This document shows positions 1 to 64,000 of a DNA stretch of 64,000 bases, one piece after another. The notes below the pieces were generated by a model. It did not search any database, was not told where the DNA came from, and saw only the letters and a program-made list of their open reading frames with translations. Positions within the stretch are counted from its first letter, which is position 1. Each line of letters begins with the position of its first letter. This DNA is from Methanomassiliicoccales archaeon (lineage in GTDB: Archaea > Thermoplasmatota > Thermoplasmata > Methanomassiliicoccales > UBA472): assembly GCA_026394395.1 (NCBI GenBank), contig JAPKYK010000001.1, forward strand, positions 62,001 through 126,000, in the 5' to 3' direction. The position numbers and the translations under genes are program-made.

Positions 1-533
1 ATCTCCATGTAGGCGGCCAGGTCCATCTTGTTTATTACCGCGACGTCCGCCCCCTGGAATATCATAGGGTGCTTGCGCACCATGTCGTCGCCCTCGGTGA
101 CCGATATGACCACCATGCGCTGGTCGGTGCCCAGGGGAAAATCCGCCGGGCACACGAGGTTCCCAACGTTCTCCACGAATAGGAAGTCAATCCCGCTAAG
201 GTCGATGTCGTCCAAGGCGTGGTCCAGAAGGTGAGCGTCCAAGTGGCACTCCTTGCCGGTGTTAAGATTGTAGGCTTTCACACCTGCGGCCTGGAAGCGG
301 TCGTAGTCATCCTGCCCGGTGACGTCGCCGGCGATGGCGGCCACGCGCAGCCCCCGATCCATGAGCACCCGGGCCAGTTTAATGATCAGGGCGGTCTTTC
401 CCGCTCCGGTGGTGCCCATGACGTCCACCGACCTGATGCCGGAGGAACGAAGCTTCTGCAGGTTGTGCTCGGCCAAGTGCCTGTTCTCAGCCAGCACGTC
501 CGTCTCCATGCTAATGTGAGTGATCTTGTGCAC
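1..533 (-). CDS. hypB: Hydrogenase/urease nickel incorporation GTPase HypB, 3' end cut by window edge
   Basis: HypB is the GTPase and nickel chaperone that loads Ni into [NiFe] hydrogenase. The reverse strand reads VHKITHISMETDVLAEN at the start, the usual archaeal HypB N-terminus, then a P-loop GTTGAGKT near residue 40, GDVTGQDDYDR (switch region) and the G3-like segment FLFVENVGNLVCP with the nickel-site Cys, followed by VINKMDLAAYME, the NKxD guanine-specificity motif. About 177 residues are present; the C-terminus lies beyond base 1. The GTG start at 533 is chosen because GGAGGAGGT lies 13 nt upstream; an ATG at residue 9 has no such site. Its maturation partner hypE is far away at 30861-31907. 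Confidence 0.93.
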   Translation of the reverse strand, partial: MHKITHISMETDVLAENRHLAEHNLQKLRSSGIRSVDVMGTTGAGKTALIIKLARVLMDRGLRVAAIAGDVTGQDDYDRFQAAGVKAYNLNTGKECHLDAHLLDHALDDIDLSGIDFLFVENVGNLVCPADFPLGTDQRMVVISVTEGDDMVRKHPMIFQGADVAVINKMDLAAYME

Positions 534-675
534 GGGAGCGGATTTTACCTCCTCCGTTAATAACTTTCCCTAGAACGTTTCTGTACCTGTTGCGGTCCTC
601 TCCCCTCGATATCGGTGCCGTTTAGGTCGGAATTCATATGGACGAGGCTATTTTTCAGGTGTTTTATCGAATAAC

Positions 676-751
676 TTATAAGTAATGTCACGCAAATATG
701 TTTCTTCAACCAGCTAAAGGTCCCGACAGGTGGATGGGACCTATAAGGGGG
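676..751 (+). promoter_or_regulatory. Box A promoter and ribosome binding site of the giant surface-protein gene
   Basis: A TTATAAG box A at 676-682, inside the palindrome ACTTATAAGT, predicts transcription starting near 704-706. That is downstream of the first in-frame ATG (698), so 698 cannot be the start on this promoter. GGGGG at 747-751 sits 6 nt before ATG 758. The rest of the 224-base gap between hypB and this gene shows nothing recognisable. Confidence 0.55.
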
Positions 752-757
752 ATTCTA

Positions 758-3700
758 ATGGATAATCGAAGTACTGTGCAAAGTAATATGAATTACAAAT
801 TGGCTAAAAGGGTTGCCTTGTGTATTGGTATACTGGCGTTCGCCCTGGTCTTGCTCCTTTTCTTGGGAGCCGGACATGCCAGCGCTACTGATGTTCCTTC
901 TGGCGATATGACCACTGATACGGTCTGGGCGTCTAATAGCACTTATGATCTGACCGGGACTGTGAACGTAATTGCCAATCTGACGGTCCAAGAGAACGTC
1001 ACCGTGAACATGCATGGCTATGACATAAACGTCTACGGTTCCATGGTCGTAAACGGTGCGGCGGACAACTGGACCATCTTTGATGGTGGCGTATTTGGGT
1101 CAACATACTTTTATGATGGCTCCTCCGGTTCCATAAACTACGCCATGATGGGAAACGCATATTGTGCGCTTGGCATCTATTCCACGTCCGTATCTGTCTC
1201 TAATCTTCAGGTTTACGATTCTTACTACGGACTGGGATATGAGTTCTCTGGGTCAGAGCGGGATATAGCGTTGACGATTACCAATTTGGACGTAAACGAC
1301 GTCACCTATGGCATGTATGCCCAGAACTACAACGGAAGTCTGGATGTGACCATAAACGGAATAATTGCTAACTACACATCCTATCCGATCGAGGTCTATG
1401 CCTGGGATCCTAACTCCACAGGAAGGTTGGACCTGACCGTAACCGACGGCGACTTTATGAATATATATGATTACATAGACATCGAAGCCGACGTCGTTGG
1501 TAACATCGAGTTCAATGGTTGTAACTTCTATAATTTCTACAACAACGATGCCTTGTACATATATGACAACTATGGGGACATGAGCCTGGTCATAGACGGT
1601 GCGGTCTTCGATTATATTTATGGCGATGCCATATATGTCGAGTCGGATGCGCTGGTCGATGTTCAAGTCACCAACTCGGTATTCATCGATGTCGCTGGAT
1701 ATGGGTTGAATCTGTACTCTGAACAGGGCGACATGAACTTCGTCATGAACAACGTAACGATGACGGATGTCGGTGCGTATTACTATTGTGGTGGCTTCGA
1801 TGTCACAGCTGACAATGGCAGCATAATTGCGAGCCTGACCGATGTCCACATAGACTACTCCTGGTGGATCGGAGGGTGGTATGCGTATAACGATGACGGT
1901 ACCGCCAAGGTAAACGTATCGATAACGGATTCCACCTTCAACAACACTGAATATGGGCTTTATATCGTTGGGGAAGCAAGTGGCGATATCTCAGTCACCA
2001 ACACCGAGTTTACTGGTGTTTGGGACGATGCGGCTTTGTATATATACTCCGAGACGTTCCCTGCCCTCAAGGGAGACATGACCATCACCCTGGACAACGT
2101 CCTAATGGACGATGTGTGGATGGGGATCGATCCAAGCGTTGACGGCAACATCAGCCTGAGCATGGAGTCCGTCGTGGTCAACAACACCTACCAGGTGGGC
2201 TGGTTCGTAGCCTCCAACGCTGACAACACTGCGGTCATCGATGTGATGATAAACAACTGCAGCTTCAGCAACGCCACCTATGGCCTGGAGTTCGTTGCCG
2301 ACACGGTCGGTGACTACCAGGTGACCAACACCGTGTTCACCTACATCGATTACTACGCGATTTCCATGACGCTCGACCACGCCGACATGCTCGTTCCCAT
2401 AGAGAACGTGCAGTCGAACTACGTCGGAACGTTCCTGGACCTCCACATCACCTTTGGTAATGTGGACTTGGTGATCACCGACTCGGTCCTGGCCGGCAAC
2501 AACGGCACAGGATTCCTGATCGACGTTTCCGTAAACTCCAACACCCTTACCAACGGGTTCATCACCCTGACCGTCAGCAACAGCACCTTCATGAACGCTG
2601 GCGGCGGTATCAAGACCTGGTCCGAGGAACTGAACCCGGTAGACATGACCACCACCGTATTCGAGAACATAATCGGTGAGTGCATGCACTTCGACGTCCG
2701 CAGCGGCGACCAGAACTTCACCTTTGCTGACGATGACCTGACCGTCATCAACTCTGGTACTGGACTGTGGGTCTACGCCAACGACGGCGACATAAACCTC
2801 AACTTCGATGGTGTATACTTTAACACCAACGACTTCGGGGTCTACGTGGAGGTCAGCTCCCTCAGCCCCGTTAACATGAGCATGATCAACATGGAGATAA
2901 TCGACTCCGTGTTCGAGGGCGGCGACTACGGCATATACGGGCTGTCCCTGAACGGCGGAACGGTGCTTATAAACAACTCCCAGTTCCTCGGGCATTCCGA
3001 GGTTGGGTACTGGTTCGACTCCCTGTATGGAGAAGTGAACGTGGAGATCCTGAACAGCCTGTTCGACGGCTCAACGGACCCCGACATGTCCATATACACC
3101 GTGCAGCAGGTGGACTACGAGTTCGACCTGGTAGGTAGGACCGGGGACTGGGACGGTATCTGGACCTCCGGAGAGCAAACGGTCGACCTGCCCTTCACCT
3201 TCACATATGACAACAATGACTATACCCAAGTCTATGTTGAAGAGGACGGGTGGCTGGGATTCAATCTCGGCAATTGGATAATTCCAATTGGGTTAGGCGC
3301 GCCGTTCGGAAGCACAGACCTGGTCTACAACAACGACCAGTTCTTCGGCTACAAGATAGCCGATGACAACTCGTCGGTCATGTTCACCTGGTACGCTTCC
3401 GAGTCGTACACGGGAACTAGCCTGAGCGATGCCTTCCAGATCATACTATACGCCAATGGCCAGATACAGATCAACTACGCGGCCATGGACTCGTACGCCG
3501 ACCCAGTACCGTTCGGCATCGAGACCTGGGGCATGCTGTACGACATGAAGAACCTGTATGGAATACAGCACTGGGAGACCGACTTCAGCAGCTATCTGTT
3601 CACGCCGGTATACATGTCTGACGGAGCCGGTGTGATGATCACCGCCGAGGAGAGCAACATCAACGCGGTAGTGACCAACAACACCGTGAACGGGTACTAC

Positions 3701-6700
3701 GACGGCGGTATGACCTTCGCAGCTCTCTTTGGTCAACTGAACCTTGAACCCACCGCTAACACCTTCACCAACATCGCCGGTGTGGCCCTGTACGCTTTGT
3801 GCGGGAACAGCACGCTCGATATATCAATTACCAACCAAACGTTCGAGCGCATCTGGGACACCGCTATCGTCATCTATGGATACAATGTGGTCGGCGGAGA
3901 GAACTCGATCAACGTGTCTAACAATGTATTCACCAAGGTCGCCTTCGGGGTCTCCTCCAACCTGTATGTCAACGATATGTACGACCGCACGGGGAACGAC
4001 TCGTTGACCGTCACGGTCAACTTCCAGGACAACGTCATGACCGACGCCTATGGAATGGTATGCTGGGTCAATATGTACCTGTACGAACCGGTCAACTGGA
4101 CCGTTTCCATGCAGACCACCATGACCGGCAACGTCATGACCCAGGAACTTTACGAGGGCGTGTGGCCGTTCATGAAGTCCATGCCCAGCGAATGGACACT
4201 AGGAAGCTGGCTGAGCATATACGACTATTCGGGCACTGCTAGCAGCATAGTCTTAGACCAGACCTCGACCATCACCGATAACAACGTAACTATTCCGTGG
4301 GTCGCTAATGGTGGACTGTGCGCAGGAAGCTACATCAGTAACCCACTCGGTGACACGGCGAAGACCGTGGTGCTGGACGCTTCCAACAACATAGTAATCT
4401 ATGAAGGCAACAACTACATCTATGGTCTGGAAGTGGAATCCTACATGGATGTAGGGTCCGGTGCGATCACCGACGACACCATCATAACCGTGGAGAACAA
4501 CCAGTTATTCGACCTGTCCCAAAGCCTAGATTGGGCTATTGATGCGGAGATGGGTGTGGACGTCAATGATGACGCCGAGAACGCTACAAACGCTGATTGT
4601 GTCGGCTTTATGTCCGTGACCGGCAACCTGATCGATGGTGCCTATTACGGTATATATGCCGAGGCCTGGTATGACCAGGACAACTCCATTGGCGACTGGA
4701 GCGTGAACTTCACTGGACACGTCGACGGCAACCAAGTATTGAACGTCTCATATACCGCAATAGAGGCGGAGCTCTATGGTGGTTGTGGGTTCGGAGCGAA
4801 CTACTGGCCCCTGAACGATGAGGTGGCCGTGGCCAACTTCGTCATGGACTATCTGTTCACGGTGGACGACAACGAAGTATCTGCCACGGGCTTCGTGCCT
4901 TGGGGCTTCGAATACGATGCCATCTACATCGAGGTGGAGTTCTGGGCCGAGGTCGACCCTTCCACTCTCTTCACCGAGGCTAACGCCTGGGTGACCGGAG
5001 CCACCTCTGTGAGCCGCAACCAAGTAACTAGCGTAGACACTGACAAAAACGGAATAGACGTCTACCAATGGATCGGCGCAGAAAAGACCGGAATGATCGA
5101 CGTGAACACGAACGTGGCTGTCGATGATAACGTGGTCGACCAAAGCTGGACGACAGACAGTCACGGACCTGGCCCGGGATATGCCATGTGGGTAGAGAAC
5201 GAGATCGATGTTTGGACCCATGAGGTCATATACACCGACGCACCCCTGGCAACCATCGACCTTAGCATGTCCCTAACGGGCAACGAGGTCACTGGTGGGT
5301 TCAGGGACGGGCTCGTCATCATCGATAACATAGATGTGGAATATGGCATGTCGTCCCTGGTCTATGACCTGAGCCTGGACATATCCGGCAACACCATTAC
5401 TGGTGTCAGCGGAAACGGCATCGACTACCAGCTGCACCGCTACGAGGACTCCATGGGAGTCATCGAGCTGAACATCGCCCTGGCCATCGAGAGCAACATC
5501 GTTACTGACTGCGAAACGGGCATAGCCGTGGACAGCAGGTGGGACGATGATGGATGGGTCTATTCGAGCGATGTATACGGCAAGAATGTGACCTTCGAGG
5601 CGACCGTCAGCGACAACACCGTCAGCGGCGCTGAGTACGGCATGGACCTATTAGGTGCCATATACGTTGAGGAGCCCTTCGAGGACGGATCCGTCTGGAC
5701 CTACGTAAACGACTTCGTGGTGGAGAACAACTACATCAACGCATCCTATGAGGCCATGTACCTCGAGGGCACAATATCGGTGACCAACAACGTCATCGAA
5801 GACTGCGCTTACGGTGTAGACTGGGAGTACGGCGCCGGCGAGCTGGTGGGTAACACCATCAGCGCTGATGAAGCCGTCTACCTCTACTATGCCTACGGAG
5901 TGCTGGTGCAGAACAACCAGATAGAGTTCGTCTACGAGGGTATATATGTCGAATATCGTGAGGATGGATACACCTCCGCGCAGATACTGGACAACGTCCT
6001 GACCTGCGTGGCGGGAGACGACCCATCGACCTACTGGAACACCTATGGAATTGACCTCTACGAGGCCATGGACGTGGTTGTGACCGGTAACGTCATAACC
6101 GGAGCGTATTACACCGTCTACATGGAGGGTGTGATAAACGTGGTCTTCAGCGATAACCAGGTGCTCGGCAGCGAGTACTACGGCGTGCTGATGTACTATG
6201 TCATGAACGCGACGGTAGAGGGCAACACCATCACAAACGGCTACTACGGTCTGTACCTAGAGGATGGAAACCGCGACTTCATCATCGGCAACAACACCAT
6301 CTCCGAGAACTGGTACGATGGTATCTATGTTGACGAGTACAGCTGGAACGTTGTACTCTACAACAACGCCATAACCGACAACGGTGATGGCGTCGAAGCT
6401 AATGCCTGGGGCCCGGGCGAGCTCGTCTGGTACGTGGACGCTAAATGCATGGTGTCCCGCAACGATATCGACTTCGAAGGTCCGATATACGTCCTCAACG
6501 GCGGCTCCATGGTCCTCGAGGACCTGGAGATGTACGTCGATGACGGCGTGACCGTGGAGGAGGGCGGGCTGCTCTCCTTGAGCGATGTCTACGTTGACGA
6601 GAGCTGGTTCTTCGATGTGTCCGGCACCCTATGGGCCAGCCTGAGCACCTTCTATGACACCGACGTGTTCCTTGGTCCAACCGCCTCCGCGGAGATCAGG

Positions 6701-7990
6701 ACCAGCACCTTCACGGACAGCGAGCTGTCGATCGACGGCTGCGCGCCTGTGATCGCTGACAACTTGTTCATCGGATCCGGCTACGGCTACGGTATCGTGG
6801 TGAAGAACGGAGCTGCTCCGACCATCGTCAGCAACATCATCGCCATGTACGAGGTGGGCATATACGCCAACGGCATGGACATGGGCGGCATCTACGACAA
6901 CCTGATCGTGGCCAACTACCACGCTGGGCTGCTGGCGGAGAACTGCACTGGTGGCATACACGACAACATATTCCTCGCCAATATGGTGGAGATACTGCTG
7001 CGTGACAGCGATGTGAGCATTGAGGACAACGAGATCGGCTACACCGACCTGATCCAGGTCATAGCCAACTACGCCCCACTGCTTGGTATGCTGAACATGT
7101 CCGGAATGACGAGCACCAGCACTACCTCCAGTGACCCCCTGGCCAACCTGGATTCCATCCTATCGAGCGGTGGATTCAGCATCGATTCCCTGGCCTCCTG
7201 GGTCAAGACGCACAACGGTATCTGGGCGGAGAGCTCCACCGTGGAGACCAGCGGCAACCAATATGGACTGCTGAACTACGCCCTGTACGCGATCGACAGC
7301 GACGTGACGTTCACCGACGACGTGGGTACGATCGAACTGGTCATACCCTGGTACGTCAACGGTGAGATATTCAACTTCACGGCGAATATCTACACCCTGA
7401 ACGGTCTCTTCGCTGCCCGGTCCAGCGTGCATGTCAGTGACTGCACCATAGAGGTGCTCGACGACGCTCTGATGCTGGAAGCCTCTCAGGCCTGGATCGA
7501 GGGAGTCACTCTGAAAGCGGGCGACTTTGACTACTTCATCTACGGTGGATCGAACGTATACAACATCGGTTCCACCTATAGCAAGGCCAAGGTCGTAGAT
7601 TCCCACAGCCTCAACGAAGGCACCAGGCTCACCCTCCACGCGGTGGACAAGGGCGATCCCGCAGTGAACGTGACCATAACCATCAGGAACGCCAAGGGCG
7701 ACATCGTCTTCACTGGCGTTACTGACGCGGACGGCAAGGTCGAAGTGCTGCTCATACAGTACGCCATCACCTCCGCGGGCAAGGATGACGGATTCAACCC
7801 CTATACCATCAACGCCACCTTCAAATCCGGCGAGAAGTCCATGGAACTGACCCTTAACCAGTCATACCAGGACGCCACCATCGTCGGGGAAAAGGAGAGC
7901 GACTTCGGAGCCCTCCTGGCCGTGATCGGTGTGCTGGTCATCATCCTGCTGATCGTGGCCGCGGTCGTGGTCATGAGGCGCCGGAAGTAA
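758..7990 (+). CDS. Giant membrane-anchored right-handed beta-helix surface protein (2410 aa)
   Basis: A very large exported protein. The N-terminus has a basic stretch (NYKLAKR) and a hydrophobic signal/anchor segment ending in GAGHASA. Then come hundreds of short degenerate repeats with N-rich turns of the type ITNxxVTGN...YGIYAE, typical of PbH1/NosD parallel beta-helix coils. Around residues 787-955 the coils are interrupted by a globular beta-rich block (FDLVGRTGDWDGIW to SYLFTP). The last ~150 residues form an Ig-like or carboxypeptidase-regulatory-like domain (KGDPAVNVTITIRNAKGD), then one transmembrane helix and the stop-transfer MRRRK. The protein probably stands on the outer face of the cell, as an S-layer-associated adhesin or a sugar-binding/lyase-like stalk; no catalytic residues are recognised. 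Start 758 is preferred over 698 on promoter and RBS grounds; ATG 788 is a further option. Confidence 0.85.
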   Translation: MDNRSTVQSNMNYKLAKRVALCIGILAFALVLLLFLGAGHASATDVPSGDMTTDTVWASNSTYDLTGTVNVIANLTVQENVTVNMHGYDINVYGSMVVNGAADNWTIFDGGVFGSTYFYDGSSGSINYAMMGNAYCALGIYSTSVSVSNLQVYDSYYGLGYEFSGSERDIALTITNLDVNDVTYGMYAQNYNGSLDVTINGIIANYTSYPIEVYAWDPNSTGRLDLTVTDGDFMNIYDYIDIEADVVGNIEFNGCNFYNFYNNDALYIYDNYGDMSLVIDGAVFDYIYGDAIYVESDALVDVQVTNSVFIDVAGYGLNLYSEQGDMNFVMNNVTMTDVGAYYYCGGFDVTADNGSIIASLTDVHIDYSWWIGGWYAYNDDGTAKVNVSITDSTFNNTEYGLYIVGEASGDISVTNTEFTGVWDDAALYIYSETFPALKGDMTITLDNVLMDDVWMGIDPSVDGNISLSMESVVVNNTYQVGWFVASNADNTAVIDVMINNCSFSNATYGLEFVADTVGDYQVTNTVFTYIDYYAISMTLDHADMLVPIENVQSNYVGTFLDLHITFGNVDLVITDSVLAGNNGTGFLIDVSVNSNTLTNGFITLTVSNSTFMNAGGGIKTWSEELNPVDMTTTVFENIIGECMHFDVRSGDQNFTFADDDLTVINSGTGLWVYANDGDINLNFDGVYFNTNDFGVYVEVSSLSPVNMSMINMEIIDSVFEGGDYGIYGLSLNGGTVLINNSQFLGHSEVGYWFDSLYGEVNVEILNSLFDGSTDPDMSIYTVQQVDYEFDLVGRTGDWDGIWTSGEQTVDLPFTFTYDNNDYTQVYVEEDGWLGFNLGNWIIPIGLGAPFGSTDLVYNNDQFFGYKIADDNSSVMFTWYASESYTGTSLSDAFQIILYANGQIQINYAAMDSYADPVPFGIETWGMLYDMKNLYGIQHWETDFSSYLFTPVYMSDGAGVMITAEESNINAVVTNNTVNGYYDGGMTFAALFGQLNLEPTANTFTNIAGVALYALCGNSTLDISITNQTFERIWDTAIVIYGYNVVGGENSINVSNNVFTKVAFGVSSNLYVNDMYDRTGNDSLTVTVNFQDNVMTDAYGMVCWVNMYLYEPVNWTVSMQTTMTGNVMTQELYEGVWPFMKSMPSEWTLGSWLSIYDYSGTASSIVLDQTSTITDNNVTIPWVANGGLCAGSYISNPLGDTAKTVVLDASNNIVIYEGNNYIYGLEVESYMDVGSGAITDDTIITVENNQLFDLSQSLDWAIDAEMGVDVNDDAENATNADCVGFMSVTGNLIDGAYYGIYAEAWYDQDNSIGDWSVNFTGHVDGNQVLNVSYTAIEAELYGGCGFGANYWPLNDEVAVANFVMDYLFTVDDNEVSATGFVPWGFEYDAIYIEVEFWAEVDPSTLFTEANAWVTGATSVSRNQVTSVDTDKNGIDVYQWIGAEKTGMIDVNTNVAVDDNVVDQSWTTDSHGPGPGYAMWVENEIDVWTHEVIYTDAPLATIDLSMSLTGNEVTGGFRDGLVIIDNIDVEYGMSSLVYDLSLDISGNTITGVSGNGIDYQLHRYEDSMGVIELNIALAIESNIVTDCETGIAVDSRWDDDGWVYSSDVYGKNVTFEATVSDNTVSGAEYGMDLLGAIYVEEPFEDGSVWTYVNDFVVENNYINASYEAMYLEGTISVTNNVIEDCAYGVDWEYGAGELVGNTISADEAVYLYYAYGVLVQNNQIEFVYEGIYVEYREDGYTSAQILDNVLTCVAGDDPSTYWNTYGIDLYEAMDVVVTGNVITGAYYTVYMEGVINVVFSDNQVLGSEYYGVLMYYVMNATVEGNTITNGYYGLYLEDGNRDFIIGNNTISENWYDGIYVDEYSWNVVLYNNAITDNGDGVEANAWGPGELVWYVDAKCMVSRNDIDFEGPIYVLNGGSMVLEDLEMYVDDGVTVEEGGLLSLSDVYVDESWFFDVSGTLWASLSTFYDTDVFLGPTASAEIRTSTFTDSELSIDGCAPVIADNLFIGSGYGYGIVVKNGAAPTIVSNIIAMYEVGIYANGMDMGGIYDNLIVANYHAGLLAENCTGGIHDNIFLANMVEILLRDSDVSIEDNEIGYTDLIQVIANYAPLLGMLNMSGMTSTSTTSSDPLANLDSILSSGGFSIDSLASWVKTHNGIWAESSTVETSGNQYGLLNYALYAIDSDVTFTDDVGTIELVIPWYVNGEIFNFTANIYTLNGLFAARSSVHVSDCTIEVLDDALMLEASQAWIEGVTLKAGDFDYFIYGGSNVYNIGSTYSKAKVVDSHSLNEGTRLTLHAVDKGDPAVNVTITIRNAKGDIVFTGVTDADGKVEVLLIQYAITSAGKDDGFNPYTINATFKSGEKSMELTLNQSYQDATIVGEKESDFGALLAVIGVLVIILLIVAAVVVMRRRK

Positions 7991-8082
7991 AGGCCGTCAA
8001 ACCCTTTCACGTCAAACCTTTTCCCTATTTTCCATTTTTAGATAATTTGTTAAGGAGAGAGTTCCATCTCCAGCCGAGCCCA

Positions 8083-9375
8083 ATGCCCTATTCCGAGCGC
8101 GCCCGCAGCCTATTGACCAGCAGCAAGGCCTCCGAAGGCGACACGGTCCGCCTCAAGGCCCGGGGGAAGGAGTTCACCGGGATACTCATGCCCCATCACG
8201 AGTTCAGCAGCCCCGACGTAATCGTCATCAAGCTGAAGAGCGGCTACAACATCGGGGTGATGGTGGACGAAAGCTACGAGTTCGTCCTGATATCTAAAGC
8301 TCAGGAGCGCCCGGTGAAGCACAAGACGATGCATGAGGATCAGGGCAAGCCGACGATCGCCTTCCTGGGCACCGGCGGGACCATCGCCAGTTACGTGGAC
8401 TACCGTACCGGCGCGGTGCACCCGGCGCTCAAGGCCGAGGAGCTGGTAGCCACCGTCCCCGAGCTCTCCGAGATCTGCCGCATGCGCTCCAAGGTGGTGT
8501 TCTCAATATTCAGCGAGAACATGAACGTAGAGAATTGGCAAACGTTATCCGTGGCCGTCGCTGACGAGCTCAACGAGGGGGTGGAAGGCGTCATCGTGCC
8601 CCACGGTACGGACACCCTCGGTTTCACCTCCGCCGCGCTGTCCTTCATGCTGGGGGACGTTCCCAGATCCGTGGTGCTGGTGGGGGCACAGCGCTCCTCC
8701 GATCGCCCCTCCTCCGATTCCTACATCAATCTGCTCTCCGCGGCCCGTTTCTGCGTGAACGCTGACGTGGCTGAGGTCGTCGTGCTCATGCACGGGGAGA
8801 CCTCCGACAACTGCGTCCACGTGCATCGGGGCACTAAGGTGCGCAAGATGCACTCCAGCCGCCGGGACGCCTTCCAGAGCATCAACGAGGGCCCGATGGC
8901 TCACCTGGACCTGCAGGGCAAGATCGAGCTGTTGGGCGAGCACAAGGTGAAGAGCAAGGTCAAGGTGGTACCTGATACACGCATGGAGAAGGACATCGCC
9001 CTCCTGCAGTTCTATCCGGGGATGAGTACGCAGATAGTACGCAAGGTCATGCAGGACCATAAGGGACTGGTCGTTGCCGGCACCGGCCTGGGGCACGTGT
9101 CCCGGGAGATAGTGCAGGCCTTGAAGGAGATCGTGGCCGAGGGCAAACCGGTGGTCATGACCTCGCAGTGCCTGGGCGGACGGGTCAACTTGAACGTCTA
9201 CGATACTGGACGGGACCTGCTCAGCGCCGGAGTGATCCCCGGAGAGGACATACTGCCGGAAACGGCCCTGGTCAAGCTGATGTGGGTGCTGGGCCGGACC
9301 AACGACCTAGCAAAGGTGGAGGGGCTGATGCACCAGAACCTGCGCGGAGAGATCACCGAACGGAGGGCGATCTGA
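8083..9375 (+). CDS. gatD: Glutamyl-tRNA(Gln) amidotransferase subunit D
   Basis: GatD is the asparaginase-like subunit of the archaeal GatDE amidotransferase, which makes ammonia from glutamine or asparagine to convert Glu-tRNA(Gln) to Gln-tRNA(Gln). The N-terminal barrel domain (GDTVRLKARGKEFTGILMP) is followed by the L-asparaginase-type amidohydrolase domain, with the catalytic threonine in GTGGTIASY and the second-site motif PHGTDTLGFT. Length 430 aa matches the family. ATG 8083 (MPYSERARSLL) is chosen because this is where family homology normally begins; a TTG at 8047 is closer to the GGAGAGAG but gives an unusual extension. It overlaps gatE by one base, so the pair is translated together. 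Confidence 0.95.
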   Translation: MPYSERARSLLTSSKASEGDTVRLKARGKEFTGILMPHHEFSSPDVIVIKLKSGYNIGVMVDESYEFVLISKAQERPVKHKTMHEDQGKPTIAFLGTGGTIASYVDYRTGAVHPALKAEELVATVPELSEICRMRSKVVFSIFSENMNVENWQTLSVAVADELNEGVEGVIVPHGTDTLGFTSAALSFMLGDVPRSVVLVGAQRSSDRPSSDSYINLLSAARFCVNADVAEVVVLMHGETSDNCVHVHRGTKVRKMHSSRRDAFQSINEGPMAHLDLQGKIELLGEHKVKSKVKVVPDTRMEKDIALLQFYPGMSTQIVRKVMQDHKGLVVAGTGLGHVSREIVQALKEIVAEGKPVVMTSQCLGGRVNLNVYDTGRDLLSAGVIPGEDILPETALVKLMWVLGRTNDLAKVEGLMHQNLRGEITERRAI

Positions 9376-11234
9376 TGCACCAGGTGACCGTAGGCATAGA
9401 GATCCATCAGCAGCTGGACACCTGCAAGCTATTCTGCTCCTGCCGCTCCCTGCTGGTAGAGGAGGGAGGTACAATACTGCACCGCCGGCTGAGGCCGGCG
9501 CAGAGCGAGATGGGGGAGATCGACCGCGCCGCCCTAGCCCAAGCGGAGCGCAAGATGCACTTCACCTATCAGGCGCCTAGGGGTGTCACCTGCCTGGTGG
9601 AGGCGGACGAGGAGCCGCCCCACGACGCTGACGCTGAAGCGACGCAGACCGCTCTCGTGGTCTCCTCTATGCTTAAAGCGCATGTCATGGACGAGGTCCA
9701 TTTCATGCGCAAGATCGTCATCGACGGTTCCAACACCAGCGGCTTCCAGAGGACCGCCCTGGTGGCCGTGGACGGGAGCATGGACCTCAACGGCCGCGGC
9801 ATCGGCATTCTGTCTGTATGCCTGGAGGAGGACGCTGCCCGCAAGGTGGAGACCAAGGACCGCGAGGTCACCTACCGCCTGGACCGTTTAGGAATACCGC
9901 TCATCGAGATTGCCACCGCCCCGGACATGCACGAGCCCGAAGAGGTCAAGGAGGTGGCGCAGCGCCTCGGCTCCATATTGCGTTCCACACGCAAGGTGAA
10001 GCGTGGTTTAGGGACCATACGCGAGGACCTGAACATATCTATACCTGGGGGAGCCCGGGTGGAGATAAAGGGCGCTCAGGACCTCAGCCTGCTGCCGACC
10101 TACGTGCGCAACGAGATGGAGAGGCAGCGCTCGCTGATCGAGATCAAAGAGCTGTTAGAGAAGCGTAAGGCCAAGCCGGTCACCGTGTCCGTCCGGGACA
10201 TCACCATTTTATTACATGGCAGCAGGTCCAAGGTCATCGTCTCCGCCCTGTCCAAGGGCGGCAAGGTCTTCGGTGCGCCGCTCCCGCTGTTCGCTGGAAC
10301 ATTGCGCAGCGCCGACGTCAAATTACGGTTGGGCGCGGAGATGGCCCAGTACGCCCGCTCCCACGGGGTGGCCGGTATATTTCATTCCGACGAGCTTCCC
10401 GCGTACGGGATCACCGACGAAGAGGTGCAGGCCATCAGGAAGGAGTTCCAGCTGGGCGAGATGGACTCCTTCGCCCTCTGCGCGGACCAGGCCGACCGGG
10501 CCGAGCCGGCGTTGCTGGCGGCCTTGGCCAGGGCCAACCAGGCCTTGGTCGGAGTCCCGGAAGAAACGCGCGACCCGCTTCCCGACGGTACCTCGGTCTA
10601 CAGCCGGCCGTTGCCCGGGGCGGGACGCATGTACCCGGAGACGGATGTGCGCCCGATCCTCATCGAGCCAAAGCGCCTGCGGGACATTGAGGCCAACCTT
10701 CCCGAGCTTCCCGAAGCCAGGACCGCCCGCCTCATTCATGATTACGGCATAAACGAGCAGCAGGCTCGGCAGCTGGTCCGGGAAGGGCACGACAACCTTT
10801 TCGAAGAGATCAGCAAGGACCGTTCGCTGGTGCCGGTGGCCGCCCGCACCTTCCTCAGCACCTACCCGGAGCTGGAAAAGGAGGGCGTGGACGTCAAGGC
10901 CTTGCCGGACGAGCAGGTCAAGGAGGCCTTTGCCGCCCTGTCCTCCGGCAGGTTCGCCAAGGAGGCCCTGCCCGCGGTCCTTAAGGAATTGGCCAAGGGG
11001 GTTGGAGTGGAACAGTCCATGGCCTCGCTAGGGCTGGCCACCATGGACCAGAGGGAAGCGGAGGGGATCATCGACGGCATAATCGCCCAAAGGGCGGACT
11101 TCGTGCGCGAAAAGAAGCAGGGCGCCGTAGGACCGCTCATGGGCGTGGCCATGAAGGAGCTGCGGGGCAAGGTGGACGGCAAGGAGGCCGCCGACCTGCT
11201 TAAGCGTCGGATCGAGGCCTTCCTTAAAGGGTGA
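9375..11234 (+). CDS. gatE: Glutamyl-tRNA(Gln) amidotransferase subunit E
   Basis: GatE is the tRNA-binding kinase/transferase subunit that phosphorylates the glutamate on mischarged tRNA(Gln) and amidates it with ammonia from GatD. The protein opens with VGIEIHQQLDTCKLFCSC, the GatB/E signature, contains the GatB-like core (DLNISIPGGARVEIKGAQ, YPETDVRPI), an inserted GAD/AspRS-like domain in the middle (from about residue 270), and ends with the helical GatB/YqeY tail (EGIIDGIIAQR, MKELRGKVDG). Length 619 aa is normal. ATG 9375 overlaps the gatD stop (TGATG), with GGAGG at 9362-9366 inside gatD. Its 3' end overlaps the convergent methyltransferase gene by 11 bp. Confidence 0.95.
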   Translation: MHQVTVGIEIHQQLDTCKLFCSCRSLLVEEGGTILHRRLRPAQSEMGEIDRAALAQAERKMHFTYQAPRGVTCLVEADEEPPHDADAEATQTALVVSSMLKAHVMDEVHFMRKIVIDGSNTSGFQRTALVAVDGSMDLNGRGIGILSVCLEEDAARKVETKDREVTYRLDRLGIPLIEIATAPDMHEPEEVKEVAQRLGSILRSTRKVKRGLGTIREDLNISIPGGARVEIKGAQDLSLLPTYVRNEMERQRSLIEIKELLEKRKAKPVTVSVRDITILLHGSRSKVIVSALSKGGKVFGAPLPLFAGTLRSADVKLRLGAEMAQYARSHGVAGIFHSDELPAYGITDEEVQAIRKEFQLGEMDSFALCADQADRAEPALLAALARANQALVGVPEETRDPLPDGTSVYSRPLPGAGRMYPETDVRPILIEPKRLRDIEANLPELPEARTARLIHDYGINEQQARQLVREGHDNLFEEISKDRSLVPVAARTFLSTYPELEKEGVDVKALPDEQVKEAFAALSSGRFAKEALPAVLKELAKGVGVEQSMASLGLATMDQREAEGIIDGIIAQRADFVREKKQGAVGPLMGVAMKELRGKVDGKEAADLLKRRIEAFLKG

Positions 11235-11790
11235 GGCGGAGCACCTTAAGTTCCTCGAAGAAGAGGGTCTTGGAGGTCACGATATCCTTGCTCCATCCTT
11301 GCGTCAGTTCTTCGAGCTGCAGCTCGTCCGCATCGCTGGAGACCAGTATTAGCACCTGACCTCCGGGGGCAAGATGCTCCCGGGCACCCCTCAGGAACCC
11401 GGAGGTTACCTCCAGGCCGCTCTCCCCCCCGGCCCAGCAGAGGTCCTCCCTGCCTTGGACCTCCCCACGGAGGTAAGGGGGGTTGAAGACGATGAGGTCA
11501 AAAAGACCTTCCACGTTCTGAAAGAGGTCGCTCTGGACGACCCTGATGTCCAGCGTGTTCCTCCGGGCGTTCTCCTCGGTGTTCCTGACCGCCTGGGGGT
11601 CCACGTCCGCGGCGGTGACCGAGGCTCCGGCCCTGGCCATGTGCAATGACAGGAATCCGCTGCCGCACCCCATCTCCAGCACCCTCTCCCCCCTGCAAAC
11701 CTTCAAGGCGGACAGCATTAGCAAGGTGTCCTCGGCCGGAAGGTAGATCTCGGGGAAAACCTCCATCTGGATGTCACGGTCGCGCAGCAC
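11224..11790 (-). CDS. HemK2-like N5-glutamine methyltransferase (release-factor methylase family)
   Basis: A small class I SAM methyltransferase (188 aa). VYLPAEDT-like IYLPAEDTLLMLSAL at the N-terminus and the SAM motif ERVLEMGCGSGFLSLHMA are followed by the NPPY catalytic motif (IVFNPPYLRGEVQ) typical of enzymes that methylate glutamine side chains. Archaeal/eukaryotic members (HemK2/Mtq2), which work with the activator Trm112, modify the GGQ glutamine of release factor 1; a Trm112-like protein is encoded at 61820-61996. The GTG at 11790 lies about 28 nt from the TTATTATG box A, implying a leaderless mRNA; ATG at 11766 is the alternative. Confidence 0.85.
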   Translation of the reverse strand: MLRDRDIQMEVFPEIYLPAEDTLLMLSALKVCRGERVLEMGCGSGFLSLHMARAGASVTAADVDPQAVRNTEENARRNTLDIRVVQSDLFQNVEGLFDLIVFNPPYLRGEVQGREDLCWAGGESGLEVTSGFLRGAREHLAPGGQVLILVSSDADELQLEELTQGWSKDIVTSKTLFFEELKVLRLTL

Positions 11791-11808
11791 GAAAGCTCAG
11801 TGGCGCGC

Positions 11809-11824
11809 CGCATAATAACCTTTC
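11809..11824. promoter_or_regulatory. Shared divergent box A (CGCATAATAACCTTTC)
   Basis: In the 53-bp gap between the divergent starts 11790 (-) and 11844 (+) only one clear box A is seen. Read on the minus strand (TTATTATG) it lies 21-28 nt upstream of the GTG of the methyltransferase; read on the plus strand (ATAATAAC) it lies 26-32 nt upstream of the rhomboid ATG. A second plus-strand AT tract (TTTAAAA, 11832) is too close to the ATG. The same 16 bases recur at 62019-62034. Confidence 0.5.
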
Positions 11825-11843
11825 CCGAAGGGTTTAAAACGGG

Positions 11844-12758
11844 ATGGTCCATCGGAGGGGAGTGGACCTGTTCAGCCTGCTCAGCCTGGCCGTCATCGTT
11901 CTGGGGCTGGTCATAGCTTACTACAAGAAGTATCCCTTAGCCCAGTCGCTGGTGCTGATCAACCTGATGGTCTTCCTCCTCACCATCATGGCCTCCTGGG
12001 ACACCTCCGGCCTGTCCCCGGTGCAGACCGACCTGGGCTTCCGGCCCATATACCTGGAAGAACCCGCACATCTCTTCACCATCTTCACCCAGATGTTCGT
12101 GCACGGCAGCCTGACGCACGTGCTGTTCAATATGCTCTTCCTTTTCCTGATCGGACTGCCGCTGGAGGAGAGGGTGGGCCGCAAGGCCTTTGCCCTGTGC
12201 TACTTCGTCCCTGGCCTGATAGCCCTGGTGCTGGAAACGGCCATCAGGGGGGCGGACTCCGACATATTGATGCTGGGGGCCTCGGGCGCCATATCCGGGG
12301 TCATGGGGGCCCTGCTGTTCCTCTACCCCAAGGACGAGATACCGATGTTCCTCGGCCCCATCTTCCTGCCCAAGGTCCCGGTCTGGCTGTCCGTGGGCGC
12401 CTGGTTCGCCATTCAGGTGGTGACACTGTTCACCCTGCCCTCGGGGCTGGCCTCCGGCAGCGTAGCCTACGGGGCGCACATCGGCGGGTTCGTGGCCGGG
12501 ATGGCCATGACCCAGTTCCTGCCCACGGAACGAAAGACGTCCTCGGCACCGGCCGCTGCCAACCTCAGCGACCTGGCCACTACCGAAGAGCTGAAGCAGA
12601 TGCAGTTGCGCATCGAGAGCGAGAGCGAGCCTCAGGTGAGAATGGCCTGGCTGGAGCACTTCGCCGGCAAGGCCAAATGCCCGGAGTGCGGCTCCGACCT
12701 GACGCTGGAGGGAAACCGTATTAAGTGCGCATGCGGATGGGAGAGGACGGTGAGATGA
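11844..12758 (+). CDS. Rhomboid-family intramembrane serine protease with C-terminal zinc ribbon
   Basis: Six or seven transmembrane segments with the rhomboid signature: the HGSLTHVLFNMLFL helix, the catalytic serine in LGASGAISGVMGA and the catalytic histidine in YGAHIGGFVAGMA. It would cleave single-pass membrane proteins within the bilayer. After the membrane core a ~70-residue cytosolic tail ends in a zinc ribbon (CPECGSDLTLEGNRIKCACGW), which is unusual for a rhomboid. The mRNA is probably leaderless (see box A at 11811). The stop overlaps the next start as ATGA, so it is translationally coupled to the metallo-beta-lactamase, HVO_0476 and pcm genes. Confidence 0.9.
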   Translation: MVHRRGVDLFSLLSLAVIVLGLVIAYYKKYPLAQSLVLINLMVFLLTIMASWDTSGLSPVQTDLGFRPIYLEEPAHLFTIFTQMFVHGSLTHVLFNMLFLFLIGLPLEERVGRKAFALCYFVPGLIALVLETAIRGADSDILMLGASGAISGVMGALLFLYPKDEIPMFLGPIFLPKVPVWLSVGAWFAIQVVTLFTLPSGLASGSVAYGAHIGGFVAGMAMTQFLPTERKTSSAPAAANLSDLATTEELKQMQLRIESESEPQVRMAWLEHFAGKAKCPECGSDLTLEGNRIKCACGWERTVR

Positions 12759-13348
12759 CGGACAACAGGGTAGAAGTGCTCTGCCCGGGGATGATCCGCC
12801 GGGACGGGCAGATCGTCCTTGAAGCCAGGTCCTCCGTGAGCCTGGTCAGCTGCGGGGAACGGCACCTGCTGGTGGACACCAGCGGACCCCAGAACCGGAA
12901 GCTGCTCCTGCAAGCGCTCAGGTCCCGGGGCGTCGCCCCTGATGATATTGAGATAGTGGTCATGACCCATCTGCACCACGACCACTTGGGGAACATCGAC
13001 CTGTTCCCAAAGGCCGAACGCTACGCGCACCGGTTGGAATCCCCCGGACCGACCTATCACGCCGTGGACGAGGATTCGGAGATATGGAAAGGTGTGCGTC
13101 TTATGCATACCCCGGGGCACACCAGGGGGAGCATGAGCGTGCTGGTGGAGGGCGGGGAGAGATACGGCCTGGTCGGCGACGCCATACCCACCGAGGACAA
13201 CGCACGGAAATGGGTGCCCCCCGAGCACCACTATGACCGAGACCTGGCGATGGAGAGCATGTCCCGTTTGATGGGCGAGGTCGACATCATCGTGCCAGGC
13301 CACGGGCCGTCGTTCCGGACAGCGGATTACAGGAGGGAGAAAGGATGA
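12755..13348 (+). CDS. Metallo-beta-lactamase-fold hydrolase
   Basis: A 197-aa single-domain MBL protein. The metal-binding motif THLHHDHLG (HxHxDH) is complete, followed by TPGHTRGS (third histidine), the bridging aspartate in LVGDAIP and the last histidine in VPGHGPS. Such short proteins hydrolyse thioesters, lactones or glyoxalase-type substrates; the substrate is not evident. ATG 12755 overlaps the rhomboid stop in ATGA; an ATG at 12725 lies inside the rhomboid zinc ribbon and is less likely. The stop overlaps the next gene in the same ATGA manner. Confidence 0.9.
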   Translation: MTDNRVEVLCPGMIRRDGQIVLEARSSVSLVSCGERHLLVDTSGPQNRKLLLQALRSRGVAPDDIEIVVMTHLHHDHLGNIDLFPKAERYAHRLESPGPTYHAVDEDSEIWKGVRLMHTPGHTRGSMSVLVEGGERYGLVGDAIPTEDNARKWVPPEHHYDRDLAMESMSRLMGEVDIIVPGHGPSFRTADYRREKG

Positions 13349-13944
13349 GCGTACCCAATGCGATATACGCGGAATGCCCCGACTGCGGGGAGGAGACCCT
13401 GCACGAGGTGCTCAAGGGGCGGCTAGGCAAGGACGGGGACACCCTCGAGGGCACCCTCAAATGTCAGGAATGCGGGCGGGTGCACACCGCCGTGGTGCGC
13501 GAGGCCAAGACGGTCAAGGTGCCGGTCATCGTCAGCGACCAGGGCCAATCGAGGAAGGCGGAGCTGGAGCTGCCGGAAGACGATGAGCTGAGGGTGGAGG
13601 ACGAGCTGGTGCTGGAAGACCTGCCCATCATCATAAGCTCCCTGGAGAAGGGCGACGCGCGGGTGAACAAGGCATTGGTGAAGGACATAACCACCATATG
13701 GGCCAAGCGCTTCGACAAGGTGCATGTGAAGATATCCATCAACGACGTGCACAAGACCATACCCACCGAGGTCATCGCCCTGCCGGAGGAGGAATTCTTC
13801 ATCGGCGACCTGATGAACGTGAACCGCTACGAGGTGGTCATCACCCAGATCAAGACCAAGGATGCCACGGTGCGGCGGGGGTCGGTCATGGCCATGGACA
13901 TCGTGAGGATATACGCCAGAAAGGCCCGCACCACCTACACGTGA
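13345..13944 (+). CDS. HVO_0476-family zinc-finger protein
   Basis: A 199-aa archaeal protein of unknown function. It begins with a zinc ribbon ([16 protein letters not shown] ... [10 protein letters not shown]), continues with an acidic beta-rich linker ([20 protein letters not shown]), and ends with an OB-like/TRAM-like beta segment ([17 protein letters not shown]). This matches the HVO_0476 family widespread in Euryarchaeota and suggests nucleic-acid or translation-linked work, though none has been shown from the sequence. The start overlaps the preceding stop, with GGAGGGAG just upstream, and pcm follows after 4 nt. Confidence 0.85.
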
Positions 13945-13948
13945 TCCC

Positions 13949-14596
13949 ATGCGGGACGAAAAGGCCTCCATGGTGAGGGGGCTGAAGGAGCGGGGCCTGA
14001 TAACCTCCCCGGAAGTGGAGAGGGCCATGCTGAAGGTCCCCCGCCACCTGTTCCTGCCTGCTGAATTGAAGTATCAGGCCTACCGGGACACGCCTCTTCC
14101 AATAGGCGAAGGGCAGACCATCTCCGCGCCGCACATGGTGGCGATGATGGCCGAGGCATTGCAGCTGGTCCCCGGGCACAAGGTGCTGGAGATCGGGACC
14201 GGCTCCGGCTACAACGCCGCGGTGATGGCCGAGCTGGTCGGCGAGGAAGGACGAATCATAACCGTAGAAAGGCACCCGGCGCTGGCAGAGACGGCGGAGC
14301 GAGCCATAAAGGAGAACGGTTATCGTAACGTCACCGTGGTGGTGGGGGACGGCTCGCTAGGGTACGAGAGCGAGGCTCCCTACGACCGGATCAGCGTCAC
14401 CTGCGGCGCGCCTGATATACCGGAACCATTGGCGGAACAGCTCAAGGAGAACGGTGTTATGGTCATACCGGTGGGGTGGCTGGAGTTCCAGTCCCTGCTG
14501 CGGGCGAGGAAGGTCCACGGGATCCTGGAAAAAGAGAACCTGGGCTCGGTGGCCTTCGTGCCCCTCATCGGAGAGAAAGGTCACCGTTCAAAGTAG
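13949..14596 (+). CDS. pcm: Protein-L-isoaspartate O-methyltransferase
   Basis: Pcm methylates abnormal L-isoaspartyl residues in aged proteins so they can revert to aspartate. The 215-aa protein shows the family order: [30 protein letters not shown] (substrate-binding start, here read in parts), the SAM motif [18 protein letters not shown], the acidic ribose-binding VERHPALAE, and [17 protein letters not shown]. It starts 4 nt after the HVO_0476 gene as the last member of the overlapping rhomboid-led cluster. Its 3' end overlaps the convergent HAD gene by 9 bp. Confidence 0.95.
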
Positions 14597-15244
14597 GTAG
14601 GGCAGCACCGCGCTCAGGTCGGCGTTACGCACCACGTGGTCGGCGTTACGCACCACCTCCTCGTCGATGGGATTGAAGGCGATCCCCAGCGACGAACCCT
14701 CGAACATGGAGACGTCGATGCTGCTGTTGCCGATGCTGGCCGTTCGTTCCGGTAGGACGCCGAACAGCCCCTGGGCCTCCTGGAGCGCCTTCTTCTTGTT
14801 GCACAGCTCCACGCGCAGCACCCCCTCCCCGGTCAAGCGCCCCTCCTGGTCCGCGGCCAGCCCGTTGGACCACTGGGCGTCGAAGCCGTATTCCCGGGCG
14901 ATCTTGCCGGCGATGAGGTCCAGCCCCCCGCTGATGATGACCGTGCGCACTCCGCGGGCCTGCAGGGCGCCGACGGTCCGCCCGATGCCTGGGTTTATCG
15001 GCAAACGCAAGAGCTCGGTCTCCACGTCCGGCAATCGCAGCCCGGGCCGGTGCCTCAGCCATAGCGCGATGTCCCGCCGCATGAACTCCAGGTCGTCTAT
15101 CTCCCCGTCCATGAAGGAGATGACCGACTCCTCGTTGCTGACCCCGAACCGGTCGTGGACCCAGGTCCAAGAGGACAGATAGTCCACCAGCACCCCGTCC
15201 ATGTCGAAGGCGACCAGGTCGTACTTGCGGCCATTGCTGGGCAT
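14588..15244 (-). CDS. HAD-superfamily phosphatase, phosphoserine phosphatase-like
   Basis: A 218-aa HAD hydrolase. Motif I is FDMDGVLVD with the nucleophile Asp, motif II is TVIISGGLD, motif III lysine lies in CNKKKAL and motif IV is [13 protein letters not shown]. The class I cap and HAD-IB layout resemble SerB, so phosphoserine or another small phosphomonoester is the likely substrate. The start at 15244 ([14 protein letters not shown]) is chosen because TTATAA lies 23-28 nt upstream; the ATG at 15268 falls inside that box. The C-terminus carries a 7-residue tandem duplication ([14 protein letters not shown]). Confidence 0.88.
14617..14656. repeat. 21-bp in-frame tandem duplication in the HAD gene
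   Basis: GGTCGGCGTTACGCACCAC occurs at 14617-14635 and again at 14638-14656, giving a period of 21 bp. On the coding (minus) strand it doubles the heptapeptide VVRNAD(H/L) near the C-terminus. The two copies are identical over 19 bases, so the event looks recent. Confidence 0.9.
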
Positions 15245-15266
15245 CGCAGGTTGCCAGGAGGGAATC

Positions 15267-15272
15267 ATTATA
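15267..15272. promoter_or_regulatory. Palindromic TTATAA box A shared by two divergent leaderless genes
   Basis: TTATAA is its own reverse complement. It lies 23-28 nt from the HAD start (15244, minus) and 26-31 nt from the TraB-like start (15298, plus), both the right distance for an archaeal box A with a leaderless transcript. No ribosome binding site precedes either start. Confidence 0.55.
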
Positions 15273-15297
15273 AGAAGGTTGCTGCAAATGGCGGGAC

Positions 15298-15999
15298 ATG
15301 ATCATCCTGGTGGGAGTGGCGCACATCATTGACGTCGCGAAGCCGCTCGACGTCCTGATAAGCCATTACTCCCCGGGGGCGGTGGGGATAGAGCTGGACC
15401 CCGGGCGCTACCGGGCCCTGCTGGACAAGGAGGTCAAACGCAACGTGCCCCTGCCCTACAGATTATTAGCGCTCATGCAAAGGCGCATGGCCGACCAGTT
15501 CGACGGGGAGGTGGGCGCGGAGATGCTGGCGGCCGTCGATTCCGCCCAGAGGAACGGGGCGCAGGTGGTGTTCGTGGACACGGACGCCGCCCGGCTGTTC
15601 GACTCGCTGCTCCGTCAGATGTCCTTCAAGGAGAGGGTCCTGATGTTCTTCTCCTCCTTCGCCGGCCTGTTCATGAGCCGCAAGAAGGTGGAGAAGGAGC
15701 TGCAGGAGTTCCAGGAGAACGAGGGGCAGTACATGGACGTGCTGGCCAAGAGCTACCCCACGGTCAAGCGCGTGCTGATCGACGAGCGCAACGAGCACAT
15801 GTCCAAGGCCATACTGAGGGCGGAGGGGGAGCACGGCAGCGTGCTGGCGGTGATCGGCGACGGGCACGTGGAAGGGATACGGAAATTGATCGCCCGCGAG
15901 GACCTGGTGCACTATCGTCTGAAAGATTTGCAGAACCTGAAGCTGAAGGCTCCGACGTCCACGTCCGAGGCCTCCTTCACCTTCGTGGCGCAGGCCTGA
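15298..15999 (+). CDS. TraB/PrgY-like domain protein without a membrane region
   Basis: A 233-aa protein with the TraB-domain pattern: VGVAHII at the start (family GTAHV), VGIELDPGRYRALL (ELD plus catalytic-like Arg), FVDTDAARL and the late ERNEHMSKAI and VIGDGHVEGI motifs, where the DERN..M and G.GH elements are the conserved core shared with erythromycin-esterase/EreA-like and Tiki proteases. Known archaeal TraB proteins usually carry a C-terminal multi-helix membrane domain; this one ends after the GH motif, so it is probably soluble. Function is unproven in archaea. Confidence 0.8.
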   Translation: MIILVGVAHIIDVAKPLDVLISHYSPGAVGIELDPGRYRALLDKEVKRNVPLPYRLLALMQRRMADQFDGEVGAEMLAAVDSAQRNGAQVVFVDTDAARLFDSLLRQMSFKERVLMFFSSFAGLFMSRKKVEKELQEFQENEGQYMDVLAKSYPTVKRVLIDERNEHMSKAILRAEGEHGSVLAVIGDGHVEGIRKLIAREDLVHYRLKDLQNLKLKAPTSTSEASFTFVAQA

Positions 16000-16036
16000 G
16001 GCAAACCCTTTTTCCCTTGAGCGCATACCTAATACG

Positions 16037-16711
16037 ATGAAGGTCGTCCTGCTCTCATACACCAAGGACGCGGAGCGCCTATGCGCCGCGGCCGCCCACT
16101 CCTGCTATTCCCAAGACCCGGCCAGCGACATACTGGAAGTGATGGAGGAGAACAAGGCCGGAGGCTACATCGACAAGGTTGTGGGCATGGGCCACAACTC
16201 GGTGATCGAACACGCCTCGTACACCTTCTCCTTGGAGGGTGTGTCCCGCTCCCTGACCCACCAGCTGGTCCGGCACCGCATCGCCAGCTTCTCCCAGCAG
16301 AGCCAGAGGTACGTCTCGCTGCTCGAGCCAGACTACGTCGTTCCCGGCACTATCCAATCGGACCCCGAGGCCAACCGGGTGTTCGAGGAGGCTATGCAGA
16401 AGGCCTGGGAGGCCTATCAACAGCTCGTCTCCATCGTCCCGGTGGAGGACGCCCGGTACGTCCTGCCGAACGCCTGCGCCACCAACATCGTCGTCACCAT
16501 GAACGCCCGGGAGCTTTGGCACTTCTTCACGTTACGAACTTGCCGTAGGGCGCAACAGGAGATCAGGACCGCCGCCGAGCTGATGTTCAAGGAGGTCCGG
16601 CAGGTCTCCCCCAGCATCTTCAAGGACGCTGGACCGGCCTGCCTGCGGGGCAAGTGTCCAGAAGGGAAACTGAGCTGCGGCAAGCCCCGGGTGGAGCTAA
16701 AATTTAAATAA
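16037..16711 (+). CDS. thyX: Flavin-dependent thymidylate synthase ThyX
   Basis: ThyX makes dTMP from dUMP with FAD, NADPH and methylene-tetrahydrofolate or a methanopterin analogue. The diagnostic ThyX motif RHRxxSxxxxSQR is present as RHRIASFSQQSQRY, preceded by MGHNSVIEHASYTF and followed by VTMNARELWHFFTLRTCRRAQQEIR. Length is 224 aa. The ATG at 16037 has no clear ribosome binding site. S17e follows closely and its promoter lies over the thyX stop codon. Confidence 0.96.
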   Translation: MKVVLLSYTKDAERLCAAAAHSCYSQDPASDILEVMEENKAGGYIDKVVGMGHNSVIEHASYTFSLEGVSRSLTHQLVRHRIASFSQQSQRYVSLLEPDYVVPGTIQSDPEANRVFEEAMQKAWEAYQQLVSIVPVEDARYVLPNACATNIVVTMNARELWHFFTLRTCRRAQQEIRTAAELMFKEVRQVSPSIFKDAGPACLRGKCPEGKLSCGKPRVELKFK

Positions 16712-16749
16712 TGTTACGGCTTTGGCCGGACTTATCTGGAAAGATTGCT

Positions 16750-16941
16750 ATGGGCAACGTCAGACCAACTTACATTAAAAGGGTGGCCATCGAACTGGTC
16801 GAGAAGTACCCCCGGGCCTTCAGCGCCGACTTCGAGAACAACAAGGTGCTGGTCCAGAGGCTCACCAATGTGGATTCTATCATGATGAGGAACCGCATCG
16901 CCGGGTACATCAGCCGGTACTGGCAGAACCAAGAGTTCTAA
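16750..16941 (+). CDS. rps17e: 30S ribosomal protein S17e
   Basis: A 63-aa basic protein, MGNVRPTYIKRVAIELVEKYP at the N-terminus and SRYWQNQEF at the end, which matches the archaeal/eukaryotic small-subunit protein eS17. An upstream ATG at 16711 would add an unlikely leader, so 16750 is used; GGAAAG lies 7 nt before it. TTTAAATA at 16703-16710, across the thyX stop, is a suitable box A with a short leader. Confidence 0.92.
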   Translation: MGNVRPTYIKRVAIELVEKYPRAFSADFENNKVLVQRLTNVDSIMMRNRIAGYISRYWQNQEF

Positions 16942-17136
16942 AACCCCAAACGGTCGCCTGCTGCGGTCGGCGATCGAAAGTCGATCCTTGAACCGTTCTT
17001 CTTGTCATCGGTGGAAGGTCCACATTCTCGCTTTTTTTAAGACAGATTCACGTCTGGCCGGTCGTTGATCGACGCCTCTCCGCTCCGCTTTCAGTAATAA
17101 CGCTTTAGTAATTGGAGCATATTGTCCACAAACTAA
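16942..17136. other. Gap between rps17e and tRNA-Arg
   Basis: No gene is seen. It holds a small inverted repeat (ATCGA-AAG-TCGAT around 16970-16985), a T-run (CTTTTTTT, about 17031-17038) that may end the rps17e transcript, and CTTTAGTAAT (17102-17111), a plausible box A for the tRNA gene 26 nt further on. Confidence 0.4.
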
Positions 17137-17210
17137 GCCCGGGTGGGGTAGCTTGGATATCCTAAGAGGCTGCGGACCTCTAGACCCGGATTCGAATTCC
17201 GGCCCGGGCG
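17137..17210 (+). tRNA. tRNA-Arg (anticodon GCG)
   Basis: The acceptor GCCCGGG pairs with CCCGGGC at the end. The anticodon stem AGAGG/CCTCT holds the loop CTGCGGA, giving anticodon GCG for CGC/CGU codons. The T-arm CCGGA-TTCGAAT-TCCGG is perfect. The discriminator is G and no CCA is encoded. No intron. It ends 8 bp from the convergent rqcH stop codon. Confidence 0.95.
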
Positions 17211-17218
17211 CTTTCTTC

Positions 17219-19138
17219 TCATTCCAAATTCACAGCCTGCGTTTCCTTTATGGTCATGTCCCCCGGCGGCAGTATGCGGCTTATCTCTTCCTCCGGGACC
17301 TGGAAGGCGCGGGCCAATCTGGCCGAGGTCTTGCCCCTGGGCTCCTTGCCCGGAATGAGCACGACGAACTTCTCCGTCCTCCCGGCGACACTCTCCCGGG
17401 GAGCGCAGGTGATCTTCCTGGAACCCTCGACCTGGACCTCGGCCACCACCATCTCCAGAGGCAAGTGGTGCAGATAGTTCCTCTTGCCCCGGATGATGAA
17501 GGCCCCACGGGGGGCGAACTCCCCGGCCTCCGGCCGCTTGGACACCTGGTCCGGCAGCACCCAATACGCCGTTCCTTCGGCCGTGCCGGCGTTCCAGGCC
17601 TTGGAGTGGCATAGGGCGAACTGACAGACCTCGTGCATCTCCTCCTCGGTGGCCTCCGTGCCATCCTTCAGGACAATGGAGGGCGCCCCGTGCAGGTCGG
17701 CGTGGACGTACCGCTCCTTCTCCCCCAGGTGCTTCTTGACCACCTGATCGTTGCTCTTGGCGTCCCGGCCTCCGACCACCAGGCGGCCGCCCGAGGTCAG
17801 GAACCACTTGTAGCTTTCGAACCAGAAACGCTTGGTGGGGGCGACCTTCCCCTTCTCCAGCAGCGCCTCCTTCTCCCCCTTGGCCATGCGCTTCCCGATG
17901 GCCACGCGGGTCTCCTCCATGGCCGCCCGGGCGCCAGCGGTCTTCTCCCTCAGCTCCTTGGCCTGGGTGTACAGCCGGTTGGCGTTCTCGTCTATGCCCA
18001 CGGTGTAATCGAGCTGCAGCTCCCTCTCCCCCACCTTCATGCGGAAACTGTTCTCCCGCGGGTCCACCGAAGTGACCAGGGGCACCTTGACGCCCTGCTC
18101 CTTGAGCTGTTCCCAGTTGGTGGCCTGGGACAACGTCCTCATTCTTACCAAGGTCTGGTCTATCTGGGCATAGCTGGTGTAGATGAGGTCGCCCCGGGCC
18201 TGCAGGGCCGCGGCCTCGTTCTCCGTGGCCTCTATGCCCTTAACCTGCTGTTCCAGCTGCCTTTGCAGCCGTTCCAGCTCAGGGTCCTTCTTGTCCATGA
18301 CCTCCTTCCTCTGGGAGAGGAAGGCCTCCAGGGCCAGGGAGAGGCTCGGCATCTCCCGGTCCGTGAGCTCGGCGTTCACCCTCAGAGGGAACGGCGTGGC
18401 GTCCACCACGTCCTCCCCATCCAGCACCAGGCAGGCCTTGGGAACGTTCAGCTCCTGGAACAGGGCGGAGGTGACCGCGTAAAGGGAAGTGATCTCCTCC
18501 TCTGAGAGGGAAGAGGCCTTCCGCCCCTTGTCCAGTCCCGTGCGCAGGCATACCTCTTCCCCGTACTGTCCCCCCAGGTTCGCCGAGGTGGCCAGCGTCC
18601 TCACCAGGTCGGACTTGGACGACAGCACGGCCTTCCCGAACTCTTCCAACGAGGAGGTGCGGGGGTCGAACCTTGAGGGCGGGTAGGCGTAATCCGCGCC
18701 TATCAGCACGTCCCGGTGGCGCCACTTCTTCTGCTCCAGCGCGTTGATTATCTTGCCCTCGTGCACCACGATGAGATTGCCGTCGCCAATGAGCTCGAAG
18801 ACCACCTTGTAGCTCCCCTCCTTGCTAGCCAGCTCCATGGTCACGATGCGGTCGAACTCCTGCTGCGCTATCGAGATTATGCGGGCGTTGTACAGCACTT
18901 TTCTCAGGTGCACGGCGAAGCCGGAAGGCGTATCGGGCGTGTCCGGGCGCTCGGCCGCCAGGTGCAGCCACCGCCCGTCCTTCAGCACCAGCTCCTTCTT
19001 TCCCTCCCCCTGCACGTTCACCCGGATCAGGACGTTGCGGCCTTCCCAGTGGAACACCTTGTCCAGGAAACCGCCGCACAGTCCCTGCAGCTCCGACGTT
19101 ATAGCCGCCACGTCGAAGGCCGTCATCTCCTTCTTCAT
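17219..19138 (-). CDS. rqcH: NFACT-family ribosome quality control protein (archaeal RqcH/NEMF)
   Basis: RqcH (Rqc2/NEMF in eukaryotes) binds obstructed large ribosomal subunits and directs untemplated C-terminal tailing. The 639-aa protein has NFACT-N at residues 1-200 (MTAFDVAAITSEL, DKVFHWEGRNVLIRVN, with the DR pair in EFDRIVTMEL needed for tailing), two helix-hairpin-helix motifs, a long coiled coil around residues 285-430, and NFACT-R near the C-terminus (KRFWFESYKWFLTSGGRLVVGGRDAKSND, read here as two pieces, HADLHGAPSIVLKDG). The mRNA runs towards tRNA-Arg; tRNA-Thr lies just beyond its start on the other strand. Confidence 0.92.
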   Translation of the reverse strand: MKKEMTAFDVAAITSELQGLCGGFLDKVFHWEGRNVLIRVNVQGEGKKELVLKDGRWLHLAAERPDTPDTPSGFAVHLRKVLYNARIISIAQQEFDRIVTMELASKEGSYKVVFELIGDGNLIVVHEGKIINALEQKKWRHRDVLIGADYAYPPSRFDPRTSSLEEFGKAVLSSKSDLVRTLATSANLGGQYGEEVCLRTGLDKGRKASSLSEEEITSLYAVTSALFQELNVPKACLVLDGEDVVDATPFPLRVNAELTDREMPSLSLALEAFLSQRKEVMDKKDPELERLQRQLEQQVKGIEATENEAAALQARGDLIYTSYAQIDQTLVRMRTLSQATNWEQLKEQGVKVPLVTSVDPRENSFRMKVGERELQLDYTVGIDENANRLYTQAKELREKTAGARAAMEETRVAIGKRMAKGEKEALLEKGKVAPTKRFWFESYKWFLTSGGRLVVGGRDAKSNDQVVKKHLGEKERYVHADLHGAPSIVLKDGTEATEEEMHEVCQFALCHSKAWNAGTAEGTAYWVLPDQVSKRPEAGEFAPRGAFIIRGKRNYLHHLPLEMVVAEVQVEGSRKITCAPRESVAGRTEKFVVLIPGKEPRGKTSARLARAFQVPEEEISRILPPGDMTIKETQAVNLE

Positions 19139-19232
19139 CGACCACCTCTAGCGGCCTTAATATCAAAAGGATTTTGCTTGTCCAACCTTAACAAAAAGTT
19201 TATGAACGACCACCCGATTGTCGGTGGGGCAG

Positions 19233-19304
19233 GCCACTGTGGCTTAGAGGTATAGCGACGCCTTGGTAAGGCGTAGGTCGGGGGTTCAATTCCCTCCAGT
19301 GGCT
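19233..19304 (+). tRNA. tRNA-Thr (anticodon GGT)
   Basis: The acceptor GCCACTG pairs with CAGTGGC. The anticodon stem ACGCC/GGCGT holds the loop TTGGTAA, giving anticodon GGT. The T-arm is GGGGG-TTCAATT-CCCTC with one weak pair. The discriminator T at 19304 is followed directly by CCA (19305-19307), which may be encoded. AAAGTTTATGAA about 34 nt upstream may be the box A. No intron. Confidence 0.94.
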
Positions 19305-19342
19305 CCATCATTCTCAACAAAAATTGATAACCCACCATCTCC

Positions 19343-21670
19343 ATGGGCCAGGCCATGGCCGGTACGAGGGCGGTCCGCATCAGCTTGGTGATCCTGTTAG
19401 CAGCGCTCCTCATGTCCCCCTTGTGTTCGCTCCCTGCCGAAGGGGCCTACACCAGCACTCCGATAGTCGTGCAGGGGGACACTGGTTTCGTGGCCGCCGG
19501 GTTCACCGGCAGCGGGACCGTGGCCGACCCTTACGTACTGAACGGTTACCATGTCGATGCCTCCTTTGAGCACCATGGCATCTACATCGCCAACACCACC
19601 AAGCACTTCCGTATCGTGGACTGCTCGGTCAACGACGCCTACACCTCGGACCGGGACCGGTTGAACGTCTCGGCCAGCGGTTCAGGCATCCTGCTCTACA
19701 ACGTCATCAACGGGGAGGTGGTCGATTACGTCAGCGATTACAACGTCCGAGGGGTGACCGTCGTGAACTCTGAGAACGTCACCATCACCTCCTCCCTCTT
19801 CAGCAACAACATCGAGGCCGGCGTCTATTTCTACGACTGCGTGAACGGCATGTGCCAAGCCTCCAACTGCACCTTCTCCCATGACGAGACCGGGAACAAC
19901 GGAGTGCTGGTCGAGGACAGCCAGGGGATCACGGTCCGGGACAACGTCATCGAGGATGGCAGGAACGGCATAAACCTGGTCGCGAACGCCGGCAGCTGCA
20001 CCGGCAACCTGGTGACCAAGAACGTAGTTCGCGGCCAGACCGAATACGGGATACTGCTCGGAGGGAACCTCCTGACCAGCGAAAACCTGATACAGAAAAA
20101 CCAGGTCCAGGGCGTCGCTGCCGGTTCCGGGATATGCGTGGAGTTCGGGACCCAGGAGAACATCACGGGGAACCAGGTGTCCGGTTGCCTCTACGGCATC
20201 AGGTTGATGTGGGACAACAACTCCGTTTCCGGGAACGCCCTGTCCAACAACACCCAGGGAATAATGTTGGGCGACGGTTCGGACGATAACCTGGTACTTG
20301 AGAACTCGCTAAAGGACGGGGCGTTCGGGGTCCTCATCGCCCCCAGCCAGGGAAACATCGTCCGAAACAACACCATCCTGAGGATGGACCAAAGCGATTC
20401 CGCGGTGGGCGTTTACCTGGGCATTGGGGCGGTGCGGGACGCCATCATCGAGAACAACACCATCTCCGACTGCAACGTGGGCATAAGGGCGGCCACCACC
20501 GCCGCGCAGGAGATGACGAGGATCTTCCTCACCGGAAATGCCGTGAACAACTCCATCAAAGAAGGAGCCTACCTGCTGTACGTCAGCGATTCCCAGGTCC
20601 TGAACAACAACTTTCACGCCAACGGGTACAGCGGGCTCTATCTGGGGGCGCAGTGCCACGAACTTCTTATCCAAAACAACACCGTGGACGGCAATCAGCG
20701 TTATGGCCTGGAGATCAGGGCTGCCGACGACAACCTGGTGACGGGGAACATATTCGACAGCAACGTTCGGGAAGGCGTCTATCTGTATAGCGGGTCTGGG
20801 AACGTCATCTACGCCAACGCCTTGTTGTTCAACAAGGACTCTGGAAGGCAATACTCGTCCCTGCGCGTCCAAGCCTATTGCGGGGAGCAGGGGAACAGCT
20901 GGTCCTTGGGTATCGGTAACCTGTGGGCCGACTGGCTGACGCCAGACCAGAACGACGATGGGATAGTGGACCAACCGTACACGATACCTGACAATTTCCA
21001 GGACCCCTTCCCGCTGACCGAGATCGCCGGCCTTGACATCCCCGTGGACCTCACCGCCCCGGAAGTGATCTATCAATCTCCGCAGGGCACGTCCGCGGAA
21101 CATGACAGCGCGGTCAACGTCACCTTCTCCGAGGACATGGACCTCGGTTCGATCGCCGTCTCGGTCAACAACATCACGCAGAACGGGACCTGGACGGACC
21201 GCACCTTCACCCTGAGCATGACCCTGGAGTTCGAGACCGATTACAGCGTCAGCGTCATCGGCCAGGACCTGGCCGGAAACAACCTGACCGAGTTCACCTG
21301 GACCTTCCGCACCGAGGGCCCCAACGCCACGGTGAGCGGGCGGGTCCTTGCCAACGGATCGCTCGGTCTTGCTGGAGTGAACGTGACCTGCGACAACGTC
21401 ACGGTCCAGACGGACGAGGAAGGGCATTTCTCCTTGCTGTTGACCCCGGGGGATCACACATTGTACTTCAGCATGGAAGGCTATCGTGATGGGAATTTGA
21501 CGGTGCAGGTCCTTCCCGGTGAGGACATGGACATGGGTGACGTGATCATGTTCGAGGAAGAACCGCTCAACGAACCCTCTACCGTACCATACATCACCTA
21601 TCTCGCAGCCATCGTCATCATCGCCTTCATCTCGATATTGGGGATCTGGATGGTGCGTCGTAAGAAGTGA
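19343..21670 (+). CDS. Membrane-anchored NosD-like beta-helix surface protein
   Basis: A 775-aa exported protein. It has a signal peptide (RISLVILLAALLMSPLCSLPAEGA), then about 500 residues of NosD/PbH1 coils such as NVTITSSLFSNN and GIMLGDGSDDNLVLENS, ending in a NosD-typical tail (GNLWADWL, DQNDDGIVDQPYTIPDN, DPFPLT). Next come a Big_5-like Ig domain (residues ~575-660, PQGTSAEHDSAVNVTFSEDMD), a carboxypeptidase-regulatory-like domain (~665-740, VSGRVLANGSLGLAGVNVTC), and a single transmembrane helix with the stop signal MVRRKK. It should face outside. A second ATG at 19355 is an alternative start. Its stop is 4 bp from the convergent DUF1015 gene. Confidence 0.85.
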   Translation: MGQAMAGTRAVRISLVILLAALLMSPLCSLPAEGAYTSTPIVVQGDTGFVAAGFTGSGTVADPYVLNGYHVDASFEHHGIYIANTTKHFRIVDCSVNDAYTSDRDRLNVSASGSGILLYNVINGEVVDYVSDYNVRGVTVVNSENVTITSSLFSNNIEAGVYFYDCVNGMCQASNCTFSHDETGNNGVLVEDSQGITVRDNVIEDGRNGINLVANAGSCTGNLVTKNVVRGQTEYGILLGGNLLTSENLIQKNQVQGVAAGSGICVEFGTQENITGNQVSGCLYGIRLMWDNNSVSGNALSNNTQGIMLGDGSDDNLVLENSLKDGAFGVLIAPSQGNIVRNNTILRMDQSDSAVGVYLGIGAVRDAIIENNTISDCNVGIRAATTAAQEMTRIFLTGNAVNNSIKEGAYLLYVSDSQVLNNNFHANGYSGLYLGAQCHELLIQNNTVDGNQRYGLEIRAADDNLVTGNIFDSNVREGVYLYSGSGNVIYANALLFNKDSGRQYSSLRVQAYCGEQGNSWSLGIGNLWADWLTPDQNDDGIVDQPYTIPDNFQDPFPLTEIAGLDIPVDLTAPEVIYQSPQGTSAEHDSAVNVTFSEDMDLGSIAVSVNNITQNGTWTDRTFTLSMTLEFETDYSVSVIGQDLAGNNLTEFTWTFRTEGPNATVSGRVLANGSLGLAGVNVTCDNVTVQTDEEGHFSLLLTPGDHTLYFSMEGYRDGNLTVQVLPGEDMDMGDVIMFEEEPLNEPSTVPYITYLAAIVIIAFISILGIWMVRRKK

Positions 21671-21674
21671 TCGC

Positions 21675-22792
21675 TCACTTCATACGGTAATAGACGAAAC
21701 CGGACCACATCTTCGGCCAAAAGTAGGTAGACTTCTTGGGCATGCGGCGGTCCTGCCGGGCCAGTCCCCATATCTTGTCCACCGATGGCGGTCGTAGCAA
21801 CACCAGCAGCTGGTAGCCTTCCCCGACCCTGCCCAAGACCTTCTCCGTGTCGTGTTCGTAGACGATGGACGGTTCGGAAGGCCAGGCCTTTCCTTTCAGC
21901 ACCCATTCCTGGCACACGTACGAATCTAGCTCCCACATGGGATCGTCCGGCAAATCCATCGGCGCGGCCAGGTAGGCCTTTCCTCGAACGATGAGTCCGA
22001 CGTCCGAAGGGTTCCGGCCCTGCAGTCCGGTGATGAGGGACGGTGCATCCTGCATCTCGGTGAGCTCGAAGCGCTGACCTATTAAGCTCAAGAAACGGTC
22101 CGCAGGCATCGGCAGCTCCTTCACCAGCCGGTGGGTCGGATATATTATAAGGCCTGGGTCGTTGGATGGGACCAACGTCGTCAGGACGTAGCCCTTCTTG
22201 GCGTCCCCCTCGTTCTCCTGGGCGTAACGGGTGGAGGTCTCGAAGCGATGGTGCCCATCGGCGATGAGAACGGTCTTGCCGCTCAGCATCTCGGAGATGG
22301 CGCTCACCGTCTCCGGATTGCACACCCGGAACAGGCAATGCCTGACACCCTGGCCGTCAGTGAACTCCAGGACCTTGGTTGCGTTTCCGTTCCGCGCAAC
22401 AGGTTCAGCCGGTCCTCCTTAACCTTGGGGAAGGTCTCCTCGTGAGGAATCACTCCTTCCGTGTACCCCTTTGCCGCCAGTAGACCGATGATGCCAGAAC
22501 GTTGCCAGCAATGCTCCCTCTGACAGAAAGTCTGTTTGTAGATGTAGAAGCTCTCCCGCCGGTCCTGGGACAACGCCCCCTGCGCTATCCAGGACTCCAG
22601 GATCAGCCCGGCGGCCGAATAGTCCCCGCCCACTCCGCCCAAGGTGATGTTGGCCACGTTGAAGCGGTTCCGCCTCAGCCGCGCCAGCTCCTCCGGGGAT
22701 ATGATGTCGTAGGGAGGGGAGACGCGCTCGATCATTTCCTCGCCGTTGCTCAGGCGGGGTAGGAAAGGGCGGAAGGGACGGAAATCGACCAT
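21675..22792 (-). pseudogene. DUF1015 family protein, split by a one-base frameshift
   Basis: The N-terminal half (22792 down to about 22385, MVDFRPFRPFLPRL ... PHEETFPKVKEDRLNLLRGTE) and C-terminal half (ATKVLEFTDGQGVRHCLFRV ... IADGHHRFETSTRY ... YYRMK) belong to one DUF1015 protein of about 373 aa but lie in different frames. Adding a single A to the AAA run (plus-strand TTT, 22384-22386) restores LLRGTENATKVLEF, the expected continuation. Either the gene has recently lost function or the base was lost in sequencing. DGHHRFET is the family's best conserved motif; the family's role is unsettled. The start is probably leaderless (ATATTATT about 28 nt upstream). Confidence 0.85.
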
Positions 22793-22829
22793 GACTGGTG
22801 AACGGAATCGGCAATAATATCTTTTACAA

Positions 22830-23933
22830 TCACTTCAGCCGGACCAGTTCGTACTCCTTCCTGCCCAGCCCGATCTTCTGGGCGTGGTCCAGGCCGGTCA
22901 TCCAGTCCGTGCCGGGGTGCACGGCCTTGAACTTGTCCCCCTTCTTCGCCCCTTTCTGGTCCAGGACGCTACCGCTGTTGACCGCCGCCTTGTTCACCAG
23001 GTCGACGCAGGCCATGTCCAGGGCCACCGGGTCCTTGGAGGCGGCCATTCCGATGTCGGGCACGATGGGCACGTCGTTGAAGGGCCAGCAGTCACAGTTG
23101 GGGGAGACGTCCATGATCACGCTCACGTGGAAGTTCGGTTTGTCCAGCAGGACCGCGTAGGCGTATTCGGCGATCTTCTTGTTCACTATCTCCGAAGACT
23201 CCTCCCACTCCACCTCCGGAGCGCCGTATCGGCACACGGCAATGCATTGCCCGCAGCCGACGCACTTCTTATGGTCGATGACCGCCTTGTGCTCATTCAG
23301 GGCGATGGCTTGCTCCGGGCAGTTCTTGACGCACTGACCGCAGCCGACGCACTTCTTCAAGTTCACCGAAGGCTGGGAGGAGGCGTGCATCTCCATCTTC
23401 CCGCAGCGGCTGCCGCTGCCCATGCCCAGGTTTTTCAGCGCCCCCCCGAATCCGGTTAGTTCGTGCCCCTTGAAATGTGACAGGGAGATCACCACGTCCG
23501 CGTCGGCGATGGCGCTACCGATCTTGGCCGTCCGGCACAGCTCCAGGCCGATAGGCACCTCCCGATGCTCGTTGCCCCTCAGCCCGTCGGCGATTATGAC
23601 GTCGCAGCCCACGGCGATGCGGTTAAACCCATTCTCCATGGCGCTGTTCAGGTGGTCTACGGCATTGGACCTCTTGCCCAGGTACAGGGTGTTGCAGTCG
23701 GTCAGGAAAGGCTTTCCGCCCTTCTCCTTGATCATCTTCACAATCACGGCGGCGAAGTTCGGGCGCAGGTAGGCCAGGTTGCCCGGTTCCCCCATGTGCG
23801 TCTTGATGGCCACCAGCTTCCCGTCCAGGTCCAGGCGCTCCAGCCCCGCCCGGCGCAGCATTCCCTCCATCTTGTCCAGAAGGCTATTTCCTTGGTAGGT
23901 GTGCATGTCGCTGAAATAGACCTTGGATGGCAT
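22830..23933 (-). CDS. DUF362 protein with two [4Fe-4S] ferredoxin motifs
   Basis: A 367-aa soluble iron-sulfur protein. The DUF362 core (KVYFSDMHTYQGNSL, AIKTHMGEPGNLAYLRP, LSHFKGHELTGFGGALKN) surrounds two ferredoxin clusters: CVGCGQCVKNCP and CVGCGQCIAVCRYG near residues 190-235. Later CDCWPF and DPVALDMACVD are also typical. Such proteins are common in anaerobes and likely carry electrons, but partners are unknown. The ATG at 23933 has GGTGAT 10 nt upstream. It is separate from its neighbours on the same strand by 36 bp (DUF1015) and 80 bp (aguA). Confidence 0.88.
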   Translation of the reverse strand: MPSKVYFSDMHTYQGNSLLDKMEGMLRRAGLERLDLDGKLVAIKTHMGEPGNLAYLRPNFAAVIVKMIKEKGGKPFLTDCNTLYLGKRSNAVDHLNSAMENGFNRIAVGCDVIIADGLRGNEHREVPIGLELCRTAKIGSAIADADVVISLSHFKGHELTGFGGALKNLGMGSGSRCGKMEMHASSQPSVNLKKCVGCGQCVKNCPEQAIALNEHKAVIDHKKCVGCGQCIAVCRYGAPEVEWEESSEIVNKKIAEYAYAVLLDKPNFHVSVIMDVSPNCDCWPFNDVPIVPDIGMAASKDPVALDMACVDLVNKAAVNSGSVLDQKGAKKGDKFKAVHPGTDWMTGLDHAQKIGLGRKEYELVRLK

Positions 23934-24013
23934 GCTCGTAAATCACCTCGGACGTAGATAACCCTGTTCATTTTCGAAAATAAGTCGACAGTTGTTGATG
24001 GGGGGCGATCTCC

Positions 24014-25060
24014 TCATTCCCGCTCCGCCGGTTCCTGCTGGGTCACGCAATGGATCCCGCCGTAGCCGTATATGAGCTCCTTGGCCATTATGGGCACGAT
24101 CTCCCGTCCGGGGAAATGCGAGCGCATTATCTCGATGGCCTGACGGTCCTGTGGGTCGTCGAATACCGGCAGGAGCACGACCTTGTTGCCGATGTAGAAA
24201 TTGGCGTAACTGGCCGGCAGGTTCCTTTCCTCCTCTTCCAGGTACAACGGCTCGGGCATAGGCAGGCGCTGCAGCTCCAGTCCCCGCCGGTCCTTCCAAT
24301 CCTCCAGGATCCTCCAGTTCCTGGCCAGCACCGGAGCGTTCTCACCGCGCTCCGAGTGAGCGCATAGGACCGACGTTCGCGAGGAGAAGCGGGCGAAGTC
24401 GTCGATGTGCCCATCGGTGTCGTCGCCCTCGATGCCCGAGGACAACCATATCACCTCGGGCGTGGAGATGTACTCATTCAGATATCCCTCGATTTCCTTC
24501 CGACTAAGGTGGGGATTTCGGTTCTTGTTTAGCAGGCATTGCTCGGTAGTGAGCACCAGCCCCTCGCCGTTGACGTCGATGGAGCCGCCCTCCATGACGA
24601 TGTTCGGTCTGAAATAGCGCACTCCGGCTCTCTCCACCACTTCCTGACCAGCGATGTCGTCATACAGCAGGTCGTCGTACTTCCCGCCCCAGGCGTTGAA
24701 TTTCCACTTCACCGCCGCCTTCTTACCGCTCTTCTCATTACGGAGGAAGGTAGGCCCGTAATCACGGATCCACACATCCGCGCTCTTGATCTTCAGAAAA
24801 ACGACGTGGCGCAGGTCCGCCCCGGCCTTTTCCACGATGCCCCTGGCGCGCTCTTCCGTCTCAATGTCGTTCACCAGTATCTTGACCGTCTCCCCTCCGC
24901 TCAAGGCGGCGGTCATCTGTGCGAACACACTCTCCACCTCCTCCAGCACCTCCGGGGGGAAGGTCAGCGGGTTCTTCGGCCAGGAGAGCCAGGTGGCGTC
25001 GTGCCTGACCCATTCAGCGGGCATGTTGTATCCCAGGGAGCGCGGGGTCTCTTTCTTCAC
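24014..25060 (-). CDS. aguA: Agmatine deiminase
   Basis: Converts agmatine to N-carbamoylputrescine and ammonia. The 348-aa protein shows the guanidino-group-modifying fold: DVWIRDYGPTF (substrate Asp), EGGSIDVNGEG, DGHIDDFARF (catalytic His-Asp) and the nucleophile Cys in GYGGIHCVTQQEP near the C-terminus. It starts 9 nt after aguB stops, so the two are one operon covering both steps from agmatine to putrescine. Confidence 0.94.
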   Translation of the reverse strand: MKKETPRSLGYNMPAEWVRHDATWLSWPKNPLTFPPEVLEEVESVFAQMTAALSGGETVKILVNDIETEERARGIVEKAGADLRHVVFLKIKSADVWIRDYGPTFLRNEKSGKKAAVKWKFNAWGGKYDDLLYDDIAGQEVVERAGVRYFRPNIVMEGGSIDVNGEGLVLTTEQCLLNKNRNPHLSRKEIEGYLNEYISTPEVIWLSSGIEGDDTDGHIDDFARFSSRTSVLCAHSERGENAPVLARNWRILEDWKDRRGLELQRLPMPEPLYLEEEERNLPASYANFYIGNKVVLLPVFDDPQDRQAIEIMRSHFPGREIVPIMAKELIYGYGGIHCVTQQEPAERE

Positions 25061-25069
25061 GATACCACC

Positions 25070-25951
25070 TCAGGCGAGCTTGCCCTTCTTGATCAACAGT
25101 CCGTAGCATTCCGGCCGGCGGTTGTGGAAGAACCTCCACCCCTCCCTGACCCTTGGTCCATGTTCCATATCAACATCCGCCAAAACGATCTCCTCGCCCT
25201 TCCCTCCCCGGGCCAGGGTCTTTCCGAAGGCGTCGCAGACGAAGGAGCTGCCGAAGAACTCTGTGTTTCCCTCGGTCCCCACGCGGTTCACCGCGGCCAC
25301 CGGCATGGCGTTGGCGATGGCGTGTCCGCGCATCACGTTCTCCCAGGCCTGCTGCCAGTCCCCCTCGGCCTGACCGATGCTGCCAACGGTGCCAATGGCC
25401 GTGGGATAGAGGACCAGCTCCGCCCCCAACAGGGCCACGGACCGGGCAGCCTCCGGGAACCACTGGTCATAGCAGATGAGCGGTGATATCCGGCCGATCG
25501 AGGTCTGGAAGACCTGGAACCCGGTGTCGCCTGGAGCGAAGTAATGTTTCTCGTAGAACCCCTCGTCATGAGGGATGTGGGTCTTGCGGTAGATGCCGAG
25601 CAGACGACCATCCCGCTCGAACACTGGAGAGGTGTTAAAAAGTCCCTCGATGGCCGCCTCATATATCGAGCCGCCGACCACCACGATGTCGTTCCTTGCC
25701 GCCAGAGCGGAAAGCTCTTCGGTCACCTGTCCTGGAATGGTGTTGAGCCGTCCTCCTCTCTCCCCCTTCCCCTCGGGGTCCTCTTCCCTTGGGAAGTAGA
25801 GAGTGGTGAATAGTTCAGGAAAGCAGACCAGGCGCGCGCCCATGGCCGCCGCCTCCTCGGACATGCGTAACGCCTTGTGCAGATTGGATACGACGTCGGA
25901 GGACATAGCCATTTGGATCAGGCCAATCTTCAGCGTTCTTTCGGAGGGCAT
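25070..25951 (-). CDS. aguB: N-carbamoylputrescine amidase
   Basis: A nitrilase-superfamily enzyme (293 aa) that hydrolyses N-carbamoylputrescine to putrescine, CO2 and ammonia. The catalytic triad is visible: Glu in VCFPELFTT, Lys in YRKTHIP, and Cys in PLICYDQWFPEAAR. The GRNxEFFGSSFV-like segment (GNTEFFGSSFV) and the C-terminal RREDCYG-like RRPECYGLL match AguB. First gene of the aguB-aguA pair; TTATATCG lies ~31 nt before the ATG, so the mRNA is likely leaderless. Confidence 0.93.
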   Translation of the reverse strand: MPSERTLKIGLIQMAMSSDVVSNLHKALRMSEEAAAMGARLVCFPELFTTLYFPREEDPEGKGERGGRLNTIPGQVTEELSALAARNDIVVVGGSIYEAAIEGLFNTSPVFERDGRLLGIYRKTHIPHDEGFYEKHYFAPGDTGFQVFQTSIGRISPLICYDQWFPEAARSVALLGAELVLYPTAIGTVGSIGQAEGDWQQAWENVMRGHAIANAMPVAAVNRVGTEGNTEFFGSSFVCDAFGKTLARGGKGEEIVLADVDMEHGPRVREGWRFFHNRRPECYGLLIKKGKLA

Positions 25952-25997
25952 CTGGTAGCGAATGAGGGGTCGTACGATATAACCGTGTCGCTGACCC

Positions 25998-26543
25998 TCA
26001 GTGCGGTCGGATCCGTTCGATGCGCTCCAAGGCCCATTCCGCCCCCTTGCGCAGGTACTCGCTCTTCTCCTGGAGCATGACCTTAAGCAGCGGCACCGAG
26101 GAGGGCGAGGTCACCCTCATTTTGTCAGCCATCCGTCCCAAGGCCCAGGCCGCCATCCCCCTGGTCTCCTTGTCCGGATCGGTCAGGAGGATATTCAGCG
26201 CCTCGATGGACAGCGCGTCCCCTATGCTCTGCCCGGCCAGCTCTCCCAAGGTCCAGGCCGCGTTGGACCGGACCTCCGGGTCGATGTCCGTGGTCAGGGC
26301 CATCAGGATATCCACCGAACGGGAGTCCCCGATTTTCATAAGGGCTAGTTTTCCCAAGCACCAGGAGGCGTCCCGGCGCACCTGGTCGTCCTCAGACGAG
26401 GTCAGCGGCAATAAGAATTGCAGCAGCCGGCGGTCCGCCAGGCCGGCCATGAGCAGCTCCCTGGTCTCCTCCAGCGCAGCGCGGTGCTCCTCCACATCCA
26501 GGGAGCGCAGCCCTTTCAACATCCCGTCCAGGTCGATGTCCAC
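25998..26543 (-). CDS. HEAT-repeat protein
   Basis: About 181 aa made of four or five HEAT/PBS-lyase-like helical repeats: VRRDASWCLGKLAL, VRSNAAWTLGELAG, TRGMAAWALGRMAD and LRKGAEWALERIER recur every 33-40 residues. It is probably a protein-binding scaffold. The GTG at 26543 is chosen since it lies just after the upstream gene; longer frames from 26636 would overlap that gene by 62 bp, and ATG 26522 is also possible. No catalytic motif is seen. Confidence 0.75.
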   Translation of the reverse strand: MDIDLDGMLKGLRSLDVEEHRAALEETRELLMAGLADRRLLQFLLPLTSSEDDQVRRDASWCLGKLALMKIGDSRSVDILMALTTDIDPEVRSNAAWTLGELAGQSIGDALSIEALNILLTDPDKETRGMAAWALGRMADKMRVTSPSSVPLLKVMLQEKSEYLRKGAEWALERIERIRPH

Positions 26544-26574
26544 CAAAGCAATTACCCCTAAGAGGATTTGAGCC

Positions 26575-26763
26575 TCAGGTCTTCGGAACAGGCTTTTCCT
26601 TGTAGAACTCGCAGGTGCCATAGTCGATCTGGCCACGACATTCTCCGTAAATGTCCTTCATGCCCAATGCGTCGAGCCGATAGCGTCTCGCTTTGCAGCT
26701 CGCGCATCTGCCGTCCGGCGCGTGCCAAAGGCACGGTTTCTTGTCAGCCTGCTCATCTGCCAT
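26575..26763 (-). CDS. Small cysteine-rich protein
   Basis: A 62-aa cytosolic protein with cysteines spaced as C..., CASC, C and C (KPCLWHAPDGRCASCKARR, GECRGQIDYGTCEFYKEK), probably a metal- or Fe-S-binding module. I do not recognise the family. It precedes the HEAT-repeat gene by 31 bp and the pair may be co-transcribed. A TATTTACGAATAATC tract lies upstream of the start. Confidence 0.7.
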   Translation of the reverse strand: MADEQADKKPCLWHAPDGRCASCKARRYRLDALGMKDIYGECRGQIDYGTCEFYKEKPVPKT

Positions 26764-26838
26764 GATGCCCTAATCATAATGATTGTTCGTATATTTACGA
26801 ATAATCGATTGATAACCCGATAAAACAAAAATTTGGGA

Positions 26839-26911
26839 TGGGCCCAGCCGGATTCGAACCGGCGACCTACTCCGTGTAAGGGAGTCGTCATGACCGCTAG
26901 ACCATGGGCCC
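26839..26911 (-). tRNA. tRNA-Val (anticodon TAC)
   Basis: On the minus strand the acceptor GGGCCCA pairs with TGGGCCC. The anticodon stem ACTCC/GGAGT holds the loop CTTACAC, giving TAC. The T-arm GCCGG-TTCGAAT-CCGGC is perfect. Discriminator A, no CCA encoded. Box A TTTTATAATCC lies about 30 nt upstream (26936-26946), in the T-rich tail that also ends the metalloprotease transcript. Confidence 0.95.
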
Positions 26912-26985
26912 TTCGGCAACGGTCATTGGTCAGGGATTATAAAAAGAGAAAGGGGAAAAAGGTTTGTTGAGAGGTTTGGGGCTCA

Positions 26986-29139
26986 CTACAGGAACCCAGG
27001 TCCGCGATAGGTCACATCAGCGGAATAGTCGACAGGGCCGTTGTTCGCTGATACGATGACGTACAGCTGATCATAGCCATCGACGGGGAACAGCTTCTGA
27101 GCGGTCTCCTGGAGGTCCAGACAGGGGATGTCGATGATCATCCAACCGTCCACAGCGTTATGGGCCACCAGGGTCACCAGGAAGTCCGCCTCCGGCGGAG
27201 CTTCGGTGGTCAGATTGGTCAGTGCAACGTCCACTCCGTCCACGGAGACCGCGGCGATGTCCCATCCGTCGTAGGATGTACCCCAGTCGGTCATATAGCG
27301 GAAGCCTATAAGGATATCCTGGCCGTCGTAGGCGGAGAGGTCGAAGTTCAGGTCCACCCAGCCGGGGCTGTCACCGGTGAGACCGGGGAGGTTGGCCGTT
27401 ATGCTCTCCATGGCCGATGGGTTGCTGCTGTTGGTGCAATAATCCTCCACATCGTCCAGGCTGGTCCAAGTGGCCCCGCCATCGGTGGAGACCTGCACGA
27501 ACCCGTAGTCCCACTCGTTCTCGATGTTCCACTGGGTGTTGATGGTCAGCCAGTGCAGGTATTCGCCGTTCTCGGCGGGAGCGCTCAGGTTGACCTCCAA
27601 GGTCAGCAGGTTGTCGATCTGATCACCATTGTTGGAGTTCCAATAGGCTCCGTACTGCCAGCCTGCATGGACGTTGTTGTCGCCATCGAAGGTGAACTTG
27701 CCGAACTCGTCATAGTAGCCCAGGTCGTTGAATTTTATGTAATCCGTTCCATAGGCCTGGATGTACTGCAGGGTCCCGAAATCCGAATGATAGACGGGAT
27801 CCCAGTTTGCCGAGATCGTAGGGTACCACGCGTGCCTTATTCCATAGGCAATGTCAGTCGGACTGAAGCTCTTATAATCGTACAACCCACCACCGATGCT
27901 ATCATCGAACAGAAGGTTGGCTATCCTCCAGTCATGGAACACCCTATCGAAGGTCATCCGATTGTTGCCCATGTCCAGCAACGCGGCGTTGATGCCGTCC
28001 ACCCCATTGAGATCACTGAAAAAGATGGCCTGCAGCATCGGCGTGCCGCCGTAGTGGTCGTATAAATAGGTCATGAACAGGAGCACAGCACCATAGTCGC
28101 CCAGTATCAGGGATCCCGGCATGTCGCCCCAGACGGTCAGGGAGTTGTCAGGCCAATTTAGGTAGTAGGCTATATCTATCATGTCCAACCCGTATCCGCA
28201 CAGGAACTCGGCCGCCATCGACAGGCCTTCATTGACCCAGGTAGCCTCGTCGGGGTCCTGCTGATCGTGCAGCAGGTGCTGGTACTCGTGAGCGAATGTG
28301 GACTCATAGACATATGGCCTGGTCACGTTGTTGCCGATCCTGTCTATCCAGTCGTAGCAATCGATGTGCATGACGTTGCGGTCGTACAGTGTCCGGATGA
28401 AGCTCCAGTAATATCCAGCGGTGTAAGCGTTGTAATCCGTGGCGTCATACCAGTTCTCATCGATCATGTTGAAAACCACGATCATTACCTTCCCAGTGTC
28501 GTTGGTGGGGAAGAGCATATCGGAGATGTTAGACTGGGTCAGGTTGTTATCGTCGTACAAGTACTGCCAGGTCGCCATGTCGGGGCTGGACCCGTTCAGG
28601 GCCGGGGCATCGATGAACGTCTTAGTCTCAATCGGGTAGATGTTGTTGTCGAACTGGTCGATCATGTACGCGACCTGCCAGTCCTGGATGTCGACCAAAG
28701 AGTTACGGGGGTCCAATGCGCTGTAGAACGAGCAGTTGTCCGCGACCCAAAGCTCGCAGTGCTCGCCCTCTCCGCGCTTGGTTATGTTGATGACATTGTA
28801 CGCATCGTACCAAGTGGCGTTCGCCACATCAGTGAAGGGTGCGCCAGTCTCATTCCAGAAGGTCCCCGTGGTTATGAACGGCATAGTCGTGTTCACAGGT
28901 ATGTTGTCCACAAGCGCTACATCAGTATCGCTCGTGGTTAGTTCCAATTTAGGCCCGGCCAGATCTGTGACCGTCCGCTCCCTGAGCTCCGGGTCTGCAC
29001 AAACCGCAATCTGCTCAGGAATAGCCGAAGCGTCCACCTCGGCCGACTGGCCGGCGCTGGGGACCATCACGAAAAAGGCCCCAGATATCATGGTGAGCGC
29101 AATGACCATAGCTAATATTTTTTGCAATCTATTCATCAT
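26986..29139 (-). CDS. Large secreted zinc metalloprotease (HExxH)
   Basis: A 717-aa exported protein with signal peptide (RLQKILAMVIALTMISGAFFVMVPSAGQSA). The zinc site HEYQHLLHDQQDPDEATWVNEG near residue 283 has HExxH plus a downstream Glu, as in gluzincin or immune-inhibitor-A/hyicolysin-type peptidases. A helical catalytic half is followed by a beta-sandwich (residues ~480-640, WLTINTQWNIENEWDYGFVQVSTDGG), a CUB/MAM-like exo-domain common in M6 peptidases. No C-terminal membrane anchor is seen, so it is probably released or bound to the S-layer. ATG 29139 is chosen: GGAGGAG lies 8 nt upstream. Confidence 0.85.
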   Translation of the reverse strand: MMNRLQKILAMVIALTMISGAFFVMVPSAGQSAEVDASAIPEQIAVCADPELRERTVTDLAGPKLELTTSDTDVALVDNIPVNTTMPFITTGTFWNETGAPFTDVANATWYDAYNVINITKRGEGEHCELWVADNCSFYSALDPRNSLVDIQDWQVAYMIDQFDNNIYPIETKTFIDAPALNGSSPDMATWQYLYDDNNLTQSNISDMLFPTNDTGKVMIVVFNMIDENWYDATDYNAYTAGYYWSFIRTLYDRNVMHIDCYDWIDRIGNNVTRPYVYESTFAHEYQHLLHDQQDPDEATWVNEGLSMAAEFLCGYGLDMIDIAYYLNWPDNSLTVWGDMPGSLILGDYGAVLLFMTYLYDHYGGTPMLQAIFFSDLNGVDGINAALLDMGNNRMTFDRVFHDWRIANLLFDDSIGGGLYDYKSFSPTDIAYGIRHAWYPTISANWDPVYHSDFGTLQYIQAYGTDYIKFNDLGYYDEFGKFTFDGDNNVHAGWQYGAYWNSNNGDQIDNLLTLEVNLSAPAENGEYLHWLTINTQWNIENEWDYGFVQVSTDGGATWTSLDDVEDYCTNSSNPSAMESITANLPGLTGDSPGWVDLNFDLSAYDGQDILIGFRYMTDWGTSYDGWDIAAVSVDGVDVALTNLTTEAPPEADFLVTLVAHNAVDGWMIIDIPCLDLQETAQKLFPVDGYDQLYVIVSANNGPVDYSADVTYRGPGFL

Positions 29140-29212
29140 CAATTATCTCCTCCCGCCCCCCCTTGCTTCCGCTAGCTCCTCAGGGCGATTTAAAGCTAAT
29201 ATTTCATTCTGG

Positions 29213-29220
29213 GTTATATA
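29213..29220. promoter_or_regulatory. Palindromic TTATATAA box A upstream of the metalloprotease
   Basis: TTATATAA reads the same on both strands. On the minus strand it is 74 nt before the protease ATG, giving a leader of about 48 nt with GGAGGAG. On the plus strand a separate TATAAATA at 29259 may serve the VIT-like gene better. Confidence 0.4.
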
Positions 29221-29417
29221 ATGTTTCGATGGGTCAGTATCAAAAATCGCGTTTCTGTATAAATACTGCTGAAAATCGACAGGAAATTGGGCGTTCGTCG
29301 AAATCGCCCCATCAACCCTCCGAAAAGGATTTAGTCCGGCTCTTTCATGGTTATCGGTCAAACGGTGATCTCGTAGTGGCCAATAATGAGCATAAAGGTT
29401 CCAGGTTCCGGGAGGCT

Positions 29418-29969
29418 ATGAGCCTGCCGGAGACCGGCCCCGCCCTGAGAAGGTATTTTGTCAACACCATGTTCGACAGCACCTTCGCCGTGCTGGGCAT
29501 AATCATAGGCACAGCCCTTACCGCGGATACGGACAAGGGGTTGGTCATCGCCACCATCATAACCAGCTGCGTGGCGTTAGCCATATCCACTGGCACCAGC
29601 GTCTATGAGGCTGAGAGCCTGGAACAGTCCCGCCGCCTGGACGAGATCGGACGAGCCATGCTGCGTCCGGTGGGAGAGACCAATCTGGGCAAGGCAGCCA
29701 AGACCAGCGCCGCCATCATCGCCTTGGCCAATTCCATGGCTCCATTGATGGCCGGGGTCATAATCCTCTCGCCATTCCTGTTATTGGGAGAGGGGACGAT
29801 AGTGGCGGCCGCCGAAGCGGCCATCATGCTGGCGATAATCCTACTGTTCATAACCGGGTTCATAATGGGGCGGCTGAGCGACAGAAACCCCTGGTGGAAG
29901 GGGCTAAGAATGGCCGCGGTCGGCCTGGTGGCCTTCGTGATCTGCTACTTCATCGGCGGAATGGTGTGA
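29418..29969 (+). CDS. VIT1/CCC1-like membrane protein
   Basis: A 183-aa protein with about four transmembrane helices. RRYFVNTMFDSTFAVLGIIIG and ISTGTSVYEAESLEQSRRLDEI resemble the first helices and the cytoplasmic link of the vacuolar-iron-transporter (VIT1/CCC1) family, which moves Fe2+ or Mn2+. The family's longer metal-binding segment is short here, so substrate is open. ATG 29418 (GGAGG closely upstream) is used; GTG 29376 is possible. Its stop touches the convergent methyltransferase stop with no gap. Confidence 0.65.
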   Translation: MSLPETGPALRRYFVNTMFDSTFAVLGIIIGTALTADTDKGLVIATIITSCVALAISTGTSVYEAESLEQSRRLDEIGRAMLRPVGETNLGKAAKTSAAIIALANSMAPLMAGVIILSPFLLLGEGTIVAAAEAAIMLAIILLFITGFIMGRLSDRNPWWKGLRMAAVGLVAFVICYFIGGMV

Positions 29970-30623
29970 TCACGACCTGCGCAGCAGGACCTCGTACAGC
30001 TTCTTGGTGATGGGCGGTGACGGGTCGTCGAACTCCTTTATATGCAAAATCTCGTAGCCACTGGAAAGCCGCCTGACCTTCTCCTCCGGGAAGTAGTGCA
30101 CCACGAACCCGATGGGGTTCTGCCACATGTCCTCGCCCTTGTGCGGACCCTTTCCGAAATGGGGATCGTGGTCGTTCCGCACGGAGTAGAGATTCAACCC
30201 ACCAGGCCGGAGCACCCTCCGGCACTCGTCCAGAATGAACTGGATCTCCTTCTCCCACAGTTCCATGGTGAACAGCATGTGCGAGTAGACCGCGTCCACC
30301 GAGGCGTCAGGGAGAGATATTCCAGTGCGCACGTCCTGGCACAGGAGATTGACCTTGGAATCCAGGCACATCTCCTTGGCCCTGTCCTTCATCTGGCAGA
30401 TGCCCGATTCGGAGTAGTCGAGGGCGGTGACCTTGAACCCCTCCTTGGCGAAAAGACAGGTATCCCGCCCCTGCCCGCATCCCAGCTCCAATATGTCCTT
30501 GCAAGCATACTTCCTGAAAATGTCCACGGCCCGACGCCCGAGATCACTTGGCCCAGTGCCAAAGTAGTCGGCCTTGGTGGTATAGGCTGAGTTCCATTGT
30601 TTTCTTTGGGTACCTTCTTCCAT
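29970..30623 (-). CDS. Class I SAM-dependent methyltransferase
   Basis: A 217-aa Rossmann-fold methyltransferase: ILELGCGQGRDTCLFA (SAM glycine loop), VTALDYSESGI (acidic ribose contact), LLCQDVRTGI and DAVYSHMLFTM, RVLRPGGLNLYSVR. It resembles TehB/thiopurine- or UbiE-type small-molecule methyltransferases; the substrate is unknown. Ends tail to tail with the VIT-like gene. Confidence 0.85.
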   Translation of the reverse strand: MEEGTQRKQWNSAYTTKADYFGTGPSDLGRRAVDIFRKYACKDILELGCGQGRDTCLFAKEGFKVTALDYSESGICQMKDRAKEMCLDSKVNLLCQDVRTGISLPDASVDAVYSHMLFTMELWEKEIQFILDECRRVLRPGGLNLYSVRNDHDPHFGKGPHKGEDMWQNPIGFVVHYFPEEKVRRLSSGYEILHIKEFDDPSPPITKKLYEVLLRRS

Positions 30624-30860
30624 GCCTTCGCCGTCCCTTAGGTCCTCTTTTTCAATATCGTTCTCGCGTCCATGCTTATGTTGATATGGGTCGTGAGAAC
30701 AGGTCCTTGCTTCCAGTCGAGTTCATCTACCATCTCCCGCCCCACGGCAGGACGGTCATGATGATATCTCCAATCTCTGACACTCATAAATACATATAAT
30801 ATTAATTATATAGGAATATAAAAATTATTTATTGTTAAGGCTCGTGGCCCTTCCCGACGC
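30624..30860. other. Gap with an AT-rich tract between the methyltransferase and hypE
   Basis: No gene of more than 30 codons is seen. Bases about 30784-30840 are nearly pure A/T (TAAATACATATAATATTAAT, ATATAAAAATTATTTATTG), in sharp contrast with the GC-rich surroundings. The tract lies after the hypE stop on the minus strand and could act as terminator or as a promoter for the methyltransferase. Confidence 0.5.
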
Positions 30861-31907
30861 TCAGCAGATGCGAGGGACCGGATCACCGACGGGAGGTTCC
30901 AGTATGCGCCGGCCACCGACCTCGGTGCGCATCATGACATGCTTGACGGCGTTGCTGGCCCGGCCAACGATGGCCGCGTTTCGTCCGTGCTCGTCGACAC
31001 GAAGAGCTTTCAAAATATCCTCCGCCATTTCCGGGACGCAGGCGATGATGACCTTTCCTTCGTTGCCGATGGTCAGGGGATCCAGACCAAGCATTTCGCT
31101 GGCGTTGCGCACCGCCTCTGAAATAGGAATGTCCTTCTCCACCAGCTCGATGCCCACCTTGGACTTGGAGCTCCATTCGTTGATGGCGTTGGCGAAGCCG
31201 CCGCGAGTGGCGTCCTTCATGGAGGTTATTCCACCCACCTCCAGCAGCTTCCCGATCATGTGGTTCAGGGGGGCGCAGTCGCTCTGCACCTTGCTCTCGA
31301 ATCCGTATCCCTCGCGGAAGGAGAGCAGGGCGATGCCATGGTCCCCCAGGGTCCCGGAGGCCATTATCACGTCCCCGTCCCGCACGTTGTCGTCCGTGAG
31401 CCAGCGTGAATCTATCTTACGATAATCGGAGGCGACCTTCACATTGTGATCCATGGACGGGTGGCGCTTGCCTATCGCCGCGGCGGATATGACCATCCTG
31501 TCGATGGCGCCCTTCTCCATTACCTTGGTGTCGCCGGTGACCACCGGGACGCCAGCGATCTCCGAATAGCGACCCACGCTCTTGACCACCCTTTCCAGGA
31601 CCTCGATTTCCAACCCTTCCTCTAGGATCATGGACATGGACAGCGCCAGGGGCTTCCCGCCCATGACCGCGATATCGTTGACCGTGCCGCTGACCGCCAG
31701 GGATCCGATGTCCCCGCCGGGGAAGAAAAGGGGCTTGACCGTATGCCCATCCGTGGTGAACACGATGTCGTCGACCACGGCTGCGTCGTCCAAGGAGTCC
31801 AGAGGGACCTCGGTCCTTATCTTGGGATAGAAGGGCGTGATCGATCTGGCGATGAGCTCCTGCATCATCTCCCCGCCAGCCCCGTGGCCCATGGTGACCC
31901 GCTTCAT
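30861..31907 (-). CDS. hypE: Hydrogenase expression/formation protein HypE
   Basis: HypE dehydrates a carbamoyl group on its own C-terminal cysteine to make the cyanide ligand of [NiFe] hydrogenase. The 348-aa PurM-fold protein has MGHGAGGEMMQELI, PLDSLDDAAVVDD, GTVNDIAVMGGKPLALS, VVTGDTKVM, GDHGIALLSFREG, DATRGGFANAINEW and ends in DPVPRIC, the essential terminal Cys. ATG 31907 is chosen because MKRVTMGHGAGG begins the family and TTTTTATC lies ~30 nt upstream; frames upstream of 31907 run into the divergent 3' end of the MMPL gene. Confidence 0.95.
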   Translation of the reverse strand: MKRVTMGHGAGGEMMQELIARSITPFYPKIRTEVPLDSLDDAAVVDDIVFTTDGHTVKPLFFPGGDIGSLAVSGTVNDIAVMGGKPLALSMSMILEEGLEIEVLERVVKSVGRYSEIAGVPVVTGDTKVMEKGAIDRMVISAAAIGKRHPSMDHNVKVASDYRKIDSRWLTDDNVRDGDVIMASGTLGDHGIALLSFREGYGFESKVQSDCAPLNHMIGKLLEVGGITSMKDATRGGFANAINEWSSKSKVGIELVEKDIPISEAVRNASEMLGLDPLTIGNEGKVIIACVPEMAEDILKALRVDEHGRNAAIVGRASNAVKHVMMRTEVGGRRILEPPVGDPVPRIC

Positions 31908-31990
31908 GAGCCTTGGAAGAAAGGATGCAGATAAAAAAGGTTGCTTTAGAATGAAAGAGAAGATAGAATAAAAAGGAAAAGTGATAAAAG

Positions 31991-32007
31991 GTGGCTGGCC
32001 AGGCCAC
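31991..32007 (-). terminator. Hairpin plus T-runs after the MMPL gene
   Basis: GTGGC ... GCCAC inverted repeat with a 7-nt spacer sits 11 bp after the MMPL stop (minus strand) and is followed by TTTTATCACTTTTCCTTTTTATT. It is a convincing intrinsic terminator, just before the hypE promoter. Confidence 0.65.
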
Positions 32008-32017
32008 GTTAGGGCGT

Positions 32018-34993
32018 TCAATCCTTCTTGGACTGCTTTTCCGCCTTCTTCTGCATCTTCTCCTCGCGACCTTCCCTCTGCAGCCTGCCCGGGGCCCACC
32101 AGGCCTTCTTGCCCATGACAGCCAGACCGGCCGGAACGATGTAGGTCCTGACGATCATGGCATCGAGAAGCACGGCCACCGAAAGGGCGAAACCGAATTC
32201 CTGCAGCATGGCGTTGCTGGACAGCATCATGGACCCGAATGCACCGACCATTATCAGCGCCAGGGCGGTGATGATGCCGCCGGTCCAATCCACCGCGTCC
32301 ACCACGGCCTGCTTGGTGTCCTTACCCTTGTGATACTCCTCCCTGATGCGGGTCAGGATGAACACATTATAGTCAATGCCTATGCCCATCAGCATGACGA
32401 ATAGAATGAGCGGGATGAGCCACAGGACCGGCAGTCCCATGAGGGTCCCGAACACAAAGTTCGTCAGGGCGAAGGCCCAGGTGATGCTCATAGCTATCGA
32501 GATCACGGCGAAGGTCGGCAGCAGTATGGAACCGAGCACGATCATCAGCACTACGAAGATGCCAATGATCACCAGTATCTCGATGTTGGTGAACTGGGCG
32601 GAGGTGCTCTGGCTCGTATCGTACAGCGCAGCGGTCGTTCCGCCTACCAATATCTGCGAATCGGCCAATAGCGGTTCCTGGTCCTTCGCATCAGCCATCT
32701 CGCCCCTCAGTTCATGCATGAACTTCACCGACCCGGCGCTCTGCGGCTGGTCGACCAGTATCACCGTCAGCAGCATGCTCTTGTTGTCTTTGCCCATGCA
32801 GGAGAGCATGCTGGACATTACCTGTGCCCTCTCCTCGTCGGGCAGGTAGGTCAGGTTGCGGTAGTCGATAGGTTCGCCGTAGGGGTAGGTGATGCCCGTA
32901 ACCTTCTGCACCTCTGACTGCGCGGCGATGGTCGCAGTGACGTTATTCAATGCGTCCAGATAGGCATAATTGAAGGTCGTGCCGTCGTAGATCACCGTTT
33001 CACCGGTGACAACGATCTGGGTGGGCGTGATGGAGCCGGCCCCGAAATCGTCGGTCAAGGTCCTCATACCCCCGATGCTCTCCGAGTCACCCATGGCTCC
33101 GATGAAATCGAAGGAGGTCTCCGTGGTCACGAACAGATAGGTGGTGGGAACGGTGACCAGTATGGCCGCTATCAGCACCACCTTGGCGTGATTCACCGAG
33201 AACGTGGCCGCCTTGTGGAAGTAGCCATGATTCCCGGCCTTCTTCTTCTCCATGAACTTGGTGGCGTATTTCTCCCACCTCTTCCCGGTCGTGGGCCAGA
33301 ATATCTTGTTTCCCACGAGCATCAGGATGGACGGGATCAGGGTCAGGGCCACCAGGAGAGCGATGATTATGGCACCGGCCATGACTAGGCCCATGGTCTG
33401 CACGAAGGCGAATTTTGCGGTGGCCATGGCCAAAAAGGCGATGATGACCGTGGAGGCACTAGTAGCGACCGATTCTCCGGCCCAGGTCAGCGAGGTATGC
33501 ACGGCCTCTTCCCGGTTCGCACCCTTTATGCGCTCCTCCCGGTAGCGCGTGACGATGAAGATGGAGTAGTCCGTACCCACGCCCATCAGCAGGGCGAACA
33601 AGATAGTGGAGATCATGTAGTTGACGTCAAATATCGTGGACGCCAAGATGAACACCATAGCCTCACTAACGCCAATGGTGACGCCCACCGCGCCCAAAGG
33701 CAGGAACTGCCCGACAACTGTGCGGAACAGATAGCCCATCAGGACCAATATCACGATGATGGTGATTGGTTCGATCAGGGACATGTCCTTGCCGGAGTCC
33801 TCCTTCATATCAGCGGATATGGCGGCCTCGCCGGTAACGTAGGTGGTCACTTCGTAGCCGGTGTCCTCCTTGGCCTCGTCGAGGATGTCCCGAACTTCGG
33901 GCACCACGTCGGTCGTGGAAAAGCTGCCGTCCTCGGAGATGAAGGACGCGCTGACGCTGAAGGACAGCATCATCAGCATGGTCCGATTGTTGGGGGAGAT
34001 AAAGCCGCTGATCAGCTGGTCAGGCATGGCCACCGGGTAGGTGTCCAGGGTGCCAGTGCTGAGCAGCGAAAGGACGTAGAAGTATACGTCGATCGGGTTG
34101 TACGTGGGGCCCAGGTCGTAGACCTCCTGCAGGAAGGTCATGTTGCTAACGCCGGCCATGTTGGTGATCATGCCCAAAGTGAAGGCGTGCACCACCGTCT
34201 GGTTGTTGAAGTTCCCCATGTTGAAAGAGCCCAGGACGGAGGTCATAACCTGCTTGCTGGATTCCTCCAGTGGCAGGCTGTTGATGAAGGTAGGGGCGAC
34301 CGAACCGACGCAGTACGCGCCGCGGACCGCCGGATCGGTTACCAATGAAATGTTGCTTGCAGTGTAGTTCCAGGTGGCTGCGAAGGCCCCGTAGTAACCG
34401 TAGGTCAGGGCCGAGGTGTTAGCGTCCGCGCCGACCAGGTAGGAACTCAGCGTGCCCATGGTGGCCGAGTAGGCGTAGGCGGAGGCGTTCGTCTCGTTAG
34501 AGTCGGTAGCGTAATATCCCGCCCAGTTTTGAACATGGAGGGCCGGGATGCCCCACAGCAGGAAGGCACTCTGGTTCACCTGGGTCTCGGCGGAGTACAT
34601 CTCCGGCCCGAGCGTGGTGACGGTCATGTATATGATCTGGCCCGCGTAGGAGTATATCGAGGAAGTGCTCTCGAGATAGGGAAGGTCCGCGCTCTCCAAA
34701 TTCTGCTGCAGCTCGATGACGTAGTCCCGGGCGTCAGTCCCGGTCATGTCATCCGATTGCAGCACGATGATAAGGGTGCTGTTGGAAACGGAACTTTGGA
34801 AGTTCTCCGCGATGATGTTCGCGGCGAGGCCGGACTCGCTGGTGTCCTCACCGGACGCCATGTTAGAGCTGTAACTGACCACGTCGTTGAGGGACATCAT
34901 GGCTGGGACGCTGGCCAATAGGGCGATGACCCAGATCACGATGATGAGCTTGTATCTTTTAGTGACTATATTGGCTAATTTGTCGAATACCAT
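32018..34993 (-). CDS. MMPL/RND-superfamily transporter
   Basis: A 991-aa exporter with the RND layout: TM1 (LIIVIWVIALLASVPAMMSL), a large extracellular domain (~residues 35-400, rich in N and S), six helices with the MMPL motif MGVGTDYSIFIVTRYREER, a second extracellular loop, and six more helices with MGIGIDYNVFILTRIREEYHKG. The paired GxGxDY motifs carry the proton-relay Asp. The short basic tail is in the cytosol. It would export lipids, drugs or other hydrophobic compounds. Its divergent TrmB-type neighbour at 35071 suggests specific control. Start 34993 has GAGG 8 nt upstream. Confidence 0.93.
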   Translation of the reverse strand: MVFDKLANIVTKRYKLIIVIWVIALLASVPAMMSLNDVVSYSSNMASGEDTSESGLAANIIAENFQSSVSNSTLIIVLQSDDMTGTDARDYVIELQQNLESADLPYLESTSSIYSYAGQIIYMTVTTLGPEMYSAETQVNQSAFLLWGIPALHVQNWAGYYATDSNETNASAYAYSATMGTLSSYLVGADANTSALTYGYYGAFAATWNYTASNISLVTDPAVRGAYCVGSVAPTFINSLPLEESSKQVMTSVLGSFNMGNFNNQTVVHAFTLGMITNMAGVSNMTFLQEVYDLGPTYNPIDVYFYVLSLLSTGTLDTYPVAMPDQLISGFISPNNRTMLMMLSFSVSASFISEDGSFSTTDVVPEVRDILDEAKEDTGYEVTTYVTGEAAISADMKEDSGKDMSLIEPITIIVILVLMGYLFRTVVGQFLPLGAVGVTIGVSEAMVFILASTIFDVNYMISTILFALLMGVGTDYSIFIVTRYREERIKGANREEAVHTSLTWAGESVATSASTVIIAFLAMATAKFAFVQTMGLVMAGAIIIALLVALTLIPSILMLVGNKIFWPTTGKRWEKYATKFMEKKKAGNHGYFHKAATFSVNHAKVVLIAAILVTVPTTYLFVTTETSFDFIGAMGDSESIGGMRTLTDDFGAGSITPTQIVVTGETVIYDGTTFNYAYLDALNNVTATIAAQSEVQKVTGITYPYGEPIDYRNLTYLPDEERAQVMSSMLSCMGKDNKSMLLTVILVDQPQSAGSVKFMHELRGEMADAKDQEPLLADSQILVGGTTAALYDTSQSTSAQFTNIEILVIIGIFVVLMIVLGSILLPTFAVISIAMSITWAFALTNFVFGTLMGLPVLWLIPLILFVMLMGIGIDYNVFILTRIREEYHKGKDTKQAVVDAVDWTGGIITALALIMVGAFGSMMLSSNAMLQEFGFALSVAVLLDAMIVRTYIVPAGLAVMGKKAWWAPGRLQREGREEKMQKKAEKQSKKD

Positions 34994-35035
34994 CGGTAAG
35001 CCTCTTTCCGGAAGAGATGACTCGCCAATATTGAT

Positions 35036-35071
35036 TATATTTATAGACTTGTTGTCACTACAGAAGTGACA
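35036..35071. promoter_or_regulatory. Divergent promoter with palindromic operator candidate
   Basis: TATATTTATA (about 35036-35045) reads as a box A in both directions: 26-35 nt before the leaderless ATG of trmB (35071) and, on the other strand, with a ~20-nt leader for the MMPL gene. Directly downstream lies a perfect inverted repeat TGTCAC-TACAGAA-GTGACA (35053-35071) that covers the trmB transcription start. This is a good site for a dimeric repressor. Confidence 0.6.
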
Positions 35072-35853
35072 TGCCCGATATAATCGACCACCTTCAGAAG
35101 CTGGGCCTAAGCGAGTACGAGGCCAAGGCCTACGTGGCCGCGGTGGCTCTGGGAGAAGGAACGATCAAAGAGATCAGCGAGGAGAGCAAGGTGCCTCGGT
35201 CCAGAGCGTACGATATCATGGAACGTCTTCTGGAGAAAGGGTTCGTGGAGGCCGGGAACACCGTCCCCCGCTGTTACCGGGCCAACGATCCCGCCGAGGC
35301 CTTCGACCATCTCATCGTTGAGATAGAGAGCTCCAGGGACGAGGTGGTCAAGGCGCTTGACGAGATCGGCCAGCGAGCTGAGAGGCGCGACAATCCCATA
35401 TGGACCATCAAGGGAGAATGGGCCATAGACCACAAGGTCAGCGAGATGTTGGATTCGGCCCAGAAAGACGTGGTCATAATAAGTTTGCACAACAGCTATC
35501 TGCGAAGGTACGCCAAACAGATAGCCAGAGTATCTGCGGAAAAGCCGATCACCGTGTTGATCGCCCACGATGCCGAGGGCTTCGTCGGATTGCTGGGGAA
35601 GGCCAGGACGATCAAATTAAGCGACAAGATGCTCAGCCCTCCCGAGCCGTTCATGACCGGCACCATGGACCTGATGCCGAAGGACCCCGAGTACGATGTG
35701 GAGCTGCTGATGGTCTGCGATCACGGCGACTCGATGGTGCTGTCCAAGGAGGGCAACGGCCATCGAGCGATAATAAGCAGCGGGACAGTGGTGGACTACT
35801 TCATCAACAGGATAATGGAGATGGCCATGATGGAAGCGAGGGGCGGCGAGTGA
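35071..35853 (+). CDS. TrmB-family transcriptional regulator
   Basis: A 260-aa regulator. The winged helix is at residues 1-75 (LQKLGLSEYEAKAYVAAVALGEGTIKEIS, SKVPRSRAYDIMERLLEKGFVE), the defining TrmB start. A coiled coil (residues ~80-115) and a C-terminal effector domain with a PLD-like fold follow (VVIISLHNSYLRRYAKQIARVS), as in TrmB-like sensors lacking the sugar-binding domain. It diverges from the MMPL exporter and the palindrome between them is likely its site, giving self-control and control of export. The mRNA is leaderless. Confidence 0.9.
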   Translation: MPDIIDHLQKLGLSEYEAKAYVAAVALGEGTIKEISEESKVPRSRAYDIMERLLEKGFVEAGNTVPRCYRANDPAEAFDHLIVEIESSRDEVVKALDEIGQRAERRDNPIWTIKGEWAIDHKVSEMLDSAQKDVVIISLHNSYLRRYAKQIARVSAEKPITVLIAHDAEGFVGLLGKARTIKLSDKMLSPPEPFMTGTMDLMPKDPEYDVELLMVCDHGDSMVLSKEGNGHRAIISSGTVVDYFINRIMEMAMMEARGGE

Positions 35854-35984
35854 TGATAAATAGATGCCATTGAAGTACTGGCATTGGAATCAATGTCTCG
35901 ATATTCCGTTCTATTAATATTAGCATAGAACGTGCCGACTGGTGAACAATAATCTTATCAACCACCGCACTTTACCTACAGGCA

Positions 35985-36059
35985 GGGCTCGTAGGGTAGC
36001 CTGGATTATCCTTTTGGCCTTCGAAGCCGACGACTGGGGTTCAAATCCCCACGGGCCCG
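35985..36059 (+). tRNA. tRNA-Arg (anticodon TCG)
   Basis: The acceptor GGGCTCG pairs with CGGGCCC with one G-T pair. The anticodon stem TTGGC/GCCGA holds the loop CTTCGAA, giving TCG. The T-arm TGGGG-TTCAAAT-CCCCA is perfect. Discriminator G, followed by CCA (36060-36062). AATCTTATC about 34 nt upstream may be the box A. No intron. Confidence 0.94.
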
Positions 36060-36101
36060 CCATTCCTGTTATTCAGTGGTCCGTTCGCCAAAGGGAAGAA
36101 T

Positions 36102-36266
36102 ATGGAGGGAAACGTCTTGGTACCGTTCACCGCGGAGCTATCCACACGCGCTGAAGAAAATGTCGCTGTGAACGAGACAGATACCGTTAGCGATATATGC
36201 GCGGTTCCGGATACAGTGTTCGTCGACGACGAGGTCGGTTCGTCCGAGCGACCCAATCGACGATAA
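36102..36266 (+). CDS. Small acidic ORF downstream of tRNA-Arg
   Basis: 54 codons, MEGNVLVPFTAELSTRAEEN at the start and ERPNRR at the end; no family is recognised. It is acidic in the middle with a basic C-terminus. GGGAAG lies just upstream of the ATG. It is followed after 16 nt by a second short gene, so both may form one unit. Coding status is uncertain. Confidence 0.4.
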   Translation: MEGNVLVPFTAELSTRAEENVAVNETDTVSDICAVPDTVFVDDEVGSSERPNRR

Positions 36267-36282
36267 AGAAGAGGGAAACAAC

Positions 36283-36396
36283 ATGGACGGTATGATATTG
36301 GTCGTCGCACTATTTCTGCCAACGATAGTTCTTGTGGGATTGGCCTTGATGGTCCTGCGCAAGAGGAAGAAGAAGGGGTCGGCAGGGAAGAAGTGA
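36283..36396 (+). CDS. Small single-pass membrane protein
   Basis: 37 codons: MDGMILVVALFLPTIVLVGL begins one transmembrane helix, followed by a strongly basic cytoplasmic tail (RKRKKKGSAGKK). GAGGG lies 8 nt before the ATG. This is the pattern of small membrane regulators that bind a larger membrane protein. No family is recognised. Confidence 0.55.
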   Translation: MDGMILVVALFLPTIVLVGLALMVLRKRKKKGSAGKK

Positions 36397-36595
36397 ACTC
36401 CTTTCGACGGGGCTGACCGGCCTCATTGATTCCATTTTATTCTGCAAGGCCACAGTGCCCGACCGTAAGGCGCAAGTTCAGAATCTCATCCATCGTCCTC
36501 ACTGGTGGACAGCGCTCTTCAACCATTGACCCGGATCGCCCGATCAGCATCGCTTTGTGCAAAAGGGTCATTACCGTCCACTATATCTCCTCCTC

Positions 36596-36850
36596 ATGGA
36601 CCCATCAGTGCTCCTCGGGCTGACCGCCGGTTTCATCACCACCATAGGATTCGTCCCTCAGATAGTAAAAGGGTTGAAGACCGGGAGCATGAAGGACGTC
36701 TCCTTGACCATGCCATTGGTCCTGATAGGCGGCATGTCCATGTGGTTGGTTTACGGTCTAATGATTAGTGATTTGCCAATCGTTCTCTGGAACTCAGTGT
36801 CCGTTCTACTCAACGTGGCGCTCGTGATCCTAAAGGTCCGCAGCATCTGA
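36596..36850 (+). CDS. SemiSWEET/PQ-loop sugar transporter
   Basis: 84 aa with three transmembrane helices: LLGLTAGFITTIGFVPQIVKG carries the PQ motif of the MtN3/SWEET half-transporter, followed by GSMKDVSLTMPLVLIGGMSMWLVYGL and LWNSVSVLLNVALVILK. SemiSWEETs dimerise to move sugars or other small solutes. The ATG at 36596 is used; the 200-bp gap upstream (36397-36595) has no gene but CTATATC at 36581 may be promoter. Confidence 0.88.
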   Translation: MDPSVLLGLTAGFITTIGFVPQIVKGLKTGSMKDVSLTMPLVLIGGMSMWLVYGLMISDLPIVLWNSVSVLLNVALVILKVRSI

Positions 36851-36937
36851 CCACATGGAACGGGGAACGATGGTGAGGTTGGTGGCGACCCCATTTTCTA
36901 TATCATCACATAAAGAAATCGGTTGCTTGAGGTAATA

Positions 36938-37303
36938 TCAAGATATGGAAGCCTTTCCCAAATCGGTCAGGCCGTAGACCCGCCAGTTCTTGTTCTGCCG
37001 CCAGACTATCATTCCAGCCTTCTCCAATATGCTAAGGTGGTAAGAGAGTTTAGAATCGCTGAGACCGGTGAGGTCCTTCAAAACGCAAGGGCAGAGCTCG
37101 CTCCCGCCCAGAAGGTATATGATCGATATCCGGACCGGATCAGATAAGGCCTGATGTCTCTCCGCAATCATCTTCATGGTCTTTTCATCCGGCAGGCTGG
37201 CCTGGAGCCTATCTCGACCTCCGGCCTCCTTCAGGCCGGCGGCCACCTCCGGAGGTAAGGCACCGTCCCTGTCCTCGGACCGACTTTCATACTGTCCTGC
37301 CAT
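36938..37303 (-). CDS. ArsR-family transcriptional regulator
   Basis: A 121-aa winged-helix protein. After an acidic 40-residue leader comes ALSDPVRISIIYLLGGSELCPCVLKDLTGLSDSKLSYHLSILEKAGMIVWRQNKNWRVYGL, read here in parts, the classical ArsR fold. The CPC at the alpha3 position is the region where metal sensors place their cysteine pair, so arsenic or a soft metal may be the signal. GAGGTGA lies 8 nt before the ATG at 37303. Confidence 0.88.
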   Translation of the reverse strand: MAGQYESRSEDRDGALPPEVAAGLKEAGGRDRLQASLPDEKTMKMIAERHQALSDPVRISIIYLLGGSELCPCVLKDLTGLSDSKLSYHLSILEKAGMIVWRQNKNWRVYGLTDLGKASIS

Positions 37304-37381
37304 CTATCCGGTCACCTCTTGACAAAAACAGCTACCTTACATTATTATTTTGCGCTGGTTGGCGGCCAAACAATAAAACGA

Positions 37382-38029
37382 TTATTCAAGGAGCAGCAGG
37401 CCAACAGAGACGAAGTCGAACCTAGTGACCTTACCATATCGCATATCCTGGCAGGGGATGGTGCTCAACTGCCATCCGACCTTCCTGGCCGTGGCAAAGA
37501 CATCCATCCCCGCCGCCTCCATGCTTGGCCGCACCAGGTCCATGTTCCGGCATTTGCGCCTCACGCTCTCATCCACGACCCCCTCCGCCTCCTCGGCCAC
37601 GCAATGCTCGCAATATATGCACGGATAGGCTCCGAAGGCAAAGGCCTTGTAAAAGCCGTCGTAGAAGGCGGTCTTCTCCAGCCGGTGCATGGTACGGTTG
37701 ACCCAGAGTATGAGTTCCTTATACCATGGATGGAAGTCCTCAGGCACGTCCTCGGGGCGAGCCCCCTCCCGGCCAGGCACACCATCGAACCTAACCAGCA
37801 AGGCGTGTTCGTACTCCCCCAGCATCCTGCGGGTCTCCTCAGGTTCAGGAACGTACGGAGGGCACGATAGGTGCTTGGCATATCCCTTGCAGCCATATCG
37901 GCACTTGAAGCGCACCCATTCTGAGACGACTACCTCATTGGCGCTCATCTTGGCGACGAGGGCGTTACAGTCCCTGGCCACCTCTTCAAGCCGGTCGATT
38001 TCTGCTGATGTCGTCAACACGCGCCTCAC
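37382..38029 (-). CDS. DUF2284 cysteine-rich (predicted metal-binding) protein
   Basis: A 215-aa protein of the DUF2284 family. CRYGCKGYAKHLSCPPYVPEPEETR and GAYPCIYCEHCVAEEAEG are the characteristic cysteine blocks, likely binding a metal or Fe-S cluster; SMEAAGMDVFATARKVGWQL ends the domain. Its role is unknown. Start GTG 38029 fits a leaderless mRNA with TTTAATACC at about -30. It lies 79 bp upstream of the ArsR gene in the same direction. Confidence 0.8.
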   Translation of the reverse strand: MRRVLTTSAEIDRLEEVARDCNALVAKMSANEVVVSEWVRFKCRYGCKGYAKHLSCPPYVPEPEETRRMLGEYEHALLVRFDGVPGREGARPEDVPEDFHPWYKELILWVNRTMHRLEKTAFYDGFYKAFAFGAYPCIYCEHCVAEEAEGVVDESVRRKCRNMDLVRPSMEAAGMDVFATARKVGWQLSTIPCQDMRYGKVTRFDFVSVGLLLLE

Positions 38030-38095
38030 CGAATGAAATATTCCGACACCCCGGTATTAAACATGTTGGGCGGATGGGACCAAGCGGGTTCAGTA

Positions 38096-38374
38096 TCAGA
38101 ATATGTCCAGCACTCTGACGTAACGATACAGAAGGTATATGACCAGACCATAGGCCACTACCCGGACCACGAACACGGACGGACCTAGATTGTCGGACAT
38201 ACCAAATAGGACCAGCAAGTGGGAGAAACCGAAAAGGGCGAAGATGATGGCCATCATCAGGGGGAGGGTGTGCTTGCTCCGGTGGTAACCTATCAGCCCC
38301 ACCGAGACGATGACCAGGCAAAGCAACAGATTGACCAAGGTAACTATATCGCTGTCCGTCTTCCCCACCTGCAT
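38096..38374 (-). CDS. Small integral membrane protein
   Basis: 92 aa with three helices (TLVNLLLCLVIVSVGLIGY, LPLMMAIIFALFGFSHLLVLFG, VFVVRVVAYGLVIYLLYRY). No family is recognised. The ATG at 38374 is 26 nt from TTTTTATACTG, suggesting a leaderless mRNA. Confidence 0.65.
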   Translation of the reverse strand: MQVGKTDSDIVTLVNLLLCLVIVSVGLIGYHRSKHTLPLMMAIIFALFGFSHLLVLFGMSDNLGPSVFVVRVVAYGLVIYLLYRYVRVLDIF

Positions 38375-38407
38375 CAAAGATTGATTTTAACAGTATAAAA
38401 AGACCTG

Positions 38408-39199
38408 TCAATGGTCATGCGAAGGGCTCATTTGACAGGAAGGGCAAAGGACAGAGGTCCGGCCCCCGACCTGTGCGGATATGAGCACATCAACGCAAAC
38501 TGGGCACGGTCCGCCGACCTCCCGCTGCCGCAACAGATATCCTGACGGCAGCCTCGAGAAGTCCGTACCTACGGAAATGGAGGTGTTCAGTACACTGCCG
38601 ATCCGCCCCCTCAACTTGACCAGCTTTCTGGCGGACAGTTCATTGGCGATGGCACGGGGGTGCACCTTCTCCTGGAACAGCACTTCATCGGCGTACAGGT
38701 TCCCGACCCCGGCCAATATGCCCTGGTCCAGGAGTAGCGGTTTGATGGCCCCTCTCCGATTCCCGATTCTGGCCACGAACTCATCGTCGGTGATAGACAG
38801 GGCGTCAGGTCCCAATCCTTTTTCGGCGACGAACCCAGGCACATCACGTACGTGACCGAACCTGCCGAAGCGCCGGGGGTCGTCCAGGACCAAGGCACCC
38901 CTGTCCAATGTAATTCTGAGCCGCTCGTGGCCGGTCCGCTCTTCCTGACCTTTTAGAAAATGAAGGGAACCGCTCATGCCCAGATGGATATGGATATATC
39001 CGGTGCCGAGGTCTATGAAGAGGTTCTTCCCGTGCCGCGCGGTGCCCTGGACGGTCCTCCCGACGAAGCGGTCCGAGAGATCGTCCGTTTTAGGGTCCAG
39101 CATCTTCTGGTCTAGGACCTTGACGCCCCAGACCCTGCCCCCCAGGGAGTGAAGGTCCACGAACCTCCTCGCCATCTCTACCTCTGGAAGCTCAGGCAT
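38408..39199 (-). CDS. mutM: Formamidopyrimidine-DNA glycosylase (Fpg/MutM)
   Basis: Repairs oxidised purines (8-oxoguanine, FapyG) in DNA and cuts the abasic site. PELPEVE supplies the N-terminal proline nucleophile and catalytic Glu; GVGNLYADEVLF is the helix-two-turn-helix; the C-terminal zinc finger is CPVC...CPSC; lysine for the active site is in ARHGKNLFIDL. 263 aa is normal. Fpg is scattered in archaea, so lateral transfer from bacteria is likely. TTATCTATCGG ~29 nt upstream of the ATG indicates a leaderless mRNA. Confidence 0.93.
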   Translation of the reverse strand: MPELPEVEMARRFVDLHSLGGRVWGVKVLDQKMLDPKTDDLSDRFVGRTVQGTARHGKNLFIDLGTGYIHIHLGMSGSLHFLKGQEERTGHERLRITLDRGALVLDDPRRFGRFGHVRDVPGFVAEKGLGPDALSITDDEFVARIGNRRGAIKPLLLDQGILAGVGNLYADEVLFQEKVHPRAIANELSARKLVKLRGRIGSVLNTSISVGTDFSRLPSGYLLRQREVGGPCPVCVDVLISAQVGGRTSVLCPSCQMSPSHDH

Positions 39200-39347
39200 C
39201 AGCTACGTATCGCCAGGCCGATAGATAACCCCCACGGGAGCTGCGAACCACCTGCACCAGGTCCGACCTGGTCACAAGTGTCCAATTCGCTTTAGTAAAG
39301 TGGTCGACCTAAGACGGTCCAAGGAACGGATCGGAGGGTTAAAACAC

Positions 39348-39782
39348 ATGAACGACAACGAATGGGCTTGCGGTAAGGACACTAATTGGAGGTCAATGAA
39401 GGGGTTAAGCTGGAGGATCACCTTCAGCGCCCTGTCCATCATGGTATGGTTCGCCTTCGTCATCGCCTGGCTGTTCTTCCTGGCCGATGATTATGGCGTT
39501 TTGCAGAACATAGGCGTGCTGCTACTGTCGGTGGTGACGGTAGCTGCGATCAACATCCCGGTCTGGATGTCCTTTGCCAGGTCGATGGGGGAAGTTCCGA
39601 AGATGTCCTGCGAAAAAGAGGGTCACGATATGGCCGGGGGCGCCCTGGGACTGATATGGGTTGTAGCCGTGGGGCTATGGCTCTTCTTCTACGCCAACGA
39701 CTATAGCATCTACCAGAACCTGGCCGTGCTGCTGCTGTCGATAGCTCCGGTGGCCGCCGCGAGCATGCTTATGAAGCGGTGA
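39348..39782 (+). CDS. Four-helix membrane protein with an internal repeat
   Basis: 144 aa with two helix pairs that resemble each other: AWLFFLADDYGVLQNIGVLLLSVVTVAA and LWLFFYANDYSIYQNLAVLLLSIAPVAA. The repeat implies fusion of two ancestral 2-TM units. No family is recognised. GGAGGG lies 10 nt before ATG 39348, which is preferred over GTG 39300. Confidence 0.7.
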   Translation: MNDNEWACGKDTNWRSMKGLSWRITFSALSIMVWFAFVIAWLFFLADDYGVLQNIGVLLLSVVTVAAINIPVWMSFARSMGEVPKMSCEKEGHDMAGGALGLIWVVAVGLWLFFYANDYSIYQNLAVLLLSIAPVAAASMLMKR

Positions 39783-39783
39783 A

Positions 39784-40110
39784 CTACCACATCAACATAG
39801 GAGGTTCGGCGGCCGCCTTGGTCACGACCTCCTTCAACTTTTCCAAGGTCGGCACTCCCCCGAAAAGGGTCAGCTTCTCATTGATGAAGAGGGCGGGGGC
39901 CACTGCCGGCCCGTACTTCTTATACAATGGCATTATCTCACCGATGAAGAAGTAATGGATGCTCATCTGGGCCTCGGTGGCGGTCACCATGTCGATTTCG
40001 GCCTCTATCCCGGTCTCCTTCAGCACCTCCCTTATCCGCTCGACGTATTGCTTGTCGTAGGCCGCGGTCTGGGGCTGGCAGCAGGAGGCGGAGAAGATGG
40101 TCAGACGCAT
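39784..40110 (-). CDS. Thioredoxin-fold protein with vicinal cysteines (ArsD-like candidate)
   Basis: 108 aa. MRLTIFSASCCQPQTAAYDKQ places a vicinal CC pair at the position where ArsD holds its first metal-binding cysteines; beta-alpha pattern and VAPALFINEKLTLFGGVPTLEKLKEVV form a thioredoxin-like C-half. ArsD is the As(III) metallochaperone that hands arsenite to ArsA, and this gene follows arsA directly: its start lies 1 nt beyond the arsA stop. It lacks other ArsD cysteines, so a different thiol or redox partner is possible. ATG 40110 has GGAG 6 nt upstream; ATG 40122 is the alternative. Confidence 0.7.
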   Translation of the reverse strand: MRLTIFSASCCQPQTAAYDKQYVERIREVLKETGIEAEIDMVTATEAQMSIHYFFIGEIMPLYKKYGPAVAPALFINEKLTLFGGVPTLEKLKEVVTKAAAEPPMLMW

Positions 40111-40111
40111 T

Positions 40112-41032
40112 TTAGTCTCCATAGAGCTCCTTACCTACCTTCCTCAGACTGTCCATGCCGTAGATATCGGTGTCGAAGAGCGGGACCTGCCTGTTTGGAA
40201 TAGTGGAGAAACGCTGGTCTATCTCCTTCAGATATTTGTCTTGGGTGGCCCGGCGCCTCTCCAGGAACCAGTTGCCCTTCAGGACCTCCCTTGGTATTAC
40301 CTCGTTGATTATGAGCGAACGGACCTTTATGCCGAACCCGCCCAGGTCCTCTATGGCGCGGGCGGTCTCCTCGATGGGCAGCTTCTCTGGCAAGAGGACC
40401 AGGTTGAAGGCGGACACGCTATCGTCGGAAAGACCCTTAACCGACTTGTCGTAGCGCACCTTCTCCGCTTCCAGGTCGGCCACCATGTTCTCGTCATAGA
40501 CGAATCCCAGCACCTCGGACAGCTCCCGGCGGTTCTTGATCTGGTTGGAGATGTAGCCGGACCAGTCGAAGGGCATGGACAGCTCCCGGAGGGTGTGCCC
40601 GGTCGGAGCGGTGTCGAATACCACCTTGTCATGCTCGGTGTCCTCGAAGTAGCTGACGAACTGGTCGAAGGCGGCTATCTCCTCTGTACAAGGCGTGGAG
40701 AGAAGCTCGCTGCCGAACATGGAGGAGAACCCTTCCATCATCCCCTCCAGCCTGGTCTGGAACACTCCCATAGCCTTCTTGGGGTTGATGTTCAGCCCGC
40801 ACAGGTTGCGCTCCGTCCCGATCTTGGTGATGTCCGTGGCGCTGATCTCCTGCCCATATATAGCGGACAGGCTGACGGTGGGGTCCGTGGCTACAATGAG
40901 CGTCTTGTAATCATGGTCAGATAGCCAGGTGGCGGTCGTGGCGGCCATGGTGGTCTTGCCCACCCCGCCCTTGCCGCCGAAAAACAGGAATTTACGGTTC
41001 TCTATGACGTCCCGCATGTTCTCTTGTTTCAT
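40112..41032 (-). CDS. arsA: ArsA/Get3-type ATPase
   Basis: A 306-aa single-domain deviant-Walker ATPase: FFGGKGGVGKTTMAATTATWL (Walker A with the intradimer lysine), TDPTVSLSAIYGQEI (switch I), VVFDTAPTGHTLREL (switch II). Homologues act as As(III) pump ATPase (ArsA) or tail-anchored membrane-protein targeting factor (Get3). The partner protein with CC cysteines encoded next favours metalloid work, but no ArsB pump is in view. It is divergent from the heliorhodopsin gene (133 bp between starts). Confidence 0.9.
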   Translation of the reverse strand: MKQENMRDVIENRKFLFFGGKGGVGKTTMAATTATWLSDHDYKTLIVATDPTVSLSAIYGQEISATDITKIGTERNLCGLNINPKKAMGVFQTRLEGMMEGFSSMFGSELLSTPCTEEIAAFDQFVSYFEDTEHDKVVFDTAPTGHTLRELSMPFDWSGYISNQIKNRRELSEVLGFVYDENMVADLEAEKVRYDKSVKGLSDDSVSAFNLVLLPEKLPIEETARAIEDLGGFGIKVRSLIINEVIPREVLKGNWFLERRRATQDKYLKEIDQRFSTIPNRQVPLFDTDIYGMDSLRKVGKELYGD

Positions 41033-41164
41033 TTGAATCGGGGGAAGAAAGAAGGAACAATAGATATTCTTTTCGAAAATTTAGAACATAGAATGATTGT
41101 TCCTCCGGTTTCGATGGATAACGATTTATAATGAATGCTACAATTTTCGTTGGAGGTTTTCTCT

Positions 41165-41944
41165 TTGGAGGATTCTACCTCAGATGATGTCAAATTCAAG
41201 AAATTGAGACGGTTCAACGCTATAATGGGTGTTTTTCACTTCATCCAGGCGGCGGTGATGTTAGCGATCGCGAACTACGATGTGAAGATGACGTTCACCA
41301 CCTCATACCTTGACGCGACCAACGGCTATCCGCCGACCATCCCGGGATCGCCTGTGGAACTGTTCTCCGTGCCCCTGGGTCCCATGGTGGCCATATTCCT
41401 GCTGATGTCGGCCATAGCCCACTTCAGCGTCTCCACCTTCGGCTACAACTGGTACGTCAAGAACCTGAAGATGAACATGAACAAGGCTCGTTGGTTCGAG
41501 TACGCCCTGTCCTCCTCCTTCATGCTGGTGGTCATCGCCTGGCTCTGTGGAATGTTCGACTTCGTCTCGATAATACTGCTCTTCAGCGTGAACGCCTGCA
41601 TGAACCTGTTCGGCTACATGATGGAGCTGCACAACCAGAAGACGGAGAAGACGGACTGGACCTCGTTCATCTTCGGCTGCTTCGCCGGCATCATGCCCTG
41701 GGTCGCCCTGTTCATGTACTTCACCGGGGTCAGGGGAGGCGGCCCACCGGGCTTCGTGTACGGCATCATGATATCCATCGTCTTCTTCTTCAACATCTTC
41801 GCCCTGAACATGGTGCTGCAATACAGGAAGAAGGGGAAGTACCAGGACTACCTCTACGGAGAGAAGATTTACATCGTGCTAAGCCTGGTGGCCAAGACCG
41901 CCCTGGCCTGGCAGGTGTTCTCCGGGACTATGGTGGGCAGCTGA
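41165..41944 (+). CDS. Heliorhodopsin
   Basis: A seven-helix retinal protein of the heliorhodopsin family, which sits with its N-terminus inside the cell, opposite to type-1 rhodopsins. 259 aa. FNAIMGVFHFIQAAVM (H25), SAIAHFSVSTFGYN (H86), RWFEYALSSSFML (counterion E112), NLFGYMMELHN, GGGPPGFVYGI and LSLVAKTALAWQVF with the Schiff-base lysine K244 match the residues known in 48C12 (H23, H80, E107, K241). It is likely a light sensor or regulator with slow photocycle, not a pump. TTG 41165 is chosen because GGAGG lies 8 nt upstream and box A TTTATAAT at 41125-41132 puts the transcript start near 41154, after ATG 41135. Confidence 0.93.
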   Translation: MEDSTSDDVKFKKLRRFNAIMGVFHFIQAAVMLAIANYDVKMTFTTSYLDATNGYPPTIPGSPVELFSVPLGPMVAIFLLMSAIAHFSVSTFGYNWYVKNLKMNMNKARWFEYALSSSFMLVVIAWLCGMFDFVSIILLFSVNACMNLFGYMMELHNQKTEKTDWTSFIFGCFAGIMPWVALFMYFTGVRGGGPPGFVYGIMISIVFFFNIFALNMVLQYRKKGKYQDYLYGEKIYIVLSLVAKTALAWQVFSGTMVGS

Positions 41945-41967
41945 GCCCACCAAACACCTTCCTTTTT

Positions 41968-43470
41968 TTAATTCTCTGACCTGAACCTTATGATCTTCCC
42001 GTGGCTAACCAGGCGTCCATTTTCCAGCACGGATATCGCACCATGCCCGCCGCACACCAAACACTTATGATTAGGCCCGGAGCTGATCTCCAGCTCCTCG
42101 ATCAGCCTGATCAGTCCAGCGCGCTCCTGTCTGGCCTTGCCGCTATCCACGTTCACCGTGGTCATGAGGTTCTTGGCCAGGGTGGCGAACTCCTTCCGTT
42201 CCTCGCTCAAGCTGTCGAAGTTGATCAGACTGTCCCCGGTGAATATCACCAGCTCCTTGGGCAGCAGATAGAACACCTGCCCCTGGGTGTGCCCGCCGAA
42301 GCCCTCCAGGACCTCGCATTCCATGCCGGCCACGTCCGTGCGGGCTATCACCATGAAATCCCCCCTGCGCCCCAGTTCCGTCACCGGGAAAGTGCTGGGG
42401 CCGTCGGCCACCGAGAACCCGGAGAACAGGTTGATCAGTTTGGTGTAGATTTCCGCCAGCACCGAACCCTCGCTCTCCGAGCCGTAGGCCCGGTTGGACT
42501 GACGGATCACATCCACGGTATCCAGATGCATCCAAACCTCGGCGCTCAACTGGCCCGCGGAACCGGCGTGGTCCGCGTCGCCGTGGGTCAGCAAGGCCTT
42601 CCGCACCATCCCCATCCCGCCCCACCCCTCGCTCTCCATAAGGCCGTCCAGGTCCCGGAAGTAGATGCCGAACCCGGTGTCGATCATGGTGACCTCCGCC
42701 CCCCTCCTCAGCAGATAGCAGTTCCCTCCGCAGGGCAGCTGCACGCAGAGCAGGTCCACCTGGCCCAGGCCCACCTCCTGCAGGTCAGCGTAGAAACCAT
42801 CGCCGGAGGTCCCTTTCAGCTCCTTCCCGGTGCGCAGCACGTCCGAGAAGGCCTGCTTGGGATCGCTTCCCAGGTTCATGAGCTCCTGCGCCACGTGATT
42901 GACGTCGGAAAGGAGGCGGAGCAGGAAGGCATCCTCGGCCTGGCCTATGATCTGGCGAAGCTCCTGGGCGAAGCGAATGTAGAAGACCGTGTCGTCCAGG
43001 TGCTGCCCGGTGGTATCGTACTCCAAGATCTCCAGCGGATAGCGGGTCTTGAGGTCCTCCAACAGCCGGTCCACTGCCCCGGCCTCCTCCACGGTAAGGG
43101 AGACGGTCAGGCGCTCCGGGTGTTTGCCCCGGTCATCAAAGTCCAGGAAGTCGATGTTGCACTTGGCGGCAGTGGTGAAGTTGAGGAAGTCGAACAAAGC
43201 CCCGCTGCGGTTGGGGAGCACCACCTGGAACTTGAGGAAGCTGGGCAAGATCATCTGTCCCTGGAGATATCCGATGGTCTCCAGCTCCGACCTCATGGCC
43301 TGATACTGATCCTCAGAGCAACGGGCCTCGAAGAAGACCGTGTACGGGTCGATACGCTTGTCGTACTGGATGCGGTCGATGTTGCCGCCGTGCCGCTTGA
43401 CGATCTCCGCGGCCCGGTGCAACGCACCTGGCTCGTCCGGCATCTTGGCGACGAAATAGTGGCGCTGCAT
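41968..43470 (-). CDS. ACT-ACT-metallo-beta-lactamase fusion protein
   Basis: 500 aa. Two ACT domains open the protein (residues ~1-75, HYFVAKMPDEPGALHRAAEIVKRHGGNIDRI; ~76-155, LKFQVVLPNRSGALFDFLNFTTAAKCNI, each read in part), followed by a helical linker (~165-225) and an MBL domain: LLTHGDADHAGSAGQ (HxDxDH), FGGHTQGQ and FTGDSLIN. ACT domains usually sense amino acids; the MBL is flavoprotein/hydrolase-like in type. The combination suggests an amino-acid-controlled hydrolase. ATG 43470 is used because TATAATG lies ~31 nt upstream and the ATG at 43497 lies within it. Confidence 0.85.
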   Translation of the reverse strand: MQRHYFVAKMPDEPGALHRAAEIVKRHGGNIDRIQYDKRIDPYTVFFEARCSEDQYQAMRSELETIGYLQGQMILPSFLKFQVVLPNRSGALFDFLNFTTAAKCNIDFLDFDDRGKHPERLTVSLTVEEAGAVDRLLEDLKTRYPLEILEYDTTGQHLDDTVFYIRFAQELRQIIGQAEDAFLLRLLSDVNHVAQELMNLGSDPKQAFSDVLRTGKELKGTSGDGFYADLQEVGLGQVDLLCVQLPCGGNCYLLRRGAEVTMIDTGFGIYFRDLDGLMESEGWGGMGMVRKALLTHGDADHAGSAGQLSAEVWMHLDTVDVIRQSNRAYGSESEGSVLAEIYTKLINLFSGFSVADGPSTFPVTELGRRGDFMVIARTDVAGMECEVLEGFGGHTQGQVFYLLPKELVIFTGDSLINFDSLSEERKEFATLAKNLMTTVNVDSGKARQERAGLIRLIEELEISSGPNHKCLVCGGHGAISVLENGRLVSHGKIIRFRSEN

Positions 43471-43494
43471 CGTGAAGGGAAAACGAACCCTGCC

Positions 43495-43503
43495 CATTAT
43501 ACC
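43495..43503. promoter_or_regulatory. Shared ATTATA box A between two divergent genes
   Basis: Minus-strand GGTATAATGG lies ~26-31 nt before the leaderless start 43470; the same bases read CATTATACC on the plus strand, with a predicted start near 43526 and a 25-nt leader containing AGGT before ATG 43551. No other box A is visible in the 80-bp gap. Confidence 0.45.
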
Positions 43504-43550
43504 TTGGTCATGTACTCGCCCGGCCGGCAGTTGACCGGCAGGTCAACGAA

Positions 43551-45362
43551 ATGCCGTGGTTCAAATACCCACCGGCCAATCAAAAACACATGGTCGGAAC
43601 CCCGGTCCTGAAGCGTCTGCTCGCGTTCGGCCTCGTGGCCGCGCTCATCGCGACCAGCCTGGTCATGATATTCACCCCCTCTATCGAGGAACTGCCGGAA
43701 GGCGACCTGCCCACCTTCGTAAGCGAGGCCCAGCTCAGAAATTTCCTCAACGAGCGCGGCGGTCACCAGGGTAACCAATCGGGCATGGACGCCGAAACCG
43801 GAGCGAACTACTACTCCCAGACCAACGTCCAGGTGTCTGGCGTGGACGAGCTGGACATCGTAAAATCCGACGGTGAGCTCTTGTATGTGTCCAACTCGCT
43901 GGGCGTCACCATCATCAAGGCCACCCCGGCGGGGTCCATCTCCAACGCATCGAACCTAAGCGTCGCCGACCTCCTCGGGGCTGAAGATGCGAACGGGTAC
44001 GTTCAAGGACTTTTCATCCATGATAATATCCTGGCCGTGGTTGTGGTCGAGTACGACTACAGCGACATACCTTACGACTTCTACAATTTCTCGTACTATC
44101 CGATCAACAACGAATACGTGACCTGCTGCCTGCTGGACATGACCGACCCGTATTCGCCACAGGTGCTCAACAGATACTCCCTCAGCGGATATTTCGTTGG
44201 AGCCAGGATGATAGGTGATAACATGTACCTGCTCGGCCAGGAGAGCGCCTGGTCCATGGGGGAGATCGCTCTCCCCCAGACCGGCGTCGACGGTGACCTG
44301 AAGGAGGTCGAGGCCACCAGCATCCGCTTCGACCCCCAATCGGATGACGCGGGCAGCTTCCTAAACATAATGGCCCTGGACCTGGTGACGTTCGATAGCA
44401 ACTTCACATCCCTCCTAACCGGATATTCCAGCGTCCTGTACGTCTCGCACGAGAACATGTACCTGACCTATCCGGGTTACGGCGAAGGGTCATCTGGGGA
44501 CACCGTATTCGCCAAAAATTCCGTAGTGACCACCATATTCCGTCTTAATATGGACGGCATCGAGGTCGTTCCCCGGGCCAAGGGCTACGTCGAAGGATAT
44601 CCCCTGAACCAGTTCTCGCTGGACGAGCTCGACGGGGTCCTGCGCATGGCCGTCAGCACCGGATGGTCCGACGGAGAGACCAGGGTCTACACCCTGGACC
44701 AGGACCTGCACGTAATCGGCTCCCTCAACGGCATCGCTCCGGGGGAGTCCATGCAATCCTCCAGGTTCATGGGGACGACGCTCTACCTGGTGACCTTCCT
44801 GAACACCGATCCCCTGTTCATCATCGACCTGAGCGATCCGGCCTCACCAGAGATAATAGGCGAGATAGTGGTCCCGGGATTCTCCACCTATCTGCACCCC
44901 TGCTCCCCGGAACTGTTGGCCGGTATAGGTCTTGAGAACTGGACGTTGAAGATCTCCCTGTTCAACGTGAGCGATCCAGCATCCCCCGAGGAGATCGACA
45001 CCATCATCGCTCCGACGAACACCTGGTCCGATTCCTTGTGGGAGCACAAGGCGGTCCTGTTCGACGGGAGGGACGGCCTGCTGTTCATACCGGTCTTCGG
45101 ATGGAACGAGTACACCTATGAAGCGTGGCAGATGGTCTACGTCATACAGGTCTCGGACGACGGGCTCACCTTGAGATCCAACGTGACCGTCGGGGAATCC
45201 TACGGGCAGGTGCGATGCTCGATAATAGATGATGTGCTATACACCATCACATCCACGGATGTGACCGCCTGGAACATGGGGTCCTGGACCATGCTGGACA
45301 CGCTGACATACTGCTCAGGTACAAGCACGCCTGGATTGATTTACGGCGTGGAAGAACGGTAG
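43551..45362 (+). CDS. Exported beta-propeller protein (Beta_propel family)
   Basis: 603 aa. A signal/anchor helix (LKRLLAFGLVAALIATSLVMIF) is followed by the family signature TNVQVSGVDELDIVKSDGELLYV, then propeller blades with FIIDLSDPASPEIIGEI, SLFNVSDPASPEEIDTI and DMTDPYSPQVLNRY repeats. Such secreted beta-propellers occur in many archaea. Function is unknown; a ligand-binding or cell-surface role is likely. Its stop is 16 bp before the membrane HTH regulator, so the two are probably one transcript. Confidence 0.88.
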   Translation: MPWFKYPPANQKHMVGTPVLKRLLAFGLVAALIATSLVMIFTPSIEELPEGDLPTFVSEAQLRNFLNERGGHQGNQSGMDAETGANYYSQTNVQVSGVDELDIVKSDGELLYVSNSLGVTIIKATPAGSISNASNLSVADLLGAEDANGYVQGLFIHDNILAVVVVEYDYSDIPYDFYNFSYYPINNEYVTCCLLDMTDPYSPQVLNRYSLSGYFVGARMIGDNMYLLGQESAWSMGEIALPQTGVDGDLKEVEATSIRFDPQSDDAGSFLNIMALDLVTFDSNFTSLLTGYSSVLYVSHENMYLTYPGYGEGSSGDTVFAKNSVVTTIFRLNMDGIEVVPRAKGYVEGYPLNQFSLDELDGVLRMAVSTGWSDGETRVYTLDQDLHVIGSLNGIAPGESMQSSRFMGTTLYLVTFLNTDPLFIIDLSDPASPEIIGEIVVPGFSTYLHPCSPELLAGIGLENWTLKISLFNVSDPASPEEIDTIIAPTNTWSDSLWEHKAVLFDGRDGLLFIPVFGWNEYTYEAWQMVYVIQVSDDGLTLRSNVTVGESYGQVRCSIIDDVLYTITSTDVTAWNMGSWTMLDTLTYCSGTSTPGLIYGVEER

Positions 45363-45378
45363 GCAGGGGGTAATCTTC

Positions 45379-45960
45379 CTGAAGGTCGAACTGGACAAGA
45401 CGGCGCTGTTCGCCCTGGCCTCGGACACGCGCCTCAAGCTTCTCAAGGCCCTGCAGGGAGAGCGCCGCACCCTGTCCCAGCTTGCGGAACATCTTGATGT
45501 GGACAAGGCTGCAGTGCATCGCCACTTGAAAAAGCTGGAAGAAGGCGGGCTGATAAAGAAGGACGACGACCACGGGTTCATCTATTACTCCCTCACCTGG
45601 AAGGCCAGGGACTTGATCTCTCCGGGTGACAACACCCGCATCGTCGTATTATTGTCCACAGCCCTGGTCCTCTTGGTGATATGCTCCATACTGATCGCCG
45701 TGGCCTCTACCGGAGTTCCAGGGGTCGGGAAAGCCACTGGTGCCAATGATACGGAAGCTAACAGCCTGGTTTCGGACAGGGTTCAGGAAGTGCAGTCCGC
45801 CCTGTACGTCGCCGTGATCATAGTGGTCTTTGTAGCAGGCATAGCCGGGTTCATGGCCCTCAGCATCCTTCACCCCCCAAAACAATCAGGAGCCTCGAGG
45901 GCGGAGGACTGGGAAAAATCAGATATCGAAGAGGAAGGGCGAACCGCTGACCAGGATTGA
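45379..45960 (+). CDS. Membrane-anchored ArsR-like winged-helix regulator, CTG start likely
   Basis: 193 aa. Residues 1-80 are a winged helix (LFALASDTRLKLLKALQGERRTLSQLAEHL, KAAVHRHLKKLEEGGLIKKDDD), followed by two transmembrane helices (IVVLLSTALVLLVICSILIAV and LYVAVIIVVFVAGIAGFMAL) around a short loop of about 40 residues, and an acidic tail. The open frame has no ATG, GTG or TTG upstream of 45499, which would cut off the DNA-binding helix. CTG 45379 has AGGGGG 7-8 nt upstream and gives an intact domain, so it is the likely start. The loop may sense an extracellular signal, perhaps from the propeller protein encoded just before. Confidence 0.75.
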   Translation: MKVELDKTALFALASDTRLKLLKALQGERRTLSQLAEHLDVDKAAVHRHLKKLEEGGLIKKDDDHGFIYYSLTWKARDLISPGDNTRIVVLLSTALVLLVICSILIAVASTGVPGVGKATGANDTEANSLVSDRVQEVQSALYVAVIIVVFVAGIAGFMALSILHPPKQSGASRAEDWEKSDIEEEGRTADQD

Positions 45961-45968
45961 CCCAGGTC

Positions 45969-46202
45969 TCACTTCATCTTGGCAGCCATGCTGACGGCCA
46001 CCTTGAACTGATTAAGCATGCACGGTTCGACGTAATATCCTTTCATAGTGCGTAGCTCGCCGTACATATCCTCGGGGGACTTACCGACCAGCTCCTTAAC
46101 CGATCTGATCCCCAGGATGTAAAGGGGTTCCGCCACCTTCTCCCCGACTATGGGGATGGTCCGCAGCTCCCGCAAGACCGCCTCTTTATCGTCCACGTCC
46201 AT
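45969..46202 (-). CDS. Helix-hairpin-helix Cdd1-like protein
   Basis: 77 aa. LRTIPIVGEKVAEPLYILGIRSVKELVGK and CMLNQFKVAVSMAAK match the short helix-hairpin-helix (pathogenicity-locus Cdd1, PF11731) family, probably a nucleic-acid binder. It is convergent with the HTH regulator, with 8 bp between stops. Confidence 0.75.
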   Translation of the reverse strand: MDVDDKEAVLRELRTIPIVGEKVAEPLYILGIRSVKELVGKSPEDMYGELRTMKGYYVEPCMLNQFKVAVSMAAKMK

Positions 46203-46257
46203 GGGTGATGGTTATGGCAGGGGCTAGAATATAATCATTTTCCAGTTCCCGATGTCC

Positions 46258-46926
46258 TCACGGACGTAGGTTCGAGGCCTTGCGGAGGATGCCGCGGACC
46301 GACTCAGACACCTGGCCCTCCTCCAATCCGCCGATGAACATATAGGCGAAGGTGAAGGCAAAATAGGGCGCGATGTAATGCCAGTCATAAGGCATTATGA
46401 GGATCAGCAGCACTAGGGCGAGGTCGCTGAAAGGACGGTAATGAAGGACGAATTCGGTCACCTTGCCGAAGTCCTTTCCGTGGGCGTAACCGTCGGCGAT
46501 CTCGTCCACCGCTCCAGCCACCAGGAAGACCACGATGGGCAAGGGCGAGAGCTCAGCTCCCCAAATGATCGATCCGATGATGAAGGTCACCAGTCCGATG
46601 ATGGTCCCGGACAGGAAGGCCACGTTATCGATCTTCTTGGTCAGTACCAGGCTTATGAGCATGGCCAGGAAGAAGGCGGTCGAGAAATCGCCGTCCACGA
46701 TCATGCAGGCGCCCATCAGGACCCCGGAAGCGATGGCCAATATTTTGGCTATGGTTATGGACCCGATGCCCTCGTCATAGGCCTGGTCGATGTATTTTAT
46801 GGCCCCGCCCAGGAAGGCATAGGAAGCGACCAAGAAAGCGAAATGGAGGACATTCAGCTCTCCCCCCGCTGCGATCATCTCGAACGTGTTGATACTCTCC
46901 TGATCATGAACCGATTGGGAAGGCAT
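46258..46926 (-). CDS. Multi-pass membrane protein, unknown
   Basis: 222 aa with six or seven helices: LNVLHFAFLVASYAFLGGAIKYIDQAYDE, ILAIASGVLMGACMIVDGDFS, SGTIIGLVTFIIGSIIWGAEL (parts given). A conserved-looking IKYIDQAYD and AVDEIADGY hint at metal or ion binding in the membrane. I do not recognise the family. ATG 46926 fits a leaderless mRNA with CTTATCTAA near -26. Confidence 0.65.
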   Translation of the reverse strand: MPSQSVHDQESINTFEMIAAGGELNVLHFAFLVASYAFLGGAIKYIDQAYDEGIGSITIAKILAIASGVLMGACMIVDGDFSTAFFLAMLISLVLTKKIDNVAFLSGTIIGLVTFIIGSIIWGAELSPLPIVVFLVAGAVDEIADGYAHGKDFGKVTEFVLHYRPFSDLALVLLILIMPYDWHYIAPYFAFTFAYMFIGGLEEGQVSESVRGILRKASNLRP

Positions 46927-47232
46927 CAGCAATATTGGGTTAGATAAGCGTTTTGCCCCCGACGCCCCTCGATCTCGATGTTTTTCGGCAATTGACGATA
47001 AATATTATCGATAAAGCACTGCTGAAAAGGCATATTTCCCTCCGATTTCTAACATTGTCGATATTAGCTTCGTCCTCGAGATCCGGGCATTTCGAGTTAA
47101 CAGCTTAAAAGTTAGATTTTGAACTATCTATATATTGATCATGATAATTGGGGCCTGGGACTCAAAAAGTACTTATATACTTCACGCGTATCTAAAATTC
47201 CGACCCCAGTAGGGACTGGAGGTGGTTTACCA
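46927..47232. other. Gap of about 300 bp containing the promoter of a micro-ORF
   Basis: No protein gene is evident. The part near 47000-47150 is AT-rich with no recognisable element. CTTATATAC at 47172-47180 is a strong box A predicting a start near 47200, upstream of the Shine-Dalgarno and micro-ORF at 47233. Confidence 0.45.
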
Positions 47233-47280
47233 ATGGCAAAGAAGCCGGAGAAGAAGGCGGAGCCCAAGAAGAAGAAGTAA
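47233..47280 (+). CDS. 15-residue lysine-rich micro-ORF
   Basis: MAKKPEKKAEPKKKK, with GGAGGTGG ending 8 nt before the ATG (47217-47224), the best Shine-Dalgarno in this part of the window. A strong box A lies ~53-60 nt upstream. The C-terminal KKKK codons form the 5' arm of a hairpin whose loop holds the stop codon, and a second hairpin terminator follows. It could be a translated micropeptide, or a leader peptide or sRNA transcript of ~145 nt. No homologue is known to me. Confidence 0.5.
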   Translation: MAKKPEKKAEPKKKK

Positions 47281-47290
47281 ATTCTTCTTC
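47268..47290 (+). other. Hairpin enclosing the micro-ORF stop codon
   Basis: GAAGAAGAA (47268-47276) pairs perfectly with TTCTTCTTC (47282-47290) around a 5-nt loop GTAAA that includes the TAA stop. Confidence 0.6.
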
Positions 47291-47311
47291 TTTCTAAAGT
47301 GAACCCAACCT

Positions 47312-47334
47312 CGTCAGGGCAACTCGTCCTGACG
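47312..47334 (+). terminator. Intrinsic terminator after the micro-ORF
   Basis: CGTCAGG (47312-47318) pairs with CCTGACG (47328-47334) with a 9-nt loop; GTCTTTCATTTTTATT follows. This is the clearest stem-plus-T terminator in the window and it ends a transcript of about 145 nt begun near 47200. Confidence 0.75.
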
Positions 47335-47395
47335 GTCTTTCATTTTTATTCACCTGTTATAATCGTTTAAATATCGGCCTTTAATAAAATGCCTT

Positions 47396-48136
47396 GTGAA
47401 ATGGCGCTCCCACCTGTCCATCGGCAAGGCCATAGCCGACAAAATTCATATTTCGGAGGGGGAGAGAAGAGCATTCCTGGACGGCATCGTCGAACCCGAT
47501 CGTCATAAGGAACGGGCAGGTCATGGAGGCGGTTCCCGTCGCCTCAGCCATCACCGAGCGTCCGAACGGCTCATAATGCTCCATGTCTGGATGGCCAGAC
47601 GGTCTTTCCTGAGGAAGGATTCCTACGAAGGCTACCGGCACCTGGGCATGGCTCTGCATTACATACAAGACCGGTCCGTCTCCAAAGGGTTATTAGGGAT
47701 GACCCATGCAGCGCGCGAAGAGCGGTTGACGGAGCAGCCGGTCCCGATGGCAGCGATAGAAGACGGTCTGAAAAGGTACGTGGCCTCGCCGGATTTCATC
47801 CGTCGGTCCGTCTCCCTCACACGACCGAAGAAGGACGTATCCAAGATAATGCTCCAGGCCTCTTTCCGTTCAGCGGCCGTTACCGCTGCGGTTCTGGATG
47901 CCAGTAAAGTTTCAGGGGCCAAGAAGGAACATCGGCTTCTGCGCCGGAAGCACTCTCTCATATACCTGCCGATGGCCATAGGGTCCCTGGCGATAGGCGC
48001 CTCCGTTTCCTGGGTCTGGACCTCACCATTCCCGATACTGGCATCCCTCCCGTTCGTGGCCTTGGCCATATACCTGGACCAACCCTATCGCCGTTCGGCT
48101 CGCTTGGCCGAATGGAACGGAATAGGTAGACATTAA
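47396..48136 (+). CDS. Zinc-dependent phospholipase C-like protein with membrane tail
   Basis: 246 aa. KWRSHLSIGKAIADKI, FLDGIVEPDR, ARRSFLRKDSYEGYRHLGMALHYIQDRSVSKGL show the His/Asp spacing of the S1-P1 nuclease/zinc phospholipase C fold often seen in archaea, though the histidine set is not complete enough to be sure. Two C-terminal transmembrane helices (SLIYLPMAIGSLAIGA, SPFPILASLPFVALAIYL) fix it to the membrane. GTG 47396 fits a leaderless mRNA with TTTAAATAT at -30. Confidence 0.65.
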   Translation: MKWRSHLSIGKAIADKIHISEGERRAFLDGIVEPDRHKERAGHGGGSRRLSHHRASERLIMLHVWMARRSFLRKDSYEGYRHLGMALHYIQDRSVSKGLLGMTHAAREERLTEQPVPMAAIEDGLKRYVASPDFIRRSVSLTRPKKDVSKIMLQASFRSAAVTAAVLDASKVSGAKKEHRLLRRKHSLIYLPMAIGSLAIGASVSWVWTSPFPILASLPFVALAIYLDQPYRRSARLAEWNGIGRH

Positions 48137-48208
48137 GTCCAGGCAAAGGAACCAATGGGGCGAGAAGGATGTTTGATGTGGGCCGGTTCGTGGACCGTTA
48201 CACTTAAA

Positions 48209-49717
48209 CTAGATATCGATGGCCTGGCCTTTGACCGGCAGCACCGTCCTCACCGGGCATAGGGAGGCGAAATTCTCGGGGTCCGCGCAATGCACTGGTA
48301 TGACCACCTCGGGCGAGATCTGCTCCACCACGCGCCAGAGGTGCGGCAGCGACAAGTGCCCCGAGGAATGAAAGCCCTTCTCGAACTCCAACTCCCCGTC
48401 CTTCATCGCCAATCCCCGGCATCGGAAGCCGAACAGGTCTATCCAATTCATCAGCTTCTGCAGGTTGTCCACCTGTTTGAGGTCGTAGGCCTCGCTGTTG
48501 GAGTAAATGTAGGTCCCGCCCTTCCATTCCAGGTCCAGGAGCTTGGTCATGTCCCAGAAGGAGAAGCACAGCATGTACTCGTCCGGGCTCTTGGCTATGT
48601 CGTCGGGGTCGGCCACCTGCCAGCCCTTCTCCCGCAGCCCGTCCACCACGCCCAGGTCAGTCTCGCTGAGCGAGCGGTACACGTAAAGGTCGTCCTTGCG
48701 CACGTTGCCGTCGACCTTGGATATGCTCTCGAGGAAGGCCACGTCCTTGGAGGTGACCACCATCCTCTTGCCCGTGCTCCTGGCGATGGAGATGAACGTG
48801 TCCAGCCGCTCGAAGTTGTTGGCCGAGAAGTCGGCGATGGTCAATCCCTTCCCCTCCTCCACCGCCGCCCGGCAGCTCTCCCGCACCATCGATTCGGTGA
48901 TCTCGGCGTCCTCCGCGGAGCGTCCTATGCGCGTGCCCTCGATCACCAGCGCTTTAGGGGAGAGCTCTCTGGCGGCGTCCGCGAAATGCGCGGTCATCTC
49001 GCCCCGCGAGCCGTGCATCCGGAGGTCCCCGGAATAGACCAGCCAATCGCTCTTCCCCCGGCGCACGGCGAAGGCAGTGGCGCCGTAGACCGAATGGTCG
49101 ACCGGGAAGGCCCGGTATTCGATGCCGTTGATCGTTCCGTCGCCGCAGACCACCTCGGAGGCCGTGCCCTTCCTCCACTGTGGGTCGTCCTCGATGACCT
49201 CGCCGGTGAGGACCCACTTGCGCCCCTGCACCTCCTTGTCCTTGGTCCGAGGGGTGACCAGGACCCTCGATTCCCCCTCCATTTCTTCCCGCAGCACGTG
49301 GTCGAAGAGCTCGGTGGAGGCGTTGGCCTTCCCCAGCTCGCTGTAAGCCCTCAATATGGCGTAGGTCATGGGGCTGGCCACGATGGGGATGTCCCGGCGG
49401 AGGAAACCGACGTTCCCATAGTGATCGAAATGCGCGTGCGATAGGAAGAGTGCGTCCACCCTGACCGGGGTCATATCCGAGGGCGTCAGGTCGCCAGGGT
49501 AGAGGTCAGGTCGATAGCAGTCCAGGGCCGGGAGCATGCCCAGGCGTAGGTAATCCCGCAGCCCCCGGGCCGCCCGCGGCCTGATGAACTCGGCGCAGTA
49601 CTTCTTGCCCACGTCGAACGGTTCGCCGAAATCGAAGAACAACCCGCGGTCGCCCAGGTCCACATGGACCTTGTTGCCGCCGATGACTCCAGCCCCGCCG
49701 TATACCGTGACCTTCAT
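48209..49717 (-). CDS. Beta-CASP/RNase J-like metallo-beta-lactamase protein
   Basis: 502 aa. VTVYGGAGVIGGNKVHVDLGDRG opens the MBL fold, LSHAHFDHYG is the HxHxDH zinc site, AFPVDHSVYGA and LVYSGDLRMHG complete it, and the middle (residues ~230-440) is a beta-CASP insertion. RNase J-type enzymes digest RNA 5' to 3' or cut it internally. The C-terminus is short and it may be an RNase J-related nuclease of unknown RNA target rather than classical archaeal RNase J. ATG 49717 is chosen over GTG 49723. Confidence 0.8.
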   Translation of the reverse strand: MKVTVYGGAGVIGGNKVHVDLGDRGLFFDFGEPFDVGKKYCAEFIRPRAARGLRDYLRLGMLPALDCYRPDLYPGDLTPSDMTPVRVDALFLSHAHFDHYGNVGFLRRDIPIVASPMTYAILRAYSELGKANASTELFDHVLREEMEGESRVLVTPRTKDKEVQGRKWVLTGEVIEDDPQWRKGTASEVVCGDGTINGIEYRAFPVDHSVYGATAFAVRRGKSDWLVYSGDLRMHGSRGEMTAHFADAARELSPKALVIEGTRIGRSAEDAEITESMVRESCRAAVEEGKGLTIADFSANNFERLDTFISIARSTGKRMVVTSKDVAFLESISKVDGNVRKDDLYVYRSLSETDLGVVDGLREKGWQVADPDDIAKSPDEYMLCFSFWDMTKLLDLEWKGGTYIYSNSEAYDLKQVDNLQKLMNWIDLFGFRCRGLAMKDGELEFEKGFHSSGHLSLPHLWRVVEQISPEVVIPVHCADPENFASLCPVRTVLPVKGQAIDI

Positions 49718-49778
49718 GTTCACATCTCACAATGCCTGGAAGGGATTTATCACTATGGCATGCATACTCACCAAGGTT

Positions 49779-50099
49779 CTACGGTCTCCGAAAACGACTG
49801 AAAGCGTAGCGGTCCGCCCAGTATCCAGATTGACCGATGCGAGACTCATTGGGAACTTGCGAAGGGAGCACACCATCCTCCCTATCCTCGATAACTCGTG
49901 GTCTGGCGGGTTCCTCATATTCTTTTTCACGGTACTGGTCTGGCAGATCATGTATCCTTAGCCAATACTCTCCAGCCAAGAGGAGCAAGAGAATGACAAG
50001 GACCAAACCTAACAGTGAGAGATAATAAAAGTAGCTCCAAGCCAGTAATGCGATCATGAATACTATGACTACGATGATCGCCTTACGCTTTCTAGACAT
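49779..50099 (-). CDS. Small two-helix membrane protein
   Basis: 106 aa: KRKAIIVVIVFMIALLAWSYFYY and LSLLGLVLVILLLLLAG make two adjacent helices, then a charged cytosolic tail (DLPDQYREKEYEEPARP). No family is recognised. Codon choice and AT content in the helices differ from the GC-rich neighbours. Confidence 0.55.
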   Translation of the reverse strand: MSRKRKAIIVVIVFMIALLAWSYFYYLSLLGLVLVILLLLLAGEYWLRIHDLPDQYREKEYEEPARPRVIEDREDGVLPSQVPNESRIGQSGYWADRYAFSRFRRP

Positions 50100-50187
50100 C
50101 GATTAAGAAGGGACCATGGACATATTTGGATTATTTCTCGGCAAGCCCTTCCAAACGAATATATGATGCGAGTAAGTTAGACGTTCC

Positions 50188-51441
50188 ATGGCAGCCAAGA
50201 CCTTCGCTCAGAAGGTGCTATCCCGGGCCAGCGGAAAAGAGGCCTACCCAGGTGACATAGTCTCGGCCAAGATCGACCTGACCATGTCCCACGAGAACGC
50301 CGCCCTGGTCCTGAGGTCCTTCAAGGAGATGGGGGCCAAGCAGGTCTGGGACCCGGAAAAGGTCGTCCTGCTTTTCGACCACCGCATCCCGGCCAACACC
50401 ACCAAGACCGCCGAGGGCCACCGATCCGTTCGTCAGTTCGTACGGCAGGAAGGCCTGCCCAACTTCTATGACCTGAGGGAAGGCATCTGCCATCAGGTGC
50501 TGCCGGAGAAGGGGCACGCCCTGCCTGGAAGGCTCATCGTCGGTACAGATTCCCACACCACCACCTACGGCGCTTTCGGCGCTTTCTCCACTGGGATAGG
50601 AGCCACGGAGATGGCCGCGGTATGGGCCACCGGTGAGCTGTGGATGAAGGTTCCGCACACGTTCAGGTTCCACCTCAACGGAAAGCTGGAAGGGCCGGTC
50701 TCGGCCAAGGATGTCATACTTCACCTCATCGGCAAGATGGGCGCGGACGGCTGCGATTACCGCTGCGCGGAGTTCACCGGTCCGGTGGTCGACGACATGT
50801 CCATGTCCGGCCGCATGACCATGTGCAACATGAGCATGGAGATGGGGGCCAAGGCAGGCGTGACCTTCCCGGACGCCAAGACCAAGGACTATCTCAAGGG
50901 CAGGACGGAAGTGCCCTGGCAGCCCGTGCTGACCGACGAGGGAGCGGAGGTGGAGAAGAACATCGACCTGGACCTGACCGGGCTTTCGCCGCAGGTAGCC
51001 TACCCGCATTCCGTGGACAATGTGAAGGCGGTGGAGGAGATGGCTGGCATCCCTGTCGACCAGGCCGTGATCGGCTCCTGCACCAACGGCCGGGCCGAGG
51101 ACCTGCTGGCAGCCGAGAAGGTCCTGCACGGTCGCAAGATACCTGACACCGTCCGGCTGATAGTGGTCCCGGCGTCCCGCGAGGTGTACCTGTGGGCGGC
51201 GGACAGCGGGATACTGTCATCGTTGGTCAGGTCCGGGGCCATAGTCACCAATCCCGGCTGCGGGCCGTGCCTGGGCGCGCACCAGGGCCTGCTGGCCGCC
51301 GGGGAGAGATGCATCGCCACCACTAACCGCAACTTCAAGGGGAGGATGGGCTCCCCGGACTCCGAGGTCTACTTGGCCTCGCCAGCCACCGTAGCCGCTT
51401 CGGCTCTAAAAGGGGTCATAGCCGACCCCCGGGAGGCCTGA
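50188..51441 (+). CDS. 3-isopropylmalate dehydratase / homoaconitase, large subunit
   Basis: 417 aa of the LeuC/HACN family: IVGTDSHTTTYGAFGAFSTGIGATEMAA (substrate and cluster), Cys ligands in VIGSCTNGRAEDL and TNPGCGPCLGAHQGLL for the [4Fe-4S] cluster. It works with the small subunit 2 nt downstream to isomerise 2-isopropylmalate (leucine) or homocitrate (lysine/coenzyme B). Archaeal annotation between the two cannot be settled by sequence alone. Confidence 0.92.
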   Translation: MAAKTFAQKVLSRASGKEAYPGDIVSAKIDLTMSHENAALVLRSFKEMGAKQVWDPEKVVLLFDHRIPANTTKTAEGHRSVRQFVRQEGLPNFYDLREGICHQVLPEKGHALPGRLIVGTDSHTTTYGAFGAFSTGIGATEMAAVWATGELWMKVPHTFRFHLNGKLEGPVSAKDVILHLIGKMGADGCDYRCAEFTGPVVDDMSMSGRMTMCNMSMEMGAKAGVTFPDAKTKDYLKGRTEVPWQPVLTDEGAEVEKNIDLDLTGLSPQVAYPHSVDNVKAVEEMAGIPVDQAVIGSCTNGRAEDLLAAEKVLHGRKIPDTVRLIVVPASREVYLWAADSGILSSLVRSGAIVTNPGCGPCLGAHQGLLAAGERCIATTNRNFKGRMGSPDSEVYLASPATVAASALKGVIADPREA

Positions 51442-51443
51442 AG

Positions 51444-51926
51444 ATGAGGGGCAAGGTCTGGAGGTACGGAGACCATATCAACACCGACGTGATCATCCCC
51501 GGGCGATACCTGGACGACTACGACCCGAAGAACCTGGCCAAGCACGCCCTGGAGGACCTGGACGTCACATTCGCCAAAGGGGTCGCTTACGGCGACATCA
51601 TCGTGGCCGGGAGGAACTTCGGCTGCGGTTCCAGCCGAGAGCAGGCACCGCTAGCGCTGAAATACGCTGGAGTAGGCGCGGTGGTGGCACCAAGCTTCGC
51701 CCGCATATTCTATCGCAACGCCATCAACGTCGGCCTTCCGGTGATAGAATGCGACGCCACCGACATGTTCAACAAGGGCGATGTGGCGCTGATCAATCTG
51801 GAAAAGGGGATAATCGTCAACGAGTCCAACGGCCGCAAGGGCAGGTTCGAGCCCTTGCCGGAGTTCTTGTTGGTAATTCTCAAGGAAGGAGGGCTGGTTC
51901 CCTACATCGCCAAGAGGCTGCGATAG
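51444..51926 (+). CDS. 3-isopropylmalate dehydratase / homoaconitase, small subunit
   Basis: 160 aa: [23 protein letters not shown] carries the swivel-domain substrate loop; [21 protein letters not shown] is the active-site Ser motif; [19 protein letters not shown] follows. The YLDDYDP loop decides the substrate but I cannot assign it. It starts 2 nt after the large subunit. The 160-bp gap after it holds only the rpoK promoter. Confidence 0.9.
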
Positions 51927-52034
51927 GGCAAGGTATATAAGTGGGGAAGGATTGCGGAAAAGTGGCAGCGTCCCATTCACCATCTGAAACACATCAAAAA
52001 ACGTGTCTGGCATGCCCTGAGCAGGTCGTGAAAA

Positions 52035-52043
52035 AATTTATAA
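52035..52043 (+). promoter_or_regulatory. Box A of the rpoK-rps2-memo unit
   Basis: TTTATAAGC at about 52035-52043 predicts a start near 52065 and a 20-nt leader with GGTGA 4-5 nt before the rpoK ATG. Confidence 0.45.
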
Positions 52044-52085
52044 GCCCCTCGATAATATGGGGACACTCCCCCTTATGGTGAACTC

Positions 52086-52259
52086 ATGAAGTATACAAGA
52101 TTTGAAAAGGCGCGAATCATCGGTGCCAGGGCACTCCAGATATCCCTGGGTGCGCCTGTTCTTCTGGAGATTCCCGAAGGAATGATCGATCCGTTCGCCA
52201 TTTCTCAGCTTGAGTTCGACAGGGGCGTTATCCCGATTACCGTAAAACGCGATATATGA
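52086..52259 (+). CDS. rpoK: DNA-directed RNA polymerase subunit K (Rpb6)
   Basis: 57 aa. [46 protein letters not shown] is the Rpb6/omega core that clamps the largest RNA polymerase subunit. GGTGA lies just before the ATG. It begins a conserved archaeal order rpoK-rps2-memo; rps2 follows after 10 nt. Confidence 0.95.
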
Positions 52260-52269
52260 GGTTGTTTAA

Positions 52270-52881
52270 ATGAGCGACGAGTCCAAGACCGAGCTTCTCG
52301 TACCAGAGGACGTTTATCTGACCTCTGGTGTTCACATTGGCACCCAGCAGAAGAGTGCTGACATGAAGGGTTTCATCTTCAAGGTCAGGACCGACGGCCT
52401 TTACGTCATGGACGTAAAGCAGACCGACGTCCGCATCCGCGCCGCGGCCAAGTTCCTGGCCCGCTTCAAGACCGACCGTATATTGATCGTCTCTGCCAGG
52501 CAGTACGGGCAGAAGCCGGTCAGGATCATGTCCAAGGCCATCGGGGCCATGTACTTCGAGGAGAGGCTCATACCCGGATCCCTGACCAACCCAGTGCTTA
52601 ACCGCTTCATCGAGCCAGATGTCATCGTGGTCACCGACCCCGCCGCCGACCAGCAGGCGGTCGCCGAGGCCCTGAACATCGGAATTCCGATCGTGGCCCT
52701 GTGCGACGCCAATAACGAGACGAGGAACGTCGACCTGGTCATACCGACCAACAACAAGGGCCGCCGCTCCCTGGCCTGCGTCTACTGGTTGCTGACCCGC
52801 GAGATCCTGAAGGAGCAGGGGAAGCTGACCCGGAACGAGGATTTCAAGCTGAACATCGACGACTTCGAAGCCAGCCTGTAA
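52270..52881 (+). CDS. rps2: 30S ribosomal protein S2
   Basis: 203 aa. [81 protein letters not shown] (read in parts) match archaeal uS2. Between rpoK and memo, as in most archaea. Confidence 0.96.
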
Positions 52882-52921
52882 ACCCCAACCCTTTTCAACT
52901 CCCTTTCCCTTATTTTCATTC

Positions 52922-53740
52922 ATGGTACGCCGTGCGGCCGTGGCCGGACAGTTCTACTCCTCGTCCCGAGAGGCCCTGCTAAAAGAAGTGGAGGGGTGTT
53001 TCCTCTCTCCCCTTGGCCCCGGGCACATGCCGCAGGTCGTAAAGAAAGGGGAGCGCCGCTTGGTGGGCGCGGTGGCGCCCCACGCCGGTCTGGTGTTCTC
53101 CGGGCCAGTGGCCGCGCACGTCTACGCGGAGATGGCCAAGGACGGGATACCAGAGACCGTGGTGATCATCGGTCCCAACCACACGGGTTATGGGCGGGCG
53201 GTCTCAGCTTGCAGTGAGGATTTCGAGACCCCGTTAGGAACCGTTAAAGTGGATCGTGAGATAGTGGCTAGGCTCCGCGGCGTAGTGGAAATTGATCGTA
53301 CGGCGCACCTGTACGAGCATAGCCTGGAAGTGCAATTGCCTTTCCTACAATACCTGTCCTCAGTGGTCAAGATCGTCCCGATTGTCATGGGGCAACAAGA
53401 CCTAGTCATAGTCAGGGAGACGGCCAAGATTCTAAAGGAAGCTTGCCAGGGTAAGGACATACTTTTCTTGGCCTCATCTGATTTCTCGCATTACGTCTCC
53501 GCCGAGACGGCCAAGGAGAACGACGGCAAGGTGCTCGATCGCATCCTGGACCTTGATGCGGAAGGTGTGATGGAGGTGGTGGAAGCGGGCGACATCAGCA
53601 TGTGCGGTCCGGGTCCTGTGGCTACCATGATGTTAGCATCCGGTGGAAGCAAAGCACGCCTGCTCCATTACGGCAATTCCGGGGACGTCCGCCCCATGGA
53701 CCAGGTAGTGGGATACGCGGCTGTTGTCGTTGAAAAGTGA
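52922..53740 (+). CDS. MEMO1-family protein (AmmeMemoRadiSam system protein B)
   Basis: 272 aa. RRAAVAGQFYSSS, VAPHAGLVFSGPVAAHVYAEM, IGPNHTGYG, EHSLEVQLPFLQYL, SSDFSHYV and CGPGPVATMM are all hallmark MEMO sites, including the metal-binding His/Asp/Cys set related to extradiol dioxygenases. The family is proposed to act with AMMECR1 and a radical SAM enzyme, but its reaction is unproven. It sits 40 nt after rps2 as usual in archaea. Confidence 0.92.
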   Translation: MVRRAAVAGQFYSSSREALLKEVEGCFLSPLGPGHMPQVVKKGERRLVGAVAPHAGLVFSGPVAAHVYAEMAKDGIPETVVIIGPNHTGYGRAVSACSEDFETPLGTVKVDREIVARLRGVVEIDRTAHLYEHSLEVQLPFLQYLSSVVKIVPIVMGQQDLVIVRETAKILKEACQGKDILFLASSDFSHYVSAETAKENDGKVLDRILDLDAEGVMEVVEAGDISMCGPGPVATMMLASGGSKARLLHYGNSGDVRPMDQVVGYAAVVVEK

Positions 53741-53813
53741 AAGTCAGGGCGTCCTTGAAATTGTAAATATATACTGGAAGGCATATATGCATCAACCCCT
53801 CCCAGAGGGGCAC

Positions 53814-54806
53814 ATGATGGAGACGATTGGAATGGATGGAACCAAGACTTGTCCTTACTGTGGTAAGTTGGCCTCGGCCGACGCCCAGTTCTGCCAAGGC
53901 TGCGGCCGAAGCATCAGCTCGCCTCAGCAGGGAGGATATGAACAGCCTCCTCAGAACTATCAACAGCCTCCCCAGCAGAACTACCAAGCGCCCCCACCCT
54001 ACGGTATGCCAGCCTATGGAGCACCTCCGGTAGGCTACGGCTACGGTGGCGGAGCCAAGGGTCAGATCGCCGGGGCGGTCCAGAACCGCAATATTACTGA
54101 TATAATAATGAGCGGAATATGGGCACTATGGCCAATAGTTTCTGTAATTTTAGCGGTAATAATCGGAATTGTAATTATTATTGCCTTCTGGGCCACAATG
54201 GATTTGGCTGGATTAGTCATTGGAGCCGTTGTTGCATTAGTGATTGGCATATTTTTATTAGCACTATTAAATTATAAATTATTGAAAAGGATGGACGAGC
54301 ATCGGAAGAGGGAAACGGCTCTGCGCATGGGCATAATATCCTATCTCAAGGAAAAGGGGGCCGAGGCTCAGAGAGCTCAGCTTATCTCTAACGAGATCTC
54401 CGCTCTGGAGAGCATAAATCAAGAGGCGATGTATAAGGAAAAGGAGAGGACCCCGGTCCTGTGGACCATCATTAGTTTGATACCTCTGCTAAATCTGATA
54501 GTAATGTACTTCCTTGGCGAATACCCGTTCGACCACGACAAGAGATGGCACGCCTTTACCCAATACACTCAAGCGGCCTGCCAGAAGTTGGGCATAAATG
54601 TAATGACACCGTCTTGGAGCACCCTTAAAGAAAGACCCAATTTAATATTACTAATCGTAATATTAGTACTGTCTGTAATCACAATAACCGCACCCGTGGC
54701 GTTGATTGTAATATTATATTGGTACTATATCATAATAAAGGACCTCAACGACCACTTCACCGCGCAGTGGCAGTTCGAGGACCAGCTGATGGCCCAGCTG
54801 CGTTAA
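53814..54806 (+). CDS. Zinc-ribbon multi-pass membrane protein with P/Q-rich linker
   Basis: 330 aa. A zinc ribbon (KTCPYCGKLASADAQFCQGCGR) is followed by a proline-glutamine-glycine-rich linker (SPQQGGYEQPPQNYQQPPQQ), then four to five helices in two clusters around a charged loop (residues ~165-235) and a final pair. The transmembrane parts use many AT-rich Ile and Val codons (ATA, ATT, TTA), unlike the rest. Role unknown; resembles TM/zinc-ribbon proteins of membrane stress or cell division. ATG 53814 has GAGGGG ~5 nt upstream and AAATATATAC for a box A at 53766. Confidence 0.75.
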   Translation: MMETIGMDGTKTCPYCGKLASADAQFCQGCGRSISSPQQGGYEQPPQNYQQPPQQNYQAPPPYGMPAYGAPPVGYGYGGGAKGQIAGAVQNRNITDIIMSGIWALWPIVSVILAVIIGIVIIIAFWATMDLAGLVIGAVVALVIGIFLLALLNYKLLKRMDEHRKRETALRMGIISYLKEKGAEAQRAQLISNEISALESINQEAMYKEKERTPVLWTIISLIPLLNLIVMYFLGEYPFDHDKRWHAFTQYTQAACQKLGINVMTPSWSTLKERPNLILLIVILVLSVITITAPVALIVILYWYYIIIKDLNDHFTAQWQFEDQLMAQLR

Positions 54807-54820
54807 AAAAGAAAAAAACC

Positions 54821-54838
54821 GTGGGGGTCTTTCCCCAC
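54821..54838. terminator. Bidirectional intrinsic terminator
   Basis: GTGGGG-GTCTTT-CCCCAC is a perfect 6-bp stem with TTTT and more T on the right and, read from the other strand, GGTTTTTTTC on the left. It ends the zinc-ribbon gene and the convergent RPA-associated gene. Confidence 0.75.
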
Positions 54839-54850
54839 TTTTAAATTTTT

Positions 54851-55735
54851 TTATATTTTTCTCATCCTACCTAGCACGGGCTCATACACGAACCCCTTGT
54901 CCAGGAGGGAATTGGCGATGTTGTCCAGCTCCTCGCGCTCGATGCCAGACTCCTTGGCCTTCTTGACCACTTCGTCCCAGGCCGCGCCGCGACCGGAATC
55001 CAGGCTTTCGATCATGGACAGAACCAGCGCCTCCTTGTCCACGTCATCCTCTTCCTCCGCCACCTCGATCTCCTCCGTTGAAGCGGAGTCGACTGGCATG
55101 TCCGGTCCGGTCTGATATTCAGGCAGCAGGAACTTGAGGGCGTCGGCCACCATGTTGCGGTAGTTGGTAAGGTCGTCCGGATTATAATGCTGCACGCTGA
55201 GCGCCGCTCCCTCGGCCAACGGGCGGCTGAAGCCAATCTGCATGAGCTTCTCGGCGTCCGGCTCTCCCAGCTTCATGGCCTCCATCATGGCCGATATGCG
55301 GTCCGAGGTGGCCTGACAGGTCTCCAGTACCCATCCGTCGCGGACAGGCGCCTCTACTTTGCCAATCCTCTCGGGGCGGATGGAGACGTACAGCTTCCCC
55401 TCCTCGGGGGAATAGGTGCGGAACTTGCCGACCACGGCCACGAAGCAGGGTGGTTGCAGCTTGGCCAAGGCCATGCTGGCCTCGGGCTGGTACTGCCCGG
55501 CGGTCAGATAGAACGTCCCGGTGGGGTCGGTGATCTTCGCGCGCCAAACAGGCTCGTTCTCGTTGCCCACGTTCTCGTTGTCGGTGAGCACGCCCACCAC
55601 GAAGATGCGGTTGATCTTGGCCCCGAGCGGGGATATCAGGTAGGAGGGGGCCTTCTCCCCCTCGCCCTTAATCTCGTAGCTCGAGGAATTGAACTCGGCG
55701 GCAAAGACCCTCCAGGCCACTTCCCTGGATATCAA
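54851..55735 (-). CDS. RPA-associated protein (RPAP, COG3390)
   Basis: 294 aa. An OB fold at residues ~35-135 (INRIFVVGVLTDNENVGNENEPVWRAKITDPTGTFYL read in parts), a helical linker and a C-terminal winged-helix-like segment (DEVVKKAKESGIEREELDNIANSLLDKGFVYEP). Archaeal RPAPs bind RPA and are cotranscribed with it; the start here overlaps the RPA stop in ATGA, as in other Euryarchaeota. Confidence 0.9.
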   Translation of the reverse strand: MISREVAWRVFAAEFNSSSYEIKGEGEKAPSYLISPLGAKINRIFVVGVLTDNENVGNENEPVWRAKITDPTGTFYLTAGQYQPEASMALAKLQPPCFVAVVGKFRTYSPEEGKLYVSIRPERIGKVEAPVRDGWVLETCQATSDRISAMMEAMKLGEPDAEKLMQIGFSRPLAEGAALSVQHYNPDDLTNYRNMVADALKFLLPEYQTGPDMPVDSASTEEIEVAEEEDDVDKEALVLSMIESLDSGRGAAWDEVVKKAKESGIEREELDNIANSLLDKGFVYEPVLGRMRKI

Positions 55736-57057
55736 TTGAATCCCTCCATCTCAGTAAGGAGCTTGGCGCCCTCTTCCCTCACGTCCTTCGAGTAGAGCTC
55801 CGCCTTCTTGGCTATCATCATCGGGCCGAAGTCATCGCTGCGCACCATACCCCGTACCTCCAGGGTCCGGGCGAACAGCTTCTCATCGGCCATCTCCTTT
55901 ATCAGGTCCGGGTTCCGCTCCTCCAGGGTGAGCTTGACCGCCTCCTCCATGTTCAGCCCGAGAAGCTTCTCGGTCAGCTCCTTTCCAAAGACCACGTTAA
56001 GCGAGGACGTGCCGTCGTCCAGGATGGCCTTGATCCTGAGATCGTCGACACCCTTCACCTTACCGTGTATGCGGCAGGCGCTCTTCTGCAGCACCCGGCG
56101 GCAGTCGGGGCAGCGCATGATCAGTCCGCTGCCCTCGCGCACGTCCACCAGGGTCCCGTGGACCACCGCATCCATGGCCCCTCCGGACAGCTCGATGTCC
56201 TCTAGGGTCCTGACCTTGGGGGAGGCGGACGAAATGTCGCCCAGCGCTCCTTTCGCCAGCATCTGCACCTCGGCCCGGTCGCCCAGGTTAAGCTTGGGCA
56301 CGCCCCTCCAGCTCTTGACGTAGGCGCCCACGATGCGCACTTCCGCCCCCTCGGTCAGCTTGGCCTCGCCCCAGACGGTGAACTCGGCGCTCCCGGTATC
56401 ATCGGTGAGGATGCCGGTGATGATGGTCTTCTTCTCCCCGGAGGCGGTTATCTCCTTGCTCTCCAGTCCGGAGACCTTGCCGGAGATGACGACGAAGTTC
56501 ATGCCCTCGGCCAGCTCGGAGACCTTGACCTCCCGGGAACCGCCGCTCCCAGACGGCATCCCGGCCACGTCGAGGACCTCCTCGGACATCTCCACCGCCG
56601 CCCGGTTGCCCAGGTTGAGCTGCGGAGCGCCCTTGTACTCCTTGGTGTAAGCGTTATGAATCAGGACGGTGGCCCCTTCCTGCATCTGGACAGCCTCCGT
56701 CTCCCATATGGTGTAGGGGATCCTGCCGGTCTCGTCGGCCACCAGCCCGTAGACGATGCTCTTGCTGACCCCACCCACCTCGATGGTCTTGGGGTTCACC
56801 GTCAGCACCTTCACCAGCAGGTCGACCGACTGCTCCGATCCGGTGAGGGCCGCCACGGTCTTCCGTCCCCCGCCGCCCGCCAGGGCGTTGGGGTCCCCTC
56901 CCATCTTCTTCACGAGGTTCCTCTTGGCCCAGTCCAGGGTGACCCGATAATGGTTCAAGTAGGTCTCCAGCTCTTTCAATATCTCGTCCTTGTCTGCCTT
57001 TTCCCCGAGCACCCTGGCAACTTCCTCTACGTGGGGTGCGAGCTCTTCTCTATCCAT
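55732..57057 (-). CDS. rpa: Replication protein A (single-stranded DNA binding), OB-fold
   Basis: 441 aa. Coats single-stranded DNA in replication and repair. Helical N-terminus (LAPHVEEVARVLGEKADKDEILKELETYLNHYRV), then three OB folds (~residues 70-180, 185-280, 290-380) with repeated VVHGTLVDVREG/IHNAYTKEYKGAPQLNLGN/VGAYVKSWRGVPKLNLGDR segments, and a zinc finger (CPDCRRVLQKSACRIHG). This is the euryarchaeal RPA41 layout. GGAGG lies 9 nt before the ATG. Confidence 0.94.
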   Translation of the reverse strand: MDREELAPHVEEVARVLGEKADKDEILKELETYLNHYRVTLDWAKRNLVKKMGGDPNALAGGGGRKTVAALTGSEQSVDLLVKVLTVNPKTIEVGGVSKSIVYGLVADETGRIPYTIWETEAVQMQEGATVLIHNAYTKEYKGAPQLNLGNRAAVEMSEEVLDVAGMPSGSGGSREVKVSELAEGMNFVVISGKVSGLESKEITASGEKKTIITGILTDDTGSAEFTVWGEAKLTEGAEVRIVGAYVKSWRGVPKLNLGDRAEVQMLAKGALGDISSASPKVRTLEDIELSGGAMDAVVHGTLVDVREGSGLIMRCPDCRRVLQKSACRIHGKVKGVDDLRIKAILDDGTSSLNVVFGKELTEKLLGLNMEEAVKLTLEERNPDLIKEMADEKLFARTLEVRGMVRSDDFGPMMIAKKAELYSKDVREEGAKLLTEMEGFN

Positions 57058-57208
57058 TTCAATGCCTCCTTTCCTTCAATTAAGGCGGCTCATCATATCC
57101 GTTTCGTTTAATAGCATTATTCACCGCAAATTGAAAATGAACGACGAATAACTAACATTGACTTTGAGCCAGAAAGAATTCGTTTGAAGTGAGCCGATTG
57201 AAAATGGC

Positions 57209-57832
57209 TCACTCGGTGAAGGTCTCGCCGCGCTCGTACTTCTCCTTCAGATGAGAGATTAGTATGTCCCGGTTGTTGCGCAGGTGAGACTCGTACCAGG
57301 CCATCACCACGTCAGCCAGCTTCTCGTGGAACCGATCAAGGTCAAGCTTGGACAAGGGAGAGTCGTAGACCACGAACTGGCCGAATATCCGCTTCCAACC
57401 GGCGTACTTGTAGTAATGCTCGCCTTCGCAATAATCGAAGACCATGCGCATGCAGGGAGTAGAGTCGACGGCGTAGTACATGACCTTCAGGGAATCGCCC
57501 ATGCGCCCCTGGGTCTGGGTGCGGTCCACCAACTGGACCTTGGTCACCGCTTCGAAATCGTACTCGTTCTTGAACCGCCACTTGGTCGGGAACTCCTCAA
57601 ATTGTGCGAACTCGCTGTAAGTGGGCTCCATGTTCAACTGCACGTTGATCCTGGAGAATCTGTTCAGAACGTTCCAGAAATCGTCGATGATGGTGCGGTT
57701 GATGGTGGTCTTTTGGAAGTTGATCTCTTCCTTGTCTTTGGAAATGGCTTCGGTGCGGGCCGAGAGCTCGGCGTCAAGCTTGGCGAACCAGTCCTCGTCC
57801 TTCGCCTTTCCAACCTTTTTATCTGGAACCAT
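57209..57832 (-). CDS. Conserved protein of unknown function
   Basis: 207 aa, soluble and charged. VGKAKDEDWFAKLDAELSARTEAISKDKEEI begins with a helical part, and later WRFKNEYDFEAVTKVQL, YYAVDSTPCMRMVFDY, EGEHYYKYAGWKRIFGQ and LADVVMAWYESHL give an alpha/beta body. I do not recognise it. ATG 57832 is used because GGGAGA lies just upstream and CTTTTTATG fits as box A; longer frames would run into that promoter. Confidence 0.65.
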   Translation of the reverse strand: MVPDKKVGKAKDEDWFAKLDAELSARTEAISKDKEEINFQKTTINRTIIDDFWNVLNRFSRINVQLNMEPTYSEFAQFEEFPTKWRFKNEYDFEAVTKVQLVDRTQTQGRMGDSLKVMYYAVDSTPCMRMVFDYCEGEHYYKYAGWKRIFGQFVVYDSPLSKLDLDRFHEKLADVVMAWYESHLRNNRDILISHLKEKYERGETFTE

Positions 57833-57961
57833 TGGACTCTCCCTTCGCATAATTGCCATACGAACATAAAAAGATATCTCATTCCAATAATAACCCAGCA
57901 ATATTATCGAATACCAGCAAATCCAATAACCTTTTCTAATCACAGTCACTATCGAGGCCCA

Positions 57962-58474
57962 ATGGGCTTGACAGACGGACTGATGTCCTTTTTAAACCAG
58001 GTGGAGGGTGACCCCCTTACCTACTCCGTGGTCTTCCTGTTATACGCCATAGCGGCGACAATATTCCTGCCCATACCGGTGGAGCTGATGCTCTTCCTGA
58101 GCCCGGCGACGCCCTTCTATACCAAAGCATTGCTTCTCGGCGCTGGCAAGGCCATAGGCAGCATATTGGTGTTCTACATCGGGGTGAACGTAGAAAAGCC
58201 GATCCTGCGCCTCTCCGAGAAATGGAAGTTCTTCCGCATGGTCGTCTCCACCTGCAAATGGTTCGTGGACAAGCTCGGTTACATCGGCCTATACCTGATA
58301 ATGAGCGTGCCATTGATGGTGGACACCGTCCCGGTGTACCTGTTCTCGATATTCATGAAGGAGGACAGCAAGAGGGACGTACGCCTTTTCGCCCTGACCA
58401 ATATGGCCGCCGGTGTTACAAGAGCGGCGATAGTCTATTTTGTCTTCATGGAGCTCGACATCAAGATTTTCTGA
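57962..58474 (+). CDS. DedA/YqaA-like (VTT-domain) membrane protein
   Basis: 170 aa with four to five helices. LPIPVELMLFLSPATPF, LGAGKAIGSILVFYIGVNV, and the re-entrant GYIGLYLIMSVPLMVDTVPVYLFS resemble VTT/DedA-like proteins that scramble or flip lipids. The fit is partial. ATG 57962 begins the domain; the box A of purP lies just beyond its stop. Confidence 0.65.
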   Translation: MGLTDGLMSFLNQVEGDPLTYSVVFLLYAIAATIFLPIPVELMLFLSPATPFYTKALLLGAGKAIGSILVFYIGVNVEKPILRLSEKWKFFRMVVSTCKWFVDKLGYIGLYLIMSVPLMVDTVPVYLFSIFMKEDSKRDVRLFALTNMAAGVTRAAIVYFVFMELDIKIF

Positions 58475-58517
58475 GAAGGTTCGAAAGGTTTATATTCGTC
58501 AGGAAAATTTTGAGGTA

Positions 58518-59588
58518 ATGGTCCCGAAAGACAAAATTCTCAAGATCCTCGACGAGTTCGACAAGGACAAGCTCACCGTGGCCACTCTCTGTTCCCACTC
58601 CTCCCTTCAGATTTTTAATGGGGCTAAGAAGGAGGGCTTCAGGACCCTGGGGCTGACGGTGAAGGACAACTTCCGCTACTACGACGCCTTCCCCCTGGGC
58701 CGGCCGGACGAGTTCATGAAGCTGGACAGCTACTCCGACCTGCTGGACAACGTCGACGAGCTGTTGGCCCGCAACGTCATCGTGGTCCCCCACGGTTCCT
58801 TCGTGGAGTACATGGGCACCGACAAGTTCGAGAAGATGCCCGTCCCGACCTTCGGCAACCGCAACGTCCTCCGATGGGAGTCCAACCGGGACAAGATGAG
58901 GGAGTGGTTGGAGACCGCAGGCATCGCCATGCCCACGGTCATAGAGGACCCCAAGACCATCGACCGACCGGTGCTGGTGAAGTACAACGGGGCCAAGGGC
59001 GGCCGGGGCTTCTTCATCGCCAAGGACTACAACGAGTTCAAGATGGGCCTGGACACGGAGCAGGACTACACCATCCAGGAATACATCCTAGGCACCAGGT
59101 ACTACCTGCACTACTTCTACTCGCCGATCAAGCAGGACGGCTTCCGCGTGGCCAACGGTTCCCTGGAGCTGATGTCCATGGACCGCCGCGATGAGAGCAA
59201 CATCGACGAATTGTACAAGCTAGGGGCGTCCGAGGAGCTGAAGAAGCTCGGGCTGTTCCCCTCCTTCGTGGTCACCGGGAACGTCCCTGTGGTCATCCGC
59301 GAGAGCCTGCTGCCCAGGGTGTTCGATATGGGTGAGGAAGTGGTCAAACGGTCCTACGAGCTTTTCGGCGGGATGATCGGGCCGTTCTGCCTGGAAGGCA
59401 TCGTGACGGACAAGCTAGAATTCAAAGTGTTCGAGATATCCTCGCGCATCGTCGCCGGCTCCAACCCGTTCATCTCCGGCTCTCCCTACTCCGACCTGAC
59501 GGAGGAGAACATGAGCACCGGACGCCGCATCTCCCGGGAGATCAAGAACGCGGTCCGGACCAACAACCTGGACAAGGTCATCTCGTAA
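58518..59588 (+). CDS. purP: FAICAR synthetase PurP (formate-dependent)
   Basis: 356 aa. PurP converts AICAR, formate and ATP to FAICAR in archaeal purine synthesis. TVATLCSHSSLQIFNGAKKEGFRTLGL, VPHGSFVEYMG, PTFGNRNVLRWE, VKYNGAKGGRGFFIAKDY and FCLEGIVTDKLEFKVFEISSRIVAGSN (given in parts) are its ATP-grasp motifs. TTTATATTC at about 58491 lies ~26 nt before ATG 58518, so the mRNA is leaderless. Confidence 0.96.
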   Translation: MVPKDKILKILDEFDKDKLTVATLCSHSSLQIFNGAKKEGFRTLGLTVKDNFRYYDAFPLGRPDEFMKLDSYSDLLDNVDELLARNVIVVPHGSFVEYMGTDKFEKMPVPTFGNRNVLRWESNRDKMREWLETAGIAMPTVIEDPKTIDRPVLVKYNGAKGGRGFFIAKDYNEFKMGLDTEQDYTIQEYILGTRYYLHYFYSPIKQDGFRVANGSLELMSMDRRDESNIDELYKLGASEELKKLGLFPSFVVTGNVPVVIRESLLPRVFDMGEEVVKRSYELFGGMIGPFCLEGIVTDKLEFKVFEISSRIVAGSNPFISGSPYSDLTEENMSTGRRISREIKNAVRTNNLDKVIS

Positions 59589-59633
59589 GATGACCAATAT
59601 TTTTTATTAAAAAAGGAAAGGGGCGCAGCCGAT

Positions 59634-60542
59634 CTACCAGCCGCGCTCCTGCATCCGCTGCTCCTTGGTCAGGGTGGAGATCTCTATGCCATGCATGGCC
59701 TCTCCTAGTCCCCGGGACACCTCAGCGATGACCTTGGGGTCGTCGAAGTGTGTGACCGCCTCCACGATGGCCTTGGCTCTGACCGCCGGGTCATTGCTCT
59801 TGAAGATGCCGGAACCGACGAACACCCCGTCGCTTCCCAGCTGCATCATGAGAGCGGCGTCCGCAGGTGTAGCGATTCCGCCGGCGGCGAAGTTGATGAC
59901 CGACAAGCGCTGCAGACCGGCGACCTCCTTGACCAGATAGAACGGGGCCTCGATCTGCCTGGCGATCACGGCCAGCTCAGCGTCCTCCTTGCCCTTCAGT
60001 TCGCGTACCTTGCCCATGATTATGCGCTGGTGGCGCACCGCCTCGATGATGTTGCCGGTGCCTGGCTCTCCCTTGGTCCGGACCATGGCCGCACCTTCGT
60101 CGATGCGCCTGAGGGCCTCGCCCAGGTCCCTGGCCCCGCAGACGAAGGGGACGGTAAAGCCCTTCTTCACCACGTGCATGAACGGGTCGGCCGGCGTCAG
60201 CACCTCCGACTCATCGATCATATCGACGCCCAGGGACTCGAGCACCTGGGCTTCCACGAAATGCCCTATGCGGCACTTGGCCATGACCGGTATGGTGACC
60301 GAGTCCATGATCTCCAGGACCTTGACCGGGTTGGCCATGCGGGCCACCCCGCCCTGCGCCCTAATGTCGGCGGGCACCCTTTCCAGGGCCATAACGGCCA
60401 CCGCGCCGGCCTCCTCCGCTATCCTGGCCTGCTCGGCATTGGTCACGTCCATGACCACTCCGCCCTGCTGCATCTTGGCGAAACCGCGTTTTACTAGCTC
60501 AGTGCCGTGTCGCAGTCCGGATAGGTCCAACTTGAACACCAT
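59634..60542 (-). CDS. pdxS: Pyridoxal 5'-phosphate synthase subunit PdxS
   Basis: 302 aa. PdxS builds PLP from ribose 5-phosphate, glyceraldehyde 3-phosphate and ammonia from Pdx[72 protein letters not shown] (in parts), and VVNFAAGG-like [29 protein letters not shown] mark the (beta-alpha)8 fold and lysine active sites. ATG 60542 is chosen with GGTGAG closely upstream. Confidence 0.96.
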
Positions 60543-60664
60543 TTTGCTCACCAAATTGGCTTACCTGCAGGGCTTTATTTATCACTTTTCCCAATCATCC
60601 CCAGCAAAGTTGGCATTCAGGCGGTCAGAAAAGCATAAAGACGTTGCGGACCTTCATTGGCCCG

Positions 60665-61819
60665 ATGTTCGCCAAGAGAATGGAAGGCGTTCCCGAATCC
60701 GGGACCGTCAAGATCGCCAACCTGGTCAGCAAGCTGAAGGCTGAGGGAGTGGACATCATATCCTTTTCCATGGGCGAGCCAGACTTCCATACCCCCGACA
60801 ACATCAAGGAAGCCTGCGTGCGCTCCCTTGCTCGCGATTTCACCTATTACACCCCTTCCGCCGGCATCCCTGAGCTGAGGAAGGCCGTGGCGGAGAGGAG
60901 CCGCCAGGGCAACAAGATACCCTGCGAGGCCTCCAACGTCCTCATCACCCCCACCAAGCAGGCCATATTCATGACCATGCTGGCCATGGTGGACCACGGC
61001 GACGAGGTGATCGTCCCGGACATCGCCTGGGGGACCTTCGAGGCCTGCGCTAAGCTGGCCGGCGGTAACGTCCGGTACGCCAAACTCTCCCCGGAGAAGG
61101 CCTTCCGCATGACCCCGAAGAGCCTGGCCGAACAGATCACCAAAAAGACCAAGTTGGTGGTCCTGAACTCCCCCTCCAACCCCTGCGGGGCCGTGCTCAC
61201 CAAGGAGGACGTTAAGGGAGTGGCGGACCTGGCCAAGGACCACGACCTCTTCGTCCTGGCCGACGAGATATACGATCAGTTGGTGTTCGAGGGTGAGCAC
61301 ATCTCCATCTCCTCCCTGGACGGCATGTTCGAGAGGACCATCACCGTCAACGGTTTCTCCAAGACCTACGCCATGACCGGTTGGAGGGCCGGTTGGGCCA
61401 TCGCCCCCCCGCCCATCTTCAAGGAGCTCAACAAGCTGCAGACCCAGTCCATCACCTGCGTCACCTCCTTCGTGCAGGAGGCCTGCCTGGAGGCGCTGCG
61501 GGGGCCGCAGGGGTCCGTGACCAAGATGAAACAGGAGTTCAAGGCCCGCCGGGACCTGGTGCACTCCCTCATCGAGGCCATACCCGGCCTGGAATGCCCC
61601 ATGCCTAACGGGGCCTTCTACATGATGCCCTCCTACGCCCACGACATGACCTCGGAGGACATGGCCACCTACCTGTTGGAGGAAGCTCACGTCGCCGTCA
61701 CCCCTGGTTCGGCGTTCGGTCCGGCCGGAGAAGGACGCTTCCGTCTCTCCTACGCCGCCAGCCGTACGGACATCAAGGAAGGCATGGCCCGCATCGAGAA
61801 GGCCTTGGCCAAGCTGTGA
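60665..61819 (+). CDS. PLP-dependent aminotransferase class I (aspartate aminotransferase family)
   Basis: 384 aa. FSMGEPDFHTPDNIKEA, YTPSAGIPELRKAVAERS, LNSPSNPCGAVLTKEDV, FVLADEIYDQLVFEG and the PLP lysine in VNGFSKTYAMTGWRAGW (Schiff base) are classic fold-type I sites; the FRLSYAAS arginine binds the carboxylate. The substrate (Asp, aromatic or other) is not set. GCATAAAG about 30 nt before the ATG may be box A. Confidence 0.92.
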   Translation: MFAKRMEGVPESGTVKIANLVSKLKAEGVDIISFSMGEPDFHTPDNIKEACVRSLARDFTYYTPSAGIPELRKAVAERSRQGNKIPCEASNVLITPTKQAIFMTMLAMVDHGDEVIVPDIAWGTFEACAKLAGGNVRYAKLSPEKAFRMTPKSLAEQITKKTKLVVLNSPSNPCGAVLTKEDVKGVADLAKDHDLFVLADEIYDQLVFEGEHISISSLDGMFERTITVNGFSKTYAMTGWRAGWAIAPPPIFKELNKLQTQSITCVTSFVQEACLEALRGPQGSVTKMKQEFKARRDLVHSLIEAIPGLECPMPNGAFYMMPSYAHDMTSEDMATYLLEEAHVAVTPGSAFGPAGEGRFRLSYAASRTDIKEGMARIEKALAKL

Positions 61820-61996
61820 TCAGTCCGGCGGCAGAAGGTTCGGGATGCCGTCCTCGATGACGTAGGACGCCTGGCATTTTCCACAGACCAGACGCCCCTC
61901 GGCCACTTCGCCCCCATCCTCCCGCTCCACCACCAGGTCCAGCGGATGATGCTTGCAAACCGGACACGCCAGTATGTCCAAGAGGTCCTTCTTCAT
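61820..61996 (-). CDS. Trm112-like zinc-binding methyltransferase activator
   Basis: 58 aa. MKKDLLDILACPVCKHHPLD, LVCGKCQASYVIEDGIPNLL is the Trm112/UPF0434 zinc-binding fold. Trm112 holds partner SAM methyltransferases, including release-factor and tRNA methyltransferases such as the HemK2-like protein at 11224-11790. The stop adjoins the aminotransferase stop. Leaderless from TTATTATG at 62021-62028. Confidence 0.8.
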   Translation of the reverse strand: MKKDLLDILACPVCKHHPLDLVVEREDGGEVAEGRLVCGKCQASYVIEDGIPNLLPPD

Positions 61997-62018
61997 CAGC
62001 TTTGACCAACGTCAAGGG

Positions 62019-62034
62019 CGCATAATAACCTTTC
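62019..62034. promoter_or_regulatory. Box A identical to the one at 11809 (CGCATAATAACCTTTC)
   Basis: The 16 bases equal 11809-11824. On the minus strand TTATTATG lies 25-32 nt before the Trm112-like start (61996). On the plus strand the threonine aldolase start is 64 nt away and seems to use ACTATTTATC at 62053-62062. Confidence 0.5.
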
Positions 62035-62097
62035 ATCATGGTCTGGTCGCTAACTATTTATCTGATTCTCCACATCGAGCGGCCTGGAGAGATGCAT

Positions 62098-63132
62098 ATG
62101 CGCCGATTGGACCTTAGGAGCGACACGTTCACCCTGCCTACGAAGGAGATGCTGGATAGCATACCGTCCGCTGACCTGGGGGACGATGTGGAGGGAGAGG
62201 ACCCCACGGTGAACCAGCTACAGGACACGGCGGCCAAGATGTTCGGGACCGAGGGCGCCCTGCTGGTGGCCAGCGGCACCATGGGCAACCTAGTATCCCT
62301 GATGTCCCATTGCCAGAGGGGCGACGAGATCATCCTGGAGAACGACGCGCACATCTACTATTATGAGCTGGGCGGAATGTCCGCCATCGTCGGGGCCATT
62401 CCCCGGCTCATCAAGGGCAACAGGGGCAAGTTCACACCGGCCCAGCTGGAAGAGAGCATCCGCCATGCGGACCTTCATTATCCAACGACCAGGCTGGTGT
62501 GCATCGAGAACACCCACAACCGGGGCGGTGGCACGGTGTGGACACCGAAGGAGGTGGCGGAGGTGGCCAAGGTCGCCCACGAGCACGGCCTGAAGATGCA
62601 CTGCGACGGCGCCCGTATATTCAACGCCGCGGTGGCGTTGGACGTGGACGTGAAGGATTACATGAAGCACCTGGACAGCCTGAGCTTCTGCCTGTCCAAG
62701 GGACTGTCCTGCCCGGTCGGGTCGGTCGTGGTGGGGAGCAAGGAGTTCATCGAGGAGGCTCGCAGGAACCGCAAGATGGTGGGCGGGGGGATGCGTCAGG
62801 CCGGCATCATCGCCGCTCCCGGCATAATCGGTCTGACGAAGATGGTAGACCGGCTGAAGGAGGACCACCAGAACGCCAGGAGGCTGGCTGAGGGGCTGAA
62901 CACCCTCCCAGGGGTCAAGGTGGATATGGACGCAGTACAGACCAACATCGTGCTGGCCGACATCACCGGGACCGGCTGGGATGTGGACTATTTCGTCAGC
63001 CGGGCCTGCAAGATCGGGGTCCTGGTGTTCGAGTTCGGCAACACCAAGGCCCGTTTCGTCACCCATTACGGCATCGAGCCGGAGGACGTCGACGAGGCCG
63101 TGGCCCGCCTGAGGCGCCTGTTAAGCCATTGA
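62098..63132 (+). CDS. ltaE: L-threonine aldolase (low specificity)
   Basis: 344 aa. Splits L-threonine or L-allo-threonine to glycine and acetaldehyde. LRSDTFTLPTKEMLDSI, YGLGDDVEGEDPTVNQLQ-like DLGDDVEGEDPTVNQLQ, ASGTMGNLVSLM, IENTHNRGGGTVW, HCDGARIFNAAVALDV and the PLP lysine in FCLSKGLSCPVGSVVVGS are all present. ATG 62098 is preferred over 62092 and 62038 because GGAGAG lies 6 nt upstream. Confidence 0.93.
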   Translation: MRRLDLRSDTFTLPTKEMLDSIPSADLGDDVEGEDPTVNQLQDTAAKMFGTEGALLVASGTMGNLVSLMSHCQRGDEIILENDAHIYYYELGGMSAIVGAIPRLIKGNRGKFTPAQLEESIRHADLHYPTTRLVCIENTHNRGGGTVWTPKEVAEVAKVAHEHGLKMHCDGARIFNAAVALDVDVKDYMKHLDSLSFCLSKGLSCPVGSVVVGSKEFIEEARRNRKMVGGGMRQAGIIAAPGIIGLTKMVDRLKEDHQNARRLAEGLNTLPGVKVDMDAVQTNIVLADITGTGWDVDYFVSRACKIGVLVFEFGNTKARFVTHYGIEPEDVDEAVARLRRLLSH

Positions 63133-63252
63133 AGGCATGGAAACCTATTTCAGCCCGGGGTTTTTACCCTCTCAGGCCGGAACTCAGGATATACCGCGGG
63201 GCCGGCGGGGAATACATATCTTCCGATGCGCATTAACAATAAAGGGATTCAC

Positions 63253-64000
63253 TTGAGCAGGAGACTTTTCACGGTCGGTCCGGTGGAGGTTTTCCCGGAC
63301 ACACTTGATTCGATGAACAGGGGCATGATGGTCCACCGGGGCAAGGACTACCAGGACCTGCAGCACGGGGTGGTGGAGAAGCTGCACAAGATGCTGGACA
63401 TCGACATGGAGATATACCTTGCGCCGGCCTCGGCCTCGGGGTTCCTGGAGGGCTGCGTGCGCAGCGCCGTGGACACCAAGATGTGCGGCCTTTCCAACGG
63501 CTCCTTCGGCGACCGCTGGCAGCTGATCGGCCAGGAGAACGGTAAGCAGGTGCAGAAGATCAACGGGGAGTGGGGCAAGGCGTTGCGCAGATCGCACGTG
63601 GCCGGAAAGCTGGAGAAGGACGTGGAGGCGGTTACAGTGGTGTCGAACGAATCGTCCACCGGCGTCCTGAACCCCATCGCCGAGATCGTGGAGGGCGTGA
63701 GGGAGCAGAGCGAGGCCCTCATGATGGTGGACGGCGTGACCTCCGTGGGTGCCGTGGACCTGAAGCTGCGGAAGCTAAACTTGGACGCCCTGGTGTTCGG
63801 CAGCCAGAAGGCTTTAGCGCTACCGCCGGGCCTGGCCGTGGTCTGCGTCTCCTCCCGACTAATGGAGAAGGCGGCCAAGGTCAAGAACCGCGGCTACTAC
63901 CTGGACCTCATCCAGTACAAGAAGCTGGCCGACAAGGACCTGCCGCTGACCACGCCTCCGGTGTCCCTGATGTACGGGTTGAACTACCAGCTGGACAAGA
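63253..64000 (+). CDS. Class V aminotransferase (alanine-glyoxylate/serine-pyruvate type), 3' end outside window
   Basis: At least 249 residues, cut by the right edge. RRLFTVGPVEVFPDTLDSMNRGMMVHRGKDYQDLQ, ASASGFLEGCVRSAVD, VVSNESSTGVLNPIAEIVEG, MMVDGVTSVGAVDLK and the PLP lysine in DALVFGSQKALALPPGLAVV mark a fold-type I class V enzyme that makes glycine, serine or alanine from keto acids. TTG 63253 has AGGGAT upstream and is the only start near the GPVxV beginning. Confidence 0.88.
   Translation, partial: MSRRLFTVGPVEVFPDTLDSMNRGMMVHRGKDYQDLQHGVVEKLHKMLDIDMEIYLAPASASGFLEGCVRSAVDTKMCGLSNGSFGDRWQLIGQENGKQVQKINGEWGKALRRSHVAGKLEKDVEAVTVVSNESSTGVLNPIAEIVEGVREQSEALMMVDGVTSVGAVDLKLRKLNLDALVFGSQKALALPPGLAVVCVSSRLMEKAAKVKNRGYYLDLIQYKKLADKDLPLTTPPVSLMYGLNYQLDK

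Follow-up and report, generated by a model that had tools for sequence, protein, structure and literature searches.

We report a complete, bona fide heliorhodopsin encoded in the genome of a Methanomassiliicoccales methanogen, at positions 41165..41944 (+ strand) of a 64,000-nucleotide stretch of DNA, hereafter the window. We rather favour the reading that this protein is functional and acts as a retinal-scavenging light sensor regulating partner proteins by contact, and not as an ion pump. Heliorhodopsins are a known family whose archaeal members have been reported before; what is new is their distribution and associations within this order. No mention of heliorhodopsin and Methanomassiliicoccales together was found in openly licensed papers, although the bulk GTDB survey (PMC8612252) probably counted such sequences. 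The function of heliorhodopsins in general is still largely open, and a conserved, selected copy in anaerobic methanogens without known retinal synthesis raises the questions of the chromophore's origin and of the effect of light on a methanogen. In addition, natural losses in close relatives (of a photolyase, of an SDR, or of one of two tandem heliorhodopsins) provide ready comparisons for separating the candidate partners.

Starting at a TTG and coding for 259 amino acids, the reading frame is open and complete, and its identity is given by profile matches, alignment and a predicted model. The PF18761 match spans the full protein (E 5.4e-98; 327.6 bits for a cut-off of 26.7) and the NCBIfam HeR equivalog (NF038020) reaches 323.5 bits for a cut-off of 100, a family match far above chance that bears out the intact heliorhodopsin proposed in a first-pass annotation of the sequence. 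This annotation had also placed H25, H86, E112 and K244 at the spacing of key residues in heliorhodopsin 48C12, and the alignment agrees: with residue 1 set at TTG 41165, these four residues (codons 41237-41239, 41420-41422, 41498-41500 and 41894-41896, + strand) correspond to H23, H80, E107 and K241 of 48C12 and to H23, H82, E108 and K238 of TaHeR (6is6 chain numbering minus 6). The two histidines of the Schiff-base cavity (H25, H86), the glutamate counterion (E112) and the Schiff-base lysine (K244) are all present and unchanged in every one of the 59 aligned heliorhodopsins, 39 of which come from Methanomassiliicoccales, as are N106, R109, W110, Y113, S240 and W249, S240 forming with the lysine the SxxxK motif of helix 7.

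The AlphaFold model, built from 36 relatives (pLDDT 89.8, pTM 0.86), shows seven helices, with beta strands formed by the long A-B loop and a helical segment in the B-C loop, and its ten best PDB matches are all heliorhodopsins. An inverted topology, with the N-terminus inside, would be expected by homology. In sequence searches, the best solved relative was TaHeR of Thermoplasmatales archaeon SG8-52-1 (PDB 6is6, 7u55; E 1.3e-75 for 6is6), followed by 48C12 (PDB 6su3, 6uh3). TaHeR belongs to the same phylum, shares the site residues and 49% identity (48-49%) with the window protein, and superposes on its model with a TM of 0.86-0.92 and an rmsd of 1.8-2.2; however, it is not described as coming from a methanogen and falls in a different clade of the tree, several other members of which are extended at the N-terminus by a zinc-ribbon-like segment absent from the window protein. 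This CxxC...CxxC extension was observed in the TaHeR-clade heliorhodopsins of family f33 (L019, L023, L029, L032-L034, L036, L038, L040) and is of a kind already published for Thermoplasmatales (PMC8612252). 48C12 has the same fold and site residues at 48% identity, but is bacterial, and its long branch in the tree lies outside the archaeal clades.

The TTG at 41165 is likely the true start, the alternative being an in-frame ATG at 41135, because the extension (41135..41164, + strand) would include the GGAGGT ribosome-binding site lying upstream of the TTG (~41152-41157) and because the starts of relatives agree: the nearest, OWC_0010, has GGAGG and TTG at the same place, and in others an ATG, TTG or GTG falls close to this position. 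A TATA-box-like TTTATAA lies at ~41125. As the gene is divergent from an ArsA/Get3-family ATPase gene (40112..41032, - strand) and convergent with a gene for an ACT and metallo-beta-lactamase domain protein (41968..43497, - strand), it probably forms its own transcription unit. The ATPase gene, kept in the family and not found at the heliorhodopsin loci of other families, is overlapped by the gene of a Thioredoxin_3-like protein (39784..40122, - strand), which lies in the same syntenic block, as does the metallo-beta-lactamase domain gene.

The host had been described from the sequence as anaerobic and Thermoplasmatota-like, and a light-responsive protein in it as surprising; both points hold, the host being an mcrA-bearing methanogen, which is more unexpected still. 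All nine nearest loci in GTDB genomes belong to Methanomassiliicoccales, and mcrA was found in the window's genome (G000:C5; size 1.64 Mb, completeness 99.85%) and, counting it, in 26 of the 30 heliorhodopsin-positive genomes of the order that were examined. Contamination is an unlikely source of the heliorhodopsin gene, since it lies on a contig of 438 kb and shares synteny with its own genus. The genome also holds a catalase gene (G000:C3:12517-13665), suggesting some exposure to oxygen.

The first-pass annotation had pointed to a retinal-synthesis gene such as blh elsewhere in the genome, and here the outcome was negative: in profile searches, known carotenoid and retinal synthesis is absent from the window's genome. 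Blh/BCD (PF15461) gave no match above cut-off in 42 heliorhodopsin-positive genomes and RPE65-type cleavage enzymes (PF03055) none in 30, the window's genome being included in both sets, and phytoene synthase (PF00494), above cut-off in 9 of the 42, is absent from this ~99.9% complete genome. Weak, partial PF15461 matches below cut-off in seven relatives were left out of the count. The chromophore would therefore have to be scavenged, or made by a route not yet known. Retinal synthesis is reportedly missing from the host of TaHeR as well, and uptake has been proposed to occur through an opening that faces the membrane near the retinal ring (PMC9385722).

Within Methanomassiliicoccales, 39 of 147 genomes gave a heliorhodopsin match in the profile search, 38 of them exceeding the curated cut-off and some of them partial; PF18761 exceeded its cut-off in 46 of 390 Thermoplasmatota genomes. 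With such numbers, and crystal structures available for TaHeR from Thermoplasmatales, the earlier statement that heliorhodopsins have been reported in few archaeal groups is only partly fair. The tree placed the window protein in a supported heliorhodopsin clade (100/99), one of several into which the sequences of the order split; genera of family f1 are joined there by g8 and g14, which belong to family f2. Heliorhodopsin identity is about as high across the two families (78-80%) as within the window's genus (79-88%), whereas McrA identity drops from 93-95% within the genus to 71-76% between the genus and f2; this comparison supports horizontal transfer of the heliorhodopsin gene between f1 and f2. 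Two genomes of the window's genus hold a tandem pair of different heliorhodopsins (L059 6993-8781; L060 6784-8488) that fall in two different clades of the tree, one paralogue being kept in the window's genome and OWC_0010, the other in G221. The host-associated clade of the order includes RumEn M2 (PMC7824343), which carries a heliorhodopsin gene.

Across the order, heliorhodopsin was strongly associated with class II photolyase, a DNA-repair enzyme driven by light, and with an SDR, and weakly with catalase, chosen to control for life in contact with air. In tests that ignore phylogeny, and with many genomes incomplete, class II photolyase (TIGR00591) was found in 23 of the 39 genomes with heliorhodopsin against 5 of the 108 without (odds ratio 30, p 4e-12) and in 10 of 16 heliorhodopsin genera against 0 of 14 others (p 3e-4), all ten photolyase genera of the order being heliorhodopsin genera, while catalase was found in 17/39 against 22/108 genomes (genus p 0.46). 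Such co-occurrence partly reflects shared ancestry and habitat. Of the light, redox or retinal-related regulator suggested earlier, the co-occurrence with photolyase supports the light-sensing part. A search of the order with PF03441 was discarded as misleading: it gave no match over cut-off because class II enzymes score poorly with this model, whereas TIGR00591 detected 28.

In six f1 genomes, the photolyase gene lies ~4-7 kb downstream of heliorhodopsin, probably a single ancestral arrangement in the family. Sister genomes hold it intact between two conserved genes (clusters c9 and c31), whose counterparts in the window (47396..48136, + strand, and 48209..49723, - strand) are separated by 72 bp encoding TNGARRMFDVGRFVDRYT and a stop codon, that is the last ~18 codons of the photolyase (48151..48207, + strand; 0 of 5000 shuffles scored as high). 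No class II photolyase was detected elsewhere in the window's genome at E<=1e-20: the gene has been deleted. The heliorhodopsin of Trichococcus flocculiformis, TfHeR, likewise has a linked class II CPD photolyase (TfPHR), which it binds and stimulates (PMC9769723), but the genes of the methanogen family are 4-7 kb apart and not in one operon, and the window, instead of a photolyase in the same operon or close by, has the C-terminal scar only. Between the window and its nearest relative OWC_0010, neither with a detected photolyase, the heliorhodopsin dN/dS is 0.10: the gene is still under purifying selection, although part of the divergence may predate the photolyase loss. Besides the window's genome, fifteen heliorhodopsin-positive genomes of the order, some incomplete, have no detected photolyase, including all five of g8 and g14. 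G083, a heliorhodopsin-negative genome of the same genus, was rejected as a clean loss, its photolyase contig ending before the expected heliorhodopsin position.

A gene-neighbourhood table built with a simple home-made gene caller revealed, in three contexts within the order, a SemiSWEET homologue adjoining heliorhodopsin or close to it. In g14, an SDR, SemiSWEET and heliorhodopsin share a strand and follow each other, SemiSWEET lying 20-30 bp from the SDR and heliorhodopsin another ~220-270 bp further on; g8 has an Fe-S gene of opposite strand between SemiSWEET and heliorhodopsin; and in G062, of the window's genus, these four genes recur in the order and orientation of g8 with other genes interspersed. 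The SDR-SemiSWEET-heliorhodopsin block has apparently passed between families. Of its genes, the window retains only heliorhodopsin and the SemiSWEET / PQ-loop small membrane transporter (36557..36850, + strand; NF037968), 4.3 kb apart with seven other genes between. The PRK06197-group SDR was detected in 26 of 39 heliorhodopsin-positive against 6 of 108 negative genomes, and in 10 of 16 against 2 of 14 genera (p 0.01), statistics that ignore kinship and include many incomplete genomes; none was found in the window's genome at E<=1e-40. An apparent SDR scar at 36014-36148 was not retained because it overlaps a tRNA-Arg (35985-36062) whose counterpart in G062 adjoins the SDR. An SDR group is already published among heliorhodopsin neighbours (PMC11109279), and an SDR likewise stands beside heliorhodopsin in g8, g14 and G397 (~40 bp downstream in the latter); by contrast, SemiSWEET is intercalated in g8 and g14, and this SDR is absent from the window's genome. 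In family f3, an SDR follows, by ~40 bp on the same strand, a heliorhodopsin of a different clade (L079 6514-8071).

Light sensing seems to us somewhat the better supported role for the window heliorhodopsin. The methanogen would most likely take up ready-made retinal from its surroundings and, as its residues suggest, bind it at K244 with E112 as counterion; a slow photocycle would alter the cytoplasmic face of the protein, which may then modulate partner proteins through direct contact. Such a contact sensor appears likelier than a pump by analogy with family precedents, heliorhodopsins regulating glutamine synthetase (PMC9529153) and an ABC transporter (PMC11109279) in addition to the Trichococcus photolyase (PMC9769723). 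Linkage hints that the class II CPD photolyase, encoded a few kb away, was probably the ancestral partner in the lineage; as this gene is deleted, heliorhodopsin would have to serve another partner now, for which the SemiSWEET-type transporter (36557-36850) is the best candidate, though any partner named for this organism is a guess. Against light sensing stand the lack of a retinal source in the organism and the presence of the gene in RumEn M2, animal guts being dark.

These last observations would fit a protein that, independently of light, senses, stores or detoxifies retinal or some similar lipid aldehyde, partnered with the SDR of relatives, whose co-occurrence with heliorhodopsin and position in g8, g14 and G397 also speak for it. 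We nevertheless hold this unlikely, as the SDR is absent from the window's genome at E<=1e-40, the counterion and Schiff-base network is invariant, and the association with photolyase points to light. The published helper role in Trichococcus (PMC9769723), the scar and the absence of another class II photolyase at E<=1e-20 would suit a heliorhodopsin that was only a photolyase helper and is here a leftover on its way out; yet the gene is intact with all retinal-site residues kept, its dN/dS to the photolyase-less OWC_0010 is low (with the reservation made above on divergence before the loss), and 15 other genomes, some incomplete, carry heliorhodopsin with no photolyase detected, making this quite improbable. 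Light-driven proton movement has a precedent within the family in the viral proton transporter V2HeR3 (PMC9448325), but the closest solved relatives, TaHeR and 48C12, are not described as transporters and TfHeR is reported not to pump ions (PMC9769723), so we give it very slight credence.

The light-sensor reading also has a bolder form, to which we grant a small chance: the methanogen heliorhodopsin would belong to a transferable photosensory block, in which the SDR makes retinal from scavenged retinol without oxygen and light-activated heliorhodopsin controls SemiSWEET. If true, this would imply light-dependent behaviour in a strict anaerobe.

Two minor observations complete the survey. In another genome of the same family, with no heliorhodopsin detected, a SemiSWEET gene lies 1.8 kb from a class II photolyase (L154 9144-12492). 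Within the window, positions 698-7990 encode a 2430-amino-acid protein with right-handed beta-helix (NosD-like) repeats.
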